From Chloroflexota bacterium (GTDB lineage Bacteria; Chloroflexota; Anaerolineae; Anaerolineales; VGOW01): a DNA stretch of 64,000 nt. The stretch spans positions 124,001 through 188,000 of the forward strand of contig JACPWC010000031.1 of assembly GCA_016197225.1 (NCBI GenBank), read 5' to 3'. Below are positions 1 through 64,000 of the stretch, in pieces (position 1 is the first letter of the stretch; each line of letters begins with the position of its first letter). The translations under genes and the position numbers were made by a program. The notes beneath the pieces are model-generated. The model did no database searches, had not been told where the DNA came from, and saw only the letters and a program-made list of their open reading frames with translations.

Positions 1-1482
<1,482 letters not shown>

Positions 1483-1483
1483 C

Positions 1484-1530
1484 GCGTATTGCGTATTTCG
1501 TATTCCGTGAATACGCCCTACGCAATACGC
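1484..1530. repeat. palindromic spacer repeat (GCGTATTGCGTA family)
   Basis: Perfect 12-bp inverted repeat GCGTATTGCGTA (1484-1495) / TACGCAATACGC (1519-1530), filling most of the 63-bp gap between the GH63 and debranching-enzyme genes. Related CGTATT(C/T)CGTATTGCG units follow two SnoaL-like genes at 47247-47272 and 47733-47759, so this is a dispersed family. A transcript would form a hairpin just before the start of the downstream gene. Confidence 0.7.
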
Positions 1531-1545
1531 ACTACGTAATACGCT

Positions 1546-3420
1546 ATGCTCGACTTCGGGCGCGACGTTTGCGGTGACTTATCAACGGCGGCCAGAAAAG
1601 AGTGGCTGGTGACCAACGGCCTCGGCGGCTTTGCTTCGGGAACAGTGGGCGGAGTGCTGACCAGGCGGTATCACGGACTCTTGATCGCCGCCATCAACCC
1701 GCCCCTGGGCCGGACCCTGCTCGTCGCCAAACTCGATGAGGCCGCCTCTTACGGGGGAAACGATTACCCGCTCTTCGCCAATCGCTGGGCAGGCGACGTT
1801 GTCAACCCTGAAGGTCATCGCAACCTCGAGCGCTTCCACCTCGAAGGCACGACTCCGGTTTGGACGTTTGCGCTGGCCGATGCTCTGCTCGAAAAGCGAA
1901 TCTGGATGGAGCAAGGCGCGAACACCACTTACATTCAATATCGTTTACGCCGGGCCGGCGGGCCGCTGACTCTCGCCGCTAAAGTCCTGGTCAACTATCG
2001 CGACTATCACGGCGCAACTCAGGGCGGCGACTGGCAGATGTTGATTACCTCGGTGCCTCACGGCTTGCGAGTGATTGCCTACGACGGGGCAACGCCGTTT
2101 TACCTTTTAAGCGACCGCGCCGGCGTGGCCCAAAGCCACGACTGGTACAAGAACTTTTCGTTGAGCGCCGAGAAATCTCGCGGCTTCGACGGCCTCGAAG
2201 ATCATTTGTGCATCGGCGAGTTCCGGGCCACGCTCCAGCCCGGCGAGACTCTCACCTTCGTCGCCAGCGTCGAAGCCCGGCCCAGCCTCGACAGCGCCGC
2301 CGCTTATGCCAGACGCCGGGACTATGAACAAGCATTGCTCCCAAACGACTCTGACTTGGCAGAAAACCTGTCGCTTGGAACAGAACCCACCATTGCGGCC
2401 ATCTCTTCCCTGCCCCCACGCCCGCTCGCTCCGCCGCAACTCTATCTCGCCGCCGACCAATTCATCGTCAGCCGCGCCACCCCGGACGATCAGAATGGCA
2501 AGACCATCATCGCCGGCTACCCCTGGTTTGGCGATTGGGGCCGCGACACGATGATCAGCCTCCCCGGCCTGGCCCTGTCTACTGGCCGTTTCAAAATCGC
2601 CCGAAGCATTCTTCGCACCTTCGCCCGCTTTGTGAGTCAGGGCATGTTGCCCAACCGCTTCCCGGACGCCGGCGAGACGCCGGAGTACAACACGGTGGAT
2701 GCGACGCTTTGGTATTTTGAAGCCATTCGCGCTTATTACGAAACAACTGACGACGACGAACTATTGCGCGAACTCTTCCCGATCTTGAAAGATATTGTGA
2801 ACTGGCACGTTCGCGGCACGCGCTACCAGATTCACGTGGACGCAACCGACGGCTTGCTTTACGCGGGTGAGGCCGGTGTGCAGTTGACGTGGATGGATGC
2901 CAAAGTCGGCGATTGGGTGGTGACGCCCCGAATCGGCAAGCCGGTGGAGATCAACGCCTTGTGGCACAACGCCTTGCGCGCCCTGGCCGGCTTCGCCCGC
3001 CGCCTCAACGAACCGGACACTTACACGGCAATGGCCGACCGTGTTCAGGCGAGCTTCGGCAAGTTCTGGTTTGAGATCGGCGGCTATTGCTACGATGTGA
3101 TTGACGGGCCTGACGGCAACAACGCCAGCCTGCGCCCCAATCAACTATTCGCCGTCTCACTGCCTCACAGCCCGTTGAGCGCCAAACAGCAAAAGGCCGT
3201 CGTGGACACCTGCGCCCGGACTCTGCTCACCTCACACGGCCTCCGCAGTCTGGCTCCGGATCATTCAAGTCTTGAACCGCTTATTCACCACCTCAACGAT
3301 CACGGCTTGGGGAGCGTCAGCGAAATTTTCGACGGCGACCCGCCGTTCACCCCGCGCGGCTGTTTCGCCCAGGCCTGGGGTGTGGCCGAGTTGTTGCGGG
3401 CCTGGCAGGAAGTGAGCTGA
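1546..3420 (+). CDS. glycogen debranching enzyme (amylo-alpha-1,6-glucosidase, GH133)
   Basis: 624 aa. The N-terminal GDE_N-like domain carries the characteristic EWLVTNGLGGFASGT and RRYHGLLIAA (about residues 19-49). The C-terminal (alpha/alpha)6 domain contains GYPWFGDWGRDTMISLPGL (DWGRD at residues 330-334), the signature of archaeal/bacterial amylo-1,6-glucosidases, and ends with PRGCFAQAWGVAEL. The enzyme hydrolyses alpha-1,6 branch points of glycogen in the cytoplasm. It directly follows the GH63 gene and is probably co-transcribed with it. The ATG is taken at 1546, right after a palindromic repeat; there is no strong Shine-Dalgarno, so the exact start is slightly uncertain. Length is normal for the family. 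Confidence 0.9.
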   Translation: MLDFGRDVCGDLSTAARKEWLVTNGLGGFASGTVGGVLTRRYHGLLIAAINPPLGRTLLVAKLDEAASYGGNDYPLFANRWAGDVVNPEGHRNLERFHLEGTTPVWTFALADALLEKRIWMEQGANTTYIQYRLRRAGGPLTLAAKVLVNYRDYHGATQGGDWQMLITSVPHGLRVIAYDGATPFYLLSDRAGVAQSHDWYKNFSLSAEKSRGFDGLEDHLCIGEFRATLQPGETLTFVASVEARPSLDSAAAYARRRDYEQALLPNDSDLAENLSLGTEPTIAAISSLPPRPLAPPQLYLAADQFIVSRATPDDQNGKTIIAGYPWFGDWGRDTMISLPGLALSTGRFKIARSILRTFARFVSQGMLPNRFPDAGETPEYNTVDATLWYFEAIRAYYETTDDDELLRELFPILKDIVNWHVRGTRYQIHVDATDGLLYAGEAGVQLTWMDAKVGDWVVTPRIGKPVEINALWHNALRALAGFARRLNEPDTYTAMADRVQASFGKFWFEIGGYCYDVIDGPDGNNASLRPNQLFAVSLPHSPLSAKQQKAVVDTCARTLLTSHGLRSLAPDHSSLEPLIHHLNDHGLGSVSEIFDGDPPFTPRGCFAQAWGVAELLRAWQEVS

Positions 3421-3541
3421 TAAAATTCGCGGTCAGACACCTGGTGTCTGGCGGCGGTTGCCCTCTCTCCACAGGTTGGGATATACTTTCGTCACCCAAT
3501 CTGCGATGAATAGCAAGCTTTACTTTCAGACCAGTCAAGCC

Positions 3542-3592
3542 AGACAACGGATTTAGCGAATCCATCCGTCGAATTCGCCAAATCCGTTGTCT
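3542..3592. repeat. ACAACGGATT-family inverted repeat
   Basis: 20-bp arms at 3542-3561 and 3573-3592 with one mismatch and an 11-bp loop; ends AGACAACGG / CCGTTGTCT. It lies 20 bp before the next start codon. The same core (CAACGGATTT...AAATCCGTTG) bounds the larger elements at 6277-6573 and 36132-36214. The preceding spacer from 3421 shows nothing else recognisable. Confidence 0.7.
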
Positions 3593-3612
3593 CTATTAAG
3601 CAGGAGCCATTC

Positions 3613-4272
3613 ATGAACATTGACGAGACCAACTTTCCAACGGTAGCCGGCTGGGAAGGTGAATTGATGCGGGCGACCGGCATGTTGTCGGTGCCGGGCG
3701 AGCGTTTGCCGGCCTTGAGTATCAGCAAGCCCGTCTGGTGGAGCGATCAGACATTGATGGGTGAAGGGTGGACGCCGCCCGCCACCGGGAGACGGTACGG
3801 CCTGACTCGCTTCGCTTATTCAATCCGGCCCGCCGAGCGCCAGTCGGTGCGCTACGTGGACATCGTTGTCTATCTTCATGCCAAAGGTGATGGCTTGCGG
3901 CCCGTCGTCTTCGACCTGCTTCCCAAGGCGGCCAAAGAAGAGCAGGCCGGGACTCTAACGGTGGGTATCAGCCCCGATTTCAAATTCGTCGCGCCTGAGA
4001 ATGCGCCGGCGGCCCTCAGCCTGCGGCAAAACATTCTGGCGGTGACCGCCGACGGCCTGGGCGAGAATGCCGCTCACTGGGCGTTTGCCGTGCGCTCGAC
4101 GACGCCGCTGGCCGGAAGCCAGGCGACGTACATCATCGTCGAACTGATGCCGGGCGTGGAGGCCGCTCGCGCCAGCCTGCAACTGGTGGCCGAGATTGAC
4201 ACACCTTACGGCCCGGTGCGCGGCCTGCTCCCCTCCAGCCAGCGCAACGCGCTGAGTTGGGTGTTGGAGTAA
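3613..4272 (+). CDS. hypothetical protein, unknown function
   Basis: 219 aa; I do not recognise the family. ATG preceded by AGGAG at good spacing (AGCAGGAGCCATTC). No signal peptide, no membrane segment and no cysteine motif. It starts with a polar stretch and continues as a mixed beta-rich sequence with several VxVxL-type strands, the look of a soluble beta-sandwich or galactose-binding-like fold, but no catalytic signature is visible. It ends 9 bp before the S9 peptidase gene on the same strand, so the two are probably co-transcribed and it may work with that peptidase (inference from spacing only). Confidence 0.7.
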   Translation: MNIDETNFPTVAGWEGELMRATGMLSVPGERLPALSISKPVWWSDQTLMGEGWTPPATGRRYGLTRFAYSIRPAERQSVRYVDIVVYLHAKGDGLRPVVFDLLPKAAKEEQAGTLTVGISPDFKFVAPENAPAALSLRQNILAVTADGLGENAAHWAFAVRSTTPLAGSQATYIIVELMPGVEAARASLQLVAEIDTPYGPVRGLLPSSQRNALSWVLE

Positions 4273-4281
4273 GAGGGCAGT

Positions 4282-6198
4282 ATGCAAATCGCGCCTTACG
4301 GCTCATGGAAATCGCCTATCACCTCGGACTTGATTGTGTCGGAAAGCGTCAGGCTTGGGCAACTGATGCTGGACGGCGATGACATTTACTGGGTTGAGAT
4401 TCGACCACAAGAGAAAGGGCGATACGTGATCGTGCGGCGGACGCCGGACGGGGTCGCCGCCGATGTGAACCCGACCCCGTTCAACGCCCGCACCCGGGTT
4501 CACGAATACGGCGGCGGCGCTTACCTTGTAGCCGATGGCGTCGTGTACTTCTCCAACTTCGCCGATCAACGGTTGTATCGGCAGCAACCCGGTTCCCCGC
4601 CAGAGGCGCTCACCCCTGAAAAAGAGTGGCGCTATGCCGACGCGATCCTGGATCGCGGACGCAACCGCCTGATCTGCATCCGTGAAGATCACACTGATCC
4701 GAGTCGCGAAGCGGTGAACACGGTAGTGGCCGTCTCACTGGAGACGGGCGAGTCAACCGTGCTGGCCTCGGGCAACAATTTTTATTCGTCGCCCCGCCTC
4801 AGCCCGGACGGCAACCGCCTGGCCTGGCTGACGTGGAACCATCCGAACATGCCCTGGGATGGCACGGAGCTGTGGGTGGGTGAGTTGGACAGTAGGGGCG
4901 CGGTCACCGCGCCCCTACAAGTGGCGGGCGGCCCGGCAGAATCCATCTTTCAGCCGGAGTGGTCGCCAAGCGGCGTCTTGCACTTCGTCTCGGATCGCAC
5001 CGGCTGGTGGAATCTGTATCGGCTGAAGAATGATCAGGTTGAAGCCTTGTGCCCGATGGAGGCCGAGTTCGGCGGGCCGCAGTGGGTGTTCGGCCTGTCG
5101 CTGTATGCGTTTGCGGGCGGGGCGATTGTGTGCGCTTACGAGAAGAACGGCAACTCGCATCTGGCGAGTTTGGATCCGGGCACGCTGAAGCTGGAGCCGA
5201 TTGAATTGCCGTACACTGAAATTTTGCGCGTGAAGGCCGGGAACGGATTTGTGGTGTTGGGAGTCGAGTCGCCGACCGAGCCTGGCGCCCTGGTGTGGCT
5301 CGACCTGGCCACGAATCGGATCGAAGTTCTGCGCCGCTCAAGCAACCTGACGATTGATCCTGGCTATCTGTCAATTCCGCAAGCGATTGAGTTCCCGACC
5401 GAGAACGGCCTGACGGCGCACGCGATCTTTTATCCGCCGACGAACCGGGACTTCAACGCGCCTGAGGGCGAGAAGCCGCCTCTGCTGGTGATGAGTCATG
5501 GCGGCCCGACGGGAGCCACCTCGACAGCCTTCAATCTTGGAGTTCAATATTGGACGAGTCGCGGCATCGCAGTGGTTGACGTGAACTACGGCGGTAGCAC
5601 GGGCTATGGCCGCCAGTACCGCCAGCGCCTCAACGAGCAGTGGGGCGTGGTGGATATGAACGACTGCGCCAACGCGGCGCTGTATCTTGCGGAACAGGGA
5701 TTGGCAGATCGAAACAAGTTGGCCATCACCGGGGGAAGCGCCGGTGGTTATACAACCCTGTGCGCCCTCACCTTCCGCGACGAGTTCAAGGCCGGGGCCA
5801 GCCACTACGGCGTCAGCGATCTCGAAGCGTTGGCGACGGACACCCACAAATTTGAGTCGCGCTACCTCGACAGCATGATTGGGCCGTATCCGGCGCGGCG
5901 CGACCTGTACATTGAACGCTCGCCGATCCATCATACCTACAAGCTGTCCTGCGCCCTGATTCTGTTTCAGGGGTTGGAAGACAAGGTCGTGCCGCCGAGC
6001 CAGTCGCAGAAGATGTTTGAGGCGGCGCGGGCCAAAGAACTGCCGGTGGCCTACGTGGCCTTCGAGGGCGAGCAACACGGTTTCAGGCAGGCGGCCAACA
6101 TCAAGCGCGCCCTGGACGGCGAGTTGTACTTCTACTCAAAGGTGTTCGGGTTTGAGTTGGCGGAGGCGGTGGAGCCTGTTGAAATCGAGAATCTGTGA
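4282..6198 (+). CDS. S9-family prolyl-oligopeptidase-type peptidase
   Basis: 638 aa. The N-terminal half (about 1-370) has the YWVE/SPDG pattern of a WD40/TolB-like beta-propeller. The C-terminal half is an alpha/beta hydrolase with oxyanion HGGPTGA, nucleophile GGSAGG (Ser486), Asp567 in GLEDKVVPP and His599 in EQHGF, a complete triad of the dipeptidyl aminopeptidase/acylaminoacyl-peptidase class. No signal peptide, so probably a cytosolic oligopeptidase. RBS AGAGGG precedes the ATG. Unusual: residues around 204-212 (SRGAVTAPL) are encoded by a perfect palindromic repeat inserted in frame (4892-4918). Confidence 0.92.
4892..4918. repeat. in-frame palindromic repeat inside the S9 peptidase gene
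   Basis: Perfect 13-bp inverted repeat GTAGGGGCGCGGT / ACCGCGCCCCTAC with a 1-nt loop, entirely within the coding frame. The same family (GTAGGGGCG...CCCCTAC) occurs between genes at 11307-11334, which shows this is an inserted mobile palindrome and not an ancestral part of the gene. Confidence 0.8.
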
Positions 6199-6276
6199 TC
6201 AGCAGGGCGAGCTATCTAATCCGCCCCATCCCATCATTCTGGAGTTTCCCATTGTTCTGCTGGGCGGCATCCCAGG

Positions 6277-6573
6277 TAGAACAACGGATTTCCCGAATTA
6301 GGCGGATCGTGATCCGTTGGTGTGCACGCAAAAGTTGATGCTGTTGGCGAAATCACGAGGAGCAAGGCATCCCCGGATGCTGGGCGGGCCGCACCTGGGG
6401 GTGCTGGCTCCTCAAGGCAATTCGCCAACAGTATCAAAAGTTGTCGAGGAGTTCGCATCCCCGGATGCGAACTTAGGCCGCATCTGCGCGCAAGCGTGCG
6501 GCCTTCTCAGCCGGAATTGGCTGACATATTTTGCGTGCGCACATCCGTTGAATTCGTCGAATCCGTTGTTCTA
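6277..6573. mobile_element. MITE-like non-coding element with nested inverted repeats
   Basis: About 297 bp between the S9 peptidase and the EACC1-like gene. Ends TAGAACAACGGATT and ATCCGTTGTTCTA are inverted copies. Further inside lie paired arms 6320-6333/6529-6542 (13 of 14) and 6335-6351/6421-6437 (16 of 17), and a GTTCGCATCC/GGATGCGAAC hairpin near 6455. No credible ORF. The TA at each end would fit an IS630/Tc1-type target duplication, but this is an inference. The rest of 6199-6619 holds no gene; TCTAATCCGCCCC at 6213-6225 also bounds the repeat at 40028-40277. Confidence 0.55.
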
Positions 6574-6619
6574 ATGCAAGGTAAAATTCAGCATCACCCA
6601 CATTCAAAGGAACCCGGCC

Positions 6620-7027
6620 ATGCCTGACGAATCCGCCGAACTGATAGTGCGCCTCAATTTGGAAGATAAAGACGATGAGCAACTCGACCGCCTGACGCGC
6701 CAGTTCCGCAACGAAGTGCGCGAACTGGATATTGAGTCGGCGGAATTCATCTCGGCTGGGCCAACGTCGGAAAGCACAAAAGGCATAGACCCGATTGTGT
6801 TGGGCGCTGTCGCGGTGACAGTTGGCCCAACCGTGTTGACCAAGTTCCTTGAATTCCTACATGCCTGGTCAATGCGCCACCAAAGCCAAACGGTCGAGGT
6901 CGAAATCCAGAATGAAGAAGGGGCGGCAGTGAAAGTGAAAGTTCCGGTTACAATGTCGAAGGTTGAAGCCAAAGAGTGGATCGAAATGGTGAGCCAGAGT
7001 TTGCCAAAGAAGAAAGGCAAGAAGTAA
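6620..7027 (+). CDS. small EACC1-like effector-associated protein
   Basis: 135 aa; RBS AAAGGAA before the ATG. It has an acidic N-terminal alpha/beta part with LIVRLNLEDKDDEQLDRLTR and NEVRELDI, a hydrophobic Gly/Val helix around 56-72 (DPIVLGAVAVTVGPTVL), then strands with TVEVEIQNEEG and a lysine-rich end (KKKGKK). This layout resembles the 'effector-associated constant component' (EACC1) proteins described next to caspase and trypsin effectors in bacterial conflict systems; I rely on memory of that family. It lies 7 bp before the caspase gene, so the two form an operon and presumably one module. Alternative: a generic small membrane-associated partner protein. Confidence 0.65.
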   Translation: MPDESAELIVRLNLEDKDDEQLDRLTRQFRNEVRELDIESAEFISAGPTSESTKGIDPIVLGAVAVTVGPTVLTKFLEFLHAWSMRHQSQTVEVEIQNEEGAAVKVKVPVTMSKVEAKEWIEMVSQSLPKKKGKK

Positions 7028-7034
7028 GGCCCGG

Positions 7035-8840
7035 ATGCCCCGCAAGTTCGCCCTGATCATCGGCAACAGCCAATACGACGACGCGAATCTGTCGCAACTC
7101 ACTGCGCCCGCCGCCGACGTGCGCGCGCTGGATGAACTCTTGCGCGCCCCGGAGATTGGCGGCTTTGACGCAGTGCAAACGCTGGCCAACCGCCCGTTTG
7201 CCGAAGTGCATCCGGCCATCGCCGATTTCTTCGCCGACAAGAAGCCGGATGATTTGCTGTTGCTGTATTTTTCCGGCCACGGCCTGCTCGACCCTCAGGG
7301 CCGTTTGTATCTGGCGGTGAAGAACAGCCGGAATGATCGCTTGAGCGGCTCGGCCATTCCCTCTCTCTTTCTCAAAGACGAAATGGACAACAGCCGGGCG
7401 AAGCGGCAGGTGTTGATTTTGGACTGTTGCCAGAGCGGCGCGTTTGGGCAAGGCGCAAAAGGCGCGCCCGGCGTGCAAGCGATTACGGACGCCACCTTTG
7501 AAGGGCGGGGGCGGGTGGTGCTCACCGCCACCGACAAGACCCAGCCGGCCTGGGAGGGCAACCGGATCATTGGCGGCGTGGAAACTTCGATCTTCACCCA
7601 TTTCATCGTCGAAGGGTTGAAAACCGGCGCGGCGGCGGACGAAGGCGGGCGAATCACGCCGACCCGGTTGTACGACTACGTCTTCCCAAAAGTTGTGGAG
7701 GTAGTGCCGACTCAAAAGCCGCGCCTGATTGTTTATGACCGAGAAGGGGGTGATATTGTGATTGCCCGCAGTCCGCGCGCGCCAAAATCTGCCCAACTGC
7801 CGCCTGAACTGCAACAGGCGGTTGACAGCGGTTTCGCCGGAATTCGAGCGGGCGCGGTTGAAGAATTGGGCCGATTGTTGAAAGGCAGTGACCCGGCGCT
7901 GGCGCAAGCGGCGCGGCAAGCCCTCGAACAAATGTTGAATGACGACAGCCGCCAGGTGACCAAAGCTGTAGCTCAGGCTTTGGGCAAAGCCAGCGCCTCA
8001 GCCTCTCCTGCTTACAGCCCGAAAGAGAAGGCGACGGTTGCGCCGCCCTCGCCCAAATCTTCGCCTGACCTTCTCACCCTCGAACGCCCCTTCCCCCTCG
8101 AACTCATCCGCATTCCGGCGGGGGAGTTTTTGATGGGGAGTGATTCAACAAAGGACCCAGACGCGCAACCAGACGAACAACCACAACATCGTGTATATAT
8201 CTCTGAGTTTTACATTGGCAAGTATCCGGTGACAAACGCTCAGTACGCTGTTTTTGTCAGGGTATCAAAGTGTCGCCCGCCAGAACACTGGGAAAAAGGC
8301 GTTATTCCTTCCGGCATGGAAAATCATCCAGTCGTTGAGGTCTCATGGAACGATGCCGTTGCCTTTTGCGAGTGGTTGAGCAAAGAAACTGGCACGCCGT
8401 TTCGCTTGCCTACTGAGGCCGAGTGGGAGAAGGCGGCGCGAGGCGCGGATGGGCGAATTTATCCGTGGGGCAATGAGTGGGATCAAGCGAGGCTGAACAG
8501 CAGTGAAGGCGGGCCGGGAACGACGACGCCAGTCGGCGCATATTCGCCGCAGGGTGACAGCCCTTATAGCGTGGTTGACATGAGCGGCAATGTTTGTGAA
8601 TGGACGAATAGTTTGTGGGGAAGGAATTTGGAGGAGCCCGATTACAAGTACCCTTACAACCCGAAAGATGGACGCGAAAATTTGAAAGCGCCGGAGGATA
8701 TTTGGCGGGTGCTGCGTGGCGGGTCGTGGGACTTCGATCGTTGGGATTGCCTCGCCGCGGTTCGGGGCTGTGGCATCCCGGTGGTCTCCCTCTACAATAT
8801 TGGCTTTCGCCTGGCGCTTTCTCCCGTTTCGCGCACTTGA
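7035..8840 (+). CDS. caspase (C14) - HEAT-like - FGE/SUMF1 C-lectin fusion protein
   Basis: 601 aa. Residues 1-245 are a caspase-like peptidase with His82 in YFSGHG and the Cys pair in LILDCCQSG (Cys132 the likely nucleophile). Residues about 255-320 are a short helical HEAT-like segment (VEELGRLLKGSDPALAQAARQ). A Pro/Ser linker leads to a formylglycine-generating-enzyme/sulfatase-modifying fold (about 351-598) with IPAGEFLMGS, FRLPTEAEWEKAARG and the closing RGGSW...GFR. The FGE catalytic cysteines are absent, so this domain probably binds ligand or sensor. It is the second gene of an operon with an EACC1-like protein. The C-terminal 27 residues look hypervariable (see separate feature). Likely role: a regulated protease effector in defence or programmed death. 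Confidence 0.85.
   Translation: MPRKFALIIGNSQYDDANLSQLTAPAADVRALDELLRAPEIGGFDAVQTLANRPFAEVHPAIADFFADKKPDDLLLLYFSGHGLLDPQGRLYLAVKNSRNDRLSGSAIPSLFLKDEMDNSRAKRQVLILDCCQSGAFGQGAKGAPGVQAITDATFEGRGRVVLTATDKTQPAWEGNRIIGGVETSIFTHFIVEGLKTGAAADEGGRITPTRLYDYVFPKVVEVVPTQKPRLIVYDREGGDIVIARSPRAPKSAQLPPELQQAVDSGFAGIRAGAVEELGRLLKGSDPALAQAARQALEQMLNDDSRQVTKAVAQALGKASASASPAYSPKEKATVAPPSPKSSPDLLTLERPFPLELIRIPAGEFLMGSDSTKDPDAQPDEQPQHRVYISEFYIGKYPVTNAQYAVFVRVSKCRPPEHWEKGVIPSGMENHPVVEVSWNDAVAFCEWLSKETGTPFRLPTEAEWEKAARGADGRIYPWGNEWDQARLNSSEGGPGTTTPVGAYSPQGDSPYSVVDMSGNVCEWTNSLWGRNLEEPDYKYPYNPKDGRENLKAPEDIWRVLRGGSWDFDRWDCLAAVRGCGIPVVSLYNIGFRLALSPVSRT
8715..8810 (+). other. possible diversity-generating-retroelement variable region (VR) in the FGE domain
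   Basis: Codons 561-592. Between the invariant RGGSW and GFR, positions that are usually Asn/Asp/Arg in FGE domains carry D, F, D, W, D, C, V, G, C, G, I, V, V, S, L, Y. Most of these codons end in C or T and could derive from AAC/AAT by changes at the first two bases, the pattern of DGR A-to-N mutagenesis. No reverse transcriptase or template repeat lies in this window, so the assignment is a hypothesis. Confidence 0.35.
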
Positions 8841-9243
8841 ATTTCTGGGTTTCTGAATCCTGATTTCTGATCGGCTGACATTTTGAAACGCTGGCGGAAC
8901 TGCGAGACCCCATTGAAAACCCGCGCGTCCCTCTCCGCTTCGCTACGGGGTGCTTCGCAAGCGCGGGCGGAATTTTTTGGGGGGAGGGGGTGAAACCTGT
9001 CAACGAATGCACTTCGCGAACGAATAAACGAATGTTGTTTGCAAGGCCAATTTGTTATCAGGGGTCGGAACTTGCCCTGTCTTTCAGCCGATGCTTCGCA
9101 AAACGGAAAAGCCGATGCGAGCATGCTCATCCGCTTCTCCGTTTGAACATCCGTTGAAAATAGACCTATCCTCAAAACCATTTTAGCATAACTGCTCTCG
9201 TTCAATCTCCAATTCTCTAATTCTCTAATCTCCAACTACCTTC
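8841..9243. other. non-coding spacer with an imperfect palindrome
   Basis: 403 bp without a credible gene. It holds an imperfect palindrome at 9101-9144 (AAACGG...CCGTTT arms around AGCATGCT), a G-run (GGGGGGAGGGGG) near 8980 and a repeated CTCTAATTCTCTAATCTCC tract just before the methyltransferase gene. No convincing promoter was identified. Confidence 0.5.
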
Positions 9244-9828
9244 ATGCTCTCCACTCCTCTCTCTTCTCTCCTCTGGCTTGCCGTCATTCTCTCCCTCATC
9301 GCCTTCTTCTCCACCCTCCTCCCCTTCTTCACCGGCGCGCATTGGGTGCCCACGCCGGCCAGCACCGTGCGGCGGATGCTCAGGTTGGCGAACGTTCAGC
9401 CGGGCGAGACGGTTTACGATTTGGGGTCGGGCGACGGGCGGGTGCTGATCATCGCCGCGCGCGAGTTCGGGGCGCGGGCGGTGGGCGTGGAAATTGACCC
9501 GCTCAAGTATCTGTGGACGCGGGCGATGATTGCTTTGCTTGGGCTGGGCGACCGGGTGACGGTTCGTCGCGCCAACTTCTTCGACGTGGCGCTGGGTGAA
9601 GCCGACGTGATCACCCTCTACCTTTTGCCAAAGGCCAACGCCCGCCTTCTGCCCAAGTTCGAGCGCGAGTTGAGGCCGGGGGCGCGGGTGGCGGCTCATG
9701 CTTTCTTTTTGCCGGAGTGGCCGGTGATGGCCGAAGAGAAAAACGTGCGGGTGTACCGCCTGCCAACTTTCGACAATTCACCACGAAGACACCAAGACTC
9801 AAAGGTACACCAAGTTTCTTCTTCGTGA
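9244..9828 (+). CDS. membrane-anchored class I SAM-dependent methyltransferase
   Basis: 194 aa. A hydrophobic N-terminal helix (about 6-32, LLWLAVILSLIAFFSTLLPFF) anchors a Rossmann methyltransferase with motif I VYDLGSGDGRV and the following acidic VGVEIDP. The closest familiar type is a short membrane-tethered SAM methyltransferase with unknown substrate. No Shine-Dalgarno is visible before the ATG at 9244 (CTCCAACTACCTTC), so the start is uncertain. The last residues (about NSPRRHQDSKVHQVSSS) and the stop are encoded by an inserted palindromic repeat (9778-9859), so the native C-terminus was probably near residue 177. Confidence 0.8.
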   Translation: MLSTPLSSLLWLAVILSLIAFFSTLLPFFTGAHWVPTPASTVRRMLRLANVQPGETVYDLGSGDGRVLIIAAREFGARAVGVEIDPLKYLWTRAMIALLGLGDRVTVRRANFFDVALGEADVITLYLLPKANARLLPKFERELRPGARVAAHAFFLPEWPVMAEEKNVRVYRLPTFDNSPRRHQDSKVHQVSSS

Positions 9829-9859
9829 TCCTTCGTGTCATCGTGCCTTCGTGGTGAGA
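9778..9859. repeat. CCACGAAG palindromic repeat supplying the end of the methyltransferase gene
   Basis: TTCACCACGAAGACAC at the left and CTTCGTGGTGAGAA at the right form inverted ends; GTGATCCTTCGTGTC repeats the theme inside. The methyltransferase frame reads into it and stops there. Confidence 0.65.
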
Positions 9860-9920
9860 AGAGGATGTTTTGCCGCAGTCCGCCCGGCTTCATTGGACTT
9901 TATTCAAACTAAGCCAGCGC

Positions 9921-9966
9921 GCGGCCTTCGACAGGCTCAGGCCGCGCTGAACCTGCTGAAGGCCGC
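9921..9966. repeat. palindromic repeat (GCGGCCTTC/GAAGGCCGC)
   Basis: Inverted ends GCGGCCTTC (9921-9929) and GAAGGCCGC (9958-9966) around CGACAGGCTCAGGCC and GAACCTGCTG, in the spacer between convergent genes. Between 9829 and 9984 nothing else is recognisable. Confidence 0.55.
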
Positions 9967-9984
9967 TATGTCCGATAGAGGCTA

Positions 9985-10209
9985 TTATTTCGTACCGGTC
10001 AAATGCTTCTTCAAGGTGCGGAATTTGAAGACGAAGTACAGCGGGCAGAAGCCGACGAGGCCGGTGATGAGCGGAACCAGGCCAACCACACCCACGACGG
10101 TTCCCCACACGCCGGGCACGATTCCGGTGAAGCCGACGATCATCATGGCGATGCCGAGCATCACTCTCACGATCCGATCCCAACTGGCAGTATTGAGTAA
10201 GTTTTGCAT
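9985..10209 (-). CDS. YgaP-like (DUF2892) small inner-membrane protein
   Basis: 74 aa. MQNLLNTASWDRIVRVMLG at the start and GLVPLITGLVGFCPLYFVFK near the end are typical of the DUF2892 membrane domain (N-terminal 'NxGxxDRxxR' helix, two membrane helices, GxCPxY). RBS GGAGG sits 9 nt before the ATG. In YgaP this domain is fused to a rhodanese; here it stands alone. The function of the stand-alone form is unknown. Convergent with the methyltransferase gene. The upstream spacer 10210-10411 contains an ACGCTGATTTTCGCTGAT repeat but no gene. Confidence 0.85.
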   Translation of the reverse strand: MQNLLNTASWDRIVRVMLGIAMMIVGFTGIVPGVWGTVVGVVGLVPLITGLVGFCPLYFVFKFRTLKKHLTGTK

Positions 10210-10411
10210 GACGTAAGTCCTCCGTTTGTCTTTTGAAGTTTCGGGCGACTCTGCCCGTTCACTTCGTTAGATGTAGGGAGGCTGGAAAGGTGACAAACGC
10301 CTGTGGCGGCAACGAACACGATTGCCAAACATTTGGGGGGACGCAGATAAACGCTGATGAGACGCTGATTTTCGCTGATCTTGTTGCTGGTCTGCTGTAG
10401 GCACTGGAAAT

Positions 10412-10447
10412 AAAACCTCCCGAGGTTATAAACCTTCGGGAGGTTTT
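10412..10447. terminator. hairpin at the end of the sigma/anti-sigma operon
   Basis: AAAACCTCCCGAGGTT / ACCTTCGGGAGGTTTT with a short ATA loop. It overlaps the last codons of the anti-sigma gene on the minus strand, so it may act as a terminator, and it is probably another member of the dispersed palindromes. Confidence 0.55.
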
Positions 10448-10683
10448 AGGTACTCGCTCAAGTCGAGCGACTTGTAGAGCCGCTCGCGGGCCTGAGCAGG
10501 CAGGCCGGAGTTGGGCAGGCCGTGATAGAGCAACAGCATCTTGCGGGTGGTGTCCACCACCGCCCGGCAGTTCTCGCAGGTCGCCAGGTGATCTTCGATC
10601 TCGGCCCGCAGTTCGGGCGGCACTTCGCCGTCGAGGTAAGCCGAGAGGCCGTCAATCAGTTTCTCGCAAGTTTCGGTCAGCAT
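10426..10683 (-). CDS. zinc-finger (ZAS/zf-HC2) anti-sigma factor
   Basis: 85 aa. N-terminal CEKLIDGLSAYLDGEV followed by HLATCENCRAV gives the H-x3-C-x2-C zinc site of ZAS-type anti-sigma factors. It has no membrane helix, so it is a soluble anti-sigma. It lies 4 bp downstream of the ECF sigma gene, the usual sigma/anti-sigma arrangement, and is expected to bind and inhibit that sigma, perhaps in a redox-sensitive way via the zinc cysteines. The final residues LKPPEGL are encoded by the palindromic repeat at 10412-10447. Confidence 0.88.
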   Translation of the reverse strand: MLTETCEKLIDGLSAYLDGEVPPELRAEIEDHLATCENCRAVVDTTRKMLLLYHGLPNSGLPAQARERLYKSLDLSEYLKPPEGL

Positions 10684-10687
10684 CCGA

Positions 10688-11293
10688 TCAACCTTCCACG
10701 CTATGCTCGCGCGCCAGTTCGACGAAGTAAGCCGAAAGCCGTTCTCTCAGCCACAGCCGGGCGCGATGCAGGCGAGTCTTCACCACCTCCAGTGACACAT
10801 CCAACGCCTGGGCCGTTTCTTCCGTCGAAAGCCCTTCCAGTTCGCGCATCACAAACACGGCCTTGAGTTTCTCCGGCAGTTCGCCAATGGCCCGGTCAAG
10901 CTGGGTGCGAGTCTCTTTGCTGTCGAAGTCCGGCTCCGGCAGGCAACACCAGTCGAACAACTGGCGGGGCATCTCAGCGCCGTCGTCGTCCAGCATCGGC
11001 TCATCCACCGAAACTGTGGGCCGTTGCTTTCGCACGCGCATCAGAGCCGCATTGTAGACGATGCGATAGAGCCAGGTGTTCAGGCCGGAGCGGCCATCGA
11101 ATGAGGCGATGGCTTTGAAGGCGCTGAGGAAGGTTTCCTGCAAAGCGTCTTCGGCTTCAGCCTCGTCGCCCAGCACGCGCAGGGCCACGCGATAGAGGCC
11201 GGGCGAGTGAATCTCAATGCACTCGGCGCAGGCCGATTTGTCGCCGGCGCGAATGCGGGCCAGCAAGGCGCGATCAGAGTCCGGGTCAGTCAT
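10688..11293 (-). CDS. ECF RNA polymerase sigma factor (RpoE-like)
   Basis: 201 aa. Region 2 has LYRVALRVLGDEAEAEDALQ plus ETFLSAFKA and NTWLYRIVYN; region 4 has LEGLSTEETAQALDVSLEVV and KTRLHRAR, the helix-turn-helix. A Cys-rich insert (FDWCCLPEP, about 115-121) lies between the two regions. Partner of the adjacent ZAS anti-sigma. No Shine-Dalgarno before the ATG; a GTAGGGGCG palindrome occupies the spacer upstream, so the promoter lies within or beyond it. Confidence 0.9.
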   Translation of the reverse strand: MTDPDSDRALLARIRAGDKSACAECIEIHSPGLYRVALRVLGDEAEAEDALQETFLSAFKAIASFDGRSGLNTWLYRIVYNAALMRVRKQRPTVSVDEPMLDDDGAEMPRQLFDWCCLPEPDFDSKETRTQLDRAIGELPEKLKAVFVMRELEGLSTEETAQALDVSLEVVKTRLHRARLWLRERLSAYFVELAREHSVEG

Positions 11294-11306
11294 CAGGTTA
11301 GATGCA

Positions 11307-11334
11307 GTAGGGGCGATTCATGAATCACCCCTAC
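11307..11334. repeat. GTAGGGGCG palindromic repeat (intergenic copy)
   Basis: GTAGGGGCGATTCA / TGAATCACCCCTAC, one mismatch, no loop. It sits between citrate synthase and the ECF sigma gene; a family member is inserted in frame at 4892-4918. Confidence 0.7.
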
Positions 11335-11346
11335 AACCGCAATATA

Positions 11347-12636
<1,290 letters not shown>

Positions 12637-12771
12637 AATGGGTTCCTCCGGTGGATAGATATGGTGAAATGGCAGGCAACGGCGAAACCCTCTCGCTTCG
12701 CCGCCAGAGGGGTCTCGCCCGTGATGGGGGGATTATAGAGAACGTAGGGCTGATCAGTCCAGTGACAATAA

Positions 12772-12891
12772 TCACACGGCAACCGGCTCGCTTGTCACCG
12801 TGCTGATCTCAAATTGCGGCGGATGCTCGAAGTGTTTCTTGACGGCGCACTGCTCGGCGGAGCGGATGACGGGCGCACGGCCAACTTTACC
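12772..12891 (-). pseudogene. possible OsmC-like C-terminal remnant
   Basis: Directly after the adenylate cyclase stop, the minus strand reads about 39 codons ending in TGA without a start: APVIRSAEQCAVKKH then FEHPPQFEISTV. The SAEQCAVKKHFE pattern recalls the end of OsmC-family proteins (conserved Cys in the last helix). Too short to be sure. The remaining spacer 12637-12771 shows no gene. Confidence 0.3.
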
Positions 12892-14211
12892 TCAGTTCTC
12901 AGTTCCGCCATCAGGCTCAGGGCAAACCAGAAACAGGCTGGCACTACCCACGCCGATCTCGCTCGGCGAATCGTGCTTCATTTCTATTACATGCCACACC
13001 TCCATGTCGCCCTTGCCCTTCACGCTCAGCAGGCCGCGTGGCTCGCAGACGAAGTCGTCTTTGATGAGATCATACGTGTTGCGGGTGATCTGGATCACGC
13101 CGACGGCGGCCTGGGTCTCCATCCGGCTGGCCGTGTTCACGGCATCGCCCCATAGATCGTAGATGAACTTCTTGCGCCCGATCACGCCGGCCACGACCGG
13201 CCCAGAGTTGAGGCCGATGCGCAAGGAGAGACTGTGGCCGTTGAACTCGCGGCCGGTCACGTAGTCGCGCATGTCCAGCGCCGCGCAAGCCAGCAATCGC
13301 GCATGATCCGGCTGAGGGCGCGGCACCCCGGCGGCGGCCATGTAGCAATCGCCGATCGTTTTGATTTTCTCCAGATGGTATTTCTCCACCAGAGAATCAA
13401 AGTGAGAGAAGATTTCGTCGAGCAGTTCGACAATCGCCACCGGCGTCATTTTAGCCGACATGGGCGTAAAGCCGACCACGTCGGCAAATAACACGCTGGC
13501 CCCGCTGAACTGCTCGGCGATGATGTGATTCTCGCTTTTCAGAATGGCAGCGATCTCCCGGGGCAGGATGTTGAGCAGGAGATTTTCGGCTTTCTCCTGC
13601 TCGTCGCGCAAAAGCTGGAAGGCCAGGTTGCGCTGGCTGACAAAATAGTAAATCATCGCCAGCACCAGGGCCGAAGCGCCGCCGACATTCAAAGCGAAGA
13701 GAGTCATCACCAGCGCCGGCGGCAAGTGAATGACCGGGGATAAGAAGGGCTGGAGAACGCCGACGAGGAAGACCAGGAGGAGATAGACGGCTGACCAGCG
13801 CAGAAATTTTTCCAATGGCTCGCCAAAGAGGGCGGTTCCCAACGGCGCGATCAGCGCCCAGACGATGAAGATGCTGGAATTGGCGAAGCCGCCCAGGCTG
13901 ATCGTCAGCACAAACGGCACGATCAGCGCCAGCAGGCGTTGGGAGATGCGAAGCACGTAATAGCTGATGCGCCGCCGGCTGTAGAGGAATAGGCTAACGA
14001 GCATGGCGGCGGCGTGGGCGAAAAGGGTGAGCGCGGCTGGCAATTCTCCAAAAACCAGGTAGAGGCTGGCCCAGAGGACGAGCAGAATCATCCCGGCCAA
14101 TATCATGTAGACCAACAACACCTTCCGCGTCCGGAGATCGTCACTATCTTTCGGATCAGCGCCGACACCGGCGATGAATCCGAAAACGTTGCGCGGAAAG
14201 TTTTGGGCCAT
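12892..14211 (-). CDS. membrane class III adenylate cyclase
   Basis: 439 aa. Six hydrophobic helices occupy about residues 28-205, then a class III nucleotide cyclase domain (about 238-410). Metal-binding Asp in SVLFADVVGFT, Lys in EKIKTIGDCYM, LRIGLNSGPVVAGVIG, and FIYDLWGDAVNTASRM with the transition-state Asn and Arg. The Lys and the Asp of YDLWGD at the substrate-specifying positions indicate ATP over GTP. It would make cAMP in response to a membrane signal. RBS GGGAGGGA before ATG; an upstream GGATATACTAGG could hold a -10. Confidence 0.92.
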   Translation of the reverse strand: MAQNFPRNVFGFIAGVGADPKDSDDLRTRKVLLVYMILAGMILLVLWASLYLVFGELPAALTLFAHAAAMLVSLFLYSRRRISYYVLRISQRLLALIVPFVLTISLGGFANSSIFIVWALIAPLGTALFGEPLEKFLRWSAVYLLLVFLVGVLQPFLSPVIHLPPALVMTLFALNVGGASALVLAMIYYFVSQRNLAFQLLRDEQEKAENLLLNILPREIAAILKSENHIIAEQFSGASVLFADVVGFTPMSAKMTPVAIVELLDEIFSHFDSLVEKYHLEKIKTIGDCYMAAAGVPRPQPDHARLLACAALDMRDYVTGREFNGHSLSLRIGLNSGPVVAGVIGRKKFIYDLWGDAVNTASRMETQAAVGVIQITRNTYDLIKDDFVCEPRGLLSVKGKGDMEVWHVIEMKHDSPSEIGVGSASLFLVCPEPDGGTEN

Positions 14212-14333
14212 CTTCCCTCCCGTCTATAACTCCTCACCAATCCTGCGCCTAGTATATCCCCGAAACACCGGCGAAGGAACTGCCATAAAACTCCCGGCGC
14301 TTCAAGTTTGCCCGAGAAATCCTCACCCATTCA

Positions 14334-14453
14334 TTACTTCGCCAGCAGGACAGCAACAATCTGATCCCAAGCCCCGCCCAGCGCCGAGGCGAACGCCCAT
14401 GTCGCCAGAATTCGAGGGGAGACCGTCTCTTTGCATTTCAGCCGCGCCGTGAT
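14334..14453 (-). pseudogene. remnant of a membrane-protein C-terminus (copy 1)
   Basis: Downstream of the next gene's stop, the minus strand encodes KETVSPRILATWAFASALGG followed by AWDQIVAVLLAK and a stop, with no start codon. A longer homologous stretch is at 16465-16587. Together they look like decayed copies of one transmembrane C-terminus. Confidence 0.5.
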
Positions 14454-14459
14454 GTCTAA

Positions 14460-16349
14460 TCACGGAGCGCGTAACTCAAAATTGTCGAATTCGAAGACAG
14501 CTTCGTCGTCAGTATGATTGAGTTCTATGGCTATGCCGGTTCTTCCGTTGCTAAAAGTGCTGTCATCCGCCTCGCCCACGCGCTCGTCGTTAATGAAGAA
14601 CACGAAATGCGAGCCTTCCCCTCTGACCGCTAACCAGTTCACCTCGCCGGGCCGAATGGCCGGGGTTGACGTCGGGACAATCAAATACTCCCCAAGCCTG
14701 GTCGAAAGACGAACAAAAAATTCGCCGTCGTTATTGATCCCAAAGTAGTAAAAATCGCTGTCATTTTCGCGAAAGAGGAGGCCATAAGTGGCGTCATCCG
14801 GCCCGCTGACTATTTGGATCTCGGCGCTCAGATAGAAGTCGGACACCGGTTTCGTATAAAGCGACTCTGGCTCATCCCACCAGAGGATAGCGCCCGACTT
14901 GGATTTGGCCTGCCACCGATATTTACCGTCTGTAATAAGCTGGTTTACTGTAAAGTACTCATCGTCAAGACCCTCTATTCTCCAATTGTTCTCATTCGAA
15001 TCAAAGGCATCAGACAGGATCACCGTCCACTGCGAATCGTCGGTTGTTGTGGCCTCGGCAGGCGCGGTGGTCGTCGGCGTCGCGATAGCCGGAGCTCGCA
15101 GTTCAAAGTTGTCGAATTCAACATCAGCCAACGCATTACCGCCCTCCAAGTTAATATAAACGCCAACAAAACCGCGTTGCAAAGTATCATCGTCCAACTC
15201 TGCAACCAACTGGTCGTTGATATAGAACATCAAATGCGATCCAATTGCCACAACCGAAAGGCGGTTTGCTTCACCAGATTGAACGGCTGAGGTTTCGGTC
15301 GGTTTGATTAGTATATTGTTGGATTGATTGTAGATAATCGCTTCGACTGTGAACAGACCCTGATCGTTGAGGCTAAAGTCGTAATAGCCAATATCACCGT
15401 ATCGGAATACCAAGCCATAGGTCGCATCTTTTATCTCGCCGGTGACGTTCGCTTCAACCGAAGCATAGAAGTCGGAGACCTCTGGACTCCCATTCGCCCA
15501 AACCGGCCAGCCGACGCCGAGCGATCCGGGGTCTGAGTGTACACTCCAAAAATATTTGCCATCGCGTACGTCGAAGGTATTTGGTTCCGTTCCACTGAGG
15601 TCTGCAAAGTCCAGCCACTCATTATCGTTCGTATCAAACGAATCGAAGAGGACGAGCGGCCACTGGGCCTGGGGCAAATCAGTGTCATGAATCGGTGGAG
15701 GCTCAGTGGCTCTCGCCTCAGTTACGATGATATCGCACGGAGGGAAGGCCGTGAGTCCGGGACCGTAGAGGTCGAGATTGCCATCGTTGTCTAAATCTTT
15801 GCCATCTGTAATTTGCCGGCTGAGAGTTACGCTTAGGATGGTTTGATGCGTCCCGGCGGCAAAGGTTCTTGGGGGCAGACTCCAACTTGCGGAGAAGCCA
15901 TTCGATTGGCTGGAGAGGACCGGCGCCACGGAAGAGACATCAATATTCTCTCCGTCAATCTGGACGGAGAACGAAGCGGCGTCAATGTAGTCTTGGCGAT
16001 AGGCCTCGGTGGCGGCGCCCCATCCCCATTTCAAAACAACGGGCTGGTCAACTCCGGCAGACTCGGGACTGTCGCCAAATAGCCCACAGTAGACAGTGAT
16101 TTCAACGTCGGGCTTTTGGGACGCTGTTGCTTGAGTTGAGGTTGGGACAATCTGCACGGCGGGCGCAGGTGTAGCGGATAGCAGCGCAACGAAAGCCGGC
16201 CTCAGGAAATAAAACGCAAGCGCCATTGTGGCGGCGAAGGCAACGCAGAGCACTACGCCGAGGCAGGAGAGCGATGCCAGCATATAGCGGCGATTTTCGG
16301 GGACCTTAGGCTCATCGGATACAGTGAGCGAGAGCGGATCGTGATCCAT
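14460..16349 (-). CDS. membrane-anchored protein with two concanavalin/LamG-like domains
   Basis: 629 aa from the ATG at 16349, which has AAAGGAAC as RBS (an upstream ATG at 16373 lacks one). Short cytoplasmic N-terminus, one membrane helix (about 24-52), a Thr/Pro linker, a beta-rich domain with VTLSRQITDGKDLDNDGNLD, then two tandem repeats of about 190 residues, each starting LFDSFDTN/LSDAFDSN and ending EFDNFELRAP. These have the layout of laminin-G/DUF1080-like beta-sandwiches that bind carbohydrate. Probably displayed outside the membrane. Remnants of related coding sequence flank it on both sides. Confidence 0.8.
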   Translation of the reverse strand: MDHDPLSLTVSDEPKVPENRRYMLASLSCLGVVLCVAFAATMALAFYFLRPAFVALLSATPAPAVQIVPTSTQATASQKPDVEITVYCGLFGDSPESAGVDQPVVLKWGWGAATEAYRQDYIDAASFSVQIDGENIDVSSVAPVLSSQSNGFSASWSLPPRTFAAGTHQTILSVTLSRQITDGKDLDNDGNLDLYGPGLTAFPPCDIIVTEARATEPPPIHDTDLPQAQWPLVLFDSFDTNDNEWLDFADLSGTEPNTFDVRDGKYFWSVHSDPGSLGVGWPVWANGSPEVSDFYASVEANVTGEIKDATYGLVFRYGDIGYYDFSLNDQGLFTVEAIIYNQSNNILIKPTETSAVQSGEANRLSVVAIGSHLMFYINDQLVAELDDDTLQRGFVGVYINLEGGNALADVEFDNFELRAPAIATPTTTAPAEATTTDDSQWTVILSDAFDSNENNWRIEGLDDEYFTVNQLITDGKYRWQAKSKSGAILWWDEPESLYTKPVSDFYLSAEIQIVSGPDDATYGLLFRENDSDFYYFGINNDGEFFVRLSTRLGEYLIVPTSTPAIRPGEVNWLAVRGEGSHFVFFINDERVGEADDSTFSNGRTGIAIELNHTDDEAVFEFDNFELRAP

Positions 16350-16382
16350 GGGAAAGTTCCTTTCTGGCGACAAGCCCTTGAC

Positions 16383-16412
16383 TCAAGGCACGCGCACTTC
16401 AAAATTGTCGGA
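16383..16412 (-). pseudogene. remnant of a LamG-like domain end
   Basis: Ten codons reading SDNFEVRVP and stop, matching the FDNFELRAP stop of the neighbouring gene. A leftover of a deleted tandem copy; the surrounding 16350-16464 holds no gene. Confidence 0.45.
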
Positions 16413-16464
16413 TCGCCTGACGATGCTCGGCGAGATGGTTGAAACCGTCGGCCAACAATGACCA

Positions 16465-16587
16465 CTATTGACCGGCGAACATGACTGCCGCAATCTGATT
16501 CCATGCTCCGCCTAGCGCCGCGCCAATTGGAACGATGACCAGCGCCGAGGCAAACGCCCAGCCCGCCAGAACGCGGGGGGAGACCGT
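16465..16587 (-). pseudogene. remnant of a membrane-protein C-terminus (copy 2)
   Basis: Minus-strand codons TVSPRVLAGWAFASALVIVP then IGAALGGAWNQIAAVMFAGQ and a stop, preceded by an in-frame TAG. Homologous to 14334-14453 with an 8-codon difference. It lies immediately after the stop of the 205-aa membrane protein gene. Confidence 0.5.
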
Positions 16588-16591
16588 CTAT

Positions 16592-17209
16592 TCAGCGTTC
16601 ATGATGATCCCGCTTTCCGGTAAACAGCTTGAGCAAGCTCTCGAGCAACTTGTACCAGCGAACGAGCCGGGCCAACACTGCCAACACGATGAGGCCAATG
16701 ACAAGATGTGTAGTTGTGACCGGGCTGTCGGGGTGGGTGATCACCCAAATGGTTCCATACAAGGCCGCCGCCAGGGCCAAGATCACGATCGCCAGAGTGA
16801 TGAGAAATCGTGTGGGCTGGTTCAGCGAAAATTTGACTTCTTCTATTGTCGCTTCAGGCGCGGCAGAGGCGTCAACTGAAGAGGATGTGGCTGACCCCTG
16901 GCTGTTGCCGCCCTCTCTTTTCTGCCCTTGAATTCTGTTGAGCAATCCGCCCAGGCCGATGCTATAGCCGATCAGGGCAATCGCCAATATTGGGAACCAG
17001 ATGTGGATTGGCGATGAGGAGATCAACTCCATCACAAACAAACCGGCGAACAAGAGGCCTAACAGCAAAGCCAACAGCCTCCATAAAGGCGTGGCTGAGG
17101 TTGTCGATTCGGTGAACAACGCGCCATGAGTCTTTAGGCGGCGCTCCAACATCCAAACGATGCCTGCAAGCACGGCGAGAACGGCAATGGCGAATACTAT
17201 TTCGAGCAT
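16592..17209 (-). CDS. polytopic membrane protein, unknown function
   Basis: 205 aa with about five hydrophobic helices: residues 1-20, 44-62, 69-90, 135-155 and 165-185. A polar Ser/Ala-rich loop (GNSQGSATSSSVDASAAPEA) separates helices 3 and 4, and the end is basic (FTGKRDHHER). RBS AAGGAAG. Not a recognised family. It lies 17 bp downstream of the DUF5671-type gene on the same strand, so they are probably co-transcribed. Confidence 0.75.
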   Translation of the reverse strand: MLEIVFAIAVLAVLAGIVWMLERRLKTHGALFTESTTSATPLWRLLALLLGLLFAGLFVMELISSSPIHIWFPILAIALIGYSIGLGGLLNRIQGQKREGGNSQGSATSSSVDASAAPEATIEEVKFSLNQPTRFLITLAIVILALAAALYGTIWVITHPDSPVTTTHLVIGLIVLAVLARLVRWYKLLESLLKLFTGKRDHHER

Positions 17210-17226
17210 GATGACTTCCTTGTGGC

Positions 17227-19209
17227 CTAAAAGCCCCTAAAGAAGAAGAAATACAGCACCGGGATGGCCAGCAGGATCAACAGGAAGAAGACGCCGACGA
17301 TGATGCCGATAATCGCCCCGGCCCCCAGCGGGCGGGCAGGCTTGACTTCTTCGCCTTCCACAATTTGTTTGACGGCCCGCACCGTCTGCCGGACGATAGT
17401 TTCGGCATTCCACCGATCCACACCCGCCCACTCCCAGCCATTGGCTCGCACTGGAACCAGCAGTTTGCGGGCCGGGCTGGCGACGACGGCGGCGGCCACT
17501 TCAGCAGTGACGGCTTCCCCGACGACGACGATGTTCCATGGCCCCACGATCAATCCTGCTTCGGCTAATTGGCTGCCGATTGCAGATGGCTGATTGCTGA
17601 TGGTCGAGTCTATGCCCATCGCCGTGGCCGCTGTCGGAGTCAGGCCAATTGGATCGAGGGTGAGGCTGGGCAATTCGCGCCGCAGTCCGTCGAGTGCCGC
17701 GCGCCCGAAGTTGCCCTCGCCCACGTCCACCACCGCCACGCGCATGGCCGCCAGCCGTTGAGTCTGCTCACGTTTGCCCGCCTGCCCGTCGCCGCGCAGG
17801 GCAAAGCCATGATAGAGCCAGACTCCAATAGCGATCAGGCTGTAAGCGATGGCTTGCCCCAGATCGCTGATCAGGTTGCCGCCGCCGCGCTCGCCGAGAA
17901 CCAGGCTCAACAGCCGGAACACGATGTACACCGCGCCGGAGAGCACGGTCATGGTGGCGACGAAGAGATAGAAGTACAGATAGAGCTTGCGGACGACTGA
18001 GCGGCGCTCGTCGGCACCCGACGGGCCGGCCGCCACTGCTCCCACCTGCGCCTGCCGCCACGGCCACAGCCACACCGGCAGGCCGGCAATGAGGGCGGCG
18101 GTGAACCACGACAATTGTTCTTTGAGGTCCGGGCCAAAGCGTATGCCGCTGACCGAGCGGATGAAGACGCTGACATCGCCGCTCAACCCGACGAGAAATG
18201 CGGCCAGACCAACCGCCGCCACCAGGTAAAGATACAGCCGCCGCACTCCGGCCTGGCGCGGCGCTTCGCCGGCTAGAGCCGCGTCGCCCCGCAGGGCGAA
18301 GGCATGATAGGCCCACAACAGGGCCATGCCGATGATGATCGGCAACGGCCCGCGAATGTCGCCCAGCGACGGCAGGCCGAGCAGGCGGCGGAACAAACCG
18401 GCGAGGATGAAGGTGGCGTTGGTAATCGAGGTCAGGGCGGCGATAAAGACAGTCAGATACAGATACAACTTTCGTAACGCCGACTCACGCTCTTCCTCGC
18501 TGGGGCTTGTGAACAGTTGTTGCGCCCAGCGCCAGAAGAACAGCCACAGCGGCAGGCCCACTGCCAGCCGCGCCACCTCGCCGGTCAGGCTGAAGATGTC
18601 GGGGCCGCCGAACGTCGAGCCGCCAAACTGGAACATGATCCAGCGCAGGAGATTGATGACGGCCAGCGTCACCGCCCACACGCCGGCGGCGCTGAACCCC
18701 AGGATGTACAGCCGGCGCACGGTGGCCGGGTTCCCGGTTTCAGGCGCGGCTTTGGCGTCCCCCGCCGTCACCCACTGGTGATAAAACCACAACAGCGCCA
18801 GGACGGCGATTGCCGCCAGATTGCGGATGATGAACTCGGTCGGAGAAAATTGGAAGAAACCGAAATCAGTCCGCCGCCCGCCGAAGGCCAGCCCTAAAAG
18901 CGTGGCGATCAGGTCGAAGGCGTTGACGGTAATGGGGCCGAGGAAAAGGGCCAGCGTGCCGTAGAGATACAGGCGGCGCAGGGCCGACTCGCGCTCGTCC
19001 ATATCTCGCCCGGCGAGACTCTGCGCCCACAGCCAGTGAACGAGGAAGATAGGCAGGCCGATGACGACCACGGCGATCTGAAAAGCGAGGGCTACCACCG
19101 AGCCGCCGCTGGTGAGCAAGTCCTGCAACAGGGTAATGACCGCCCACGTCACCGATTGCAGGCTGATGGCGCAAACAAGAAAGATATACCAACGACGAAC
19201 GGTAACCAT
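17227..19209 (-). CDS. DUF5671-like repeat membrane protein
   Basis: 660 aa from ATG 19209 (AGGAGGTCATC as RBS; the longer frame to 19293 has none). Three or four repeats of a four-helix unit, each with a conserved RRLYLY or RKLYLY stretch before a helix (RESALRRLYLY, RESALRKLYLY, RRSVVRKLYLY), as in DUF5671 proteins. Then a soluble alpha/beta domain (about 520-625; AAMRVAVVDVGEGNFGRAAL) and a final helix with FFLLILLAIPVLYFFFF. Function unknown; likely an envelope sensor or scaffold. A spacer-type repeat seems inserted in frame around 17562-17612 (TISNQPSAIGSQLA). Confidence 0.8.
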   Translation of the reverse strand: MVTVRRWYIFLVCAISLQSVTWAVITLLQDLLTSGGSVVALAFQIAVVVIGLPIFLVHWLWAQSLAGRDMDERESALRRLYLYGTLALFLGPITVNAFDLIATLLGLAFGGRRTDFGFFQFSPTEFIIRNLAAIAVLALLWFYHQWVTAGDAKAAPETGNPATVRRLYILGFSAAGVWAVTLAVINLLRWIMFQFGGSTFGGPDIFSLTGEVARLAVGLPLWLFFWRWAQQLFTSPSEEERESALRKLYLYLTVFIAALTSITNATFILAGLFRRLLGLPSLGDIRGPLPIIIGMALLWAYHAFALRGDAALAGEAPRQAGVRRLYLYLVAAVGLAAFLVGLSGDVSVFIRSVSGIRFGPDLKEQLSWFTAALIAGLPVWLWPWRQAQVGAVAAGPSGADERRSVVRKLYLYFYLFVATMTVLSGAVYIVFRLLSLVLGERGGGNLISDLGQAIAYSLIAIGVWLYHGFALRGDGQAGKREQTQRLAAMRVAVVDVGEGNFGRAALDGLRRELPSLTLDPIGLTPTAATAMGIDSTISNQPSAIGSQLAEAGLIVGPWNIVVVGEAVTAEVAAAVVASPARKLLVPVRANGWEWAGVDRWNAETIVRQTVRAVKQIVEGEEVKPARPLGAGAIIGIIVGVFFLLILLAIPVLYFFFFRGF

Positions 19210-19226
19210 GATGACCTCCTGCCTAT

Positions 19227-19724
19227 TTATTGACACCCATCCTTGTCGTCCCAGCACCAGGCCCAGTACGAATCGGATGAGACGATTTTCCATTCGCCGC
19301 TCCCGGCCACTTGAACCAGGGTGACGTCAAAGGTGTTGCTGTACTCGCCGCTGTTGAAAAGGCCGCCTTCGTAGAAAGTCGTTTCTCGCACGGTGACGAC
19401 GGCCCGGTCGCCGGTGACGCGGGTTGACTCAACTTCAAGTGTGGTCGAGTCTTCCAGGCGAAAAGTCCAACTGTAATCGTGGACATCTTCGCTGAAGGCC
19501 TCGGCAGAGGCCGGGTAGCCTTTGATGGTGGGCGAGAGATAGCCGTAGGCGCGTTCGTAGTCGGCCTGTTCCAGGGCAAAGAGATAATTGTGGGCCACGC
19601 CCTCCGGCGCGTCTTCCGGCTGATAGGCGGGCTTGGGCCGCAGGAAGGCGACGGCAAAGGCGGCGGCCACCAGCAAGATGACACCGCCCACGATGCCGAT
19701 GAGGAATTTATCGGTGCTTTTCAT
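19227..19724 (-). CDS. single-pass membrane protein with NTF2/DUF4878-like extracytoplasmic domain
   Basis: 165 aa. One N-terminal membrane helix (about 8-28) followed by a domain with YLFALEQADYERAYGYLSP, the helical start seen in DUF4878/NTF2-like lipoprotein domains, then beta strands (VVTVRETTFY, FDVTLVQVAGSGEWKIVSSD). RBS AGAGGTAAC. Located between two large membrane-protein genes in an apparent operon (13-17 bp spacing), so probably an envelope accessory component. Function unknown. Confidence 0.75.
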   Translation of the reverse strand: MKSTDKFLIGIVGGVILLVAAAFAVAFLRPKPAYQPEDAPEGVAHNYLFALEQADYERAYGYLSPTIKGYPASAEAFSEDVHDYSWTFRLEDSTTLEVESTRVTGDRAVVTVRETTFYEGGLFNSGEYSNTFDVTLVQVAGSGEWKIVSSDSYWAWCWDDKDGCQ

Positions 19725-19737
19725 GTGTTACCTCTGT

Positions 19738-22700
19738 TCACTCCCACGTTTCCAACGCCACCCGCCACTCCTGCGCTCTGGCGATGATGCGAACACGCTG
19801 GCGTTCGACGAACACGGCGGCGGTCACAAACAGCAGGCCGGCGCTGAGAATGATCAACCAGCGGATCAACGTGGAGCCGCCGCCAAACAGCACGACCACC
19901 TGCCCGGCCACGTTGAGGGCGCTGGCCGTCACGCCGATGAAGAACGGCGCTTTGAGCCGCCGCGCCGCTCCCCACCAGATCACAAGCAATCCTTCGACGA
20001 GCATGATCACGAAGTGCGGCAGGCCCGCCGCGCCGCCGTTGAGCGACTGGATGAATGAGGTGAGCAGAAGCACCGCCAGCCCGAAGCTTTCGACGACGAG
20101 GGCGAACCACTTGCGCCCGCGCCGCCGCTCCAGGAAGCCTACGCCGCCGAAGTACAGCCCGGCCGGAATAGCGTACAACTGCGGCTCGACCAGATTCTGC
20201 TTGATGAGTAGCAAGGCCCAGGCCACCTGCAACATCGCCATGGCCGTGTAACCCAAACGGTAGTGACGGCCTCGATAGGCGACGGTGAGATAGAGCGCCC
20301 CGGCGAACGCCAGCGCAAACGCGGTGGCTGTGGTGTTCGAGAGGGCAAACGGCACGGTGGCAACGACGGCTAACCCGGTGAGAGTCATGGCAACATTGGT
20401 CAATGGTTTGATCCAAATGTTGAGAGGGATGACTCTTCCCTCCCCTGTCGTGTGCTGTTTCACGACGGGAGAGGGGCCGGCGGCGAGGGCCGCGATCTGG
20501 GCCAGCAGATACAGCCCAAAGCCAATGCCACTAATCACCACCGACGAGTCGGCGAGAGAGACATGCGCCCAACTCAGGTGATAGCCTGTCGCCAGCAGGA
20601 AGAAGCCAAAGGTGAAGTAGGGCAACATACCATCCGACCACAAGGTGGCGAACAGCCCGAGCAAAATGGCAAAGCCGACGGCGACGATGATGGCCGTCTC
20701 GTAGCGCCCCAGGGCGACCGCCTGCCAGAAGATTACGTCGAGCGCGGTGAAGATGAAGAAGGGTTGTGACCAGGAGGGAGTCAGCAGATAACGGAGACAC
20801 GGAGACAGGGAGACAAGGCGACCTTCTCCCTGCCTTCGGCTAAAGATGTAGCCGACGAGAGCCACCAGCCAGGTGAAGCCCAAGAAAGGCAATGCAATGT
20901 ATTGCGGCGGCAAGTTGCTGGGGTTGATGGCGAAGAACGAGAGAAGCCCAACGTGCGCCGCCAGCAAAGCCGGATACAGCCAGGCGAACCGACGGAAGAG
21001 CGCGGCCGAGGCAAAGTAGATGACGGCTCCAGCCGCCAGGGCCAGGGTGAAGGTGAGCGCGTCGGCCTGCGAGAGGATCATCATGCTCAGGCTGAGGGCG
21101 TAAGCCAGCAGGTAGAACGGCAGGGCCGGGTGGGTGAGAGAGTCCTTCAAACCGCCGAGCGGCCTCTTGTGAAAGACGAACCGACCGATGACGATATAGC
21201 CGACGATGAGGGGCAACCAGCCGAGGCCGTACCAGCCCGGTGGAATCGCCAGCGTCATGCCGAGATAGTAAGGCACGGCGGCCAGCCACGCGGCAGGATA
21301 GAGGAACACCGTCTCGCGAAACGCCCAGGCCGAGAGCGCGTAAAGCACCACGCCCGCCGAATAGACTTCGATGGCAAGCAACCTATCACCACTTGCGACC
21401 GCTAAGGCGATGGCGCTCAACAAGTAGCCGGGAGCGAAGAAGGCGAGGGCGAAAGGACTTAGACTTCCGAAGTCTCTCAAGACTTCGGAAGTCTTTCGGC
21501 GATTGAACAGCTGCCCCAATCCAAAGTACACGAACGCCAGCGCCATAAAAATTCCCGACACCCAGGGCGCGGTGAGGGCGTCGTTGTGGCTCAGAGTGAG
21601 CAGGGCCACAATCGGGACGAGGGCGTTGGCGAGATAGAGCCAGAACGCTTGCCGGAAGATGTAGGCTGAAGCGGCGTACACGACGGTGTTAAGCGCCAGC
21701 ACGTAAATGGCGATGACCAGATCATCGAAGGCCATCATTGCCCCAATCGCAGTCAGGGCGTAACCGGCGCTGTAAAGCGGCCAGGTGTACTCGGCCCGCA
21801 CCCGCCGGGCGGCCAGCCCAAAGGCAATGTAGATCGGCGCGGCCAGCGCCAGCCCAAGCCCGCGCCAGGCCAGCGGCACTTGGAGATAGGCCATGAACTG
21901 CGCCAGCCAGACCGGCACGGCATAGGCGGTGACGAAGAGGAAGATGGTGCGCGCGGCGCGTTGCAGAACCGAGGCCGGCCGTTTCTGATAGGGCCAGATG
22001 AAATGGATCAAGTCGCCAAATGAATGGTGATGGCCGTAGTGAGCCAGGGTGTGAGAGGCTAACGATACTACGATGGCGACGGCCAGCGCGTACAAGTTAA
22101 TGACTCGATCTCCCGCCAGCACCGACCACAGGAGGGCAAACCCGGTCAATGAGTAGCCGCCAAGATACAGCCCGTGCGAGTAGCGCACTTTGTTCCGGTC
22201 GAGCAGCAGGGCGGCCAGCAAATGGGCAATGGCCAACGCCGGCCAGACCACGCTGAATTGGGACAGGGTAAGCGCCTGCCCGAAGAGCCGTTCGCCATAA
22301 GCGAAGAAGAACAGGGTGAAGGGAATAAAGGCCAGGGCCGGTTCGACGAAGAGCGGCCAGCGGCTGTGATAGAGCCGCGCCGCCAGCACGACGAAGCCGA
22401 CGGCCAACCCCTGGGCAAGAATCAGCGAGGCGTAATCGGTGGCCAGGGCGGGTCGAATGAGGAAGGCGTAAGTTAATTCATAAGCCGTCAGGGCCAGGCC
22501 GAGGGCGCACAGCGCCGCCGCGCCGAGGCCGAACGGCCAGCGGAAGTTCTGACTGCGCGCGCGGAGCGCGTCAACAATAGAGCCTGCTTCGACATTAATC
22601 ACTAAGCCGCGCTCGACGAGCATATACACAAAAGCCAACAGCACCCACGCCGCCGCATCATATTTGGGCGGCACACTCAGCCAGGTGAAGGCTTGACCAA

Positions 22701-25638
22701 AAGCAATGGGGAAGAGGGCGGCGGTTGCCCAGGCGAACGGAAACTTCTGGAAGCGATATAGGCTGAGGGCTTGCAAGCCGGAAACAATCAACGGCACGGC
22801 CACGCCGATCCATTTCACATTGATCTCATACGCACCCAAGCGCCCGGCCAGCGAGGCAAGCACGGCCAACGCCGCCAGGCTGTGGCCGACAACGTAAAGT
22901 GGAATAGTATAAGGTTGAGTTTGAAACTTGCCCTTGCCGCGCCAGTCGAGCAAAAGGCCAAGCGGAATATAGCCGGCGCTTGCCAGCAAAGCGTAAGCCA
23001 GCGAGTAAGCGTGCGGCGTGAGCGGCGAAAGCTGGAGCGTCAACTGGAACGGCCAGATGAAGAGCGCGGCGGCGATGGCCGACTCGGCAACGCGGCGATA
23101 GAGAGCGGCCAGCGAGGCCATGACGGCTACGGCGATGTAAAGCGTTGCCACCAGCGCAAGTTTGTCGTTCAACGCAACGGCAATGCCGACGACGACCAGC
23201 AGGTAAGCATAGACGTGCGGCGGGAAGCGATAGGCGGCTTTGCGGAGAGCCAGCAATTGCCCGCCGCCCACGTAAACCAGCGCCAGCGCGGCAAGCACAA
23301 CGCCAAACCACGGGCGGGCAATGTTGGTTCCCCATCCTGCAACGCCGATCCAGATCGGAATCAACAGACCAATCGGCCACAAGAAAATGTCCTGCTGGAT
23401 GTCAGACGGTAACCAGTTGACAAAGTTGGAGAGGCCGGGGTGGCCGCCACTGTCGTGGATGACCGCCGAGGCCACATAAACCGCAAGCACGCCAGTGAGG
23501 GCAACGAGCGAGGGAATGTTGAACCACGAGTCGGCGGTGATGGCGTAGTTGATCAGCAGGCCAAGCACAGCCAGCGGCGCGAGAGCGTGCGCCCACAAGT
23601 GGAGCCACATCGCGTATTTGTCGGCGCGGCGCAAGAGGGCGGCAGTTGCCAGGTAGATCAGCGCCAGCCCGGCCCCGGCGGAGGCCAACCACGCGCCGCC
23701 CTGTCCCGCTTCGAGATAGACCAGCCATTGATCAACAGCCAGCATGAACGGCGCGATGAACAATCCGGCGGCGAAGAAGGCAAAGGCGGATCGGCGGAAG
23801 AAGTAGGCGCACCAGCCCAGCACCAGCGCGGCCAGCGCCAGCGCGGTGATGCCTGCCCACAAGTCCACGAAGAGGAGCGTAACTGCTCCGGTGACAATGG
23901 CGACGACGAGCAGGCCAAACCCGGCCAGATTCGCCGCGCCGCGATAACGGTTGCGCGGCGGCGCAAAATCCGGGAGGCGTTGATAGAGGGCGCGGCCAGC
24001 GAGGATGTAAACCGGCGCAAGCGTTGCGGCGACGGTTGCGTACCACTCAACCGGCAGGGGTGAGGCGCGCAAACCCAACATCACCGCGCCGATGGAACTC
24101 CAGATTGAAGCATGAGCAAAGAAGACGGCGGGGAAGGCCGAGGCCAGCAGGCCGTAGCCGACGGCGGCGAACAGGAACACAGCCATTTGCCCGAACGCCG
24201 AATTGCCGGGGACGGGCAGGACGAGGAACATACTGACCGGCAGAAGGAGTTGCGGCAGATGACGAGTCGCCTGAGCGAGATCGCGCCAACCACCGCCTTG
24301 CCGTTTCAACGGGGAAGCCGCCACCAACATCCCGACCGCCGAGGCCGCCGCCGAAGCGATCCACCATTCGAGCGGCAGGCCCAACAGGCTGGTGAAAGCC
24401 AGCAGGGTGCTGGTCGCGCCGATGAGGGTGATGTAAGCAAAGAACTCGCCGCGCACCCGCCAGGCGGTGAAGGTGTAAAGCGCGGTGCAGAAGACTGAGG
24501 CAATGAGCCAGTACACATCCACTTGCCCGCGCAGGCCCCCGATTTGATAGACGGCGGCGAAGTCCACTGCCACCAACAACGCGCCGATGCCGGTGAACAC
24601 TCCGCCCGCCTCAGGCAGTTTGAGGCGCGCCCGCATGAAGAAGCCGCTGGCATAAAACGTGAGCGGCACAGCGGCGATGAAGCCAAGTTTCAACAAGGGA
24701 TGGAAAAATTGCCAGTAGGCCACAACCAGCACGATGGCCGAGACCACGATCATGAATGCGCCCAAGTAGAGCAGGCCGCGCAGAAGCGCGCCGGAGACGA
24801 CGAGGCCCCAGGCCTTTTCCCATATCTTGCTCCAATCAATCGGCGGTGCGGGCGGCTTGGCAGGTTTTGCCGGAGCCGCCGGGGCCGCGGCTGGTGCAGG
24901 TTGAGATGCAACCGATGCCGGGACTACGACTTTCTTAGGCGGGTGAATCGGCGGCGCAACGGGAGCCGCTGAAGAGGCCGCTAGTGCAGGTGCTGGAGCA
25001 GGTGTGGCGGGAGTCGGCGTAAGCGGCGCGCCCTGCATGAGGGCAGTGCGTTTGAGTTTCAGGTTCCCCAGCAGAGTCTTGGCCTCATCAGGCGCAATAT
25101 GGCCGCCCTCCGCCCATCTCTCCACTGATCCGAGGACAAATTCAAGCACTCGCAACTCGTCGGGCGGTTCCAGGTTGATGGTTTGCCCGGCCAGTTTGCC
25201 GCGCAACTCCTCAGCCCGTGTGGCAAGATGGTGACTCAGTTTGCCTGCCGAGGCGATGCTGATGATGCCGGCGTTGGTCCAGGCTGGAATGAGTTGGCGA
25301 GTGGCTTCAACCAGACCTAAAGCGCGGACAACCCCCTGATCTGCTAAAGGGAAGGTCGAAACAGGCGGGGGCTGAGAGGCAACTGCTAGTTTTGCAGGCG
25401 TTGGCAGAGCCGGGGCGGCGGGCAACCTGGCGCGGGTGGCCTCAAGCTGTTTTGCGGCTGTGCTACGCAACACGGTGTAGATATCGGGCCTGAGGTCTTT
25501 CGCCTGCTCGTCAAGCCAGGCCAGCACATAATCGAGATGCTCCAGCTTTTCGAGCGCCGACCGGTCGTACGTCTCGCCGCAGGATGAGCACTTGAACAAA
25601 GCTGTTGTAGAAACGTGGTTGCAGTTTGGGCATTTCAT
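19738..25638 (-). CDS. giant zinc-ribbon polytopic membrane protein (SCO7613/DUF2157-like)
   Basis: 1966 aa. It starts with a zinc ribbon (Cys3, Cys6, Cys17, Cys20 in MKCPNCNH...FKCSSCGE), then a helical soluble region and an Ala/Pro-rich linker to about 270. The remainder is an almost continuous array of roughly 50 hydrophobic helices in a repetitive pattern (AL.LVY.A.G..L). It resembles the 'SCO7613 C-terminal domain' membrane proteins of actinobacteria and Chloroflexota, whose function is not known. RBS CAGGAGATTGCCCC. Palindromic repeats are inserted in frame at 20438-20475 and 21461-21494 and probably near 20770-20850. First gene of the leftward group continuing to 16.6 kb. Confidence 0.85.
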   Translation of the reverse strand: MKCPNCNHVSTTALFKCSSCGETYDRSALEKLEHLDYVLAWLDEQAKDLRPDIYTVLRSTAAKQLEATRARLPAAPALPTPAKLAVASQPPPVSTFPLADQGVVRALGLVEATRQLIPAWTNAGIISIASAGKLSHHLATRAEELRGKLAGQTINLEPPDELRVLEFVLGSVERWAEGGHIAPDEAKTLLGNLKLKRTALMQGAPLTPTPATPAPAPALAASSAAPVAPPIHPPKKVVVPASVASQPAPAAAPAAPAKPAKPPAPPIDWSKIWEKAWGLVVSGALLRGLLYLGAFMIVVSAIVLVVAYWQFFHPLLKLGFIAAVPLTFYASGFFMRARLKLPEAGGVFTGIGALLVAVDFAAVYQIGGLRGQVDVYWLIASVFCTALYTFTAWRVRGEFFAYITLIGATSTLLAFTSLLGLPLEWWIASAAASAVGMLVAASPLKRQGGGWRDLAQATRHLPQLLLPVSMFLVLPVPGNSAFGQMAVFLFAAVGYGLLASAFPAVFFAHASIWSSIGAVMLGLRASPLPVEWYATVAATLAPVYILAGRALYQRLPDFAPPRNRYRGAANLAGFGLLVVAIVTGAVTLLFVDLWAGITALALAALVLGWCAYFFRRSAFAFFAAGLFIAPFMLAVDQWLVYLEAGQGGAWLASAGAGLALIYLATAALLRRADKYAMWLHLWAHALAPLAVLGLLINYAITADSWFNIPSLVALTGVLAVYVASAVIHDSGGHPGLSNFVNWLPSDIQQDIFLWPIGLLIPIWIGVAGWGTNIARPWFGVVLAALALVYVGGGQLLALRKAAYRFPPHVYAYLLVVVGIAVALNDKLALVATLYIAVAVMASLAALYRRVAESAIAAALFIWPFQLTLQLSPLTPHAYSLAYALLASAGYIPLGLLLDWRGKGKFQTQPYTIPLYVVGHSLAALAVLASLAGRLGAYEINVKWIGVAVPLIVSGLQALSLYRFQKFPFAWATAALFPIAFGQAFTWLSVPPKYDAAAWVLLAFVYMLVERGLVINVEAGSIVDALRARSQNFRWPFGLGAAALCALGLALTAYELTYAFLIRPALATDYASLILAQGLAVGFVVLAARLYHSRWPLFVEPALAFIPFTLFFFAYGERLFGQALTLSQFSVVWPALAIAHLLAALLLDRNKVRYSHGLYLGGYSLTGFALLWSVLAGDRVINLYALAVAIVVSLASHTLAHYGHHHSFGDLIHFIWPYQKRPASVLQRAARTIFLFVTAYAVPVWLAQFMAYLQVPLAWRGLGLALAAPIYIAFGLAARRVRAEYTWPLYSAGYALTAIGAMMAFDDLVIAIYVLALNTVVYAASAYIFRQAFWLYLANALVPIVALLTLSHNDALTAPWVSGIFMALAFVYFGLGQLFNRRKTSEVLRDFGSLSPFALAFFAPGYLLSAIALAVASGDRLLAIEVYSAGVVLYALSAWAFRETVFLYPAAWLAAVPYYLGMTLAIPPGWYGLGWLPLIVGYIVIGRFVFHKRPLGGLKDSLTHPALPFYLLAYALSLSMMILSQADALTFTLALAAGAVIYFASAALFRRFAWLYPALLAAHVGLLSFFAINPSNLPPQYIALPFLGFTWLVALVGYIFSRRQGEGRLVSLSPCLRYLLTPSWSQPFFIFTALDVIFWQAVALGRYETAIIVAVGFAILLGLFATLWSDGMLPYFTFGFFLLATGYHLSWAHVSLADSSVVISGIGFGLYLLAQIAALAAGPSPVVKQHTTGEGRVIPLNIWIKPLTNVAMTLTGLAVVATVPFALSNTTATAFALAFAGALYLTVAYRGRHYRLGYTAMAMLQVAWALLLIKQNLVEPQLYAIPAGLYFGGVGFLERRRGRKWFALVVESFGLAVLLLTSFIQSLNGGAAGLPHFVIMLVEGLLVIWWGAARRLKAPFFIGVTASALNVAGQVVVLFGGGSTLIRWLIILSAGLLFVTAAVFVERQRVRIIARAQEWRVALETWE
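20438..20475. repeat. in-frame palindrome in the giant membrane protein gene
   Basis: CCCTCCCCTGTCGTG / CACGACGGGAGAGGG, 13 of 15 paired, 8-nt loop. It encodes part of a polar SPVVKQHTTGEGRV stretch that interrupts otherwise hydrophobic sequence. Confidence 0.65.
21461..21494. repeat. in-frame palindrome in the giant membrane protein gene
   Basis: Perfect 14-bp arms AGACTTCCGAAGTC / GACTTCGGAAGTCT with loop TCTCAA. It encodes KTSEVLRDFGSL, a polar loop between two membrane helices. Confidence 0.75.
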
Positions 25639-25686
25639 GGGGCAATCTCCTGAGACCTATCAGGTGGGCGCAGTAAATACTGCGAC

Positions 25687-26208
25687 TCAGCGGCGTATTG
25701 GCGTGCCTGTTGCGTCTGCAATGAGTTGGGCAATAGCGTTCGCGCGCGCCTCAGCCGTTCCACCTGATACGCTTCCAAACCGGATTGTTTCGCCCTCGTT
25801 CAGGAGCGCCTGAATGTCTATGTGGGTTATTCCCATAGGCCCCTCACGCGAGATCAGGCCAATGTGCCCTATATTCGAAAAGAGAATCTGCCGTGTCGGT
25901 GTACCGCGCCCAATTTCCAATACCCTTGAGTTAGCGTTGAGGTAGACCGATGGCGTTAGCATGCTGCGGGTTAGGCCAAATATCACTATCGTCAAGATAG
26001 CTACGGCACCCAGGCCTCCCCCTTCCTGACTAGATTCCTGGCCACTAAACAAGTCCGCCACCACAAATTGCAGTGCCAAGAGCAGAAAAAATCCCAGGCC
26101 CACGATGATCACCCAGGTTGTGAACGTCCGTTTTTTGAAAGTAATGTTGCCGTCTTTGGTCTTTACGCAGGTTGCGCCATCCATAGCTATAGCAGTTTTG
26201 GATTTCAT
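25687..26208 (-). CDS. two-helix membrane protein with PH-like/DUF6232-type C-terminus, unknown function
   Basis: 173 aa from ATG 26208 with AAAAGGAGCGA as RBS. A soluble N-terminus (DGATCVKTKDGNITFKKRTF), two membrane helices (about 36-56 and 72-92), then a domain with VYLNANSRVLEIGRGTPTRQ and QALLNEGETIRFGSVSG, resembling the small PH-like membrane domains found in Actinobacteria/Chloroflexota; family not certain. A shortened, frameshifted paralog sits at 29249-29607. Unlike that paralog, this gene lacks the TGACA-box array and has a 19-bp inverted repeat upstream instead. Confidence 0.75.
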   Translation of the reverse strand: MKSKTAIAMDGATCVKTKDGNITFKKRTFTTWVIIVGLGFFLLLALQFVVADLFSGQESSQEGGGLGAVAILTIVIFGLTRSMLTPSVYLNANSRVLEIGRGTPTRQILFSNIGHIGLISREGPMGITHIDIQALLNEGETIRFGSVSGGTAEARANAIAQLIADATGTPIRR

Positions 26209-26254
26209 CGGAGTCGCTCCTTTTCCAGAGTTGAACATTTGCCGGTTGCGCTTG

Positions 26255-26320
26255 AGACCTGTCAGGTGGGCGCGTCAAACCTATTTTGGTGAGACTTTAC
26301 TGCGCCCACCTGACAGGTCT
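26255..26320. repeat. 19-bp perfect inverted repeat (AGACCTGTCAGGTGGGCGC)
   Basis: Arms 26255-26273 and 26302-26320 are perfect complements around a 28-nt loop. Lies between two minus-strand genes and could terminate the upstream one. Related sequences occur at 25651-25675 and 29158-29231. Confidence 0.7.
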
Positions 26321-26327
26321 GGGCCGA

Positions 26328-26657
26328 TTAGTTTTGAAGCGCGGCCATGAGCCAAATCACGGCGATAGAGGCGGCGAAAGTCGTCACTATTCCGGCGAGA
26401 ATCCACCAGCGCCGCTTGACGGCCAGAAAAATCAGAATACCTATGTTGATGACGGCAAGGAAACCGAGCAAAATAAACGTCAAACCAAAACATCCAAAAC
26501 CAACGCAGGGCACCAACACCGTTAGAATCGCCGACAGAAAAATTGTTGCTACGGCGTTGAGCGTGGGCCAGCCAATGAAACCAGTGAGAAATTGAGATGC
26601 TCGTTGTCGCCAGGAGTTGGCTGGCTTTTCAGATGTGGAGAGCTGTTCGTTCGACAT
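26328..26657 (-). CDS. membrane protein of the GFxGW-N helix-cap family (stand-alone)
   Basis: 109 aa from ATG 26657 with AAAGGAA at good spacing; the upstream ATG at 26726 lies in the regulatory motif. After a short polar N-terminus (SNEQLSTSEKPANSWRQR) comes the domain SQFLTGFIGWPTLNAVATIF, then three more helices with INIGILIFLAVKRRWWILAG. The same domain ends the 26796-28301 protein and recurs in genes at 36.3-38.6 and 39.6 kb. Function unknown. Preceded by the three-box TGACA array. Confidence 0.75.
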   Translation of the reverse strand: MSNEQLSTSEKPANSWRQRASQFLTGFIGWPTLNAVATIFLSAILTVLVPCVGFGCFGLTFILLGFLAVINIGILIFLAVKRRWWILAGIVTTFAASIAVIWLMAALQN

Positions 26658-26697
26658 TGTTGAAATTCCTTTCTGATGCTCATTTGACGCGTTTATC

Positions 26698-26740
26698 ACT
26701 GTCAAAGCCAGAGGCAAAGGTGTCAAAAGCTGTCACTTTT
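26698..26740 (-). promoter_or_regulatory. TGACA three-box regulatory array, copy A
   Basis: On the minus strand TGACA boxes occur with start-to-start spacings of 10 and 21 bp, i.e. one and two helical turns, with a conserved CACCTTTGCCTCTG between boxes 2 and 3. The array ends 41 bp before the start codon at 26657. The third box (TTGACA) is placed like a -35. Confidence 0.65.
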
Positions 26741-26795
26741 CATGAGCAGTTGTCAGCCCAGTGTACAAACCGGCGGCCAGGCAAGAAGCACTATT

Positions 26796-28301
26796 TCACT
26801 TGTTGATGAGCCAAATTACGGTGATAGAGGCAACGAAAGCCGTCGCCGCCCCTGCGGCAATCCATCCGCGCCGCCTGGCGGCTAGGAAAATAAGGGCAAC
26901 GATATTGAGGAGGGCTAGGAAAGCAGTCGCTAAAAGTCCCGCCATGAAAACAAGCCCAAAGCCGCCAGTGCTGGGCAAGATCGCATCCAGCATCGAAATC
27001 ACCATAGCGTTGAGCAAAGGCCATCCGATGAAACCGACGACGAATTGGCGAACCCTTTTTCCGGCTGTTATGTCGGCAACAGCCAGAACGATCAGCATCA
27101 GCCCAAAGGCAGTGATACTCAACCCAGATAGAATCGACTTAACAGCGGCCAACGATTCCACGTTTTGTGGTGGTGCACCCGCGTTTGGATCAAAGACACC
27201 TAACCCACCAGCATCCCCAATCCACACCCGACCTTGCTGATCAAAAGCGAATACCGGCCAGCTCAGATTACGAAGCCCGCTGTTAGACGGCGTGTAGGAA
27301 GTCCATTGATTGTCAGCAGTTAATACGCTAAGCCCGCCATACTGGGCTCCAATCCAAGCCTGACCTTGATGATCAAATGCTACTGTCACAATATTCGCGG
27401 CATCCATGTCGAGAGCATCCGTTCCTAACCCATACTCGGCCTGTGAAAAGTGCTTCCAGCTTTCATCGGATCCAACTACGCTGATTCCAGAATAAGCGGC
27501 GGCAACCCACACTTGGCCTTGCTGATCTGTAGCCAGAGCATTCAGTCGTTCATCTTTCAAGTCAGAGTTGGTGCGGTTGTAAGCCGTCCACTGGCCATCT
27601 GGAGCCAGTACGTAGATTCCGTTGTCATAAGTTCCTACCCATACCCGGCCACGACCATCAACAGTCAGGGTTTCAATATAGTCATAACCCAAGCCGGAAT
27701 TGGCGCTGGTGTAAATTGTCCAACTGCCGTCGGGTTCCAATACTCTCAACCCGCCGCCGCTGGTTCCTACCCACACCCGGCCTTGAGTGTCAATAATAAT
27801 GGCTTGCACCCAGTCCGCTTCGTAGTTGGAATCATCAGCTTTATAACTCTTCCACGTGCCGTCAGGAGCAAGCATGGTCAGTCCGTCAAACTCGGTTCCC
27901 ACCCACCCCCGGCCCTGGTCGTCAACAGCGACGGCACTCACGCTGCCACCTGACAATCCTGAGTTAGCACTATTGTACGTTGTCACCTGACCGTCAGGCG
28001 CAATCATCTTAAGTTCCCCCCCTTTGGTCCCAGCCCAAACGCGTCCTTCAGTGTCAATGGTCAACGCTTGCACCCAGTTGTCAGTCTCAATAGAATTTTC
28101 ATTCGTGATGTACTCAGTCCAAGCTTGACCCCCGGAAACAGTCTGAACCTGACCTTTGGAATCAGCAATGGCGCGGTCAATCCAAACCAGACCAATGATG
28201 GAAGCGACGAGCAAAACGGCGAATACGGCGGCGGCCACTTTTCCCCAGGTCGCGAAGGCCAGCCAAGCAGTCGGGGCAGGGTGTAATTGTTGATCTGCCA
28301 T
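26796..28301 (-). CDS. seven-repeat propeller sensor-like protein with C-terminal membrane cap
   Basis: 501 aa from ATG 28301 (AGAGGGAAACAAC as RBS; the longer frame starts inside the regulatory array). One N-terminal membrane helix (about 13-35), then seven 'two-component regulator propeller' repeats, each with D.(Q/E)GRVWVGT-type cores (GRVWAGT, GRGWVGT, GRVWVGT twice, GQVWVAA, GQAWIGA, GRVWIGD), enough for one seven-bladed ring. It ends with the GFIGWPLLNAMV membrane cap shared with the neighbour. No kinase or DNA-binding domain follows, so this is a sensor module without its usual output. Preceded by TGACA array B. Confidence 0.85.
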   Translation of the reverse strand: MADQQLHPAPTAWLAFATWGKVAAAVFAVLLVASIIGLVWIDRAIADSKGQVQTVSGGQAWTEYITNENSIETDNWVQALTIDTEGRVWAGTKGGELKMIAPDGQVTTYNSANSGLSGGSVSAVAVDDQGRGWVGTEFDGLTMLAPDGTWKSYKADDSNYEADWVQAIIIDTQGRVWVGTSGGGLRVLEPDGSWTIYTSANSGLGYDYIETLTVDGRGRVWVGTYDNGIYVLAPDGQWTAYNRTNSDLKDERLNALATDQQGQVWVAAAYSGISVVGSDESWKHFSQAEYGLGTDALDMDAANIVTVAFDHQGQAWIGAQYGGLSVLTADNQWTSYTPSNSGLRNLSWPVFAFDQQGRVWIGDAGGLGVFDPNAGAPPQNVESLAAVKSILSGLSITAFGLMLIVLAVADITAGKRVRQFVVGFIGWPLLNAMVISMLDAILPSTGGFGLVFMAGLLATAFLALLNIVALIFLAARRRGWIAAGAATAFVASITVIWLINK

Positions 28302-28325
28302 GTTGTTTCCCTCTTTCTGTTTTCT

Positions 28326-28348
28326 AAGGTGTTTACAGTGAACACCTT
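28326..28348. promoter_or_regulatory. operator-like palindrome between array B and its gene
   Basis: AAGGTGTT / AACACCTT arms with a 7-nt spacer, 25 bp upstream of the start at 28301, in the position of a core promoter. Absent from the other arrays, so perhaps a gene-specific operator. Confidence 0.4.
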
Positions 28349-28352
28349 TACG

Positions 28353-28395
28353 ACTGTCAAAGCCAGAGGCAAAGGTGTCAAAAGCTGTCACTTTT
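28353..28395 (-). promoter_or_regulatory. TGACA three-box regulatory array, copy B
   Basis: Almost identical to copy A, including GACACCTTTGCCTCTGGC and the 10/21-bp box spacing. Precedes the propeller gene. Confidence 0.65.
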
Positions 28396-28522
28396 ATAAA
28401 ACTGCTCCGATGACGCTTCGGCAAAGCCCGACCAGCGACTCCACCTACGCCTCAAGTGACTGTCACCGGCTTCAAAACCTTGAACTTCAAGCCGTCTCGG
28501 GCCGGTGACTGTCACCTAAACG

Positions 28523-29065
28523 CTACGGGCATGCGCCCGTCCAGTGAATGACATATCGGGCGGTGTTCTGCGTCCCCTGGAAGATAACGGCGTAGTCACC
28601 GGGCGGGCTGGCGGGCTGAAACCCGACGTTGATGGATGGAGCCGGGAAAGGGACGGAGGTGTCAGGCTGAGGATCGGGGCGATCAATCGTAATCGTGTAA
28701 TTCTCCTCTACCGGAAACCCGGCGACGCCGACTTCAAAAACACAAGTGCCGTTATCCAACTTGAAAGCTCTGATCAGGCTGGCGCTGACTGCCGGGATAG
28801 GCGGAGGAGGTTGCGTCGGCGGGAGAGTAGGCTTCGGGGTTGGAGTCTCCGTTGCCGTCTCGGTTGGCGTGGGCGTGTCAGTCGGCGTGTGAGTCGGCGT
28901 CGCCGTCGGCGTGTCCGTAGCCGTTGCAGTGGCCGTCGGCGTATTTGTGGGCCGGAGTGTGTTTGTCGGCAGGGGCGTTGCCGTCGGTTCCGGCGTGGCG
29001 GGCTGACAGGCTGTTACCAGGAACACCAAAGCAATGAGGGTGAGAGCGAGGGATTTCTTGTTCAT
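28523..29065 (-). CDS. secreted lipoprotein with Pro/Thr-rich linker
   Basis: 180 aa from ATG 29065 (AAAGGAGA as RBS). Lipoprotein signal peptide MNKKSLALTLIALVFLVTAC with lipobox VTAC (Cys20), a long TPT-type linker (about 21-85), then a small beta domain containing IRAFKLDNGTCVFEVGVAGF and ending HWTGACP, with two cysteines that could form a disulfide. Displayed on the outer face of the membrane; a substrate of the Lgt encoded at 38.7 kb. Function unknown. Same plan as 29817-30575. Preceded by TGACA array C. Confidence 0.8.
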   Translation of the reverse strand: MNKKSLALTLIALVFLVTACQPATPEPTATPLPTNTLRPTNTPTATATATDTPTATPTHTPTDTPTPTETATETPTPKPTLPPTQPPPPIPAVSASLIRAFKLDNGTCVFEVGVAGFPVEENYTITIDRPDPQPDTSVPFPAPSINVGFQPASPPGDYAVIFQGTQNTARYVIHWTGACP

Positions 29066-29104
29066 GGGAAAGTCTCCTTTGAAATACATTTGACGACTCC
29101 CGCC

Positions 29105-29145
29105 CTGTCATTGACAGAGGCAAAGGTGTCAAAAGCTGTCATCTT
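29105..29145 (-). promoter_or_regulatory. TGACA three-box regulatory array, copy C
   Basis: The three boxes keep the 10 and 21 bp spacings although the bases just before box 3 differ from copies A and B (TCAA instead of GCTT); box 3 reads ATGACA. Confidence 0.65.
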
Positions 29146-29248
29146 GGCAGATTCCCAAGAGACCTGTCACGCGAAGCGGGCGCAGTAAAGTTCGCTAACA
29201 CATGCTTCCAGCACGCCCACCTGACAGGTCTGATTGACTGCATAGGCG

Positions 29249-29607
29249 TCATTGGCGTATTGGCGCGCCTGTCAGGTTAGCAACAAGTTGAGCAATGGTG
29301 TTCGCGCGCGCCTCAACTTTGTCACCCGACACACTCCCAAAACGGACTTTTTCGCCGTTGCTTAGATGCGCCTGAATGTCCGTAATCGGCACATCCATCA
29401 GCCTGGCGCGAGAGGTCAAGGTAATGTGACCTATATTCGAATCAACAAGGCCGTCACTATTATTATTCCCAGAAACAAGAGCAGGAACAGCCCCAAGCTT
29501 ATTACGACAAGGCAAGTTGCGAACGTTCGTCTTTTGAAAGCGAGGCTGCCATCTTCAGTTTTCACGCGGGTGGCGCCATCCATGGCAATAGCGGATTTGG
29601 ATTTCAT
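29249..29607 (-). pseudogene. deleted and frameshifted paralog of the 25687-26208 gene
   Basis: The start at 29607 (AAAAGGAGCGA as RBS) reads MKSKSAIAMDGATRVKTEDG and one membrane helix, then stops at 29431 in ALLIRI. The C-terminal homology resumes in another frame with SNIGHITLTSRARLMDVPIT and ends at 29249 in VANLTGAPIRQ. Compared with the intact paralog about 55 codons (the second helix and following strand) are missing at the junction near 29435. The RBS and TGACA array D are intact, so decay is recent. Confidence 0.75.
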
Positions 29608-29666
29608 TAGGGTCGCTCCTTTTCCAGGTTGAATGGGTTTGTCAACATCACAATAAGCCAACCAGG

Positions 29667-29709
29667 CTGTCAAAGCCAGAGCAAAAGGTGTCAAAAACTG
29701 TCACTTTTT
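29667..29709 (-). promoter_or_regulatory. TGACA three-box regulatory array, copy D
   Basis: Same boxes and spacing; the middle reads CACCTTTTGCTCTG. It precedes the pseudogene at 29249-29607. Confidence 0.6.
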
Positions 29710-29776
29710 CAAACTGGCAAGGCAGACCTTCGGGATATTCAAGACCCCAAAGGCCTGCGCTAATTCCGCCAAGTCT

Positions 29777-29803
29777 GTAGAGCGAATTGGCAATTCGCTC
29801 TAC
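29777..29803. terminator. hairpin downstream of the 29817-30575 lipoprotein gene
   Basis: Perfect 12-bp arms GTAGAGCGAATT / AATTCGCTCTAC, 3-nt loop, 14 bp beyond the stop codon on the minus strand. No clear U tract, so it may instead be a spacer palindrome. Confidence 0.5.
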
Positions 29804-29816
29804 GAATGCCGAATTT

Positions 29817-30575
29817 CTAAGGCTGGATGACGAACGTCACCGTCGTTCCGGCCATCGTCGTCCACGCGCACTGCCCCTCGCTGACCAGCATGCAGCCAGA
29901 CGAGCGGATCACGTAGCGGCCCGGCTCGGTAAAGTTGCGGCTCCCGCCAAACCCAACGGTGAAGCCCGGCGGCAGCCAACCGGCATCCACGAACATGAAC
30001 ATCGAGTCGACGTTGGCTCCGTCTCTCTCAACCGACAAGCCGTAAGGCAGGAAGAGCGCCCACGGCGCATCAGCCGCGCTGCCCAACGTGAAGCTGAAGC
30101 TGACATCGCCAGGCGGCATCATCGTCAAGCAGTCGCCCGACGGGCGAGAGCAGGTGATGGTGCTGAAAAACCCGTCAGGGCCAGCGGTGGAGCCGTAGAC
30201 CGAACCCGAGGCCGCCGGGGCCGGAGGTTTGGTGGCGGCAACGGCAGGCGGCTGGGTAGCCGCAACTGCCGGCGGCTGAGTGGCGGCCAACGTAGGCGAC
30301 AGTGTTGGCACTGTCGTCGGACTCGGCGGAGGCGTGTCGGTCGGAGCCGCTGTCGGGGTGTCGGTGGGAACGGCGGTCGGCGTGGAAGTGGGAGGTTCCG
30401 TTGCCGTCGCCGTCTCCGTTGGCGGGATGGCCGTCGCCGCCTCCGTTGGAATTGCCGCCTCGGTCGGAACCGGAGTCGCGGTTGGCTCCGGTGTGGCCGA
30501 CTGACAGGCTGTGACGACAATCGCCAGGATCGTCGCCAACACTACAAGAGAATTAGGTTTGTGTTTTTTGTTCAT
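29817..30575 (-). CDS. secreted lipoprotein with long TPT linker
   Basis: 252 aa. AAGGAGATATAAACTC before the ATG is a strong RBS. Lipoprotein signal peptide ends in VVTACQ (Cys24). A linker of TPT, TEAA and three ATQPPAVA-type repeats runs to about residue 125. The globular part has TITCSRPSGDCLTMMPPGD and ends FTEPGRYVIRSSGCMLVSEG, a small beta domain with at least four cysteines. Exported and lipid-anchored. Function unknown; same plan as 28523-29065. Preceded by TGACA array E. Confidence 0.8.
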   Translation of the reverse strand: MNKKHKPNSLVVLATILAIVVTACQSATPEPTATPVPTEAAIPTEAATAIPPTETATATEPPTSTPTAVPTDTPTAAPTDTPPPSPTTVPTLSPTLAATQPPAVAATQPPAVAATKPPAPAASGSVYGSTAGPDGFFSTITCSRPSGDCLTMMPPGDVSFSFTLGSAADAPWALFLPYGLSVERDGANVDSMFMFVDAGWLPPGFTVGFGGSRNFTEPGRYVIRSSGCMLVSEGQCAWTTMAGTTVTFVIQP

Positions 30576-30614
30576 GAGTTTATATCTCCTTGGCGTTCAG
30601 TAGACATTAAGCGA

Positions 30615-30656
30615 ACTGTCAATCACAGAGGCAAAGGTGTCAAAAACTGTCAGTTT
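30615..30656 (-). promoter_or_regulatory. TGACA three-box regulatory array, copy E
   Basis: Boxes at the same 10/21-bp spacing, with GACACCTTTGCCTCTGTGAT before box 3 (TTGACAG); 40 bp from the array to the start codon at 30575. Confidence 0.65.
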
Positions 30657-30666
30657 CGAGAAAAAC

Positions 30667-30701
30667 AAAAGCCCGGCTCCTGTTTGCGGGGAACCGGGCT
30701 T
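30667..30701 (-). terminator. intrinsic terminator after the LysM gene
   Basis: On the minus strand AAAGCCCGG...CCGGGCTTT forms a GC-rich stem followed by a T-rich tract (TTTTGTTTTT). It lies about 20 bp after the LysM gene stop and right before array E of the next gene. Confidence 0.8.
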
Positions 30702-30721
30702 TGTGATGTTGGGCTTTCTGT

Positions 30722-31606
30722 TTAGAAATCGGGCGGCGGGATGTATTTGCCGTCGTCGGGTTGGCTGGCGTAGTAGTCCAGCACCTTGCGGTAGAAGTCG
30801 AGGGTGTCCTTCGGGAAGTTGTTGCGCTCCATGAAGGCGATTTGCTCGGAGTAGGCATACACTTCGGCTTCTTTGGAAGTTAGCACGCCGACGGCGGCGA
30901 ACTGGTAGCAGTGCGAGGCTTCGTGATATAGCAAAGCGGCCACCATTTGCGCCGACATGTTGCGGCGCGCCAGGGCGCGCACCAGGCAGCCGCCGCCGGG
31001 CAAAGGGGCGGCCTGCGCCCGGTCGCTGTAAGGGCTTGGGGTGATGGTGGTGACGTAGGTGTCCACCCGGTTGTAAGCGTCGGCATCGTGGGCCTGCAGC
31101 CAGTCGAGGCCGGCTTTGACCCGGTTGACGAAACTTTGCGGGCCGCTGATCCGGTCATACACCGAACCGACGGCATTCGTGATCGTAGCCACCGGGGCCG
31201 GGGTTGAGCCGGGGATGATCAACGTCTGGCCGGGGCGCAGGGTGTTCGAGGTCAGGTTGTTGGCGGCTATCAGCGCGTCTACGGTGACGTTGAATTTGGA
31301 TGCTATCCGGAAGAGCGAGTCGCCGTTTTGCACGATGTAGGTTTGAGGCCCGGTGGAGGCAGGCTGGGCGGCAGGCGCGCTGCCGTCGGGGATGACGAGC
31401 GTTTGCCCGATCTGAATGGCGTTGGCGTTTTTGAGGTTGTTGGCCTGGATAAGGGCTTCAGTGGTGACGTTGAAGCGGGTTGCGATCTTCGTCAGCGTGT
31501 CGCCCGGTTGAACGGTGTAGCTGGTGTCGGCCAGAACCGGGGCGGCGATGGGAAGCGTCAGGCTTAGAACCAGGATGAGGATGGAGAGGCGGCGTAGCGT
31601 GATCAT
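30722..31606 (-). CDS. secreted LysM protein with HExxH metallopeptidase-like domain
   Basis: 294 aa from ATG 31606 (the longer frame has no RBS). Signal peptide about 1-26 (LVLSLTLPIAAPVLA). Two LysM domains (29-73 and 90-132; YTVQPGDTLTKIA, YIVQNGDSLFRIA) would bind peptidoglycan or other GlcNAc polymers. The C-terminal domain has HEASH at 228-232, an HExxH zinc motif, and a downstream KEAEVYA with Glu in reach as third ligand (Glu246 or 248). This suggests a gluzincin-like wall-bound hydrolase or protease; activity is inferred. It lacks the TGACA array of its neighbours. Confidence 0.85.
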   Translation of the reverse strand: MITLRRLSILILVLSLTLPIAAPVLADTSYTVQPGDTLTKIATRFNVTTEALIQANNLKNANAIQIGQTLVIPDGSAPAAQPASTGPQTYIVQNGDSLFRIASKFNVTVDALIAANNLTSNTLRPGQTLIIPGSTPAPVATITNAVGSVYDRISGPQSFVNRVKAGLDWLQAHDADAYNRVDTYVTTITPSPYSDRAQAAPLPGGGCLVRALARRNMSAQMVAALLYHEASHCYQFAAVGVLTSKEAEVYAYSEQIAFMERNNFPKDTLDFYRKVLDYYASQPDDGKYIPPPDF

Positions 31607-31652
31607 TGGGAACTTCACTTTCGAGTTAGACCTGTCAGGTCTTTGCAAAAGG

Positions 31653-31689
31653 CCAGACCTTTAGGGTCTCCAAGACCCTAAAGGTCTGG
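31653..31689. terminator. 17-bp perfect hairpin between lipoprotein and LysM genes
   Basis: CCAGACCTTTAGGGTCT / AGACCCTAAAGGTCTGG, 3-nt loop, 17 bp after the stop of the 31706-32521 gene on the minus strand. No U tract. A weaker AGACCTGTCAGGTCT palindrome precedes it. Confidence 0.5.
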
Positions 31690-31705
31690 CGCTAAGCGTG
31701 CGGGC

Positions 31706-32521
31706 CTATTTGCCCAGCACCCACAACCAGCTATTGGAGAAGGTGCAGGTCGTCTCGCCAGACTCTTGCCAGGCCATAAAGTAGACATTGCCTTCGGTCA
31801 GCCGCTCGTCAATGACTGACCCCATCTTGTCGCCGTTGGCGTACACGGTGAGCTTGTCGCCCTGAGCGACGACGGTCATGCGATTGGTGCTGTCCTGGGT
31901 GAAGTTGAGGGCCGGCGCATCGAGGACCTCCTCGGTGAGCGTGCTCTGCCACTTGCCGTGGTTGTAATACTCGATGTCCCACAGCGGGCGGTTTTGCAGG
32001 CGCATCATGTAAACACGATAGCTCTTCCCAGTTGCCACGTCGGCTTCGGAGCGCAGGATCAGCGCGCACCCGGCCAGGCCGCTGGCGGTGTTCCAGGTGA
32101 CGTCGGTCTGAAGAACGAAGTCGGCGGCGCTGAACTCCGGGTAGTCAATCTCGGGCCGCTCTTCCATGTAAGTGTCCACCTTGATGGTGAGCGGATCGTG
32201 CATCCACCCTAAATAGCCGCCATCGGTCGAGAGGCCGATCTTCTCAAGGTCGGGGCGGACGAGGGCGGCGTTGGCCTCCGCCGTTGCCATCGCGTAAGCC
32301 TGCGCCGTTGCCGTCACGTTCGGGGTGGGGGTGAAGGTGCTGGTGGGCATGGGCGTGGGCGTGTCGGTGGGCGCGGGCGTGCTGGTGGGGGCCGAGGTGC
32401 TGGTGGGAAGCGGGGTGTCGGTTGGAACCGGCTCCGCCGCCGGTTGTGAGGCCGTCGAGCCGCAACTCACGGCAACAAGAGCCAAAGCGATCAGGGTGAT
32501 GAGAAAAGTTTTGTGGTTCAT
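31706..32521 (-). CDS. lipoprotein with LamG/concanavalin-like domain
   Basis: 271 aa from ATG 32521 (AAAGGAGATTCGACC as RBS). Signal peptide MNHKTFLITLIALALVAVSC with lipobox AVSC (Cys20), a TPT linker to about 75, then a beta-sandwich-like domain with DFVLQTDVTWNTASG, CALILRSE and RMTVVAQGDKLTVYANGDKM. The pattern 'NRMTVVAQGDKLTVYANGDK' parallels 'NRLSVVAIGSHLMFYINDQ' in the 14460-16349 protein, so both belong to the same carbohydrate-binding-like fold. Lipid-anchored outside the cell. Preceded by TGACA array F and a half array. Confidence 0.8.
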   Translation of the reverse strand: MNHKTFLITLIALALVAVSCGSTASQPAAEPVPTDTPLPTSTSAPTSTPAPTDTPTPMPTSTFTPTPNVTATAQAYAMATAEANAALVRPDLEKIGLSTDGGYLGWMHDPLTIKVDTYMEERPEIDYPEFSAADFVLQTDVTWNTASGLAGCALILRSEADVATGKSYRVYMMRLQNRPLWDIEYYNHGKWQSTLTEEVLDAPALNFTQDSTNRMTVVAQGDKLTVYANGDKMGSVIDERLTEGNVYFMAWQESGETTCTFSNSWLWVLGK

Positions 32522-32558
32522 GGTCGAATCTCCTTTGCGCTGATTTGACAACAAACAA

Positions 32559-32600
32559 GCTGTCAATCACAGAGGCAAAGGTGCCAAAAGCTGTCAGTTT
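32559..32600 (-). promoter_or_regulatory. TGACA three-box regulatory array, copy F
   Basis: Same layout; the middle box is changed to TGGCA, the outer two are intact and the spacing is kept. Precedes the lipoprotein gene that starts at 32521. Confidence 0.6.
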
Positions 32601-32652
32601 GTCGAATTGGTGAGGGCGACGTTTCTTGAACTCTAGCCGCGCTGTACTACTG

Positions 32653-32674
32653 GGGGTGTCAAAAACTGTCAGTT
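32653..32674 (-). promoter_or_regulatory. TGACA two-box half array (copy G)
   Basis: Two TGACA boxes 10 bp apart, no third box. It overlaps the stop codon of the GAF-HTH regulator gene and lies 53 bp upstream of array F. Confidence 0.5.
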
Positions 32675-34471
32675 CAGCAAATTAGCGGCGGAGTCCATCT
32701 CGAACAGGGCTTTGGCGACAGCGCGCAGGGCGCGGCGGCGGGTGCGGTGGAAGGTGGCCTCGCTCACATAAAGCCTGGCCATAATCTCGCGGTTGGATTG
32801 GCCGTGAATATAAGCGTCGCACAAGGTGACGTAAGGATGCCACTCGCGGGGCGGCAGTTCGCGCGGCTCGGTTCCGGCGGGGCGCAGTTTCTCAATAGCC
32901 GCAATCAGCGCCGCGTTGAGGGCTTTGCCCCGGTCGAGGTGGGTGGCCCCGCTTAAGGTCACGAACGCCGCCAGCGGATGGTCGCCGAGATAAGAATAGT
33001 CGTGCAAACGCTTCAGCGCATCTTCCACTTCGGCCACCTGTTTATCGCCGATCTCAAACTGGGCCGGGGCGCGAAGCGTCTCAATCTCCTGTTGCAGTTG
33101 ATGCTCACGCTCGCGGAAGGTGTCCAGCGCATGCTCAATCTCTCTAGCCTGCGCCTCCTGTCGCTGCGCCTGGCGCAGCAAGTCAGTCAAGTCGTCGGCG
33201 GCTTCGGCCACCAGATCGAGATCGCTGTCGCTGTAAGAGACGCCATTCTTCGGCTGACCAAGCAGGATCGCGCCCAGACTTCCGTCGTCGGCGACGAGGG
33301 GCGCCACGACGGCCAGTTCGGGCAAAGGTTTGGCCGCCGCGCCCGGGGCCAGGGTCGTCAACTCCCGAACCTCCAACCCGGCGGCGGGCAGGCGCTCGCC
33401 TACCGGCTTCGAGTGAAACGAGGCATGGATGACGAAGTCATCGCCTTCGCGAATCACAATCGCCCCCCACCTGGAGGCGGCGCCCACGACGACGGCGGCC
33501 AGGGCGCTGCGTAATCCTTCTTCTATCGCTTCTCGTTCGCCCACTTCAAGGGCAACTGTCCGCAGGGCCGCGCGCAGGGCGCGTTCGGATCGTCGTAGAA
33601 AGGGCCGTTCGAGCACGCGGCGGGCGAACTCGAATACGGTGTGAGTCAGGATGGCCAGGGCTATTACAAAAGCATCCACCACAATCCCGCCCGTCCGAAC
33701 CAGGAAATGAATCGCCGCATAGTAAACGAGTGACACGGCCAGAATCAACAAGCCGTTGAGGGCAATATCGAACCGCAGGATGCGGCCCTCGATCAGGGCG
33801 CTGTAGCGCACGGTGCCGTAGCCCAGCGTGGCAACGGCCAGGCCAAACAGGAAGACAATAGGGAGCGTGGGTGCGGGAAGTTTTAGCGTGACGATTGCCA
33901 CCGCATAGCCAACGGCGAGCGCGCCGAAGACTGTGCCGCGCACCAGGCTGTTGAGTTGTTTACGCAGGGCAAGATTAGTAACGGCCTGCCGCGCCCGCCA
34001 GAAGTTGTAGAGCGTGAGCGACATCAGCCCGATCAAGCTGACGGGCAGGAAGATAAACAACGGGCCAGGAGCGAATATTTTGGCGAAAACGGCGAGGCCG
34101 CCCGGCGCATCGGCCACCACCCAGGGCGTGAACGCAAGCAGAATGTCGAACAGGATCATCAGCCCGTAGACCATAGGCAGGAACGGGCGTTGGCGGCCCG
34201 CCCGATCCGGCGGCAAGGTTTCGAGGCTGAGGTGATACCAGATGGCGATTGGGAGATTGATCGGCCAGCCCAGCCACCAGCTTGTAGCCGGAGAGGGGTT
34301 GATGGAGACGATAGAGTCGATGAAGATGCCGGCCAGCGTCCAGAGGGTGAGGCCGGCCTGCCAGGCCAACCGGCTGCGCGGACTGCGCGAGACGAGATAG
34401 CACCCCAGCCACAGCGAGAGGGCCATGCCTAGAAAGCTGACTGCCGAGGTGAGTTGGGCGAGTGCTGGCAC
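32669..34471 (-). CDS. membrane 7TM-like/GAF sensor with C-terminal helix-turn-helix
   Basis: 600 aa. About eight hydrophobic helices in residues 5-290, a GAF-like domain (about 310-430; VVVGAASRWGAIVIREGDDF, LGAILLGQPKNGVSYSDSDL), a Gln/Glu-rich coiled coil (about 432-472) and a helix-turn-helix at the end (NREIMARLYVSEATFHRTRR, about 551-570). This is a one-component membrane transcription regulator of a type common in Chloroflexota. The start codon is GTG at 34471 with no clear RBS, so the N-terminus is uncertain. It is the best local candidate for the factor that binds the TGACA arrays directly downstream (inference). Confidence 0.8.
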   Translation of the reverse strand: MPALAQLTSAVSFLGMALSLWLGCYLVSRSPRSRLAWQAGLTLWTLAGIFIDSIVSINPSPATSWWLGWPINLPIAIWYHLSLETLPPDRAGRQRPFLPMVYGLMILFDILLAFTPWVVADAPGGLAVFAKIFAPGPLFIFLPVSLIGLMSLTLYNFWRARQAVTNLALRKQLNSLVRGTVFGALAVGYAVAIVTLKLPAPTLPIVFLFGLAVATLGYGTVRYSALIEGRILRFDIALNGLLILAVSLVYYAAIHFLVRTGGIVVDAFVIALAILTHTVFEFARRVLERPFLRRSERALRAALRTVALEVGEREAIEEGLRSALAAVVVGAASRWGAIVIREGDDFVIHASFHSKPVGERLPAAGLEVRELTTLAPGAAAKPLPELAVVAPLVADDGSLGAILLGQPKNGVSYSDSDLDLVAEAADDLTDLLRQAQRQEAQAREIEHALDTFREREHQLQQEIETLRAPAQFEIGDKQVAEVEDALKRLHDYSYLGDHPLAAFVTLSGATHLDRGKALNAALIAAIEKLRPAGTEPRELPPREWHPYVTLCDAYIHGQSNREIMARLYVSEATFHRTRRRALRAVAKALFEMDSAANLLN

Positions 34472-34540
34472 CGTGCTGTCTATTCTACGACGGTTTCATT
34501 GTGGTTGTTTCTAGACAAATGTAACGAATCTGGGTACTTA

Positions 34541-34605
34541 GGTGACTGTCACGGGGCGGGTAAATCTTGAAAACCCGGCGCACAGGCCACCCCGTGACAG
34601 TCACC
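34541..34605. terminator. 16-bp inverted repeat after the radical SAM gene
   Basis: GGTGACTGTCACGGGG (34541-34556) / CCCCGTGACAGTCACC (34590-34605), perfect. On the minus strand it starts at the radical SAM stop codon and precedes the regulator gene; a GTGACTGTCACC pair also occurs near 28448-28516. It may terminate or separate the two genes. Confidence 0.5.
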
Positions 34606-36106
34606 TTGACATCATGGTCTGCGCCACCTGCTCCCGATACCCGGCCGAGTTATAGGAGCAAAACGGAATCATCCGCCCGTCGGGGGTCAGGAATTCCAGG
34701 CAACACTTCATGGCGTTTTTGACGTTGAATGTCCACGGGTCCATGAAGTCGCGGACGTTGAGCATGAAAACATGGCGGGCCAGGTCGCGCGGGGCGTGCT
34801 GGCTGAGGGGAAGGTGCGAGTGGCAGGCGGCGCAACGGTCGGCGGAGCGAGTTGGGTGGTCGGGTGGTTGGGTGGTTTGCGCCAGAGGATTGAAGGTGAT
34901 GTTGGCAATTTCGGCGGCGGCCCGGTCGGAGCCGACCTGGGCCGAACTGCTCCACAGGCGCTCCAGGGTGTGCAGGAGGTCGTCGTTGAGGCCGGGCATG
35001 GTGCGGTTCTTGAGGTAGTCGAGATACAGGTCAATGTCGAGAACACGGGTGATAGGGGTGACGGTGTCGCCGTCGAGCATGGCGTAAGTGACGAAGTTAC
35101 AGGTGGGCATGCAACACGGCACCGGCACGAAGTCGCTCAACTTGAAGAGGCCGTTCGTCTGGGCTTCGATGCCTTTGATGATATCGGGGATCGTCATCCG
35201 GGTCATCGGGTCGCTGGGGATGTTGTGGCGTTGGGCCCGGAACGCGCCCTGGAAGTTAACGCCGAACACCGCCGGGTGGCGCAGGCCGAACTCGACGATG
35301 TTGCCGACTTCGTGTTCGTTCACCCCGCGCTCGACGGCCCCCACCAGCACCGCCCGCACATCGGCCTCGGCCAGGCGGTCGAGGGCGCGCAGTTTGTCTT
35401 CGATCAGGTCGGGCTTGCCGCGAATGATGCGGTTGGTCTCGGCCTCGAAGCCGTCGAACTGCAAGTAGACGTGGGGCTTGAGGCGCTGGAGGCCGGCCAG
35501 AAACTTGTCGTCGCGGGCGATGCGGATGCCGTTGGTGTTGAGCATAACGTAACTGATGCCCTTCTGCTGGGCCAGTTCGATGAAATCCAGAATGCGCGGG
35601 TGCAGGCTCGGCTCGCCGCCGGAGAACTGGACGACTTCGGGGTTGCCCTCAAACTCGATGAAGCGGTCAAGCATGAAGTTCACCTGCTCGAAGGTCAGTT
35701 CCCAGCCGGAGTGGGAGAAGTGGGTGCCGGAGTTGGCAAAGCACAGCGGGCAGTCGAGGTTGCAGGCCTGGTTGACTTCGATGAGGGCCAGGCAGGCGTG
35801 TTGCTGGTGGTCGGGACACAGGCCGCAGTCGTGGGGACAGCCGTCGCGGACTTCGGTGGCGAAGTTGAGAGGGAGCGTGCCGGGCTTGTTGTAGCGTTGA
35901 ACCTGGGTGTACAACTCGGCGTCGCCGAAGACCAGCGCCTCAAACCGCCCGTGCTCCGGGCAACGCTTGCGCATGATGACCTTGTTGTCGCGCAGGAGGA
36001 TGTGGGCGTCAATCACCTTTTTGCATTCAGGGCAAAGACTGCGGGTAAATTCCCAGAAGATTTCGGGACGGTCTACTTTTTGCGGGCGGACGGTAGTAAT
36101 GGTCAT
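34601..36106 (-). CDS. radical SAM protein of the tetraether/membrane-spanning lipid synthase (Tes-like) type
   Basis: 501 aa from ATG 36106 (AAAGGAAAAC as RBS). An N-terminal CPEC pair (Cys25, Cys28) and Cys49, then DGCPHDCGLCPDHQQHAC (Cys90, 94, 97, 105) directly before the radical SAM motif CNLDCPLC (Cys115, 119, 122), SGGEP at 162-166 and a late cysteine group (CAACHSH, CC, C). The string of extra iron-sulfur ligands before the SAM motif and 'CLALIEV' is characteristic of the archaeal Tes (GDGT/macrocyclic archaeol synthase) family and its bacterial relatives, which join lipid tails by C-C bonds. Product here is an inference; another lipid- or cofactor-modifying role is possible. Confidence 0.8.
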   Translation of the reverse strand: MTITTVRPQKVDRPEIFWEFTRSLCPECKKVIDAHILLRDNKVIMRKRCPEHGRFEALVFGDAELYTQVQRYNKPGTLPLNFATEVRDGCPHDCGLCPDHQQHACLALIEVNQACNLDCPLCFANSGTHFSHSGWELTFEQVNFMLDRFIEFEGNPEVVQFSGGEPSLHPRILDFIELAQQKGISYVMLNTNGIRIARDDKFLAGLQRLKPHVYLQFDGFEAETNRIIRGKPDLIEDKLRALDRLAEADVRAVLVGAVERGVNEHEVGNIVEFGLRHPAVFGVNFQGAFRAQRHNIPSDPMTRMTIPDIIKGIEAQTNGLFKLSDFVPVPCCMPTCNFVTYAMLDGDTVTPITRVLDIDLYLDYLKNRTMPGLNDDLLHTLERLWSSSAQVGSDRAAAEIANITFNPLAQTTQPPDHPTRSADRCAACHSHLPLSQHAPRDLARHVFMLNVRDFMDPWTFNVKNAMKCCLEFLTPDGRMIPFCSYNSAGYREQVAQTMMSR

Positions 36107-36131
36107 TATAGTTTTCCTTTGGGGCACGAGG

Positions 36132-36214
36132 CTGTCAACGGATTTCAAGAGCGGATTGAACAGATTGTCCCGTCCGCCGAATCCGCTCAATCCGTTCCAC
36201 AAATCCGTTGACAG
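36132..36214. repeat. CAACGGATTT-family palindromic element
   Basis: Outer arms CTGTCAACGGATTT (36132-36145) and AAATCCGTTGACAG (36201-36214), perfect, with GCGGATTGAAC / GAATCCGCTCAATCC as inner partly paired arms. Occupies the leader region of the radical SAM gene. Confidence 0.65.
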
Positions 36215-36226
36215 CAATTCTTGCCC

Positions 36227-36270
36227 CTGAAGATTTTGGGCGGTCAAACTTATGTTTGGAAGTGGCTGTA
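36227..36270 (-). repeat. duplication scar: copy of the radical SAM 5' coding end (1)
   Basis: Minus-strand sequence CCAAACATAAGTTTGACCGC then CCAAAATCTTCAGG; resembles codons QKVDRPEIFW of the radical SAM gene (36052-36090). Copies 2 and 3 lie at 36930-36975 and 37660-37697. Confidence 0.55.
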
Positions 36271-36305
36271 GCAAACGATGAGATCATCGAAGACTGCCCT
36301 ACTTA

Positions 36306-36839
36306 TCATGAAAAAGCAACGAGACATACGACCCCAACAAACAATCCAACAACAACGACGATGCCAAAAGCAACGGCTAAAGCACGTAACATGCCTGAGG
36401 CAATTGCAGGCCGGGTAAAGGCGAAGCCTACCAATGCGCCAAGATTGAGCAGCAACACCAGTGCCGGAAAGAATGAACCGGGTATGTTGATGGATATGAT
36501 CCATAGCAGGAAATTCACTGCGAACATTCCGAAGAAGCCGATGTTGAAGTCGGTTGCCTCTTTGGGCGAGCGTTCCTTCTTCGACGCCACCGGAGTAGAC
36601 CAGGGCGCATCAGGAGGCAACTGGCCGTGTTCCAAGGCATAAAGAGCCGCCTGAGCGTAACCTCTAACGGCATCACTCATATCTTCGGTCACTATTGTTT
36701 TAAGTATTTTGACGATTCGCTCGTCGTCTACTCGTTGTTCGGCAATGGTTTTGATCACTGCCATCCGGCGATAGGCCGCATCGCTACGAAGTTCTTCCAG
36801 CAGTTTGATGATCGTCTCTTCACTCGGTTGTTCAGCCAT
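36306..36839 (-). CDS. HEAT-repeat protein with C-terminal membrane cap (tandem copy 1)
   Basis: 177 aa from ATG 36839 (MAEQ start, conserved in all three copies; AAAGGTGGG upstream). Residues about 5-75 form two HEAT-like helical pairs (EETIIKLLEELRSDAAYRRM, RIVKILKTIVTEDMSDAVRG). After a polar linker the membrane cap starts ATDFNIGFFGMFAVNFLLWI, followed by LLNLGALVGFAFTRP and a last hydrophobic stretch. The soluble part is probably cytoplasmic and binds a protein partner. Function unknown. Nearest to the radical SAM gene of three tandem paralogs. Confidence 0.75.
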   Translation of the reverse strand: MAEQPSEETIIKLLEELRSDAAYRRMAVIKTIAEQRVDDERIVKILKTIVTEDMSDAVRGYAQAALYALEHGQLPPDAPWSTPVASKKERSPKEATDFNIGFFGMFAVNFLLWIISINIPGSFFPALVLLLNLGALVGFAFTRPAIASGMLRALAVAFGIVVVVGLFVGVVCLVAFS

Positions 36840-36889
36840 CTTGAAACCCACCTTTCTTCACTCGCAGACGGCGGGTGAACTTTGGGGCG

Positions 36890-36922
36890 AGACCTCACAG
36901 GTCTCCAAGACCTGTGAGGTCT
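36890..36922. terminator. AGACCTCACAGGTCT hairpin (copy 1)
   Basis: Perfect 15-bp arms with a 3-nt loop, about 85 bp after the stop of the second HEAT gene on the minus strand. Part of the duplicated spacer. Confidence 0.5.
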
Positions 36923-36929
36923 GGAGCGA

Positions 36930-36975
36930 CCAGAAGATTTCGGGTCGGTCAAACTTGTGTTTGGAAGTGGCTGTA
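36930..36975 (-). repeat. duplication scar: copy of the radical SAM 5' coding end (2)
   Basis: Minus strand reads KFDRPEIFW-type codons identical in eight of nine positions to the radical SAM N-terminus (KVDRPEIFW), without a start codon. It lies between HEAT copies 1 and 2 and shares GGAAGTGGCTGTAG with scar 1. Confidence 0.6.
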
Positions 36976-37007
36976 GAAAGCAACTGGATCACTGAAGGCT
37001 ACCCTTA

Positions 37008-37571
37008 TCATAAATAAGAACCGAAGCATATGACCGCGGCAAACAACCCGGCGGTCAAGGCGATGCTCAAAGCAACAAAGTAAGCACCTAATATACCTAA
37101 AGCAATTTTGGGCCGGGTAAAGGCGAAGCCTACCAATGCGCCAAGATTGAGCAGTAACACCAGCGCCGGAAAGAATGAACTGAGTGAATTGGTGTATGTG
37201 ATGATATATATGATCCAAAGCGGGAAATTCACTGCCAGCATTCCGAAGAAGCCGATGAGGAAGTCGGTTTCCTCTTTGGACGAGCGTTCCTTCTTTGACG
37301 CAACTAGAGAAGATGGCTCGCTAACTGGCGGCGCTTCGATGCCAAGCGCAACCAAAGCCTTTCTGGCCTCCCGACTTACAATTCTGGCCTCTCGACTCAC
37401 AGGTCTGTCGGAGTCATTCGCCGCCAGGGCTTTCAGGGCGCTGACGATCAACTCATTATCTGTCTTTAGCTCGGTTATTGTTTCTACCGCTTTTATCTGG
37501 CGGTTGGCTTCGCCACTGCGAAGTTCTTCCAGCAGTTTGTTGATCGTCTCTTCATTCGGTTGTTCGGCCAT
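37008..37571 (-). CDS. HEAT-repeat protein with C-terminal membrane cap (tandem copy 2)
   Basis: 187 aa, ATG at 37571. HEAT-like part EETINKLLEELRSGEANRQI and IVSALKALAANDSDRPVSRE (with a short VSREARIVSREAR repeat), a linker PPVSEPSSLVASKKERSSKE, then the cap ETDFLIGFFGMLAVNFPLWI and ALVLLLNLGALVGFAFTRPK. About 60-70% identical by eye to copy 1 in the cap, and more like copy 3 in the HEAT part. Function unknown. Spacers on both sides are copies of each other. Confidence 0.75.
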   Translation of the reverse strand: MAEQPNEETINKLLEELRSGEANRQIKAVETITELKTDNELIVSALKALAANDSDRPVSREARIVSREARKALVALGIEAPPVSEPSSLVASKKERSSKEETDFLIGFFGMLAVNFPLWIIYIITYTNSLSSFFPALVLLLNLGALVGFAFTRPKIALGILGAYFVALSIALTAGLFAAVICFGSYL

Positions 37572-37619
37572 CTTGAAGCCCGCCTTTCTTCACTCGCAGA
37601 CGGCGGGTGAACTTTGGCG

Positions 37620-37652
37620 AGACCTCACAGGTCTCCAAGACCTGTGAGGTCT
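37620..37652. terminator. AGACCTCACAGGTCT hairpin (copy 2)
   Basis: Same 33-bp hairpin as 36890-36922, in the spacer between HEAT copies 2 and 3; a longer version with TTCGCGAAG insert is at 38648-38686. Confidence 0.5.
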
Positions 37653-37659
37653 GGAGCGA

Positions 37660-37697
37660 CCAGAAGATTTCGGGTCGGTCTACTTTTTGGCGGGGGG
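37660..37697 (-). repeat. duplication scar: copy of the radical SAM 5' coding end (3)
   Basis: Minus strand RQKVDRPEIFW-type codons: 10 of 11 residues match the radical SAM N-terminus at 36052-36090, again without a start codon. The most faithful of the three scars. Confidence 0.65.
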
Positions 37698-37739
37698 CAG
37701 TCGTGGCTTGAAGAAGCATGAAGTCAATACCTTAGTTGG

Positions 37740-38600
37740 CTACTTTACGAGGAATGGGATACCGCACTGGGCCTGCGTGATTAATCCCAAGATGGCAGCA
37801 ATCACAAAATTCGCTGCGAGTGCTACCAAGATACCCAGCGCCACCCAACGGCGAACAAAAGCCAAGATAATAAGGACGATCAGGTTCGCGGGGAGAATAA
37901 AGAGGTTCAAAGCGATCGCCAAGCCCTGACCATCTGAAAGTCCGCCCCCCTCAAGCAACAAAAACCAAACGAAAGTGTTGACAACATACCAAACAAAGAA
38001 GCCGATGGCCAAATCAATGTATTTCTGACGAGTGGTTACGGGCGGTTTTTTTGAGGAGGTAGATGGGATTGACTCGCTGGCTGGCGGCGCTTCGACGCCA
38101 AGCACAATCAAAGCCTCTTTAGCCTCTTGACTCACAATCCGGTTGGCGTCGTTTGCCGCTGTAGCTTTCAGGGCGCTGACGATCTTCTCGTTATCTATTT
38201 TTAGTTCAGCAATCGTCTCTATTGCTGATTTCCGACGATAGGCTTCGCTACTGCGAAGCTCTTCCAGTAGTTTATTGATCGTCTCTTCGCTCGGTTGCTT
38301 GACAGGTTCAGCAGGTGTGCTGAGAGCAGGCGAGATCTCATTGACAGGTGGCGGAGGCGCTGGGGGCAAAAATTCAACGGGCGGTAGGGATTGGAGTGAT
38401 TTCAGTGCTTTCTTCGCTGACTGTCGCATCCAGCGGTTGGGGTCGTTCGCCGCTATCTGTTCCAGTGCGCTGATGACCCGCTCGTTATTCGCCTTCAGCT
38501 TGACCAGCTTCTCTACTGCCGTTTCGCGACGGTAATTATCACCACTCTTCAGGTCTTCGAGTAGAGAGTTGAGAATATCTTCAGTTGGTTGTTGCGCCAT
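37740..38600 (-). CDS. HEAT-repeat protein with doubled HEAT module and membrane cap (tandem copy 3)
   Basis: 286 aa from ATG 38600. Two HEAT modules: EDILNSLLEDLKSGDNYRRE with ALEQIAANDPNRWMRQSAKK, a Pro-rich linker (PPVEFLPPAPPPPVNE), then EETINKLLEELRSSEAYRRK with ALKATAANDANRIVSQEAKE. The second module is nearly the same as copy 2, so this gene arose by internal module duplication. The cap (KYIDLAIGFFVWYVVNTFVW, LIVLIILAFVRRWVALG) is more diverged. Function unknown; probably a membrane-tethered scaffold. Confidence 0.75.
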   Translation of the reverse strand: MAQQPTEDILNSLLEDLKSGDNYRRETAVEKLVKLKANNERVISALEQIAANDPNRWMRQSAKKALKSLQSLPPVEFLPPAPPPPVNEISPALSTPAEPVKQPSEETINKLLEELRSSEAYRRKSAIETIAELKIDNEKIVSALKATAANDANRIVSQEAKEALIVLGVEAPPASESIPSTSSKKPPVTTRQKYIDLAIGFFVWYVVNTFVWFLLLEGGGLSDGQGLAIALNLFILPANLIVLIILAFVRRWVALGILVALAANFVIAAILGLITQAQCGIPFLVK

Positions 38601-38647
38601 CTTGAAGCCCACTTTTCTTCACTCGCGTCCGGCGGGTGAACTTGGGA

Positions 38648-38686
38648 AGACCTCACAGGTCTTCGCGAAGCGGACCTGTGAGGTCT
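38648..38686. terminator. AGACCTCACAGGTC hairpin (copy 3, with insert)
   Basis: AGACCTCACAGGTC and GGACCTGTGAGGTCT arms with TTCGCGAAG in the loop; 16 bp after the lgt stop codon on the minus strand. Confidence 0.5.
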
Positions 38687-38701
38687 GGAGCGACAGGCAC
38701 C

Positions 38702-39499
38702 TCAGGCCGAAACGGTCTGCCGGACGGCTTGCAGTTTTCGACCGTAGTAGATCGCCAGCGCGACGAGCAAACCCAGGCAGAAGAATTGCTGGCCGGTGAG
38801 GCCGAAGGCCAGCACTTGATTGTTGCGGACGAATTCGACGAGGAAGCGGAAGGCGGCGTAACCGGCCAAACCGAATTTGAGCAGGTTGCCGTTTTGCATC
38901 TTCGGATGATCGCGGAGAAGAATCAACACCCCAAACCAGATCAGGTTGAAGGCGGCATCGTACAGCGGCGTGGGGTGAGCTAAGTAGGACGCGCCCGGCG
39001 TGGGCACGACTTGCCCGTTCAGATAGATGCCGGGCACGGGCACGCCCCAGGGGAGCGAGGTGGGTTTGCCCAGGCCATCCTCGAACACCAGGAAGTCGCC
39101 GATGCGGCCCACCGCGGTGGCGAGGGCCATGGCCGGCGCAAAGGCATCACAGGCGCAACCCTGCTTGCCAATGGCTTTGGCGGCGATGTAGCCGCCAATG
39201 TAAGCCCCGGCCACCGCGCCCAGAATCGAGCCGGGGCCGATGCGCGGGTCGAACAGGGCATAAAAGTTGAGGACGATGGGGGCGGTCTCCCAGCCGTTGA
39301 AGAAGAGAATGGACAGCCGGGCGCCGATCATGCCGCCGACGAATGCGGCTAACGTGATCGGAATGACTTCTTCTTTGGGCCAGCGCCGCCGCCGGGCTTC
39401 GACGACGAGCCAGGCCAGCCCGACCAACAGCGCCAGCAAAAAGAAAAACCCGTGGGCGTAGACCGGAATGCCGTTGATGGTGAAGAGGACGGGATACAT
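38702..39499 (-). CDS. lgt: prolipoprotein diacylglyceryl transferase
   Basis: 265 aa, normal length. Transfers diacylglyceryl from phosphatidylglycerol to the lipobox Cys of prelipoproteins at the membrane. Seven-helix pattern with YAHGFFFLLALLVG, GGMIGARL, the Lgt signature region AVGRIGDFLVFEDGLGKPTS (GRIGD instead of the usual GRIGN) and HPTPLYDA. AGGAGG before the ATG. The many lipobox proteins at 28-32 kb are its expected substrates. Confidence 0.93.
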   Translation of the reverse strand: MYPVLFTINGIPVYAHGFFFLLALLVGLAWLVVEARRRRWPKEEVIPITLAAFVGGMIGARLSILFFNGWETAPIVLNFYALFDPRIGPGSILGAVAGAYIGGYIAAKAIGKQGCACDAFAPAMALATAVGRIGDFLVFEDGLGKPTSLPWGVPVPGIYLNGQVVPTPGASYLAHPTPLYDAAFNLIWFGVLILLRDHPKMQNGNLLKFGLAGYAAFRFLVEFVRNNQVLAFGLTGQQFFCLGLLVALAIYYGRKLQAVRQTVSA

Positions 39500-39603
39500 G
39501 GGAGACCTCCTGAGTCAGTGGGCAAAGGCGAGAAATACGGCTGGGAACGTCGAAAAGAAGTATAGCCCCAAATGTAAAGAATGGGGACGGTTAAGTTTTC
39601 CTG

Positions 39604-39990
39604 TTATGGCCCTATCGAGCCACCAGCGCCGGCCAGCAGAGCGAAGCAAACGCCGCCGATGAGAACGGCGATGCAGATGACGACGATCAATGCCGCCGCC
39701 ATCGCGCCCAACGCGCCCAGGGCGATCCAGTAGCGGGTGAAGGCGAAGTAGATGATGAGGCCGATGTTGACGACGAGCGGGATGCACCATAGCGCCAGCC
39801 CGACGAGGCCGACCAGGGATTGCACCGGGCTGTTGCTGTCTACTGAGGTAAAGACGTTGCTGAGGAGGGCGACAAGGAGCTGCGCCGCGCCGCCCACCAC
39901 GCCGTTGAGCACGAACCAGCCGACGAAGCCGACGATGAAGTCAACAGTTTTTTCACTGCGCGTGGAGTAGGTTTTGCGGGTGAAGTTCAT
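39604..39990 (-). CDS. membrane protein of the GFxGW-N helix-cap family
   Basis: 128 aa from ATG 39990 (GAGGAGGTCTTT as RBS; the longer frame is repeat sequence). After about 15 polar residues: KTVDFIVGFVGWFVLNGVVG, then VVNIGLIIYFAFTRYWIALG and a Gly/Ala-rich last helix. Same domain as in the 26.3-28.3 and 36.3-38.6 kb genes, without an added soluble module. Function unknown. Confidence 0.75.
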   Translation of the reverse strand: MNFTRKTYSTRSEKTVDFIVGFVGWFVLNGVVGGAAQLLVALLSNVFTSVDSNSPVQSLVGLVGLALWCIPLVVNIGLIIYFAFTRYWIALGALGAMAAALIVVICIAVLIGGVCFALLAGAGGSIGP

Positions 39991-40027
39991 AAAGACCTCC
40001 TCTATTTGAGAGACTGACGGATGAGTT

Positions 40028-40277
40028 TCTAATCCGCCCCAACCCATTGTTCATTGTTGGCTCTTGCGGGTTCAACGGGATTTTTAACGCAAAGCCGCAA
40101 AGTTGCCAGGGCGCGAAGAAAAACCAGTTTATTTCTTAGCGGCCTTGCGCCTTAGCGTCTTGCGTTAACGGTTTTCACGCTCAATCTGGTAGAGCCTCAT
40201 TGCTTAGCTTGGCTCTGCCAGGAAGCGTCCCGGCAGAAGCAGGGTAATTTCAGAAGACGGTCGCGGGGCGGATTAGA
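40028..40277. repeat. composite palindromic element between membrane-cap and PhoU-like genes
   Basis: Outer perfect 13-bp arms TCTAATCCGCCCC (40028-40040) and GGGGCGGATTAGA (40265-40277). Inside, TTAACGCAAAGCCGC and GCGTCTTGCGTTAA form another pair (about 40087-40171). Fills the 307-bp gap 39991-40297, in which no gene is visible. The same 13-mer occurs at 6213-6225. Confidence 0.65.
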
Positions 40278-40297
40278 CCGCCCACTCAAAAGCCATC

Positions 40298-40930
40298 TTA
40301 CACTTTCTTCACCACAATGTCGCCAATCACGTTGGCGGCCTCGTCGCCCCGGTCGGCGGCGTTGGACAGGTGGCGGTAAATCTCCCTCAGCTTCAACATT
40401 TCCACCACGTCGTGCACGTCTTTCGGGCCGACGAAGAGCGCGGCGATGGCTTCGCGGTAAACGTTCTCCACCCGGTTCTCCAGCGCCTTGGCTCGCACTG
40501 CATGATCGTTCGCCACGCCGGGATGATCCTGCAAGCGCAGAACGCCTTTGTGAATCTCCTCGGCGGCGTCGGTGAGCAGAGACACCATGCGCACCAGGTA
40601 AGGGTTGGGCTGAACGCCGAGCATGGCCATTTCATCGGTGGTGGTGTCGGCGTAGTCCAGCACGTCGTCAATGGCCCGCGAGAGGGCGAAGATGTCTTCG
40701 CGATCCATGGGCGTGATGAAGTTGCGATTCAATTCTTCGATCAGAATCCGCCGCACTTCGTCGGCTTCTTTCTCAATGGACTTCACGCGCCGGGCCACGT
40801 CGGCGTTTGGCTCGCGCATGTAGGCCTGCAGACCAGTGAGGCCCTGCACGGCGAACTCGGCCTGTTTGATCAGCAATGGCAGAAAGACATCGGGTTTCTT
40901 ACGGAAGAAAGGGAGGGAAAAACGTTTCAT
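40298..40930 (-). CDS. PhoU-like DUF47 protein, PiT partner
   Basis: 210 aa from ATG 40930. MKRFSLPFFRKKPDVFLPLL then an all-helical DUF47 (PhoU-like) domain with KEADEVRRILIEELNRNFIT, DREDIFALSRAIDDVLDYAD and LREIYRHLSNAADRGDEAAN, holding the acidic metal-binding pattern E-x3-D and D-x3-D. DUF47 proteins pair with PiT-type phosphate transporters and are thought to regulate them; the pit gene lies 71 bp upstream on the same strand. Weak RBS. Confidence 0.9.
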   Translation of the reverse strand: MKRFSLPFFRKKPDVFLPLLIKQAEFAVQGLTGLQAYMREPNADVARRVKSIEKEADEVRRILIEELNRNFITPMDREDIFALSRAIDDVLDYADTTTDEMAMLGVQPNPYLVRMVSLLTDAAEEIHKGVLRLQDHPGVANDHAVRAKALENRVENVYREAIAALFVGPKDVHDVVEMLKLREIYRHLSNAADRGDEAANVIGDIVVKKV

Positions 40931-41001
40931 GATTGATCTCGATTCTAAAACGACGAATGACGATTGACGACGGGCCGCCGTCTGTCGTCCGTCGTCGGTT
41001 C

Positions 41002-41979
41002 TCAAAATCCTAGCGCCCGGATGATCCAGAACGTGCCTGCGCCAAACAGCATCGTGGCCGGAATGGTAAGCGCCCAGGCTTGCAACATTTCGCGTCCTAC
41101 ATCCCAGCGCACTTTGGAGATACGCTCCGCCGAGCCGACGCCCATGATGGCCGAGCCGACGACCTGAGTGGTGCTCACTGGCCCGCCGAGCAGGGCCGCG
41201 CTCAGAATCACGAACGTGGCCGCGATGTGGGTTGAGAATCCGTGTACCGGACGGATGGTGAAGATGCGACCGCCGAGGGTGCGAATGAGCCGCCACCCGC
41301 CCAGCGAGGTGCCCAGGGCAATCGCCCCGGCGCTCACCACCACCACCCACAGCGGCACGGCAAACGACGGCAAGGCCCCGGAGGCCACCAGCCCCAGGGT
41401 GATGATGCCCATCGTCTTCTGCGAGTCGTTCGCGCCGTGACTCAACGCCAGGCCAATCGAAGTAAAAATCTGTCCCTGCCGGAACCAGTCGTTGATACGC
41501 GGCGTGGCCGACTGGGCCAGAAAGAGGATGAGGCGCATGACGGCGAAACCGGCGGCCAGGCCCAGCGGCGGCGAGACGAACAGGGCGATGATGATCTTGA
41601 TCAACCCGTTGGGCAGGATGACCCTGAAGCCGCTGGCCAGTATAGCCGCCCCCATCAGCCCGCCCACCAGCGCGTGCGACGACGACGAGGGCAAGGCCAG
41701 AAACCATGTTACCCGATTCCAGATGATGGCCGCGACCACGCCGGCCAGCACCACCGGCAGGGTGACGGCTTTGGCGTCCAGCAAGCCCTTGCCCACCGTG
41801 TTGGCGACGGCGACGCCGAACAGAAACGGCCCGGCGAATTCTGAAACGGCGGTGAGCAGGAGCGCCTGGCGCGGCGACATGGCCCGCGACGAGATCACGG
41901 TGGCTACGATGTTGGAACTGTCGTTGTAGCCGTTTAGAAAATCAAAGAGCAAGGCAAAGGCGATGAGGGCAATGAGCAT
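41002..41979 (-). CDS. PiT-family inorganic phosphate transporter
   Basis: 325 aa, polytopic (about ten helices). The PiT signature appears twice: FDFLNGYNDSSNIVATVISS near the N-terminus and SHGANDSQKTMGII in the second half, with GPVSTTQVVGSAIMGVG near the end. It imports metal-phosphate driven by H+ or Na+. Operon with the downstream DUF47 partner. No Shine-Dalgarno; ATG at 41979 fits the family start. Confidence 0.93.
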   Translation of the reverse strand: MLIALIAFALLFDFLNGYNDSSNIVATVISSRAMSPRQALLLTAVSEFAGPFLFGVAVANTVGKGLLDAKAVTLPVVLAGVVAAIIWNRVTWFLALPSSSSHALVGGLMGAAILASGFRVILPNGLIKIIIALFVSPPLGLAAGFAVMRLILFLAQSATPRINDWFRQGQIFTSIGLALSHGANDSQKTMGIITLGLVASGALPSFAVPLWVVVVSAGAIALGTSLGGWRLIRTLGGRIFTIRPVHGFSTHIAATFVILSAALLGGPVSTTQVVGSAIMGVGSAERISKVRWDVGREMLQAWALTIPATMLFGAGTFWIIRALGF

Positions 41980-42033
41980 AAATAAACGGCTACAAATTCC
42001 GGCTCTACCGGGTTTGGCGTGAAAAGAAATTTT

Positions 42034-42103
42034 GGACGCGGATGAACGCTGATTTTCGCTAATAAAAAGAAAAATCCGCGTTCATCTGCGTGAATCCGCG
42101 TCC
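42034..42103. repeat. GGACGCGGAT palindromic repeat supplying the end of psuG
   Basis: GGACGCGGAT (42034-42043) / ATCCGCGTCC (42094-42103) with GAACGCTGATTTTCGCT inside. It contains the last psuG codons (DADSRR) and stop. A related ACGCTGATTTTCGCT tract is at about 10352-10380. Confidence 0.65.
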
Positions 42104-43023
42104 CAATTCACGCTCAAGCCGGAAGACCCCAAATTCCGCGCGATCTCCGCCGCCACCCGGGCATTGTTTTCCAGCAGGGCAATGTTGGCTCGCAAACTGG
42201 CCCCGCCGGTGATCTCGGCGACTTTGGCTAACAGGAACGGAGTGACGGCTTTGCCCTTGATGCCCTGCCGCCCGGCGGCGGCCAGCGCCTGTTCGATAGC
42301 GTCGTTGATCGAGTCGGACGGGAGGGCCGCCTCGGTTGGAATAGGCGCGGTGATTAAAACTCCCCCGGCCAATCCCATCTGCCACTTGGTGTTAATCATC
42401 GCCGCAACCTCAGCCGCGCTCTCGGCGGACGCCTCAAGCTTCAAGCCGCTGGTGCGAGTGTAGAACGCCGGGAACTCGTTTGTGCCGTAGCCAATCACCG
42501 GCACGCCCGCCGTCTCCAGCCACTCCAACGTAGCCGGAAGATCGAGGATGGCTTTGGCCCCGGCGCACACCACCGCCACCGACGTGCGGCTCAACTCCGG
42601 CAAGTCGGCAGAAACGTCAGTGTGATCGCCGTGATGCACCCCGCCGATGCCGCCGGTGGCAAAGACTTTGATCCCGGCCCAAGCCGCGCCGATCATCGTC
42701 CCGGCCACCGTCGTCGCCCCGTCGGCTTTGCGAACGGCGACGACCGGGAAATCGCGGCGGCTCACCTTCCAAACCCCGTCGGCGTTGGCGAGATACGTCA
42801 ACTCCTCGTCGGTCAGGCCGATCTTGACCTGGCCCTTGAGAATCGCAATCGTGGCCGGAACCGCGCCCTGTTCGCGAACGACGGCTTCCATCCGGCGGGC
42901 CAACTCTAAATTTTGTGGACGCGGCAAGCCGTGTGAGATCACGGTTGATTCGAGGGCGACGACCGGGCGATGGTCGGAGAGCGCCGCTTTTACTTCAGGC
43001 GAGAAAAAAAGTTCAGGTGTCAT
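42082..43023 (-). CDS. psuG: pseudouridine-5'-phosphate glycosidase
   Basis: 313 aa. Cleaves pseudouridine 5'-phosphate to uracil and ribose 5-phosphate. Seen: VALESTVISHGLPRPQNLEL, the Lys in GQVKIGL, FATGGIGGVHHG, and GYGTNEFPAFYTRTSG, all hallmarks of PsuG/YeiN. ATG at 43023 overlaps the stop of the esterase gene (ATGA), which argues for translational coupling and against the ATG at 43041. No psuK kinase gene is adjacent. The last six residues come from a palindromic repeat. Confidence 0.93.
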   Translation of the reverse strand: MTPELFFSPEVKAALSDHRPVVALESTVISHGLPRPQNLELARRMEAVVREQGAVPATIAILKGQVKIGLTDEELTYLANADGVWKVSRRDFPVVAVRKADGATTVAGTMIGAAWAGIKVFATGGIGGVHHGDHTDVSADLPELSRTSVAVVCAGAKAILDLPATLEWLETAGVPVIGYGTNEFPAFYTRTSGLKLEASAESAAEVAAMINTKWQMGLAGGVLITAPIPTEAALPSDSINDAIEQALAAAGRQGIKGKAVTPFLLAKVAEITGGASLRANIALLENNARVAAEIARNLGSSGLSVNWDADSRR

Positions 43024-43664
43024 AATCGCTTCTTCATCCATTCGGCAATCACCTCAATCGACTCGTCACTGACGTTGTGCCCCATCCGAAACTCGTGAAA
43101 TTCAACCTCGGCCCCGAGGCGCTTGAGGGTCTCGTAAGAGTCGCGCCCCCACTGAACCGGAAGCAGAGGATCGTGCGTGCCGTGGGTGATGACGAAGGGC
43201 TTGCCCTTCAGGCCGGCCTCATCCACCTTCAAGCCGGAACTGAGCGGAATATAACCGGACTGGGCGATGACGCCGGCCACTCGCGCCGGCTGGGTGAGAG
43301 CAAACGAGTACGACATCATGCTCCCCTGGCTGAAGCCGAGCAGAAACAGCCTCTGCGGATCAACCGGATAAGCGGCCACAGCTTCGGTGATGAAACGGTC
43401 GAGCGTTTCCAGAGCCGCGTCGAAACTGGGCTGGTCGGGGGCGCCGATTCCTTCGAGCCGGTACCACTCCCAACCGCCCATCAGGTCAAGCGGCGCGCGC
43501 GGGCTGATCCACAGCAGGCGGTCGTCGAGGTAAGGCGCAAGGCTGATCAAGTCGCCTTCATTGCTTCCGCGTCCGTGCAGGCAAATGATGGTCGGGTGAG
43601 GGGCGGCGTCCCCGGCAGGGAAGCGGGTGAGGTGTTTAAGGGGGAGATTGGCGGGCTGGCTCAT
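43020..43664 (-). CDS. carboxylesterase/phospholipase-type alpha/beta hydrolase
   Basis: 214 aa from ATG 43664 (another ATG at 43673). CLHGRGSNEGD (oxyanion region), nucleophile GFSQGS, Asp in GTHDPLLPV and His in RMGHNVSDE give the complete triad of the Abhydrolase_2 (carboxylesterase/YpfH-like) family. Hydrolyses short-chain esters or lysophospholipids; substrate unknown. Its stop overlaps the psuG start. No Shine-Dalgarno: a TACAAT -10 (43677-43672) sits exactly 7 nt before ATG 43664, suggesting a leaderless mRNA. Confidence 0.88.
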   Translation of the reverse strand: MSQPANLPLKHLTRFPAGDAAPHPTIICLHGRGSNEGDLISLAPYLDDRLLWISPRAPLDLMGGWEWYRLEGIGAPDQPSFDAALETLDRFITEAVAAYPVDPQRLFLLGFSQGSMMSYSFALTQPARVAGVIAQSGYIPLSSGLKVDEAGLKGKPFVITHGTHDPLLPVQWGRDSYETLKRLGAEVEFHEFRMGHNVSDESIEVIAEWMKKRL

Positions 43665-43671
43665 TCCCAGC

Positions 43672-43677
43672 ATTGTA
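43672..43677 (-). promoter_or_regulatory. -10 box TACAAT of a possible leaderless promoter
   Basis: TGTTACAAT (extended -10 TGN) on the minus strand, 7 nt from the esterase ATG at 43664. No good -35 is seen. Confidence 0.45.
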
Positions 43678-43756
43678 ACAAAAAAACGGGCCTGGTTGAT
43701 CAGACCAGACCCCTTGACAATGTTTACCGTGAAGCGACTGCCGCCAAGCTGGGGTA

Positions 43757-43762
43757 TATAAT
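43757..43762 (+). promoter_or_regulatory. -10 box TATAAT of a possible leaderless promoter
   Basis: Perfect TATAAT followed by 7 nt (CACAACA) and the ATG of the AAA-LuxR gene at 43770; no Shine-Dalgarno. Mirrors the divergent promoter at 43672-43677. Confidence 0.5.
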
Positions 43763-43769
43763 CACAACA

Positions 43770-45188
43770 ATGCTGGCCGACAAACCCGTTCTATGTCCCA
43801 TCTTGATTGGCCGCGGCACCCACCTGGCCCTGCTCGATCAACTTCTGGCTCAGGTTCAAGGCCGTCGGGCGCAAACGGCCCTCATCGCCGGTGAAGCCGG
43901 CAACGGCAAATCGCGGCTCGTGGCCGAAGCCAAAGCGCGGGCCGCCCGGCAAAATTTCCTCGTCCTGCAAGGCAATTGCTTCGAGTCGGATCGGGCGCTA
44001 CCTTATGCGCCGCTGATTGATTTACTGCGCGGAGTCTTCGGAACGCGGCCCTCAGCCGAGATCAGCCGCGATCTCGGTTCCGCCGCCAGCGTCTTCGTCC
44101 GGCTTTTGCCTGAGCTTGCCCCTTCCTTCTCCCGCCCGGCCCCGGCTTCCGATCTCGACCCCGAACAAGAGAAGCGCCATCTCATTCAAGCCTTCAGCCA
44201 GTTCTTCGCCCGCCTGGCGCTGGCGCAGCCGTTGCTTCTTGTCGTCGAAGACCTGCACTGGAGCGACGACGAGAGTCTCGAGGCTCTGCTCACCATTATC
44301 CGCCGCGCCAGCGCCCAGCCTGTCCTCGTCATCCTCACCTTTCGCAATGACGAGATCACGCCCGCCCTCAACCGCTTCCTGGCCGATCTGGAACGCGAAC
44401 GGCTGGCCGCCGAGTTGACCCTCCCCCGCCTCAACCCCGCCGAAGTGGACTCCATGCTCCGTGCCATCTTCGAGCTTCAGCGCCCGGTGCAGGCCGAATT
44501 CCTCAATGCCATCTACGGCCTCAGCGAGGGCAACCCGTTCTTCATCGAAGAGATTTTGAAATCGCTGATCGCAACCGGCGATATTTTCTTTGTGGAAGCC
44601 GACGGCAAATGGGATCGCAAGCCGCTCAACCAGCTCCGAATCCCGCGCACGGTGCAGGTGGCCGTGCAACGCCGCACCGACGATTTGAGTCCGGCGGCCC
44701 GGCAACTGCTGGGTCTGGCCGCCGTGGCCGGGCGGCGCTTCGATTTCACTCTTCTGCAAAAGTTGACCCAACGCGGCGAGGCGGAACTGGTGTTGTTGGT
44801 GAAGGAGTTGATGGCCGCTCAGTTGGTCGTCGAAGAATCGGCGGAGACTTTTGCCTTCCGGCACGCGCTCACCCGGCAAGCGGTGTACGCCGACATGCTG
44901 GCCCGCGAGCGCAAGGCCCTGCATCAGACCATCGCCGGTTTTCTGGAGACGGCTACCCCGGAAACCCGGCTGGCCGATCTGGCCCATCATTTTTACGAAG
45001 CCGGGTCGTGGGAAAAGGCAATGGACTATTCACAGCGCGCCGGTCGGAAGGCCGTGAGTCTTTACGCCATGAGCGCCGCCGCCGAGCACTTCACGCGGGC
45101 GCTGGAGGCAATGCGCCAACGGCGTCGCGCGATTACGAGCAAACCGGCCTGTACTTCCAACGGGCCTTGGAAGCCGCCCGCGCCCTGA
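43770..45188 (+). CDS. AAA-TPR-LuxR transcriptional regulator, N-terminal part (frame broken)
   Basis: 472 codons from ATG 43770. The region before this ATG in the same frame is antisense to the esterase and is not coding. MalT-like STAND/AAA_16 ATPase: Walker A GEAGNGKSRL (about residue 48), Walker B LLLVVEDLHWSDDESLEALL, then a winged-helix region RIPRTVQVAVQRRTDDLSPA and start of a TPR part (HHFYEAGSWEKAMDYSQRAG). The homology runs to about base 45118 (HFTRALEAMRQ), after which this frame gives an unrelated Arg/Pro tail. It continues in another frame in the next entry; a one-base deletion (or a sequence error) explains it. Confidence 0.8.
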   Translation: MLADKPVLCPILIGRGTHLALLDQLLAQVQGRRAQTALIAGEAGNGKSRLVAEAKARAARQNFLVLQGNCFESDRALPYAPLIDLLRGVFGTRPSAEISRDLGSAASVFVRLLPELAPSFSRPAPASDLDPEQEKRHLIQAFSQFFARLALAQPLLLVVEDLHWSDDESLEALLTIIRRASAQPVLVILTFRNDEITPALNRFLADLERERLAAELTLPRLNPAEVDSMLRAIFELQRPVQAEFLNAIYGLSEGNPFFIEEILKSLIATGDIFFVEADGKWDRKPLNQLRIPRTVQVAVQRRTDDLSPAARQLLGLAAVAGRRFDFTLLQKLTQRGEAELVLLVKELMAAQLVVEESAETFAFRHALTRQAVYADMLARERKALHQTIAGFLETATPETRLADLAHHFYEAGSWEKAMDYSQRAGRKAVSLYAMSAAAEHFTRALEAMRQRRRAITSKPACTSNGPWKPPAP

Positions 45189-46630
45189 ACGACCCGGCGG
45201 CGCTGGCCCGCACCCTCAACCGGCTGGGCAACTGGCGCATGAACGTGGAGCAGCTGGCCGAAGCCAGGCAATGCCACCAGGAGGCGCTCTCCATTTTTGA
45301 GTCAGTGCAAGACAAGCGCGGCCTGGCCGAGACTCTGGACCTGTTGGGCATTGCCGCCGGGATGAGCAGTGACCCGCTTGGAACGGTAGCTTACTACGAG
45401 CGCGCGGTGGCGCTCTTCCGCGAATTGGACGACCGGGGCGGGCTGGCTTCGAGCCTGACCGTGCTGGCCCCACGCGGCGCAATTTACATGCAGAATGTCG
45501 GCGTGTGGCCAGAGTCGACTCTGGCCGGGCGCGTGCGCGACAGCGAGGCCGCCCTGCAAATTGCCTGCGACACGAACTCGCGGCCTGCCGAGACTCTGGC
45601 CCGCGCCTGGCTGGGCTTGTGCCTGGCCACCGCCGGTGAGTACGCTCGCGCCCTCGAACAGATCCAACAGGCCATCGAAATTTCAGACGAGATCGGCCAT
45701 CGCCAGTTTATGGCCATCACCCGCTGGGTGGCCGGGGCGGCGCATCTCGACCTGCTGGCCCTGCCCGCCGCCCGCGAGCATCTTGAGCAAGCTCTGAAGT
45801 TTGCCCGCGAGAGCAGTGCCATTCACTGGGTGCGCATCGCCGCCGCCTTTCTGGCTTCGCTTCACATCTCGCAAAACGAATTGGCGAAAGCGGAAACGAT
45901 TCTCAAAGAAGCGTTCACGCCTGACACGCCGATGATTGGCATCGGCCAGCGCCACGCCTGGGCAACTTACGCCGAACTGGCGCTGGCTCAGGGCAGGGCT
46001 GACGAAGCGTTGCGAGTCGTCGAAATGTTGATTGACTCGGCTACCGGCATCGAAGTTCAGGGCGAGCACGCTATCCCGCGCTTCGGCCTGGCGCGGGGCG
46101 AGGCGCTGGCGGCGCTGGGCCGAACCGAAGAAGCCGAGATCGTCCTCCAGGCCGCGCGCGAGACGGCGCTGAAGCACGAGGCCCGCCCGATGTTGTGGCG
46201 GCTCCACGCCGCCCTCAGCCGGTTTTATCGGAGTCAGGGACGAGGCGAGGAATCGGAACGGGAAGGGGAGGCGGCCAAAACGTTGATCGAAGGGTTGTCC
46301 GCCAACCTGCCCGTTGAGCCGATTCGTGATCAATTCCTGAGTCGCGCTCTGATCATGATTCCATCATTGCCAACACCGTCGCCGCGTCAACTTGCGAAGA
46401 AAGAGTTCGGCGGGCTGACGGGCCGCGAGCGCGAGGTGGCAACGCTGGTGGCGCAAGGGAAATCCAACCGGGCCATCGCCGACGAACTGGTGGTGAGCGA
46501 GCGGACGGTGGAGAAGCACGTGGAAAACGCACTCGCCAAGCTGGGCTTTGCTTCGCGGGCGCAGTTGGCGGCCTGGGCGGTGGAAAGAAGGTTGAGCACT
46601 CTGTCAGGCGATGATAGGGTGACAAGATGA
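45131..46630 (+). CDS. AAA-TPR-LuxR transcriptional regulator, C-terminal part (frame broken)
   Basis: About 499 codons in frame -1 relative to the first part; coding homology resumes at DYEQTGLYFQRALEAARALN (45131) without an own RBS; the first ATG in frame is 45239. TPR-like helical pairs follow (LARTLNRLGNWRMNVEQLAE, ETLARAWLGLCLATAGEYAR), then a LuxR helix-turn-helix: LTGREREVATLVAQGKSNRA with IADELVVSERTVEKHVEN. The intact protein would be about 953 aa, a normal length for MalT-like activators. The last residues (DDRVTR) and stop come from a GTGACAAGATGA repeat. Confidence 0.8.
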   Translation, partial: DYEQTGLYFQRALEAARALNDPAALARTLNRLGNWRMNVEQLAEARQCHQEALSIFESVQDKRGLAETLDLLGIAAGMSSDPLGTVAYYERAVALFRELDDRGGLASSLTVLAPRGAIYMQNVGVWPESTLAGRVRDSEAALQIACDTNSRPAETLARAWLGLCLATAGEYARALEQIQQAIEISDEIGHRQFMAITRWVAGAAHLDLLALPAAREHLEQALKFARESSAIHWVRIAAAFLASLHISQNELAKAETILKEAFTPDTPMIGIGQRHAWATYAELALAQGRADEALRVVEMLIDSATGIEVQGEHAIPRFGLARGEALAALGRTEEAEIVLQAARETALKHEARPMLWRLHAALSRFYRSQGRGEESEREGEAAKTLIEGLSANLPVEPIRDQFLSRALIMIPSLPTPSPRQLAKKEFGGLTGREREVATLVAQGKSNRAIADELVVSERTVEKHVENALAKLGFASRAQLAAWAVERRLSTLSGDDRVTR

Positions 46631-46699
46631 CAAGATGAAGGGATGGCAAGATGAAGCCCGCAGGCCTTACTTCACCTTGTCATCGTGTCATCTTGTCAC
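46619..46699. repeat. GTGACAAGATGA palindromic repeat at the end of the regulator gene
   Basis: GTGACAAGATGACAAGATGA at the left and TCACCTTGTCATC / GTGTCATCTTGTCAC at the right pair with each other. It supplies the stop codon of the upstream gene. Confidence 0.7.
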
Positions 46700-46829
46700 G
46701 AAATCTACGTGCTACTCAACTACAAACCTTCGTACTTTCCCCCATGTCTCGCAAGCCGTAATCCTGTAGAGTGTGGGCAGTTCGGCAAACCCAAAACATC
46801 CGCTGAACATCACTCAAGGAGACTATCTC

Positions 46830-47246
46830 ATGTCAAACACAGACCTGCGAGCCTTTGCTCAACAATACTTCAAGTATCTGGATCGCCGCGACCTGGACGG
46901 GTTGGACTCGGCCCTGGCCCCAAACGTGAAGTTTCACGGCTTCGGCCCTCAGCCCCTCGACCGGGCCGGGACGCGAGCGACAATGACCGGGTTCTACACC
47001 GCCTTCCCGGATTCGCGCATGCCTTACGAGGCGATTATCGTTGATGGGGATCTCGTCGCCATCCAGCACAGCTTCCGGGGCACGCACCAAGCCGAATTTC
47101 AGGGCGTCCCAGCGAGCGGCAAACCGGTGGTTGTTCATGCCATCGTCATGCTCAAAGTACAGAACGGCAAAGTCGTGGAAGCCTGGCTCAACGCCGACAT
47201 CCTCGGCCTGCTGACGCAGATCGGCGCGATCCCGATGCCGGCGTAA
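46830..47246 (+). CDS. SnoaL-like/NTF2-fold protein 1
   Basis: 138 aa from ATG 46830 (AAGGAGA as RBS). Small alpha+beta barrel: FAQQYFKYLDRRDLDGLDSA, FYTAFPDSRMPYEAIIVDGD, VVVHAIVMLKVQNGKVVEAW, the usual pattern of SnoaL-like polyketide-cyclase/isomerase-fold proteins. Catalytic role unknown; such folds act as small-molecule isomerases, hydrolases or binding proteins. First of three tandem paralogs that lead into a nitrilase gene. Confidence 0.85.
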   Translation: MSNTDLRAFAQQYFKYLDRRDLDGLDSALAPNVKFHGFGPQPLDRAGTRATMTGFYTAFPDSRMPYEAIIVDGDLVAIQHSFRGTHQAEFQGVPASGKPVVVHAIVMLKVQNGKVVEAWLNADILGLLTQIGAIPMPA

Positions 47247-47272
47247 AACGTATTTCGTATTGCGTGTTCCGT
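47247..47272. repeat. CGTATTTCGTATTGCG spacer repeat
   Basis: Directly after the stop codon of SnoaL-like gene 1; the sister copy CGTATTCCGTATTGCG follows gene 2 at 47733-47759, and both match the palindrome at 1484-1530. Confidence 0.65.
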
Positions 47273-47309
47273 CGGGGCCATTAGCGTTGCATACCACGAG
47301 GAGCCTGCC

Positions 47310-47732
47310 ATGTCACTCGAAGCCAACAAAGCCATCGTCCGCCGTTATCAGGCGTTGTATAACGCCAATGATCTCGACGCGCTGGGCGACATTGTCGCTG
47401 TTGACGTTGTGAGCCACAAGACTCTCCCCGGTCTGCCGCCCGGCCTGGAAGGCGGCAAGTTCGCGCATCGCGGAACCGTTGCCGCCATCCCCGATTTGAA
47501 CTACTCAATTGAGGATTTGATTGCAGAGGGTGACAAGGTGGTGATGCGCTGGACAATGACCGGCACACATAGCGCCGCGCCCTTCATGGGCCTGCCGCCC
47601 ACCGGAAACAGTCTCCGGGTGAGCGGGATCAGCATCTTCCGCCTTGCCAACGGCAAGATCGTGGAGCATTGGGCCGAGCCGGACGGCGTGACCTTTATGC
47701 AGCAACTCGGCCTGATGCCTGCGCCGGCGTAA
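47310..47732 (+). CDS. SnoaL-like/NTF2-fold protein 2
   Basis: 140 aa; ACGAGGAGCC before the ATG. MSLEANKAIVRRYQALYNAN, LNYSIEDLIAEGDKVVMRWT and RVSGISIFRLANGKIVEHWA identify a SnoaL-like 'ester cyclase' type protein. Closely related to gene 3 (MSLETNKTIVRKYQEAYNTN), so one arose from the other by tandem duplication. No signal peptide; cytosolic. Confidence 0.87.
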   Translation: MSLEANKAIVRRYQALYNANDLDALGDIVAVDVVSHKTLPGLPPGLEGGKFAHRGTVAAIPDLNYSIEDLIAEGDKVVMRWTMTGTHSAAPFMGLPPTGNSLRVSGISIFRLANGKIVEHWAEPDGVTFMQQLGLMPAPA

Positions 47733-47759
47733 AACGTATTCCGTATTGCGTAGTCCGTC
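47733..47759. repeat. CGTATTCCGTATTGCG spacer repeat
   Basis: Copy of the 47247-47272 repeat, immediately after the stop of SnoaL-like gene 2. Confidence 0.65.
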
Positions 47760-47785
47760 AAGAATCTTTCAAAGGAGCTAACCTC

Positions 47786-48199
47786 ATGTCACTCGAAACC
47801 AACAAAACCATCGTTCGCAAGTATCAAGAGGCTTATAACACCAATAATCTTGACGCGCTCGACGATGTTGTGGCCGCCGACATCCAGACCCCGGCCATGT
47901 TGCCCGGCTTCCCGCCCGGCCTCGAGGGACTCAAGCAACTCCACAGACTCACGGTGGATGCCTGGCCCGATCAGAAGGTGACAATTGAAGACCTGATCGC
48001 CGAGGGCGACCGGGTGGCGGCCCGGGTCACCGTGTCGGCTACCCCGGCGAAAGACGCCTTCGGGGTTCCGGCCAACGGCAAGTCGTTCCGAATCTCCGGC
48101 CAGTATATCGTCCGCATCCAAAACGGCAAGATCGTAGAACACTTCGGCGTGGAAGACGCCATTGGCATTATGCAACAGATGGGCGCGATGCCCGCGTAG
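47786..48199 (+). CDS. SnoaL-like/NTF2-fold protein 3
   Basis: 137 aa from ATG 47786 (AAAGGAGC as RBS; the longer frame runs through gene 2's end). MSLETNKTIVRKYQEAYNTN, VTIEDLIAEGDRVAARVTVS and YIVRIQNGKIVEHFGVEDAI are paralogous to gene 2. Its stop lies 2 bp before the nitrilase ATG, so translation of the two is probably coupled and the SnoaL-like protein may act on a product or substrate of the nitrilase (inference). Confidence 0.87.
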   Translation: MSLETNKTIVRKYQEAYNTNNLDALDDVVAADIQTPAMLPGFPPGLEGLKQLHRLTVDAWPDQKVTIEDLIAEGDRVAARVTVSATPAKDAFGVPANGKSFRISGQYIVRIQNGKIVEHFGVEDAIGIMQQMGAMPA

Positions 48200-48201
48200 C
48201 C

Positions 48202-49197
48202 ATGCACACCGCCGACGCGCCTTTCATCGTCGCCGCCGCCCAAGCCTCGCCGGTTTTTCTCGACCGGGCGGCCACGACAGAAAAAGCCTGCGAGTTGATC
48301 GTAGACGCGGGCCGGGCTGGGGCGCGGTTGATCGTCTTCCCCGAATCGTTCATCCCGGCTTACCCAGACTGGGTGTGGGCCGTGCCGCCAGGTGAAGAAC
48401 GTTTACTCAACGAGTTGTACGCCGAGTTCCTCAACAACTCGTTGGCGGTTCCCGGCCCGGACACTGATCAACTCTGCCGCGCCGCACAACGGGCGAAGAT
48501 TCACGTCGTCATGGGCCTGAGCGAACGCAACACCGAGGCCAGCGGAGCGAGCCTGTACAATTCTTTGCTCTACATTGACGCGCAGGGAAACATCATGGGC
48601 AAGCATCGCAAGCTGGTGCCAACCGGCGGCGAGCGTCTTGTCTGGGCGCAGGGCGACGGCAGTACGCTGGATGTTTACGACACGCCCTTCGGCAAGCTGG
48701 GCGGCCTGATCTGCTGGGAGAACTACATGCCGCTGGCGCGTTACGCGCTCTACGCCTGGGGCGCGCAGATTTATGTGGCCGCCACCTGGGATCGCGGCGA
48801 ACCCTGGCTCTCCACTTTGCGCCACATCGCCAAAGAAGGCCGCGTCTACGTGATTGGCTGTGGCATGGCTTTGCGCCAGTCCGACATCCCGGAGCGATTT
48901 GAGTTCAAAGGGCGGTTTTATCAAAACGTGGGCGAATGGATCAACGCCGGGGACAGCGCCATCCTGAATCCCGAAGGCGAATTCATCGCCGGGCCGGTCC
49001 GCGAGAAAGAGGAAATTTTATACGCGACGGTTCACCCGGCGCAGATGCGCGGGCCTAAGTGGATGCTGGACGTGGCCGGACACTACGCCCGCCCGGACGT
49101 GTTCCAACTCACCGTCAATCGTGAACCGCGATCATTGATCCAGGTAAGAGAGGAAGGTGCGCCAGAGAATACGCCGGTTCAGGAGTGGGGGATTTGA
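48202..49197 (+). CDS. nitrilase/cyanide hydratase-type carbon-nitrogen hydrolase
   Basis: 331 aa. Converts nitriles to carboxylate and ammonia. The Glu-Lys-Cys triad is intact: Glu48 in VFPESFIPAYPDW, Lys137 in KHRKLVPTGGERLVW, Cys171 in GGLICWENYMPLARYALY. The 'ICWENYMPLAR' context and 'PAYPDWVW' put it with true (branch 1) nitrilases and not with amidases. Length normal. Tightly spaced after SnoaL-like gene 3, last gene of that rightward operon. Confidence 0.93.
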   Translation: MHTADAPFIVAAAQASPVFLDRAATTEKACELIVDAGRAGARLIVFPESFIPAYPDWVWAVPPGEERLLNELYAEFLNNSLAVPGPDTDQLCRAAQRAKIHVVMGLSERNTEASGASLYNSLLYIDAQGNIMGKHRKLVPTGGERLVWAQGDGSTLDVYDTPFGKLGGLICWENYMPLARYALYAWGAQIYVAATWDRGEPWLSTLRHIAKEGRVYVIGCGMALRQSDIPERFEFKGRFYQNVGEWINAGDSAILNPEGEFIAGPVREKEEILYATVHPAQMRGPKWMLDVAGHYARPDVFQLTVNREPRSLIQVREEGAPENTPVQEWGI

Positions 49198-49258
49198 GGC
49201 CACCCCGCAACTCTACTTGACTGGCCATCGTCCGGAAAAGGTGTCTGCGCGATTTGTA

Positions 49259-51820
49259 TTACGGGGCAATCGTGACGTTGACCGCAAATTCTGAGGTGTT
49301 GCCGCTAGCATCAATGGCAATGGCGGTGAGCTGGCTGCCAGACGCCACGTTAACAGGCGACAAGGTGCGGTCGAACGCGACCGCGCTTAGATCTTGGGAG
49401 CCCGCAGGAGTCGTACCAACAATAATGGATTGGAGGAAAGTCCGGCCTTCACCATTGATGCCCGCCGCGCCATCGCTCACGTAGAACTCAACCGTTGTAT
49501 TAGGCCGGGCCTCGCCAATGACGCGCAGGGAGACACCCGCAATAACAATATTTGCCGATTGGATCACCGGGAAATTAAGGAGGTCGTTCGCGCCAGTGTC
49601 AATATCACCTGAGTCGTTGGCCGTTACTCCGCCGGGGATCAAATCAATGCCCAACCCGGCGTTGGAGAAGAAAGAGTTCCGCTGGATAGTATTCTGAACG
49701 GAGGCATCCACTTCCACGCCATCGGCGTTGAAGGCAATGATGTTGCAGGCCCCAGTGCAAGGCCCGCCAGACGTCGTGCTGGTTGTGCCGCCAATCAGAT
49801 TGTTGTCAGCCCCGTCCCGGATCCGGATGCCTTCGCCGCTGTTGCCCAAGTTGCCTGTGCCCGCCGCATCCGTGCCAATGTAATTCCCTTGCATCGTATT
49901 GCCATCCGAAGTGGGGCCAGTGATCCTGATGCCATTGTCGCCGTTGCCGGAGATGAGGTTGCGCTGGGCGTCGGTTGTGCCGCCGATGGTGTTGCTGGGC
50001 GAGTCCTGAATCGTCAAGCCGATGTTGGTATTGCCCCGATCAACCGTGCCCGTCACATCCGTGCCAATGTAATTCCCCTGAACCACGTTGTTGCCATTGG
50101 TTTTCAACACGATCCCCTCTGCAAAACGGTTGATGACCAGACCGCGCACGATGCTGGAACCGGCGGTGATCTCCAGCCCGGTGCTACCTGGTGCCGCTGA
50201 ACCGTCGAGTTCGACGATGGGCGAGCCAACAAAACCCGCCTGAGTCGTGCCATCAATCGTCAGCGGGTCGGCAATGATGGGCAGGGTCGTGACCGGTTGA
50301 ATGCTGTAAGGCGCGCCGCCGGTGAGGGCAAACCGCACTGCGTCGGTTCCGGCAATGGCGTTGGCGTTTGAAATGACCTGCCGCAGTGAGCCTTGCCCCG
50401 AGTCGCTAGTGTTGACCAGGGCGAAATAAGAGAAGCCGAAGTCTACGCCGGTGACGTTGACCGCGCCGACGATGACGGTGACGTTGGTGTCGCCAACTCC
50501 GCCGCCCTGGGCCGTGCCAGTGTCGTCTACCGTTGTGCTGTTGCCGCCCAGAGCGCCCGCGCCGCCGTTGCCGGTCGTGCCGTCGCTTTCAAAAGTTTGC
50601 TCCGGGCGGGCGCTGGTGAAGCCGGGATTGAAGGTGCCGTTTGGCGGTGTGTCGGCATCGCCGAGCGAGGCGGTGACCACACGCACGGTGTAAGTTGTGC
50701 CCGGGTTGACGCCCAAAGTGTAATTGCCTGTTCCATCGGTGTTTGCGAAGGTGATAAACGTTGTTCCCGTGCTATCGTAGAGTTCAACCCGCGCGATTGG
50801 CATGCCAACGTCCGGCGCGGCGAAGGCTGAACCGTTGCCGCCGGTGTAATTCACGTCTTCAAATACCCGGCCAGAGAGCGTCAGAGGCGGCGTCGCCGTG
50901 AAGGTGGGCGTGTCGGTTGGCGTGTTGGTCGGCGTAAACGTAGCTGTGTTGGTGGGCGTGGCGGTGGCCGTGTTCGTGGATGTGAATGTGGCCGTGTTGG
51001 TCGGCGTGCTTGTGAATGTGTTGGTCGCGGTAGCGGACGGCGTGCGAGTGTGGGTTGGCGTAAAGGTGCGGGTGAAGGTGGCTGTAGGTGTAAACGTGCG
51101 GGTCGGCGTGTTGGTGCGCGTGAGCGTGGGCGTGTGGGTGCGGGTGAAAGTGGGCGAGGCGGTGAACGTCCGCGACGGCGTGGGGGTTCGGCTAGGCGTG
51201 CGGGTCGGGGTTCGGGTGGCCGTGCCAGTGGCGGTGAATGTGCGACTCGGCGTGCGCGAGAGAGTCGGGCTTGGGGTGAAGGTGCGCGTCGGCGTGCTAG
51301 TGAAGGTGCGCGTTGCGGTGGCAGTGGGCCGGGTGGGGGTGAAGGTGGGGCTGGCCGTGGCCGACCCGGAGAGGGTGGGGCTGGGCAAAAGGTTCAGGGT
51401 GGCTGTGGCGGTCACCCCGTTCGAAGCGATGGCCGTGCCGGTTGCATTATCCGCCGCAGAGGTGGGCGTCAACAGAAACGCCTCTTCTTTCACAATGTCC
51501 AGCGGCAGGCTTTCGCCGGTTTCGGCATTAGCCTGTTCGTCGCGCTGAATTTCTTCGATGATGTTGGAGTTGATGGAGGCGTTGAGGACGAAGGGCCAGG
51601 GTTTGTAATCCGCTTCGAGTTTGGAGCGCGTGTCGGCCAGGGCCGGGGGCGTAGCGCCGAGCAGGGCCAACTGGCTGCACCCGAAGAGGAACAGGAGCAG
51701 GACAGGCACGATGATGAACCAGCGCGCGAGGCCGCGCAGTTGTTCCTGCGTGCGCGGGTTGTTCAGCCTGGCAAACCAGTCGCGTTCTTCCTGAGGCTCG
51801 TTCTCTGGCTCGTACTCCAT
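49259..51820 (-). CDS. surface-exposed TPT-rich beta-helix protein (CSLREA/SdrD-B type)
   Basis: 853 aa. Cytoplasmic acidic N-terminus, one membrane helix (about 35-58, [17 protein letters not shown]), a region to 120, then a long low-complexity linker (about 140-310) of TFT/TPT/TRT units. C-terminal to it an SdrD B-like beta domain ([31 protein letters not shown]), a CSLREA-type segment ([20 protein letters not shown]) and a right-handed parallel beta-helix with [10 protein letters not shown] and repeated [20 protein letters not shown] turns. Probably a surface adhesin or polysaccharide-interacting protein. RBS region TTAGGACACT. Confidence 0.85.
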
Positions 51821-51832
51821 AGTGTCCTAAGC

Positions 51833-53275
51833 TTACTTCGCAATGGCCGGCAGGCAAATAGCAATTGCGGTTCCCACCGGTTCCTTGCCCCGCACCCACA
51901 CCTGGCCGCCTACGCCGTTGACAATAGCCGAAACCACAGCCAGGTCGGGCCAGGCGGCAGGGGTAGTGGTGGCCGGGCCGCCCAGTGTTTTCGTCACCCG
52001 GCGGACAGGGTCGGTAGTTTTGGGCATCACGCCCTCGGTCGTTACGTCAATCCATACCTGGCCCTGGTGGTGGTTCACCGAAATTCGCAAAGCCCGGCCC
52101 GGTTCGGCCCTGGCCCGGCTCGCCATTTGGTCGAGCAATTGTTGCAGAAGCCGGAACACCAGTTCGCGGTCGGCGTAAACCATTGGCACATTTTCGCCGA
52201 TGATGATGTTGAGGCGCAGGGCTTTGTCCTGAAGCAAAGTCTTGTTGGCTGTCTGCGCCCACTCCTGAACCAGGTCGGCCACGTTGAGCGAAACGGGCTG
52301 GATGCCGATCCCGGCTTCCACCCGGGCCATGATCAGCAAATCGTCAATCCATTTTTGAATCTGGCTCAATACTTTCGCCAGGCTGAAAAGAGTCTTGTTG
52401 AAGCGCTCCGACTTGCCCTCGTTCATCTGATTCAGCTCGACGACGCCGGCCAGAGCTTGCACCAGCGGGAGTTGAATTTTGTTGGCCGCCTCGGTCAGGA
52501 GTCGCATCTGAAGTTCGTCGAGCCGTTTAAGGTGGGTGATGTCGCTCAACACCATCACCCAGCCCTCGGTTTTGCCGTCACTGCCGGGGAGCGGAGTGAG
52601 GTTCACCAGCCGCACCGAGTTTCCGGCCCAGGGCACTTCCACCACCGCCGGTTGCTGGCCGCCGACTGTCTGCCAGTTCGACACCAGCGTCGCCAGCGAG
52701 CGCGGAAGATTAGGCAGGGCGCTGGCCCCAACCAGGTTATCGCGGCCCAGGAGTTGGGCGGCGGCGGGGTTGATGACGGTGACGACGCCCTGCGCGTCGG
52801 CGGCGATGATGGCGTCGCCGGTGGTGGCGATGAGGGCTTGCAGGCGTTTGGCCTCGGCCAGCAATTGGTTTTGCAGACTCTCGCGTTCCTGGCGAAGCCG
52901 CCGGTAGTCGGCGGCCCGGCCAACGGCCATCGAAAGCTCGTTGTTGTTGGCCAGCGGCTTGAGCAAATAATCGTAAGCGCCGTTTTCGCGCAGAGCGGCA
53001 ATGGCCGTTTCAATAGTATCGTTGGCGCTGATGACGACGACTTCAATCTCCGGATCGTGGCCGCGAGCGTAGCGCAACAACTCCAGGCCGCCCATCTCTG
53101 GCATTGTCAGATCAGTGACCAGCACCGCAAACGGGCCGTTGGCCTGCAAGACCTTCATGGCTTCAATCCCGTTGGCCGCGCTCTCCACCTCGTAACCCCG
53201 CCGACTCAGATGAGAGATCATGAACTCGCGAAAATCCTTCTCGTCGTCAACGACCAGAACCCGTTCCTCAGTCAC
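51833..53275 (-). CDS. response regulator - PAS - degenerate histidine kinase fusion
   Basis: 480 aa from GTG 53275 (TTAAAGGAGAGCGA as RBS; the longer ATG frame overlaps the upstream kinase). Receiver domain: Asp10/Asp11, phospho-acceptor Asp55 (VLVTDLTMPE), Ser83, Lys106 (LLKPL). A PAS domain follows (about 141-250). The dimerisation helix reads LTEAANKIQLPL: the position of the phospho-His is Asn265. The ATPase-like domain lacks the N-box Asn (QQLLDQMA). It therefore looks like a pseudokinase output controlled by phosphorylation of the receiver. Encoded 10 bp after the sensor kinase. Confidence 0.85.
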   Translation of the reverse strand: MTEERVLVVDDEKDFREFMISHLSRRGYEVESAANGIEAMKVLQANGPFAVLVTDLTMPEMGGLELLRYARGHDPEIEVVVISANDTIETAIAALRENGAYDYLLKPLANNNELSMAVGRAADYRRLRQERESLQNQLLAEAKRLQALIATTGDAIIAADAQGVVTVINPAAAQLLGRDNLVGASALPNLPRSLATLVSNWQTVGGQQPAVVEVPWAGNSVRLVNLTPLPGSDGKTEGWVMVLSDITHLKRLDELQMRLLTEAANKIQLPLVQALAGVVELNQMNEGKSERFNKTLFSLAKVLSQIQKWIDDLLIMARVEAGIGIQPVSLNVADLVQEWAQTANKTLLQDKALRLNIIIGENVPMVYADRELVFRLLQQLLDQMASRARAEPGRALRISVNHHQGQVWIDVTTEGVMPKTTDPVRRVTKTLGGPATTTPAAWPDLAVVSAIVNGVGGQVWVRGKEPVGTAIAICLPAIAK

Positions 53276-53285
53276 TCGCTCTCCT

Positions 53286-55271
53286 TTAATGAGCCTGAGC
53301 CGGCGTGTTGAGGGGCAACAAAATCGTGAACGTCGTGCCCTTGCCCGGCGTGCTGGCAACATCAATGCGGCCCCCGTGACGCGAGATAATGCCATAACTC
53401 ACCGACAGACCCAGTCCGGTGCCCTCGCCCGCCGGTTTGGTGGTGAAGAACGGGTCGAAGATGCGGATGAGGTTCTTTTGCGGAATGCCCACGCCAGTGT
53501 CCTGCACGGCAATCGCCGCCGCATCCTTGGCCGGACTCAAGTTGACGCGCAGGTGGCCGCCTTTGGGCATGGCCTGAATGGCGTTTTGAATGAGGTTGAT
53601 GAGCACCTGCTCGATCTGGGTCGCATCATAATTCATCAGCACCGGTTGAGGCGGAATGTCTTTGACGACGGTGACGCCGCCTTTGCGGGCCAGGTAATCA
53701 GTGAGGCGCAGGGCGGTGGTGATGGTGGCCCCGATGTCCTGCAATTTCATCTCCGGCGTGGACTGCCGGGCAAACTTCAAGAGGTCGGAAATAATCGTGC
53801 TGGCCCGCCAGGCATTGTCGCGAATGGTGGACAGGTGCTGGCGGGTTTCCTTGTCCAGCTTCGGGTCGTCGCGCAATTCGTCGGCCATGCCGATGACGAC
53901 CGCCAGCGGGTTCTTCACGTCGTGAACAATGCCGGCTGTCAGTTGGCCGATGGCGGCCAGCTTCTCCGACTGCACCAGTTGTTGTTGGGCCGCTTGCAGT
54001 TTGGCATTGGCCTGAGCCAGCGCTTTATTTCGGTGCACGGTTTCGGCGTAGAGCCGCGCCGCCTCAGCCGTGCGCTCGCGCAATTTCAACGTCATCACGT
54101 CGAAGGCCGTCGCCAGTTCGCCAATCTCGTCAGACTGTTGCAAGCCCACATTCTGTTGCAAATCGCCGGCGGCCACGGCCTGCGAGACGGCGCGCAAGCG
54201 CATGATGGGCCGGACGATGGTCTGGGCCAATAAATAGCCGACGACAATGACCCCCACCGTGCCCAGGGCAAAGAGCACGCTCAACCAGTTGCGGCTGGTG
54301 GCTTCAGTGGAAACAACGTAATTGCTCGGCAGGAGAATCTCCAGCACGCCGATCGGTTGCCGGCGGATAATGAGCGGCGCGTAAACAGCTTGAAAGTCGC
54401 GGTTGAAGACGTTCACTTCACGAAGTTGAGAGGGCTGATCGGGTGTCAGCTTGGCGGCCTGCTCGGGCGCAAGTTCAACGGGGCTAAAACCGCCGGGAGG
54501 GTCGGCCAGGGTAGCGGCCACCACCTTCCCCGACGAGTCCAGCACCACCACGTCGGCCAGCGAGAGGGCTTTTAGTTCGGCCAACAATGTTTCGAGGCGG
54601 GTGCCCACCAGAACCGCGCCGACGATCTGCCCACCTGAGTCGCGAACCGGGGCGCTGGTGAACAAATAGGGGCCGTGCGTGGTTTGCAACAGCTCGATGA
54701 ATTTATCACCCACTTCATCGGTCTGGCCGCCGAGGGCGCGAGCCACAAGAGCGTATTGCGAAAAGTTTCCGCCGCGCGAACTGACGTACTGGCCGCTGTT
54801 CGGGTCTTGGGCCAGAGTCAGAATCTCTTCGCCATCCGAGTCAACGACGGTGAGGGCTTCGATGTTGTTGTTGAGCACTAGCGGCCAGAGCAAGTCCTGC
54901 ACGGCAGGCGCATCCTGGTTGAGAATGGCTTCGGCCACGCCGTTGGTGAATACCATAAGGCGCAGGTTCGCCAGGTGCACACTCTCGCGCTGGACGATAC
55001 CGTCTGCGGCTACGCGACTGGCTTCGGCAAGCTGGTTGATGAATCGCTCGCGCACCGAGGAGGTGACGAGCCGGGTGATGATATAAGTGCCGACCATGGC
55101 GATGATCATCGTCAGCACCACATAAGGCACGATAAGCTTGGTTTGCAGACGAGCAAAAGTCGGCAAGCGCCAGAGACGCTCTTCTTCCTGGGTTTGGGCC
55201 GGCGCTTCTTCCAGTTGCTCTTCTATTTCAGCGCCACGCAGGCGCTGTACCACATCATCAATAAAGCTCAT
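53286..55271 (-). CDS. membrane sensor histidine kinase (double-Cache-like, HAMP)
   Basis: 661 aa. Cytoplasmic N-terminus, helix about 46-68, extracytoplasmic sensor (about 75-328; YLFTSAPVRDSGGQIVGAVL, VVVLDSSGKVVAATLAD are Cache-like), helix 330-352, HAMP (about 350-403; PIMRLRAVSQAVAAGDL), coiled coil, HisKA with His450 (TAGIVHDVKNPLAVV), and HATPase_c with NLIQNA (Asn559, Asn563), DTGVGIP, FFTTKPAGEGTGLGLS. A complete kinase. Partner of the receiver-PAS protein encoded just downstream. An upstream CATAAT could be a -10; no RBS. Confidence 0.92.
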   Translation of the reverse strand: MSFIDDVVQRLRGAEIEEQLEEAPAQTQEEERLWRLPTFARLQTKLIVPYVVLTMIIAMVGTYIITRLVTSSVRERFINQLAEASRVAADGIVQRESVHLANLRLMVFTNGVAEAILNQDAPAVQDLLWPLVLNNNIEALTVVDSDGEEILTLAQDPNSGQYVSSRGGNFSQYALVARALGGQTDEVGDKFIELLQTTHGPYLFTSAPVRDSGGQIVGAVLVGTRLETLLAELKALSLADVVVLDSSGKVVAATLADPPGGFSPVELAPEQAAKLTPDQPSQLREVNVFNRDFQAVYAPLIIRRQPIGVLEILLPSNYVVSTEATSRNWLSVLFALGTVGVIVVGYLLAQTIVRPIMRLRAVSQAVAAGDLQQNVGLQQSDEIGELATAFDVMTLKLRERTAEAARLYAETVHRNKALAQANAKLQAAQQQLVQSEKLAAIGQLTAGIVHDVKNPLAVVIGMADELRDDPKLDKETRQHLSTIRDNAWRASTIISDLLKFARQSTPEMKLQDIGATITTALRLTDYLARKGGVTVVKDIPPQPVLMNYDATQIEQVLINLIQNAIQAMPKGGHLRVNLSPAKDAAAIAVQDTGVGIPQKNLIRIFDPFFTTKPAGEGTGLGLSVSYGIISRHGGRIDVASTPGKGTTFTILLPLNTPAQAH

Positions 55272-55569
55272 CGCGAGTCCAGTGTTTTGCAGATGCTGGG
55301 TGCTATTATGACATAAATTCCCGCATTAAACGGCTTGCCAAAGTACCCGAATGCCTGGGTGCAGGCGGCAATCAGAGACAAAAAGAGTACAATAAGTTTA
55401 ACCGTCAATGGGTATCGTTTAGTTATTGTAAGGTTACAAATCTCTGGAAATTTGACACGTTTCTGCCGTGCCTAAACCGGCAAATTGACCACAAAGTTCA
55501 GCCGGAATAGGCCGTCATAGTGTTTGCCGGGACAGCACACAACCAAACTAACCCGGAAGGAGAACGATC
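55272..55569. other. A+T-richer divergent promoter region
   Basis: 298 bp between the sensor kinase (leftward) and AHSA1 gene (rightward), clearly richer in A+T than the surroundings (GTTTAGTTATTGTAAGGTTAC near 55415). No ORF and no strong inverted repeat. It probably holds both promoters; exact boxes cannot be assigned. Confidence 0.45.
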
Positions 55570-55968
55570 ATGCCCAAAAATATAGCCAGGAAGATCGAAA
55601 TAGCGGTCCCGATTGAGCAAGTGTGGGCGGCCCTCACCGACCCGGCGGTCATCGGCGGCTGGATGGGTAGCAAAGGGTTGAAGGTGACGCTGAGGCGAGG
55701 CGGGCGCTACGCTCTCTTTGGCGGCGAGACGACCGGCAAGTTCACCGAGATCAAAAAGCCGGCCCGGCTCGAATATACCTGGCGGCAATCGAGTTGGAAG
55801 AAGGAATGGGCCGACTCGGTAGTGCGCTGGGAGTTGAAAGCAAAAAACGGCGGAACCGTGATCAAATTAACGCATAGCCAGTTCCCCAACAAAGAGGAAC
55901 GCGACGGCCATGACGAAGGCTGGGACGTGTACTTTCTAAAGCCGATGAAGGAGTGGTTGGAGTCGTAG
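55570..55968 (+). CDS. AHSA1/SRPBCC-domain protein
   Basis: 132 aa; GGAAGGAGAACGATC gives a strong RBS. Bet v1-like/SRPBCC fold: RKIEIAVPIEQVWAALTDPA, VIGGWMGSKGLKVTLRRGGR, PARLEYTWRQSSWKKEWADS. Family members bind hydrophobic ligands or (as Aha1) activate Hsp90; bacterial ones are often co-regulated with ECF sigma factors. The convergent gene 56028-56330 and the SnoaL-ECF sigma lie next to it. Function unassigned. Confidence 0.88.
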   Translation: MPKNIARKIEIAVPIEQVWAALTDPAVIGGWMGSKGLKVTLRRGGRYALFGGETTGKFTEIKKPARLEYTWRQSSWKKEWADSVVRWELKAKNGGTVIKLTHSQFPNKEERDGHDEGWDVYFLKPMKEWLES

Positions 55969-56027
55969 CAGGCAAACGAACGCAGACGCTTGCGCGGGCG
56001 GCAAGCGTCTGCATCCAATTTCAACGG

Positions 56028-56330
56028 TTAGAATGCGCTCCAGCCCGATTCGGCCCAGACAGATATGTCTGGCATGCCCTCGAACAACTTTCCGAACTCG
56101 GCGGCGACGTTCGGGTCGTTCATGAACTTCTGCATGCCCTCAATGTTGTCCCAGGTGTCTACTGCCAAAAACTCCTGAGGGTTCTGGGGGTTGAGATAGG
56201 GCTGGTGCCCGACATCGCCGAGCGGCCTGCCGATCACCGACAACTTGGCGACAGCCGCATCGTGCCCAGCCTGCGCCTTTTTAGGATCCGTATCCTTCAA
56301 CTTTCCGCGAACAACGACAATGAACTTCAT
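56028..56330 (-). CDS. small dimeric alpha/beta-barrel (YCII/EthD-like) protein
   Basis: 100 aa; CAGGAGATTGCC as RBS. MKFIVVVRGKLKDTDPKKAQ, EFLAVDTWDNIEGMQKFMND and a Trp/Phe-rich end suggest the ferredoxin-like dimeric alpha/beta barrel of ABM/YCII/EthD proteins (small oxygenases or ligand binders). Its promoter (56361-56392) is of the ECF type shared with the divergent sigma gene, so it is a likely target of that sigma. Enzymatic role unknown. Confidence 0.8.
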   Translation of the reverse strand: MKFIVVVRGKLKDTDPKKAQAGHDAAVAKLSVIGRPLGDVGHQPYLNPQNPQEFLAVDTWDNIEGMQKFMNDPNVAAEFGKLFEGMPDISVWAESGWSAF

Positions 56331-56360
56331 GGCAATCTCCTGAGTGTGTAAGATTTGATT

Positions 56361-56392
56361 GATAAGACGGGTGAGCGATTGAAAACTGTGCG
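56361..56392 (-). promoter_or_regulatory. ECF-type promoter of the 56028-56330 gene
   Basis: -35 CGCACAGTTTT (56392-56382), 12-nt spacer, -10 CGTCTTATC (56369-56361), 31 bp before the start codon. The -35 is part of a 14-bp inverted repeat shared with the divergent promoter. Confidence 0.7.
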
Positions 56393-56413
56393 GTGAAGTT
56401 GAGCGGCGACCAC

Positions 56414-56443
56414 CGCACAGTTTTGGCGGTCGCCATCGTCATA
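56414..56443 (+). promoter_or_regulatory. ECF-type promoter of the SnoaL-ECF sigma gene
   Basis: -35 CGCACAGTTTT (56414-56424), 12-nt spacer, -10 CGTCATA (56437-56443). Identical spacing to the promoters at 56361-56392 and 57830-57861. Suggests autoregulation. Confidence 0.7.
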
Positions 56444-56478
56444 CAAACATTGATCGAAGAGGGGCAATAGCCAACCGA

Positions 56479-57528
56479 ATGCCGAAAGAGACAACCATCG
56501 CTTACACGCTCGACCCGGCGCTGGCCGGCCACCTCGCCGCCGCGCGGGCAGGCGACCACAACGAATTCAGCGTACTGGCCGAGCCTTACCGCCGCGAACT
56601 GCAAGTTCATTGCTATCGCATCCTCGGCTCACTGCACGACGCCGAAGATTTGGTGCAGGAGACGATGTTGCGCGCCTGGCGGCGGCTCGACACATTCGAG
56701 GGCCGGGCCTCGTTACGGGCCTGGCTATACAAAATTGCCACCAACGCCTGCCTCGACGCCCTCGACAAACGGCCTCGACGCGCCCTGCCTCCAGCCACGC
56801 ACCCTCCTGCCGATCCTCGTCGGCCTCTTGCGCCGCCCGTGGCCGAGCCGCTGTGGCTGGAGCCTTTGCCCGACGATCTGCTGGCCGGGGCCGAGGAGAA
56901 TCCCGAAGCCCGTTACACGACACGCGAAAGCATCACCCTGGCGTTCCTGGCGGCGTTGCAAACGCTCCCGCCTCGCCAGCGGGCGGCAGTGATTTTGTGC
57001 GACGTGCTTGACTGGAAAGCGAGTGAAGCCGCCGAGTGTTTGGGCGCGACACCCTCGGCGGTGAATAGCGCCCTGCACCGGGCGCGCGAGACGCTGGCCA
57101 AAAAATATCATCGGCGTGAGACAATGAAGCTTGCTCACGCCGATGAGCGCACCCGCGCCCTGCTCGACCGTTTCATGCGCGCCTGGGAGACCGCCGACGT
57201 GAACACGTTGGTCAGCCTGCTCAAAGACGAGGCCACGCTGGCCATGCCGCCCACACCTTCATGGTATCGCGGGCCTGAGGAAATTCGCGCTTTTCTGCTG
57301 GCGGTCCCGCTGGCCGGCGACGCGCAAGATCGGTGGCGGTTGATCCTCACCCAGGCCAACGGCGGACCAGCGTTTGCGTTTTATCAGCGGGACGACTCAA
57401 CGGCGAACGGTCTCTATCGAAGCGCCGGGGTCATGACGATCACCCTGGACGAGGGCGCGATCTTCGAGATGACGCTCTTCACGAATCCCGAACTTGTGTT
57501 GAAGTTCGGATTGCCGCCTGTGATGTAG
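56479..57528 (+). CDS. ECF sigma factor with C-terminal SnoaL-like domain (SigG-like)
   Basis: 349 aa. Region 2: YRRELQVHCYRILGSLHDAE, DLVQETMLRAWRRLDTF, LRAWLYKIATNACLDAL. Region 4: LPPRQRAAVILCDVLDWKAS and EAAECLGATPSAVNSALHRA. The C-terminal 125 residues (ALLDRFMRAWETADVNTLVS, MPPTPSWYRGPEEIRAFLLA) are a SnoaL/NTF2-like domain, as in SigG/SigJ and ECF41/56-type sigmas, where the domain tunes sigma activity and no separate anti-sigma is needed. None is encoded nearby. Promoter of the same type as two neighbours, so it probably transcribes itself and them. Confidence 0.92.
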   Translation: MPKETTIAYTLDPALAGHLAAARAGDHNEFSVLAEPYRRELQVHCYRILGSLHDAEDLVQETMLRAWRRLDTFEGRASLRAWLYKIATNACLDALDKRPRRALPPATHPPADPRRPLAPPVAEPLWLEPLPDDLLAGAEENPEARYTTRESITLAFLAALQTLPPRQRAAVILCDVLDWKASEAAECLGATPSAVNSALHRARETLAKKYHRRETMKLAHADERTRALLDRFMRAWETADVNTLVSLLKDEATLAMPPTPSWYRGPEEIRAFLLAVPLAGDAQDRWRLILTQANGGPAFAFYQRDDSTANGLYRSAGVMTITLDEGAIFEMTLFTNPELVLKFGLPPVM

Positions 57529-57544
57529 AGACGTTTTAGCTTCT

Positions 57545-57796
57545 CTACTTGTTGGCGCTAATCGCTTTGGCCTCGGTGAAGCCGTCGTAGGCGAAGAAGC
57601 AGTTCATGAGGAAGACCGCGCCAAACATGATGGGATACAAGGCCGGGGCCGCTGTCTGCAAATTAAGCTCCACGTAAGTCAGCGCCAGCGCGCCCAGGGT
57701 GAGGGCGATGCCCAGCGCCCGCCGCCGCCCGTTGTACAGCGTGCCTGCGCCCATCAAAAAGAAATTTAGAATACCGGCGATCCAGGGGTTTTTCAT
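57545..57796 (-). CDS. small three-helix membrane protein, predicted ECF target
   Basis: 83 aa from ATG 57796 (AAGGAGCTTTGAC as RBS). MKNPWIAGILNFFLMGAGTL then YNGRRRALGIALTLGALALT, a TM2-like pattern, and a last helix (YPIMFGAVFLMNCFFAYDGF). Function unknown. Convergent with the sigma gene but with its own promoter (57830-57861) of the sigma's type. Confidence 0.8.
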   Translation of the reverse strand: MKNPWIAGILNFFLMGAGTLYNGRRRALGIALTLGALALTYVELNLQTAAPALYPIMFGAVFLMNCFFAYDGFTEAKAISANK

Positions 57797-57829
57797 GTCA
57801 AAGCTCCTTGAGTGAAATGAGGTTTGACA

Positions 57830-57861
57830 GATAAGACGGCAGTGGGGTTGAAAACTGTGCG
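57830..57861 (-). promoter_or_regulatory. ECF-type promoter of the 57545-57796 gene
   Basis: -35 CGCACAGTTTT (57861-57851), 12-nt spacer, -10 CGTCTTATC (57838-57830); both boxes are identical to the promoter at 56361-56392 while the spacers differ. Confidence 0.7.
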
Positions 57862-57878
57862 CTTGAGGCCAGGCAAAT

Positions 57879-59843
57879 TTATTCTGCCAGCCACACAAAC
57901 TGGTACGGCTTCAGAGTCAAGCCCTGAGTTGGAGAGACGGCTTCCCCGGCAACCAAATCGGTGGAAGTTTTTTCAAGCCCAAGTCGTCGCGCCTGATCAG
58001 CATTCAAGTATTGCTCGTGTTCGCTGAAATTCGCCAGCGCCGTAATTCGGCCCCGACCGCCGGAGCGCGAATAGCCGAACACATGATCGTTGCCCGTGTC
58101 CAGCACCTTCATCCCGCCGCCGGCAAATGCCTCGTGCTTCTGCCGCAACTCGATAAGCCGCCGCAAGCCCATATAGACCTTGCCTTCAACCGTTTGCGGA
58201 TCATTCCGGCGGGCGATGTTTTGCCAGTTGGCGCGCGGGCGGTGAACCCAGCGGCTATCGTCGGCTTTGGCCGGGTCGTCGCGATAGCTGTAATCATTCA
58301 ACTGGCCGACCTCGTCGCCAAGATAAATGAGGGGAATGCCGCCGAGGCTGAGGATGACGCTGTGGAGGAGCAGGATGCGGCAGACGGCCTGATCCAACGG
58401 TTCAGCCGCCTCTGATTGAAGGGCGGCCTCCAGCCCGGCCAGCGAGGCGCACGTGCCAGAGATTCGCATGTCACCGGTTTTGGGATTCTCCTGAAACGGC
58501 AGGCCGCGAGCAAAACTGCCCGGAAAGCGACCGGTGAAAAACGAATTGAGAAACTGGCGGTGGTCGTAGCCTTTGACTCCAAGCTGGGCGGCGTCTTCGT
58601 CGGAGAACGTCCAGCCAATATCGTCGTGGACGCGCACGTAGTTGACCCAGGCGCAGTCGGGGTGAATGGCGAAACGCTCGCGCATGGCTTGAGAGAGCAG
58701 TCGCACTTTGCGCGTGGCCAGCGAGTTCCACAGCAGAGCCATTAGCAACGGGTTGTACGAAAGCTGGCATTCGTCGGGGCGGATGTATTTTGCCACCTCA
58801 TCAGGATGAACGATGGCCTCGGATTTGAAGAGCATGGCCGGGGCGGCAATGCGCGCCAGGGTGTTGAAGGCCTGAATGAGCAAATGGGCTTCGGGCAGAT
58901 TCTCACAACTCGTTCCCAATCGTTTCCATATAAAAGCCACTGCATCCAGCCTCAACACTTCCACGCCAACGTTGGCGATGAACAACATCTCTTCGGCCAT
59001 GGCCGTGAAGAGGGCCGGATTGGCGTAGTTCAAGTCCCACTGGAAGGTGTGGAAGGTTGTCCAGACCCAACCCCCAGCCCCCACCCCCGGCCCCTCCCCC
59101 GCAAGGCGGGGGAGGGGGGAGAAAGCGCCGGGGTGTTCGTCCGGGAAGATTTCGCGCAGGTGGGTTTCGTAGGCGTCGGGTTGTCGGCGGTCGGGGAAGA
59201 TGAGGTAGTAATTTTGATGTTCGGCATCGCCGGCGCGAAGCGCCCATTCGTGTTCGTCAGAGGTGTGGTTGAAGATGAAGTCGAGGGCCAGGCTGATGCC
59301 GTCCTGCCGAAGTTCTGCCGCGAGTTGACGCAGTTGAGTCATGTCGCCCAGAATCGGGTTGACCTCACGATAACTGCTCACCGCATAGCCGCCATCGTTG
59401 TTGCCTTCGGGGCAACGGAAGAGCGGCATGAGGTGAAGATAGGTCAGGCCGAGTTCTTTGAAGTAGGGAATCTTTTGGCGAACGCCGTCGAGATTTCCGG
59501 CGAACAAATCTACGTAGCACACGCCGCCCAGCATCCGGTTGGACTGGAACCAGCGCGGATCGTTTTCGCGAGCGGCATCCAGAGCTTTGAGTTCGGCGGG
59601 GCGAGCCAGCCACATTTTGGCAACAGTCGCTAGAATGGTTTCGAGGTGATAGAAGAAGTCGTAGTGGTGGCCGTAAAGCTGGTAGAGGAAATTGAAGAGC
59701 GGGGCAAAGTTGGCTTCGAGGCGGCGGGTGAAGGCCGCCCAACTATCAGAGTCGGTTTCACCGGAGAATTGTCGAGCGAGGCGCGGGAGCAGGCGGGCCA
59801 GTGAGCGTCGGCTTTCGTGGGCAATCCAGTCAGAGTCAAGCAT
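57879..59843 (-). CDS. GH13 amylosucrase-like enzyme
   Basis: 654 aa. Full amylosucrase layout (helical N-terminus, TIM barrel, C-terminal beta domain): [20 protein letters not shown], nucleophile Asp300 in [14 protein letters not shown], acid/base Glu342 in [10 protein letters not shown], Asp407 in VHDDIGW, matching positions of amylosucrase catalysis. Such enzymes make alpha-1,4-glucan from sucrose or isomerise/hydrolyse sucrose. In the loop before [15 protein letters not shown] the usual residues are replaced by [15 protein letters not shown], encoded by an inserted palindromic repeat; activity may be altered. It lies 6 bp after the damaged ROK gene in the sugar operon. Confidence 0.9.
59091..59117. 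repeat. in-frame palindrome inside the amylosucrase-like gene
   Basis: Perfect 12-bp arms CCCCTCCCCCGC / GCGGGGGAGGGG with 3-nt loop, flanked by a CCCCCAGCCCCCACCCCCGG tract (about 59070-59090). Keeps the reading frame open and encodes PLPRLAGEG. Confidence 0.75.
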
Positions 59844-59849
59844 AAACGG

Positions 59850-60615
59850 TCAGAGGGCGGACTCGGCCAGGGCGAGCGCGCCCAACATTCCGGCTTGCCC
59901 GCCCAGGCCGGGCGGCGCGATGTACTCGTCAATGTGTTCCAGAATATGCGGCGACTGGACGTAGCCGTTGAGGAGCGTTTTGACTTCGGCGCGAATGAGC
60001 GGGAAGAGTTGGGCCTGATCCATGACGCCGCCGCCGAGGATGATGCGCTGATGGCCGGGCCGTTGGCCAGTCCTTCGAGACAATCGTTGTGAAACGGACA
60101 ACTGCCAGGAAAAGGGTCGGCGGCCAAATCATGAGGCAGGCGAACGTGGCCCATTTCGGGATGGAGGAGGCCGTGAGCGAGTTTGCCGTTGAGCAATGCG
60201 CCGCCGCCAATGCCAGTGCCGACGGTGAGATAGATGAACGTGTTCAACCCCCGGGCCGCGCCCCAGCGCCACTCGCCGAGCGCCGCGCCGTTCACGTCAG
60301 TGTCGAAGCCGACGGGCACGTTGAAGGCGCGGTGGATCGGGCCGACGAGGTCGGTGTTTGCCCAACCGGGTTTGGGCGTGGAGGTAATGTAACCGAAGGT
60401 TGGCGAGGCCGGGTCGGGGTCGAGTGGGCCAAAGGCGGCCACGCCAATGGCGGCCAGACCGTCGAATTGTTTGAAGAAGTCGAGACAGCGTTGAATGGTT
60501 TCAGTTGGGCTGGTGGTGGGAAAACGAGTCTGGGCTTGAATGTCGCCGGGGCCGCCGCCGACCACGCACACAAATTTTGTTCCCCCGGCTTCAATGCCGC
60601 CATACAATTTTTTCA

Positions 60616-60616
<1 letters not shown>
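59850..60616 (-). pseudogene. ROK-family sugar kinase (fructokinase/glucokinase-like) with internal deletion
   Basis: From ATG 60616 the frame reads a normal ROK N-terminal half: [38 protein letters not shown] with the catalytic Asp, [17 protein letters not shown] and the zinc site [18 protein letters not shown]. Right after this (near 60053) homology jumps frame to [20 protein letters not shown], ending at 59850. About 40 codons between (normally the helical stretch before '[11 protein letters not shown]') are missing, so this is a deletion plus frameshift. The start overlaps the GH1 stop (TAATG). Without repair the product is inactive; an assembly error must be excluded. Confidence 0.8.
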
Positions 60617-63064
<2,448 letters not shown>

Positions 63065-63065
<1 letters not shown>

Positions 63066-64000
63066 TAGAAGACCTCCCGTTGGGCGAACTGGCGCAGGTT
63101 GTAGGCCATCACCGGGACGACGGCAATGAAGAGGATAATGGCAATGGCCGAGCCATAGCCATTGTTGTTATAGGTGAAGTATTGCCGGTAGAACTCGGTG
63201 GCAATGACGCTGGTTCCGTACTGGCCGCCGGTCATCACAATCACCACGTCGAATATCTTCAAGGTGAAGATGATAATGGTGGTGGAGACGGTGATGATGG
63301 TTCCCATGATTTGCGGGATCATGATCTGGAAGAAGACTTGCAGTTCGGTGGCACCGTCCACGCGGGCGGCTTCCAAAATTTCGCTGGAGATGCCTTTGAT
63401 GGCGGCGGAGAAGAGCACCATGGCATAACCGGTCTGTAGCCAGACGACAATGAGGACAAGAAAGAAATTATTCCAGGGCTGAAAGAACGCCGTCCAGGCC
63501 TGTGGCGCCCCACCGATTGGAACCCAGAGGAAGTTAAGCAGACCGATCTGGGGCGCGTCGGCTGGTTTGACGGCGTAAACGAAATTCCAGATCACGCCCG
63601 CGCCGACGAAGGAAATCGCCATCGGCATAAAGATCAACGCTTTAGCCAGAGTCTCAAACCGGCTCCGGTCGGCCAGCACGGCGATCAGCAGGCCAAGCGA
63701 GACGGTGGGGATTGTGCCGAAGAGTATCCACAGCAAATTATTGCGAAAAACGACGAGCATGCTCGAGTCGGTGAATACGCCCAGATAGTTTTGAATGTCA
63801 ATGAAGGTGACGCTGTTAGCGTCGTATAGACTGAGGATAAAGGTGCGAATCGTCGGCAGGGCCAAAGCCCAGACAAGTATCAACATTGCCGGGCCGACGA
63901 AGATGAGGGGTTGCAGACGTTGCATCCAGGCATTGGGCAGTTGCTCGACAAAAAAGTTGGCGGTGGTGAAAAGCAGGGCCATGCCGCCCACGCCCCAGAC
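63065..64000 (-). CDS. carbohydrate ABC transporter permease (MalF-like), partial
   Basis: At least 311 codons; the frame is open to the window edge (a GTG at 63991 is probably internal). Helical core with PLIFVGPAMLILVWALALPT, the EAA loop region ISSEILEAARVDGATELQVF and MIPQIMGTIITVSTTI, and the end LRQFAQREVF. First visible gene of the operon with the MalG-like permease, GH1, ROK and GH13 genes; a sugar-binding protein is expected upstream. Confidence 0.88.

Follow-up and report, generated by a model that had tools for sequence, protein, structure and literature searches.

The window, that is, the whole stretch of 64,000 nucleotides (64 kb) of Chloroflexota DNA analysed here, contains a gene for an ECF sigma factor of 349 aa (56479–57528, + strand), with a start codon (ATG 56479) chosen from homology and leader length. 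Pfam, NCBIfam and an AlphaFold (AF2) model with a pLDDT of 89 describe a sigma2 domain, a long linker, a sigma4 domain and a C-terminal SnoaL_2 domain (residues 230–330; 57166–57468, + strand). All three Pfam matches (PF04542, PF08281, and PF12680 with E=1.7e-8) are above their cut-offs, which agrees with the preliminary description of this DNA as encoding an ECF sigma factor with a SnoaL tail. The same combination of sigma2, sigma4 and C-terminal SnoaL_2 is a trait of the ECF56 (SigG) group. Because the protein passes TIGR02960 (SigX5; 351 bits, cut-off 265) and PRK08241 (407 bits), and because the structure closest to its model in the PDB is that of S. tsukubaensis SigG1 (7qh5; TM 0.75/0.84, sequence E=6e-62), followed by M. 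tuberculosis SigJ, family models and predicted structure identify it as a SigG/ECF56-type factor; TIGR02960 is equated with ECF56 here by inference from SigG homology. The sigma2.3 specificity loop L3 (RRLDTFEGRASL; 56680–56715, + strand) has the 12-residue form that accompanies xGTC -10 elements.

Divergent from the sigma gene lies a putative target gene (56028–56330, − strand), considered as such from synteny and co-occurrence, whose 100-aa product is predicted to be a dimeric alpha-beta-barrel protein of the ABM/SnoaB fold. Its sequence signal is limited to one weak ABM match in Pfam, and the top Foldseek match of its model is SnoaB (3kg1, E=9e-6), with other ABM monooxygenases also matching. 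A YCII-like identity, proposed earlier, was abandoned: Pfam returned no YCII (PF03795) match at E<0.1. The predicted fold is that of SnoaB and the ABM cofactor-independent monooxygenases, but identity to them is only ~13%, and catalysis by the window protein is putative. An AHSA1/SRPBCC gene (55570–55968, + strand) is convergent with the ABM gene, and at one other locus (L018, genome G050) an SRPBCC gene is itself the divergent target of the sigma factor. On the other side, an ORF convergent with the sigma gene encodes a small membrane protein of 83 aa (57545–57796, − strand). No homologue of this protein was found in 120 relatives, nor at other sigma loci, and it was rejected as a conserved component of the circuit; this arm is private to the present genome.

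Copies of the motif in the window and the genome

The motif CGCACAGTTTT-N12-CGTC[T/A]TA had been described at three places, always with a 12-nt spacer. The window indeed holds three exact copies, all of them intergenic, in the short gaps 56331–56478 and 57797–57881. Site 1 (56363–56392, − strand; CGCACAGTTTT-N12-CGTCTTA) would be the promoter of the divergent ABM-fold gene, with a leader of ~28 nt and the SD AGGAG. Site 2 (56414–56443, + strand) would be the sigma gene's own promoter, with the -35 element CGCACAG(TTTT), N12, the -10 element CGTCATA and a leader of ~31 nt to ATG 56479. Site 3 (57832–57861, − strand; CGCACAGTTTT-N12-CGTCTTA) lies upstream of the small membrane-protein gene, with a leader of ~31 nt. 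These leader lengths are estimates, which presuppose that transcription starts a few nt past the -10 element. Counted from the end of CGCACAG, the distance to the -10 CGTC is 16 bp.

Chance would rarely yield such a set: in 100 dinucleotide shuffles of the window, the mean number of matches was 0.09 and the maximum was 1. No further copy was detected in the 64 kb with up to 3 mismatches allowed, and the whole assembly (4.8 Mb, 126 contigs) contains no exact copy besides the window's three sites, so that a similar density in coding DNA is not seen. Additional regulon members in this genome were also sought and rejected. None of its one-mismatch copies looks like a promoter, as one (L004) lies within a CDS and two (L005 and L006) do not point towards the start of a gene; with up to 2 mismatches, there were 10 matches versus 7 for the reversed pattern used as a control.

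The 14-bp inverted repeat noted between the divergent genes (56382–56395/56411–56424) is exact at 14/14 bp and is made by two back-to-back -35 elements. Across loci, facing sites are 22 to ~200 bp apart, and since this distance varies, the repeat is not an operator in itself; it is a by-product of back-to-back promoters.

Pairing of the motif with the sigma gene in Chloroflexota

In a relative of the same genus (G002), identity is 61% for the sigma homologue and 71% for the ABM gene, and the two back-to-back sites persist with one mismatch each. Three other Anaerolineales genomes (G114, RBG_16_57_11 and G050) retain the divergent site in a weaker form, with CGTC at N12. The ABM gene occupies the equivalent divergent position in four other Anaerolineales loci (51–70% identity). 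Of 121 relatives, exactly four have this gene, and each of the four also has the sigma gene or a remnant of it (P=6e-7), so sigma and ABM genes appear to travel together as a patchy two-gene unit. The remnant belongs to G054 (L019 1447–2200), in which the promoter, the sigma N-terminus and the specificity loop are deleted and an in-frame TAA follows sigma4, while the adjoining ABM gene is intact. This genome is not a counter-example, because the loss of the site comes with a decayed sigma locus.

On a larger scale, 400 Chloroflexota genomes were searched for the sigma factor and for exact CGCACAGTTTT-N12-MGTY. Twenty-five of the 28 exact sites, from two classes, have a homologous sigma gene next to them (23 within 0.6 kb, one at 1.7 kb and one by a partial sigma copy), and three are unlinked; the reversed pattern gave 11 matches in total. 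The sigma factor is carried by 11 of the 14 genomes with the motif, versus 65 of the 400 overall (P=2e-7). When the gap was left free between 6 and 18 in 30 sigma-bearing genomes, it was exactly 12 in 25 of 34 matches, the other nine being scattered over the remaining lengths. Similarly, an unsupervised count of gapped words recovered CGCAC-N17-CAGT in 13 of 31 upstream regions from the close sigma clade, where shuffled sequence gave no more than 4; the same count found no common motif above GC-rich noise in more distant ECF56 loci, mostly from Actinobacteria. The motif thus tracks the sigma gene through the phylum, in line with the initial view of a sigma factor with its own promoters and a small local regulon.

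Among the 26 distinct sigma loci with sites, every one has a site for the divergent gene and 10 have one for the sigma gene itself. The conserved wiring would therefore be the promoter of the divergent gene, with autoregulation apparently frequent but not universal; the small self-controlled regulon of the preliminary description holds in this genome and in its relative from the same genus, but not as a rule. The divergent gene encodes an ABM protein in Anaerolineales. Elsewhere it encodes EthD, SDR, VOC (glyoxalase/bleomycin-resistance type), MFS efflux, luciferase-like monooxygenase (LLM), ODP metallo-hydrolase, SRPBCC, DUF899, RibD-like or alpha/beta hydrolase proteins, the MFS and hydrolase assignments being judged from sequence appearance. 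What these predicted targets have in common is the modification or export of small molecules.

The -35 word hardly changes within the clade, whereas the -10 element takes three forms. It is CGTC in Anaerolineales and in a single genome of Ktedonobacteraceae; several Ktedonobacteria have AGTC, and all others have AGTT. Two cultured taxa, Ktedonobacter racemifer and Thermogemmatispora, are among the carriers of the site. Loop L3 has 14 residues, with an inserted GPGS-type segment, in 14/14 sigma factors associated with AGTT, and 12 residues in 12/12 of those associated with xGTC; among the latter, [RQ]A loops pair with CGTC and other loops with AGTC. Loop swaps in E. coli RpoE and structures of M. 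tuberculosis sigma H have established that L3 reads that -10 nucleotide (PMC8103513, PMC6411747). Since the -10 element moves in step with its known reader, this covariation argues, without experiment, that the sites belong to this sigma factor. A tree built without the loop shows just two changes in the -10 class (from CGTC to AGTC, then to AGTT), so the match, although striking, rests on few evolutionary events. The recognition helix of sigma4 has the sequence ALHRAR almost throughout the motif clade, and ALQRAR in the majority of the distant ECF56 proteins.

Control of the sigma factor and alternative explanations

We consider, with a probability of roughly 0.8, that all three sites serve as promoters for the SigG/ECF56-type sigma factor encoded beside them, a switch that would act as follows. 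The sigma factor would drive its own gene and the divergent gene of the ABM/SnoaB fold, which in Anaerolineales is the usual target; the small membrane-protein gene would be a further target, peculiar to this genome. By analogy with ECF41, its own SnoaL_2 domain, docked on the sigma core, probably keeps the factor inactive. A small molecule or a partner would release it, and the released factor would induce a detoxification or modification enzyme together with itself, in a positive loop. Sequence comparison supports the sites, their pairing with the sigma lineage, the strict spacing, the -10/loop covariation, the conserved divergent target and the frequent own promoter; we infer the transcription from the sites, the gating by SnoaL_2, the ligand and the role in detoxification. 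Against this reading, absence of autoregulation is reported for both characterised SigG proteins, from M. tuberculosis and S. tsukubaensis, and the latter, SigG1, has an anti-sigma factor, RsfG, as well.

This last point speaks for an improbable alternative, the least improbable of three, in which the sigma factor reads the same promoters but answers to an anti-sigma factor in the membrane. The co-regulated 83-aa membrane protein may be that factor, in a negative feedback. The membrane protein shares the promoter, and in an Anaerolineales MAG (L020), a site with two mismatches (5492, − strand; CGTCTTA) downstream of the sigma gene, in the position of the window's third promoter, precedes an unrelated membrane protein of 125 aa. 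However, the 83-aa protein is missing from all other sigma loci and from the 120 relatives, and in 16 loci the divergent gene is the only conserved neighbor, with no conserved anti-sigma gene. Neither was an RsfG-type gene seen beside the sigma gene in these 16 loci, where no co-directional neighbor is conserved; RsfG marks a Streptomyces subgroup and not the whole family.

An ECF41 sigma system, with its SnoaL tail, TGTCACA-N16-CGTC promoter and COE target, follows the same logic as the locus described here. Both combine a SnoaL-tailed ECF sigma factor (SigJ, Ecf41Bli and Ecf41Rsp in ECF41) with a 7-bp -35 element, N16 and CGTC, and with an adjoining enzyme gene, which in ECF41 is the sole detectable target (PMC3426412); neither has a conserved anti-sigma gene. 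Membership in ECF41 was nevertheless rejected and is very unlikely. The window sigma falls far under the cut-offs of TIGR02957 (116 of 323 bits) and PRK09636/SigJ (119 of 271 bits), whereas it passes the two SigG-type models, and its structure is nearer to SigG1 than to SigJ. Spacing and -10 element agree with the ECF41 promoter, but the -35 element does not (CGCACAG here, TGTCACA in ECF41). The neighbor is not a COE protein, but an ABM-fold protein at the window, an SDR in some relatives and many others elsewhere, and the ECF41 regulatory motifs YVGPWLPEP, in the linker, and NPDKL are missing from the window sigma sequence. The circuit works like ECF41, and its lineage is SigG/ECF56.

Equally slight are the chances that the repeated word is the operator of a separate dimeric transcription factor, as the exact inverted repeat between the divergent genes could suggest: site 3 stands alone and many loci likewise have just one copy, facing copies are not at a fixed distance, the word keeps a spacing of exactly 12 bp to [CA]GT[CT], no other conserved regulator gene lies alongside, and the -10 element covaries with the L3 loop of the sigma factor.

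Relation to SigG proteins and a possible portable switch

The preferred reading, a SnoaL-tailed sigma factor acting on its own local promoters, can be compared with the characterised members of its group. M. tuberculosis SigG (Rv0182c) and S. tsukubaensis SigG1 share with the window sigma the TIGR02960 family, the SnoaL_2 tail, the long sigma2–sigma4 linker and the fold (7qh5). The genes that M. tuberculosis SigG induces most strongly are two of glyoxalase-like type, with the putative promoter CGATGA-N18-GTC (PMC3776920), whose geometry equals that of the CGCACA-N18-GTC of the present clade, and VOC (glyoxalase-type) targets recur in Chloroflexota. In contrast, the targets of SigG and SigG1 are elsewhere in the genome, whereas the window regulon is local and would include the sigma gene; their -35 words also differ from that of the window, and the motif reported for SigG1 is CCG-N17-CCCTCC. 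What appears new is an ECF41-like, local and autoregulated circuit run by a SigG/ECF56-type sigma factor, when the two characterised SigG proteins are reported not to regulate themselves. The literature found on SnoaL-tailed SigG/ECF56 factors settles neither their signal nor what the tail does in regulation. The circuit is compact and tractable, with promoter, target and sigma gene in ~2 kb, and is repeated in dozens of Chloroflexota loci.

More generally, and only tentatively, since we rate it at somewhat less than an even chance, the SnoaL-tailed sigma lineage of Chloroflexota might be a portable one-component switch, whose promoter is kept across two classes while the divergent detoxification or efflux gene is exchanged. 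Its -10 specificity would have moved stepwise from CGTC to AGTC and AGTT through substitutions in L3 and then a two-residue insertion. If true, such a switch would resemble the divergent TetR/MarR layout, but with a ligand-sensing sigma factor. The pair of switch and promoter recurs in distant relatives with differing detoxification-type genes, so that its control logic can be read from sequence. The CGTC/AGTC/AGTT series, with its matching L3 loops, offers ready-made variants for testing how ECF promoter specificity changes, as well as orthogonal sigma/promoter pairs for synthetic circuits.

Several sigma homologues (L103, L104 and L112, each with TAG, and L021) have a single in-frame stop in frames that are otherwise intact, which may reflect a sequencing error, recent decay or readthrough. 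In Ktedonobacteria, the facing sites of four loci (L022 3533/3730, L023 3543/3740, L105 1049/1245 and L152 1527/1723) are near-identical over up to ~57 bp, spacer included; these inverted promoter duplications, ~200 bp apart, suggest recent duplication or gene conversion. At Ktedonobacteria sites (e.g., L022 3708–3729), the -35 element is immediately preceded by a conserved GAAAAT-N8/9-CAGAC block, possibly an UP-like element, which the window lacks.
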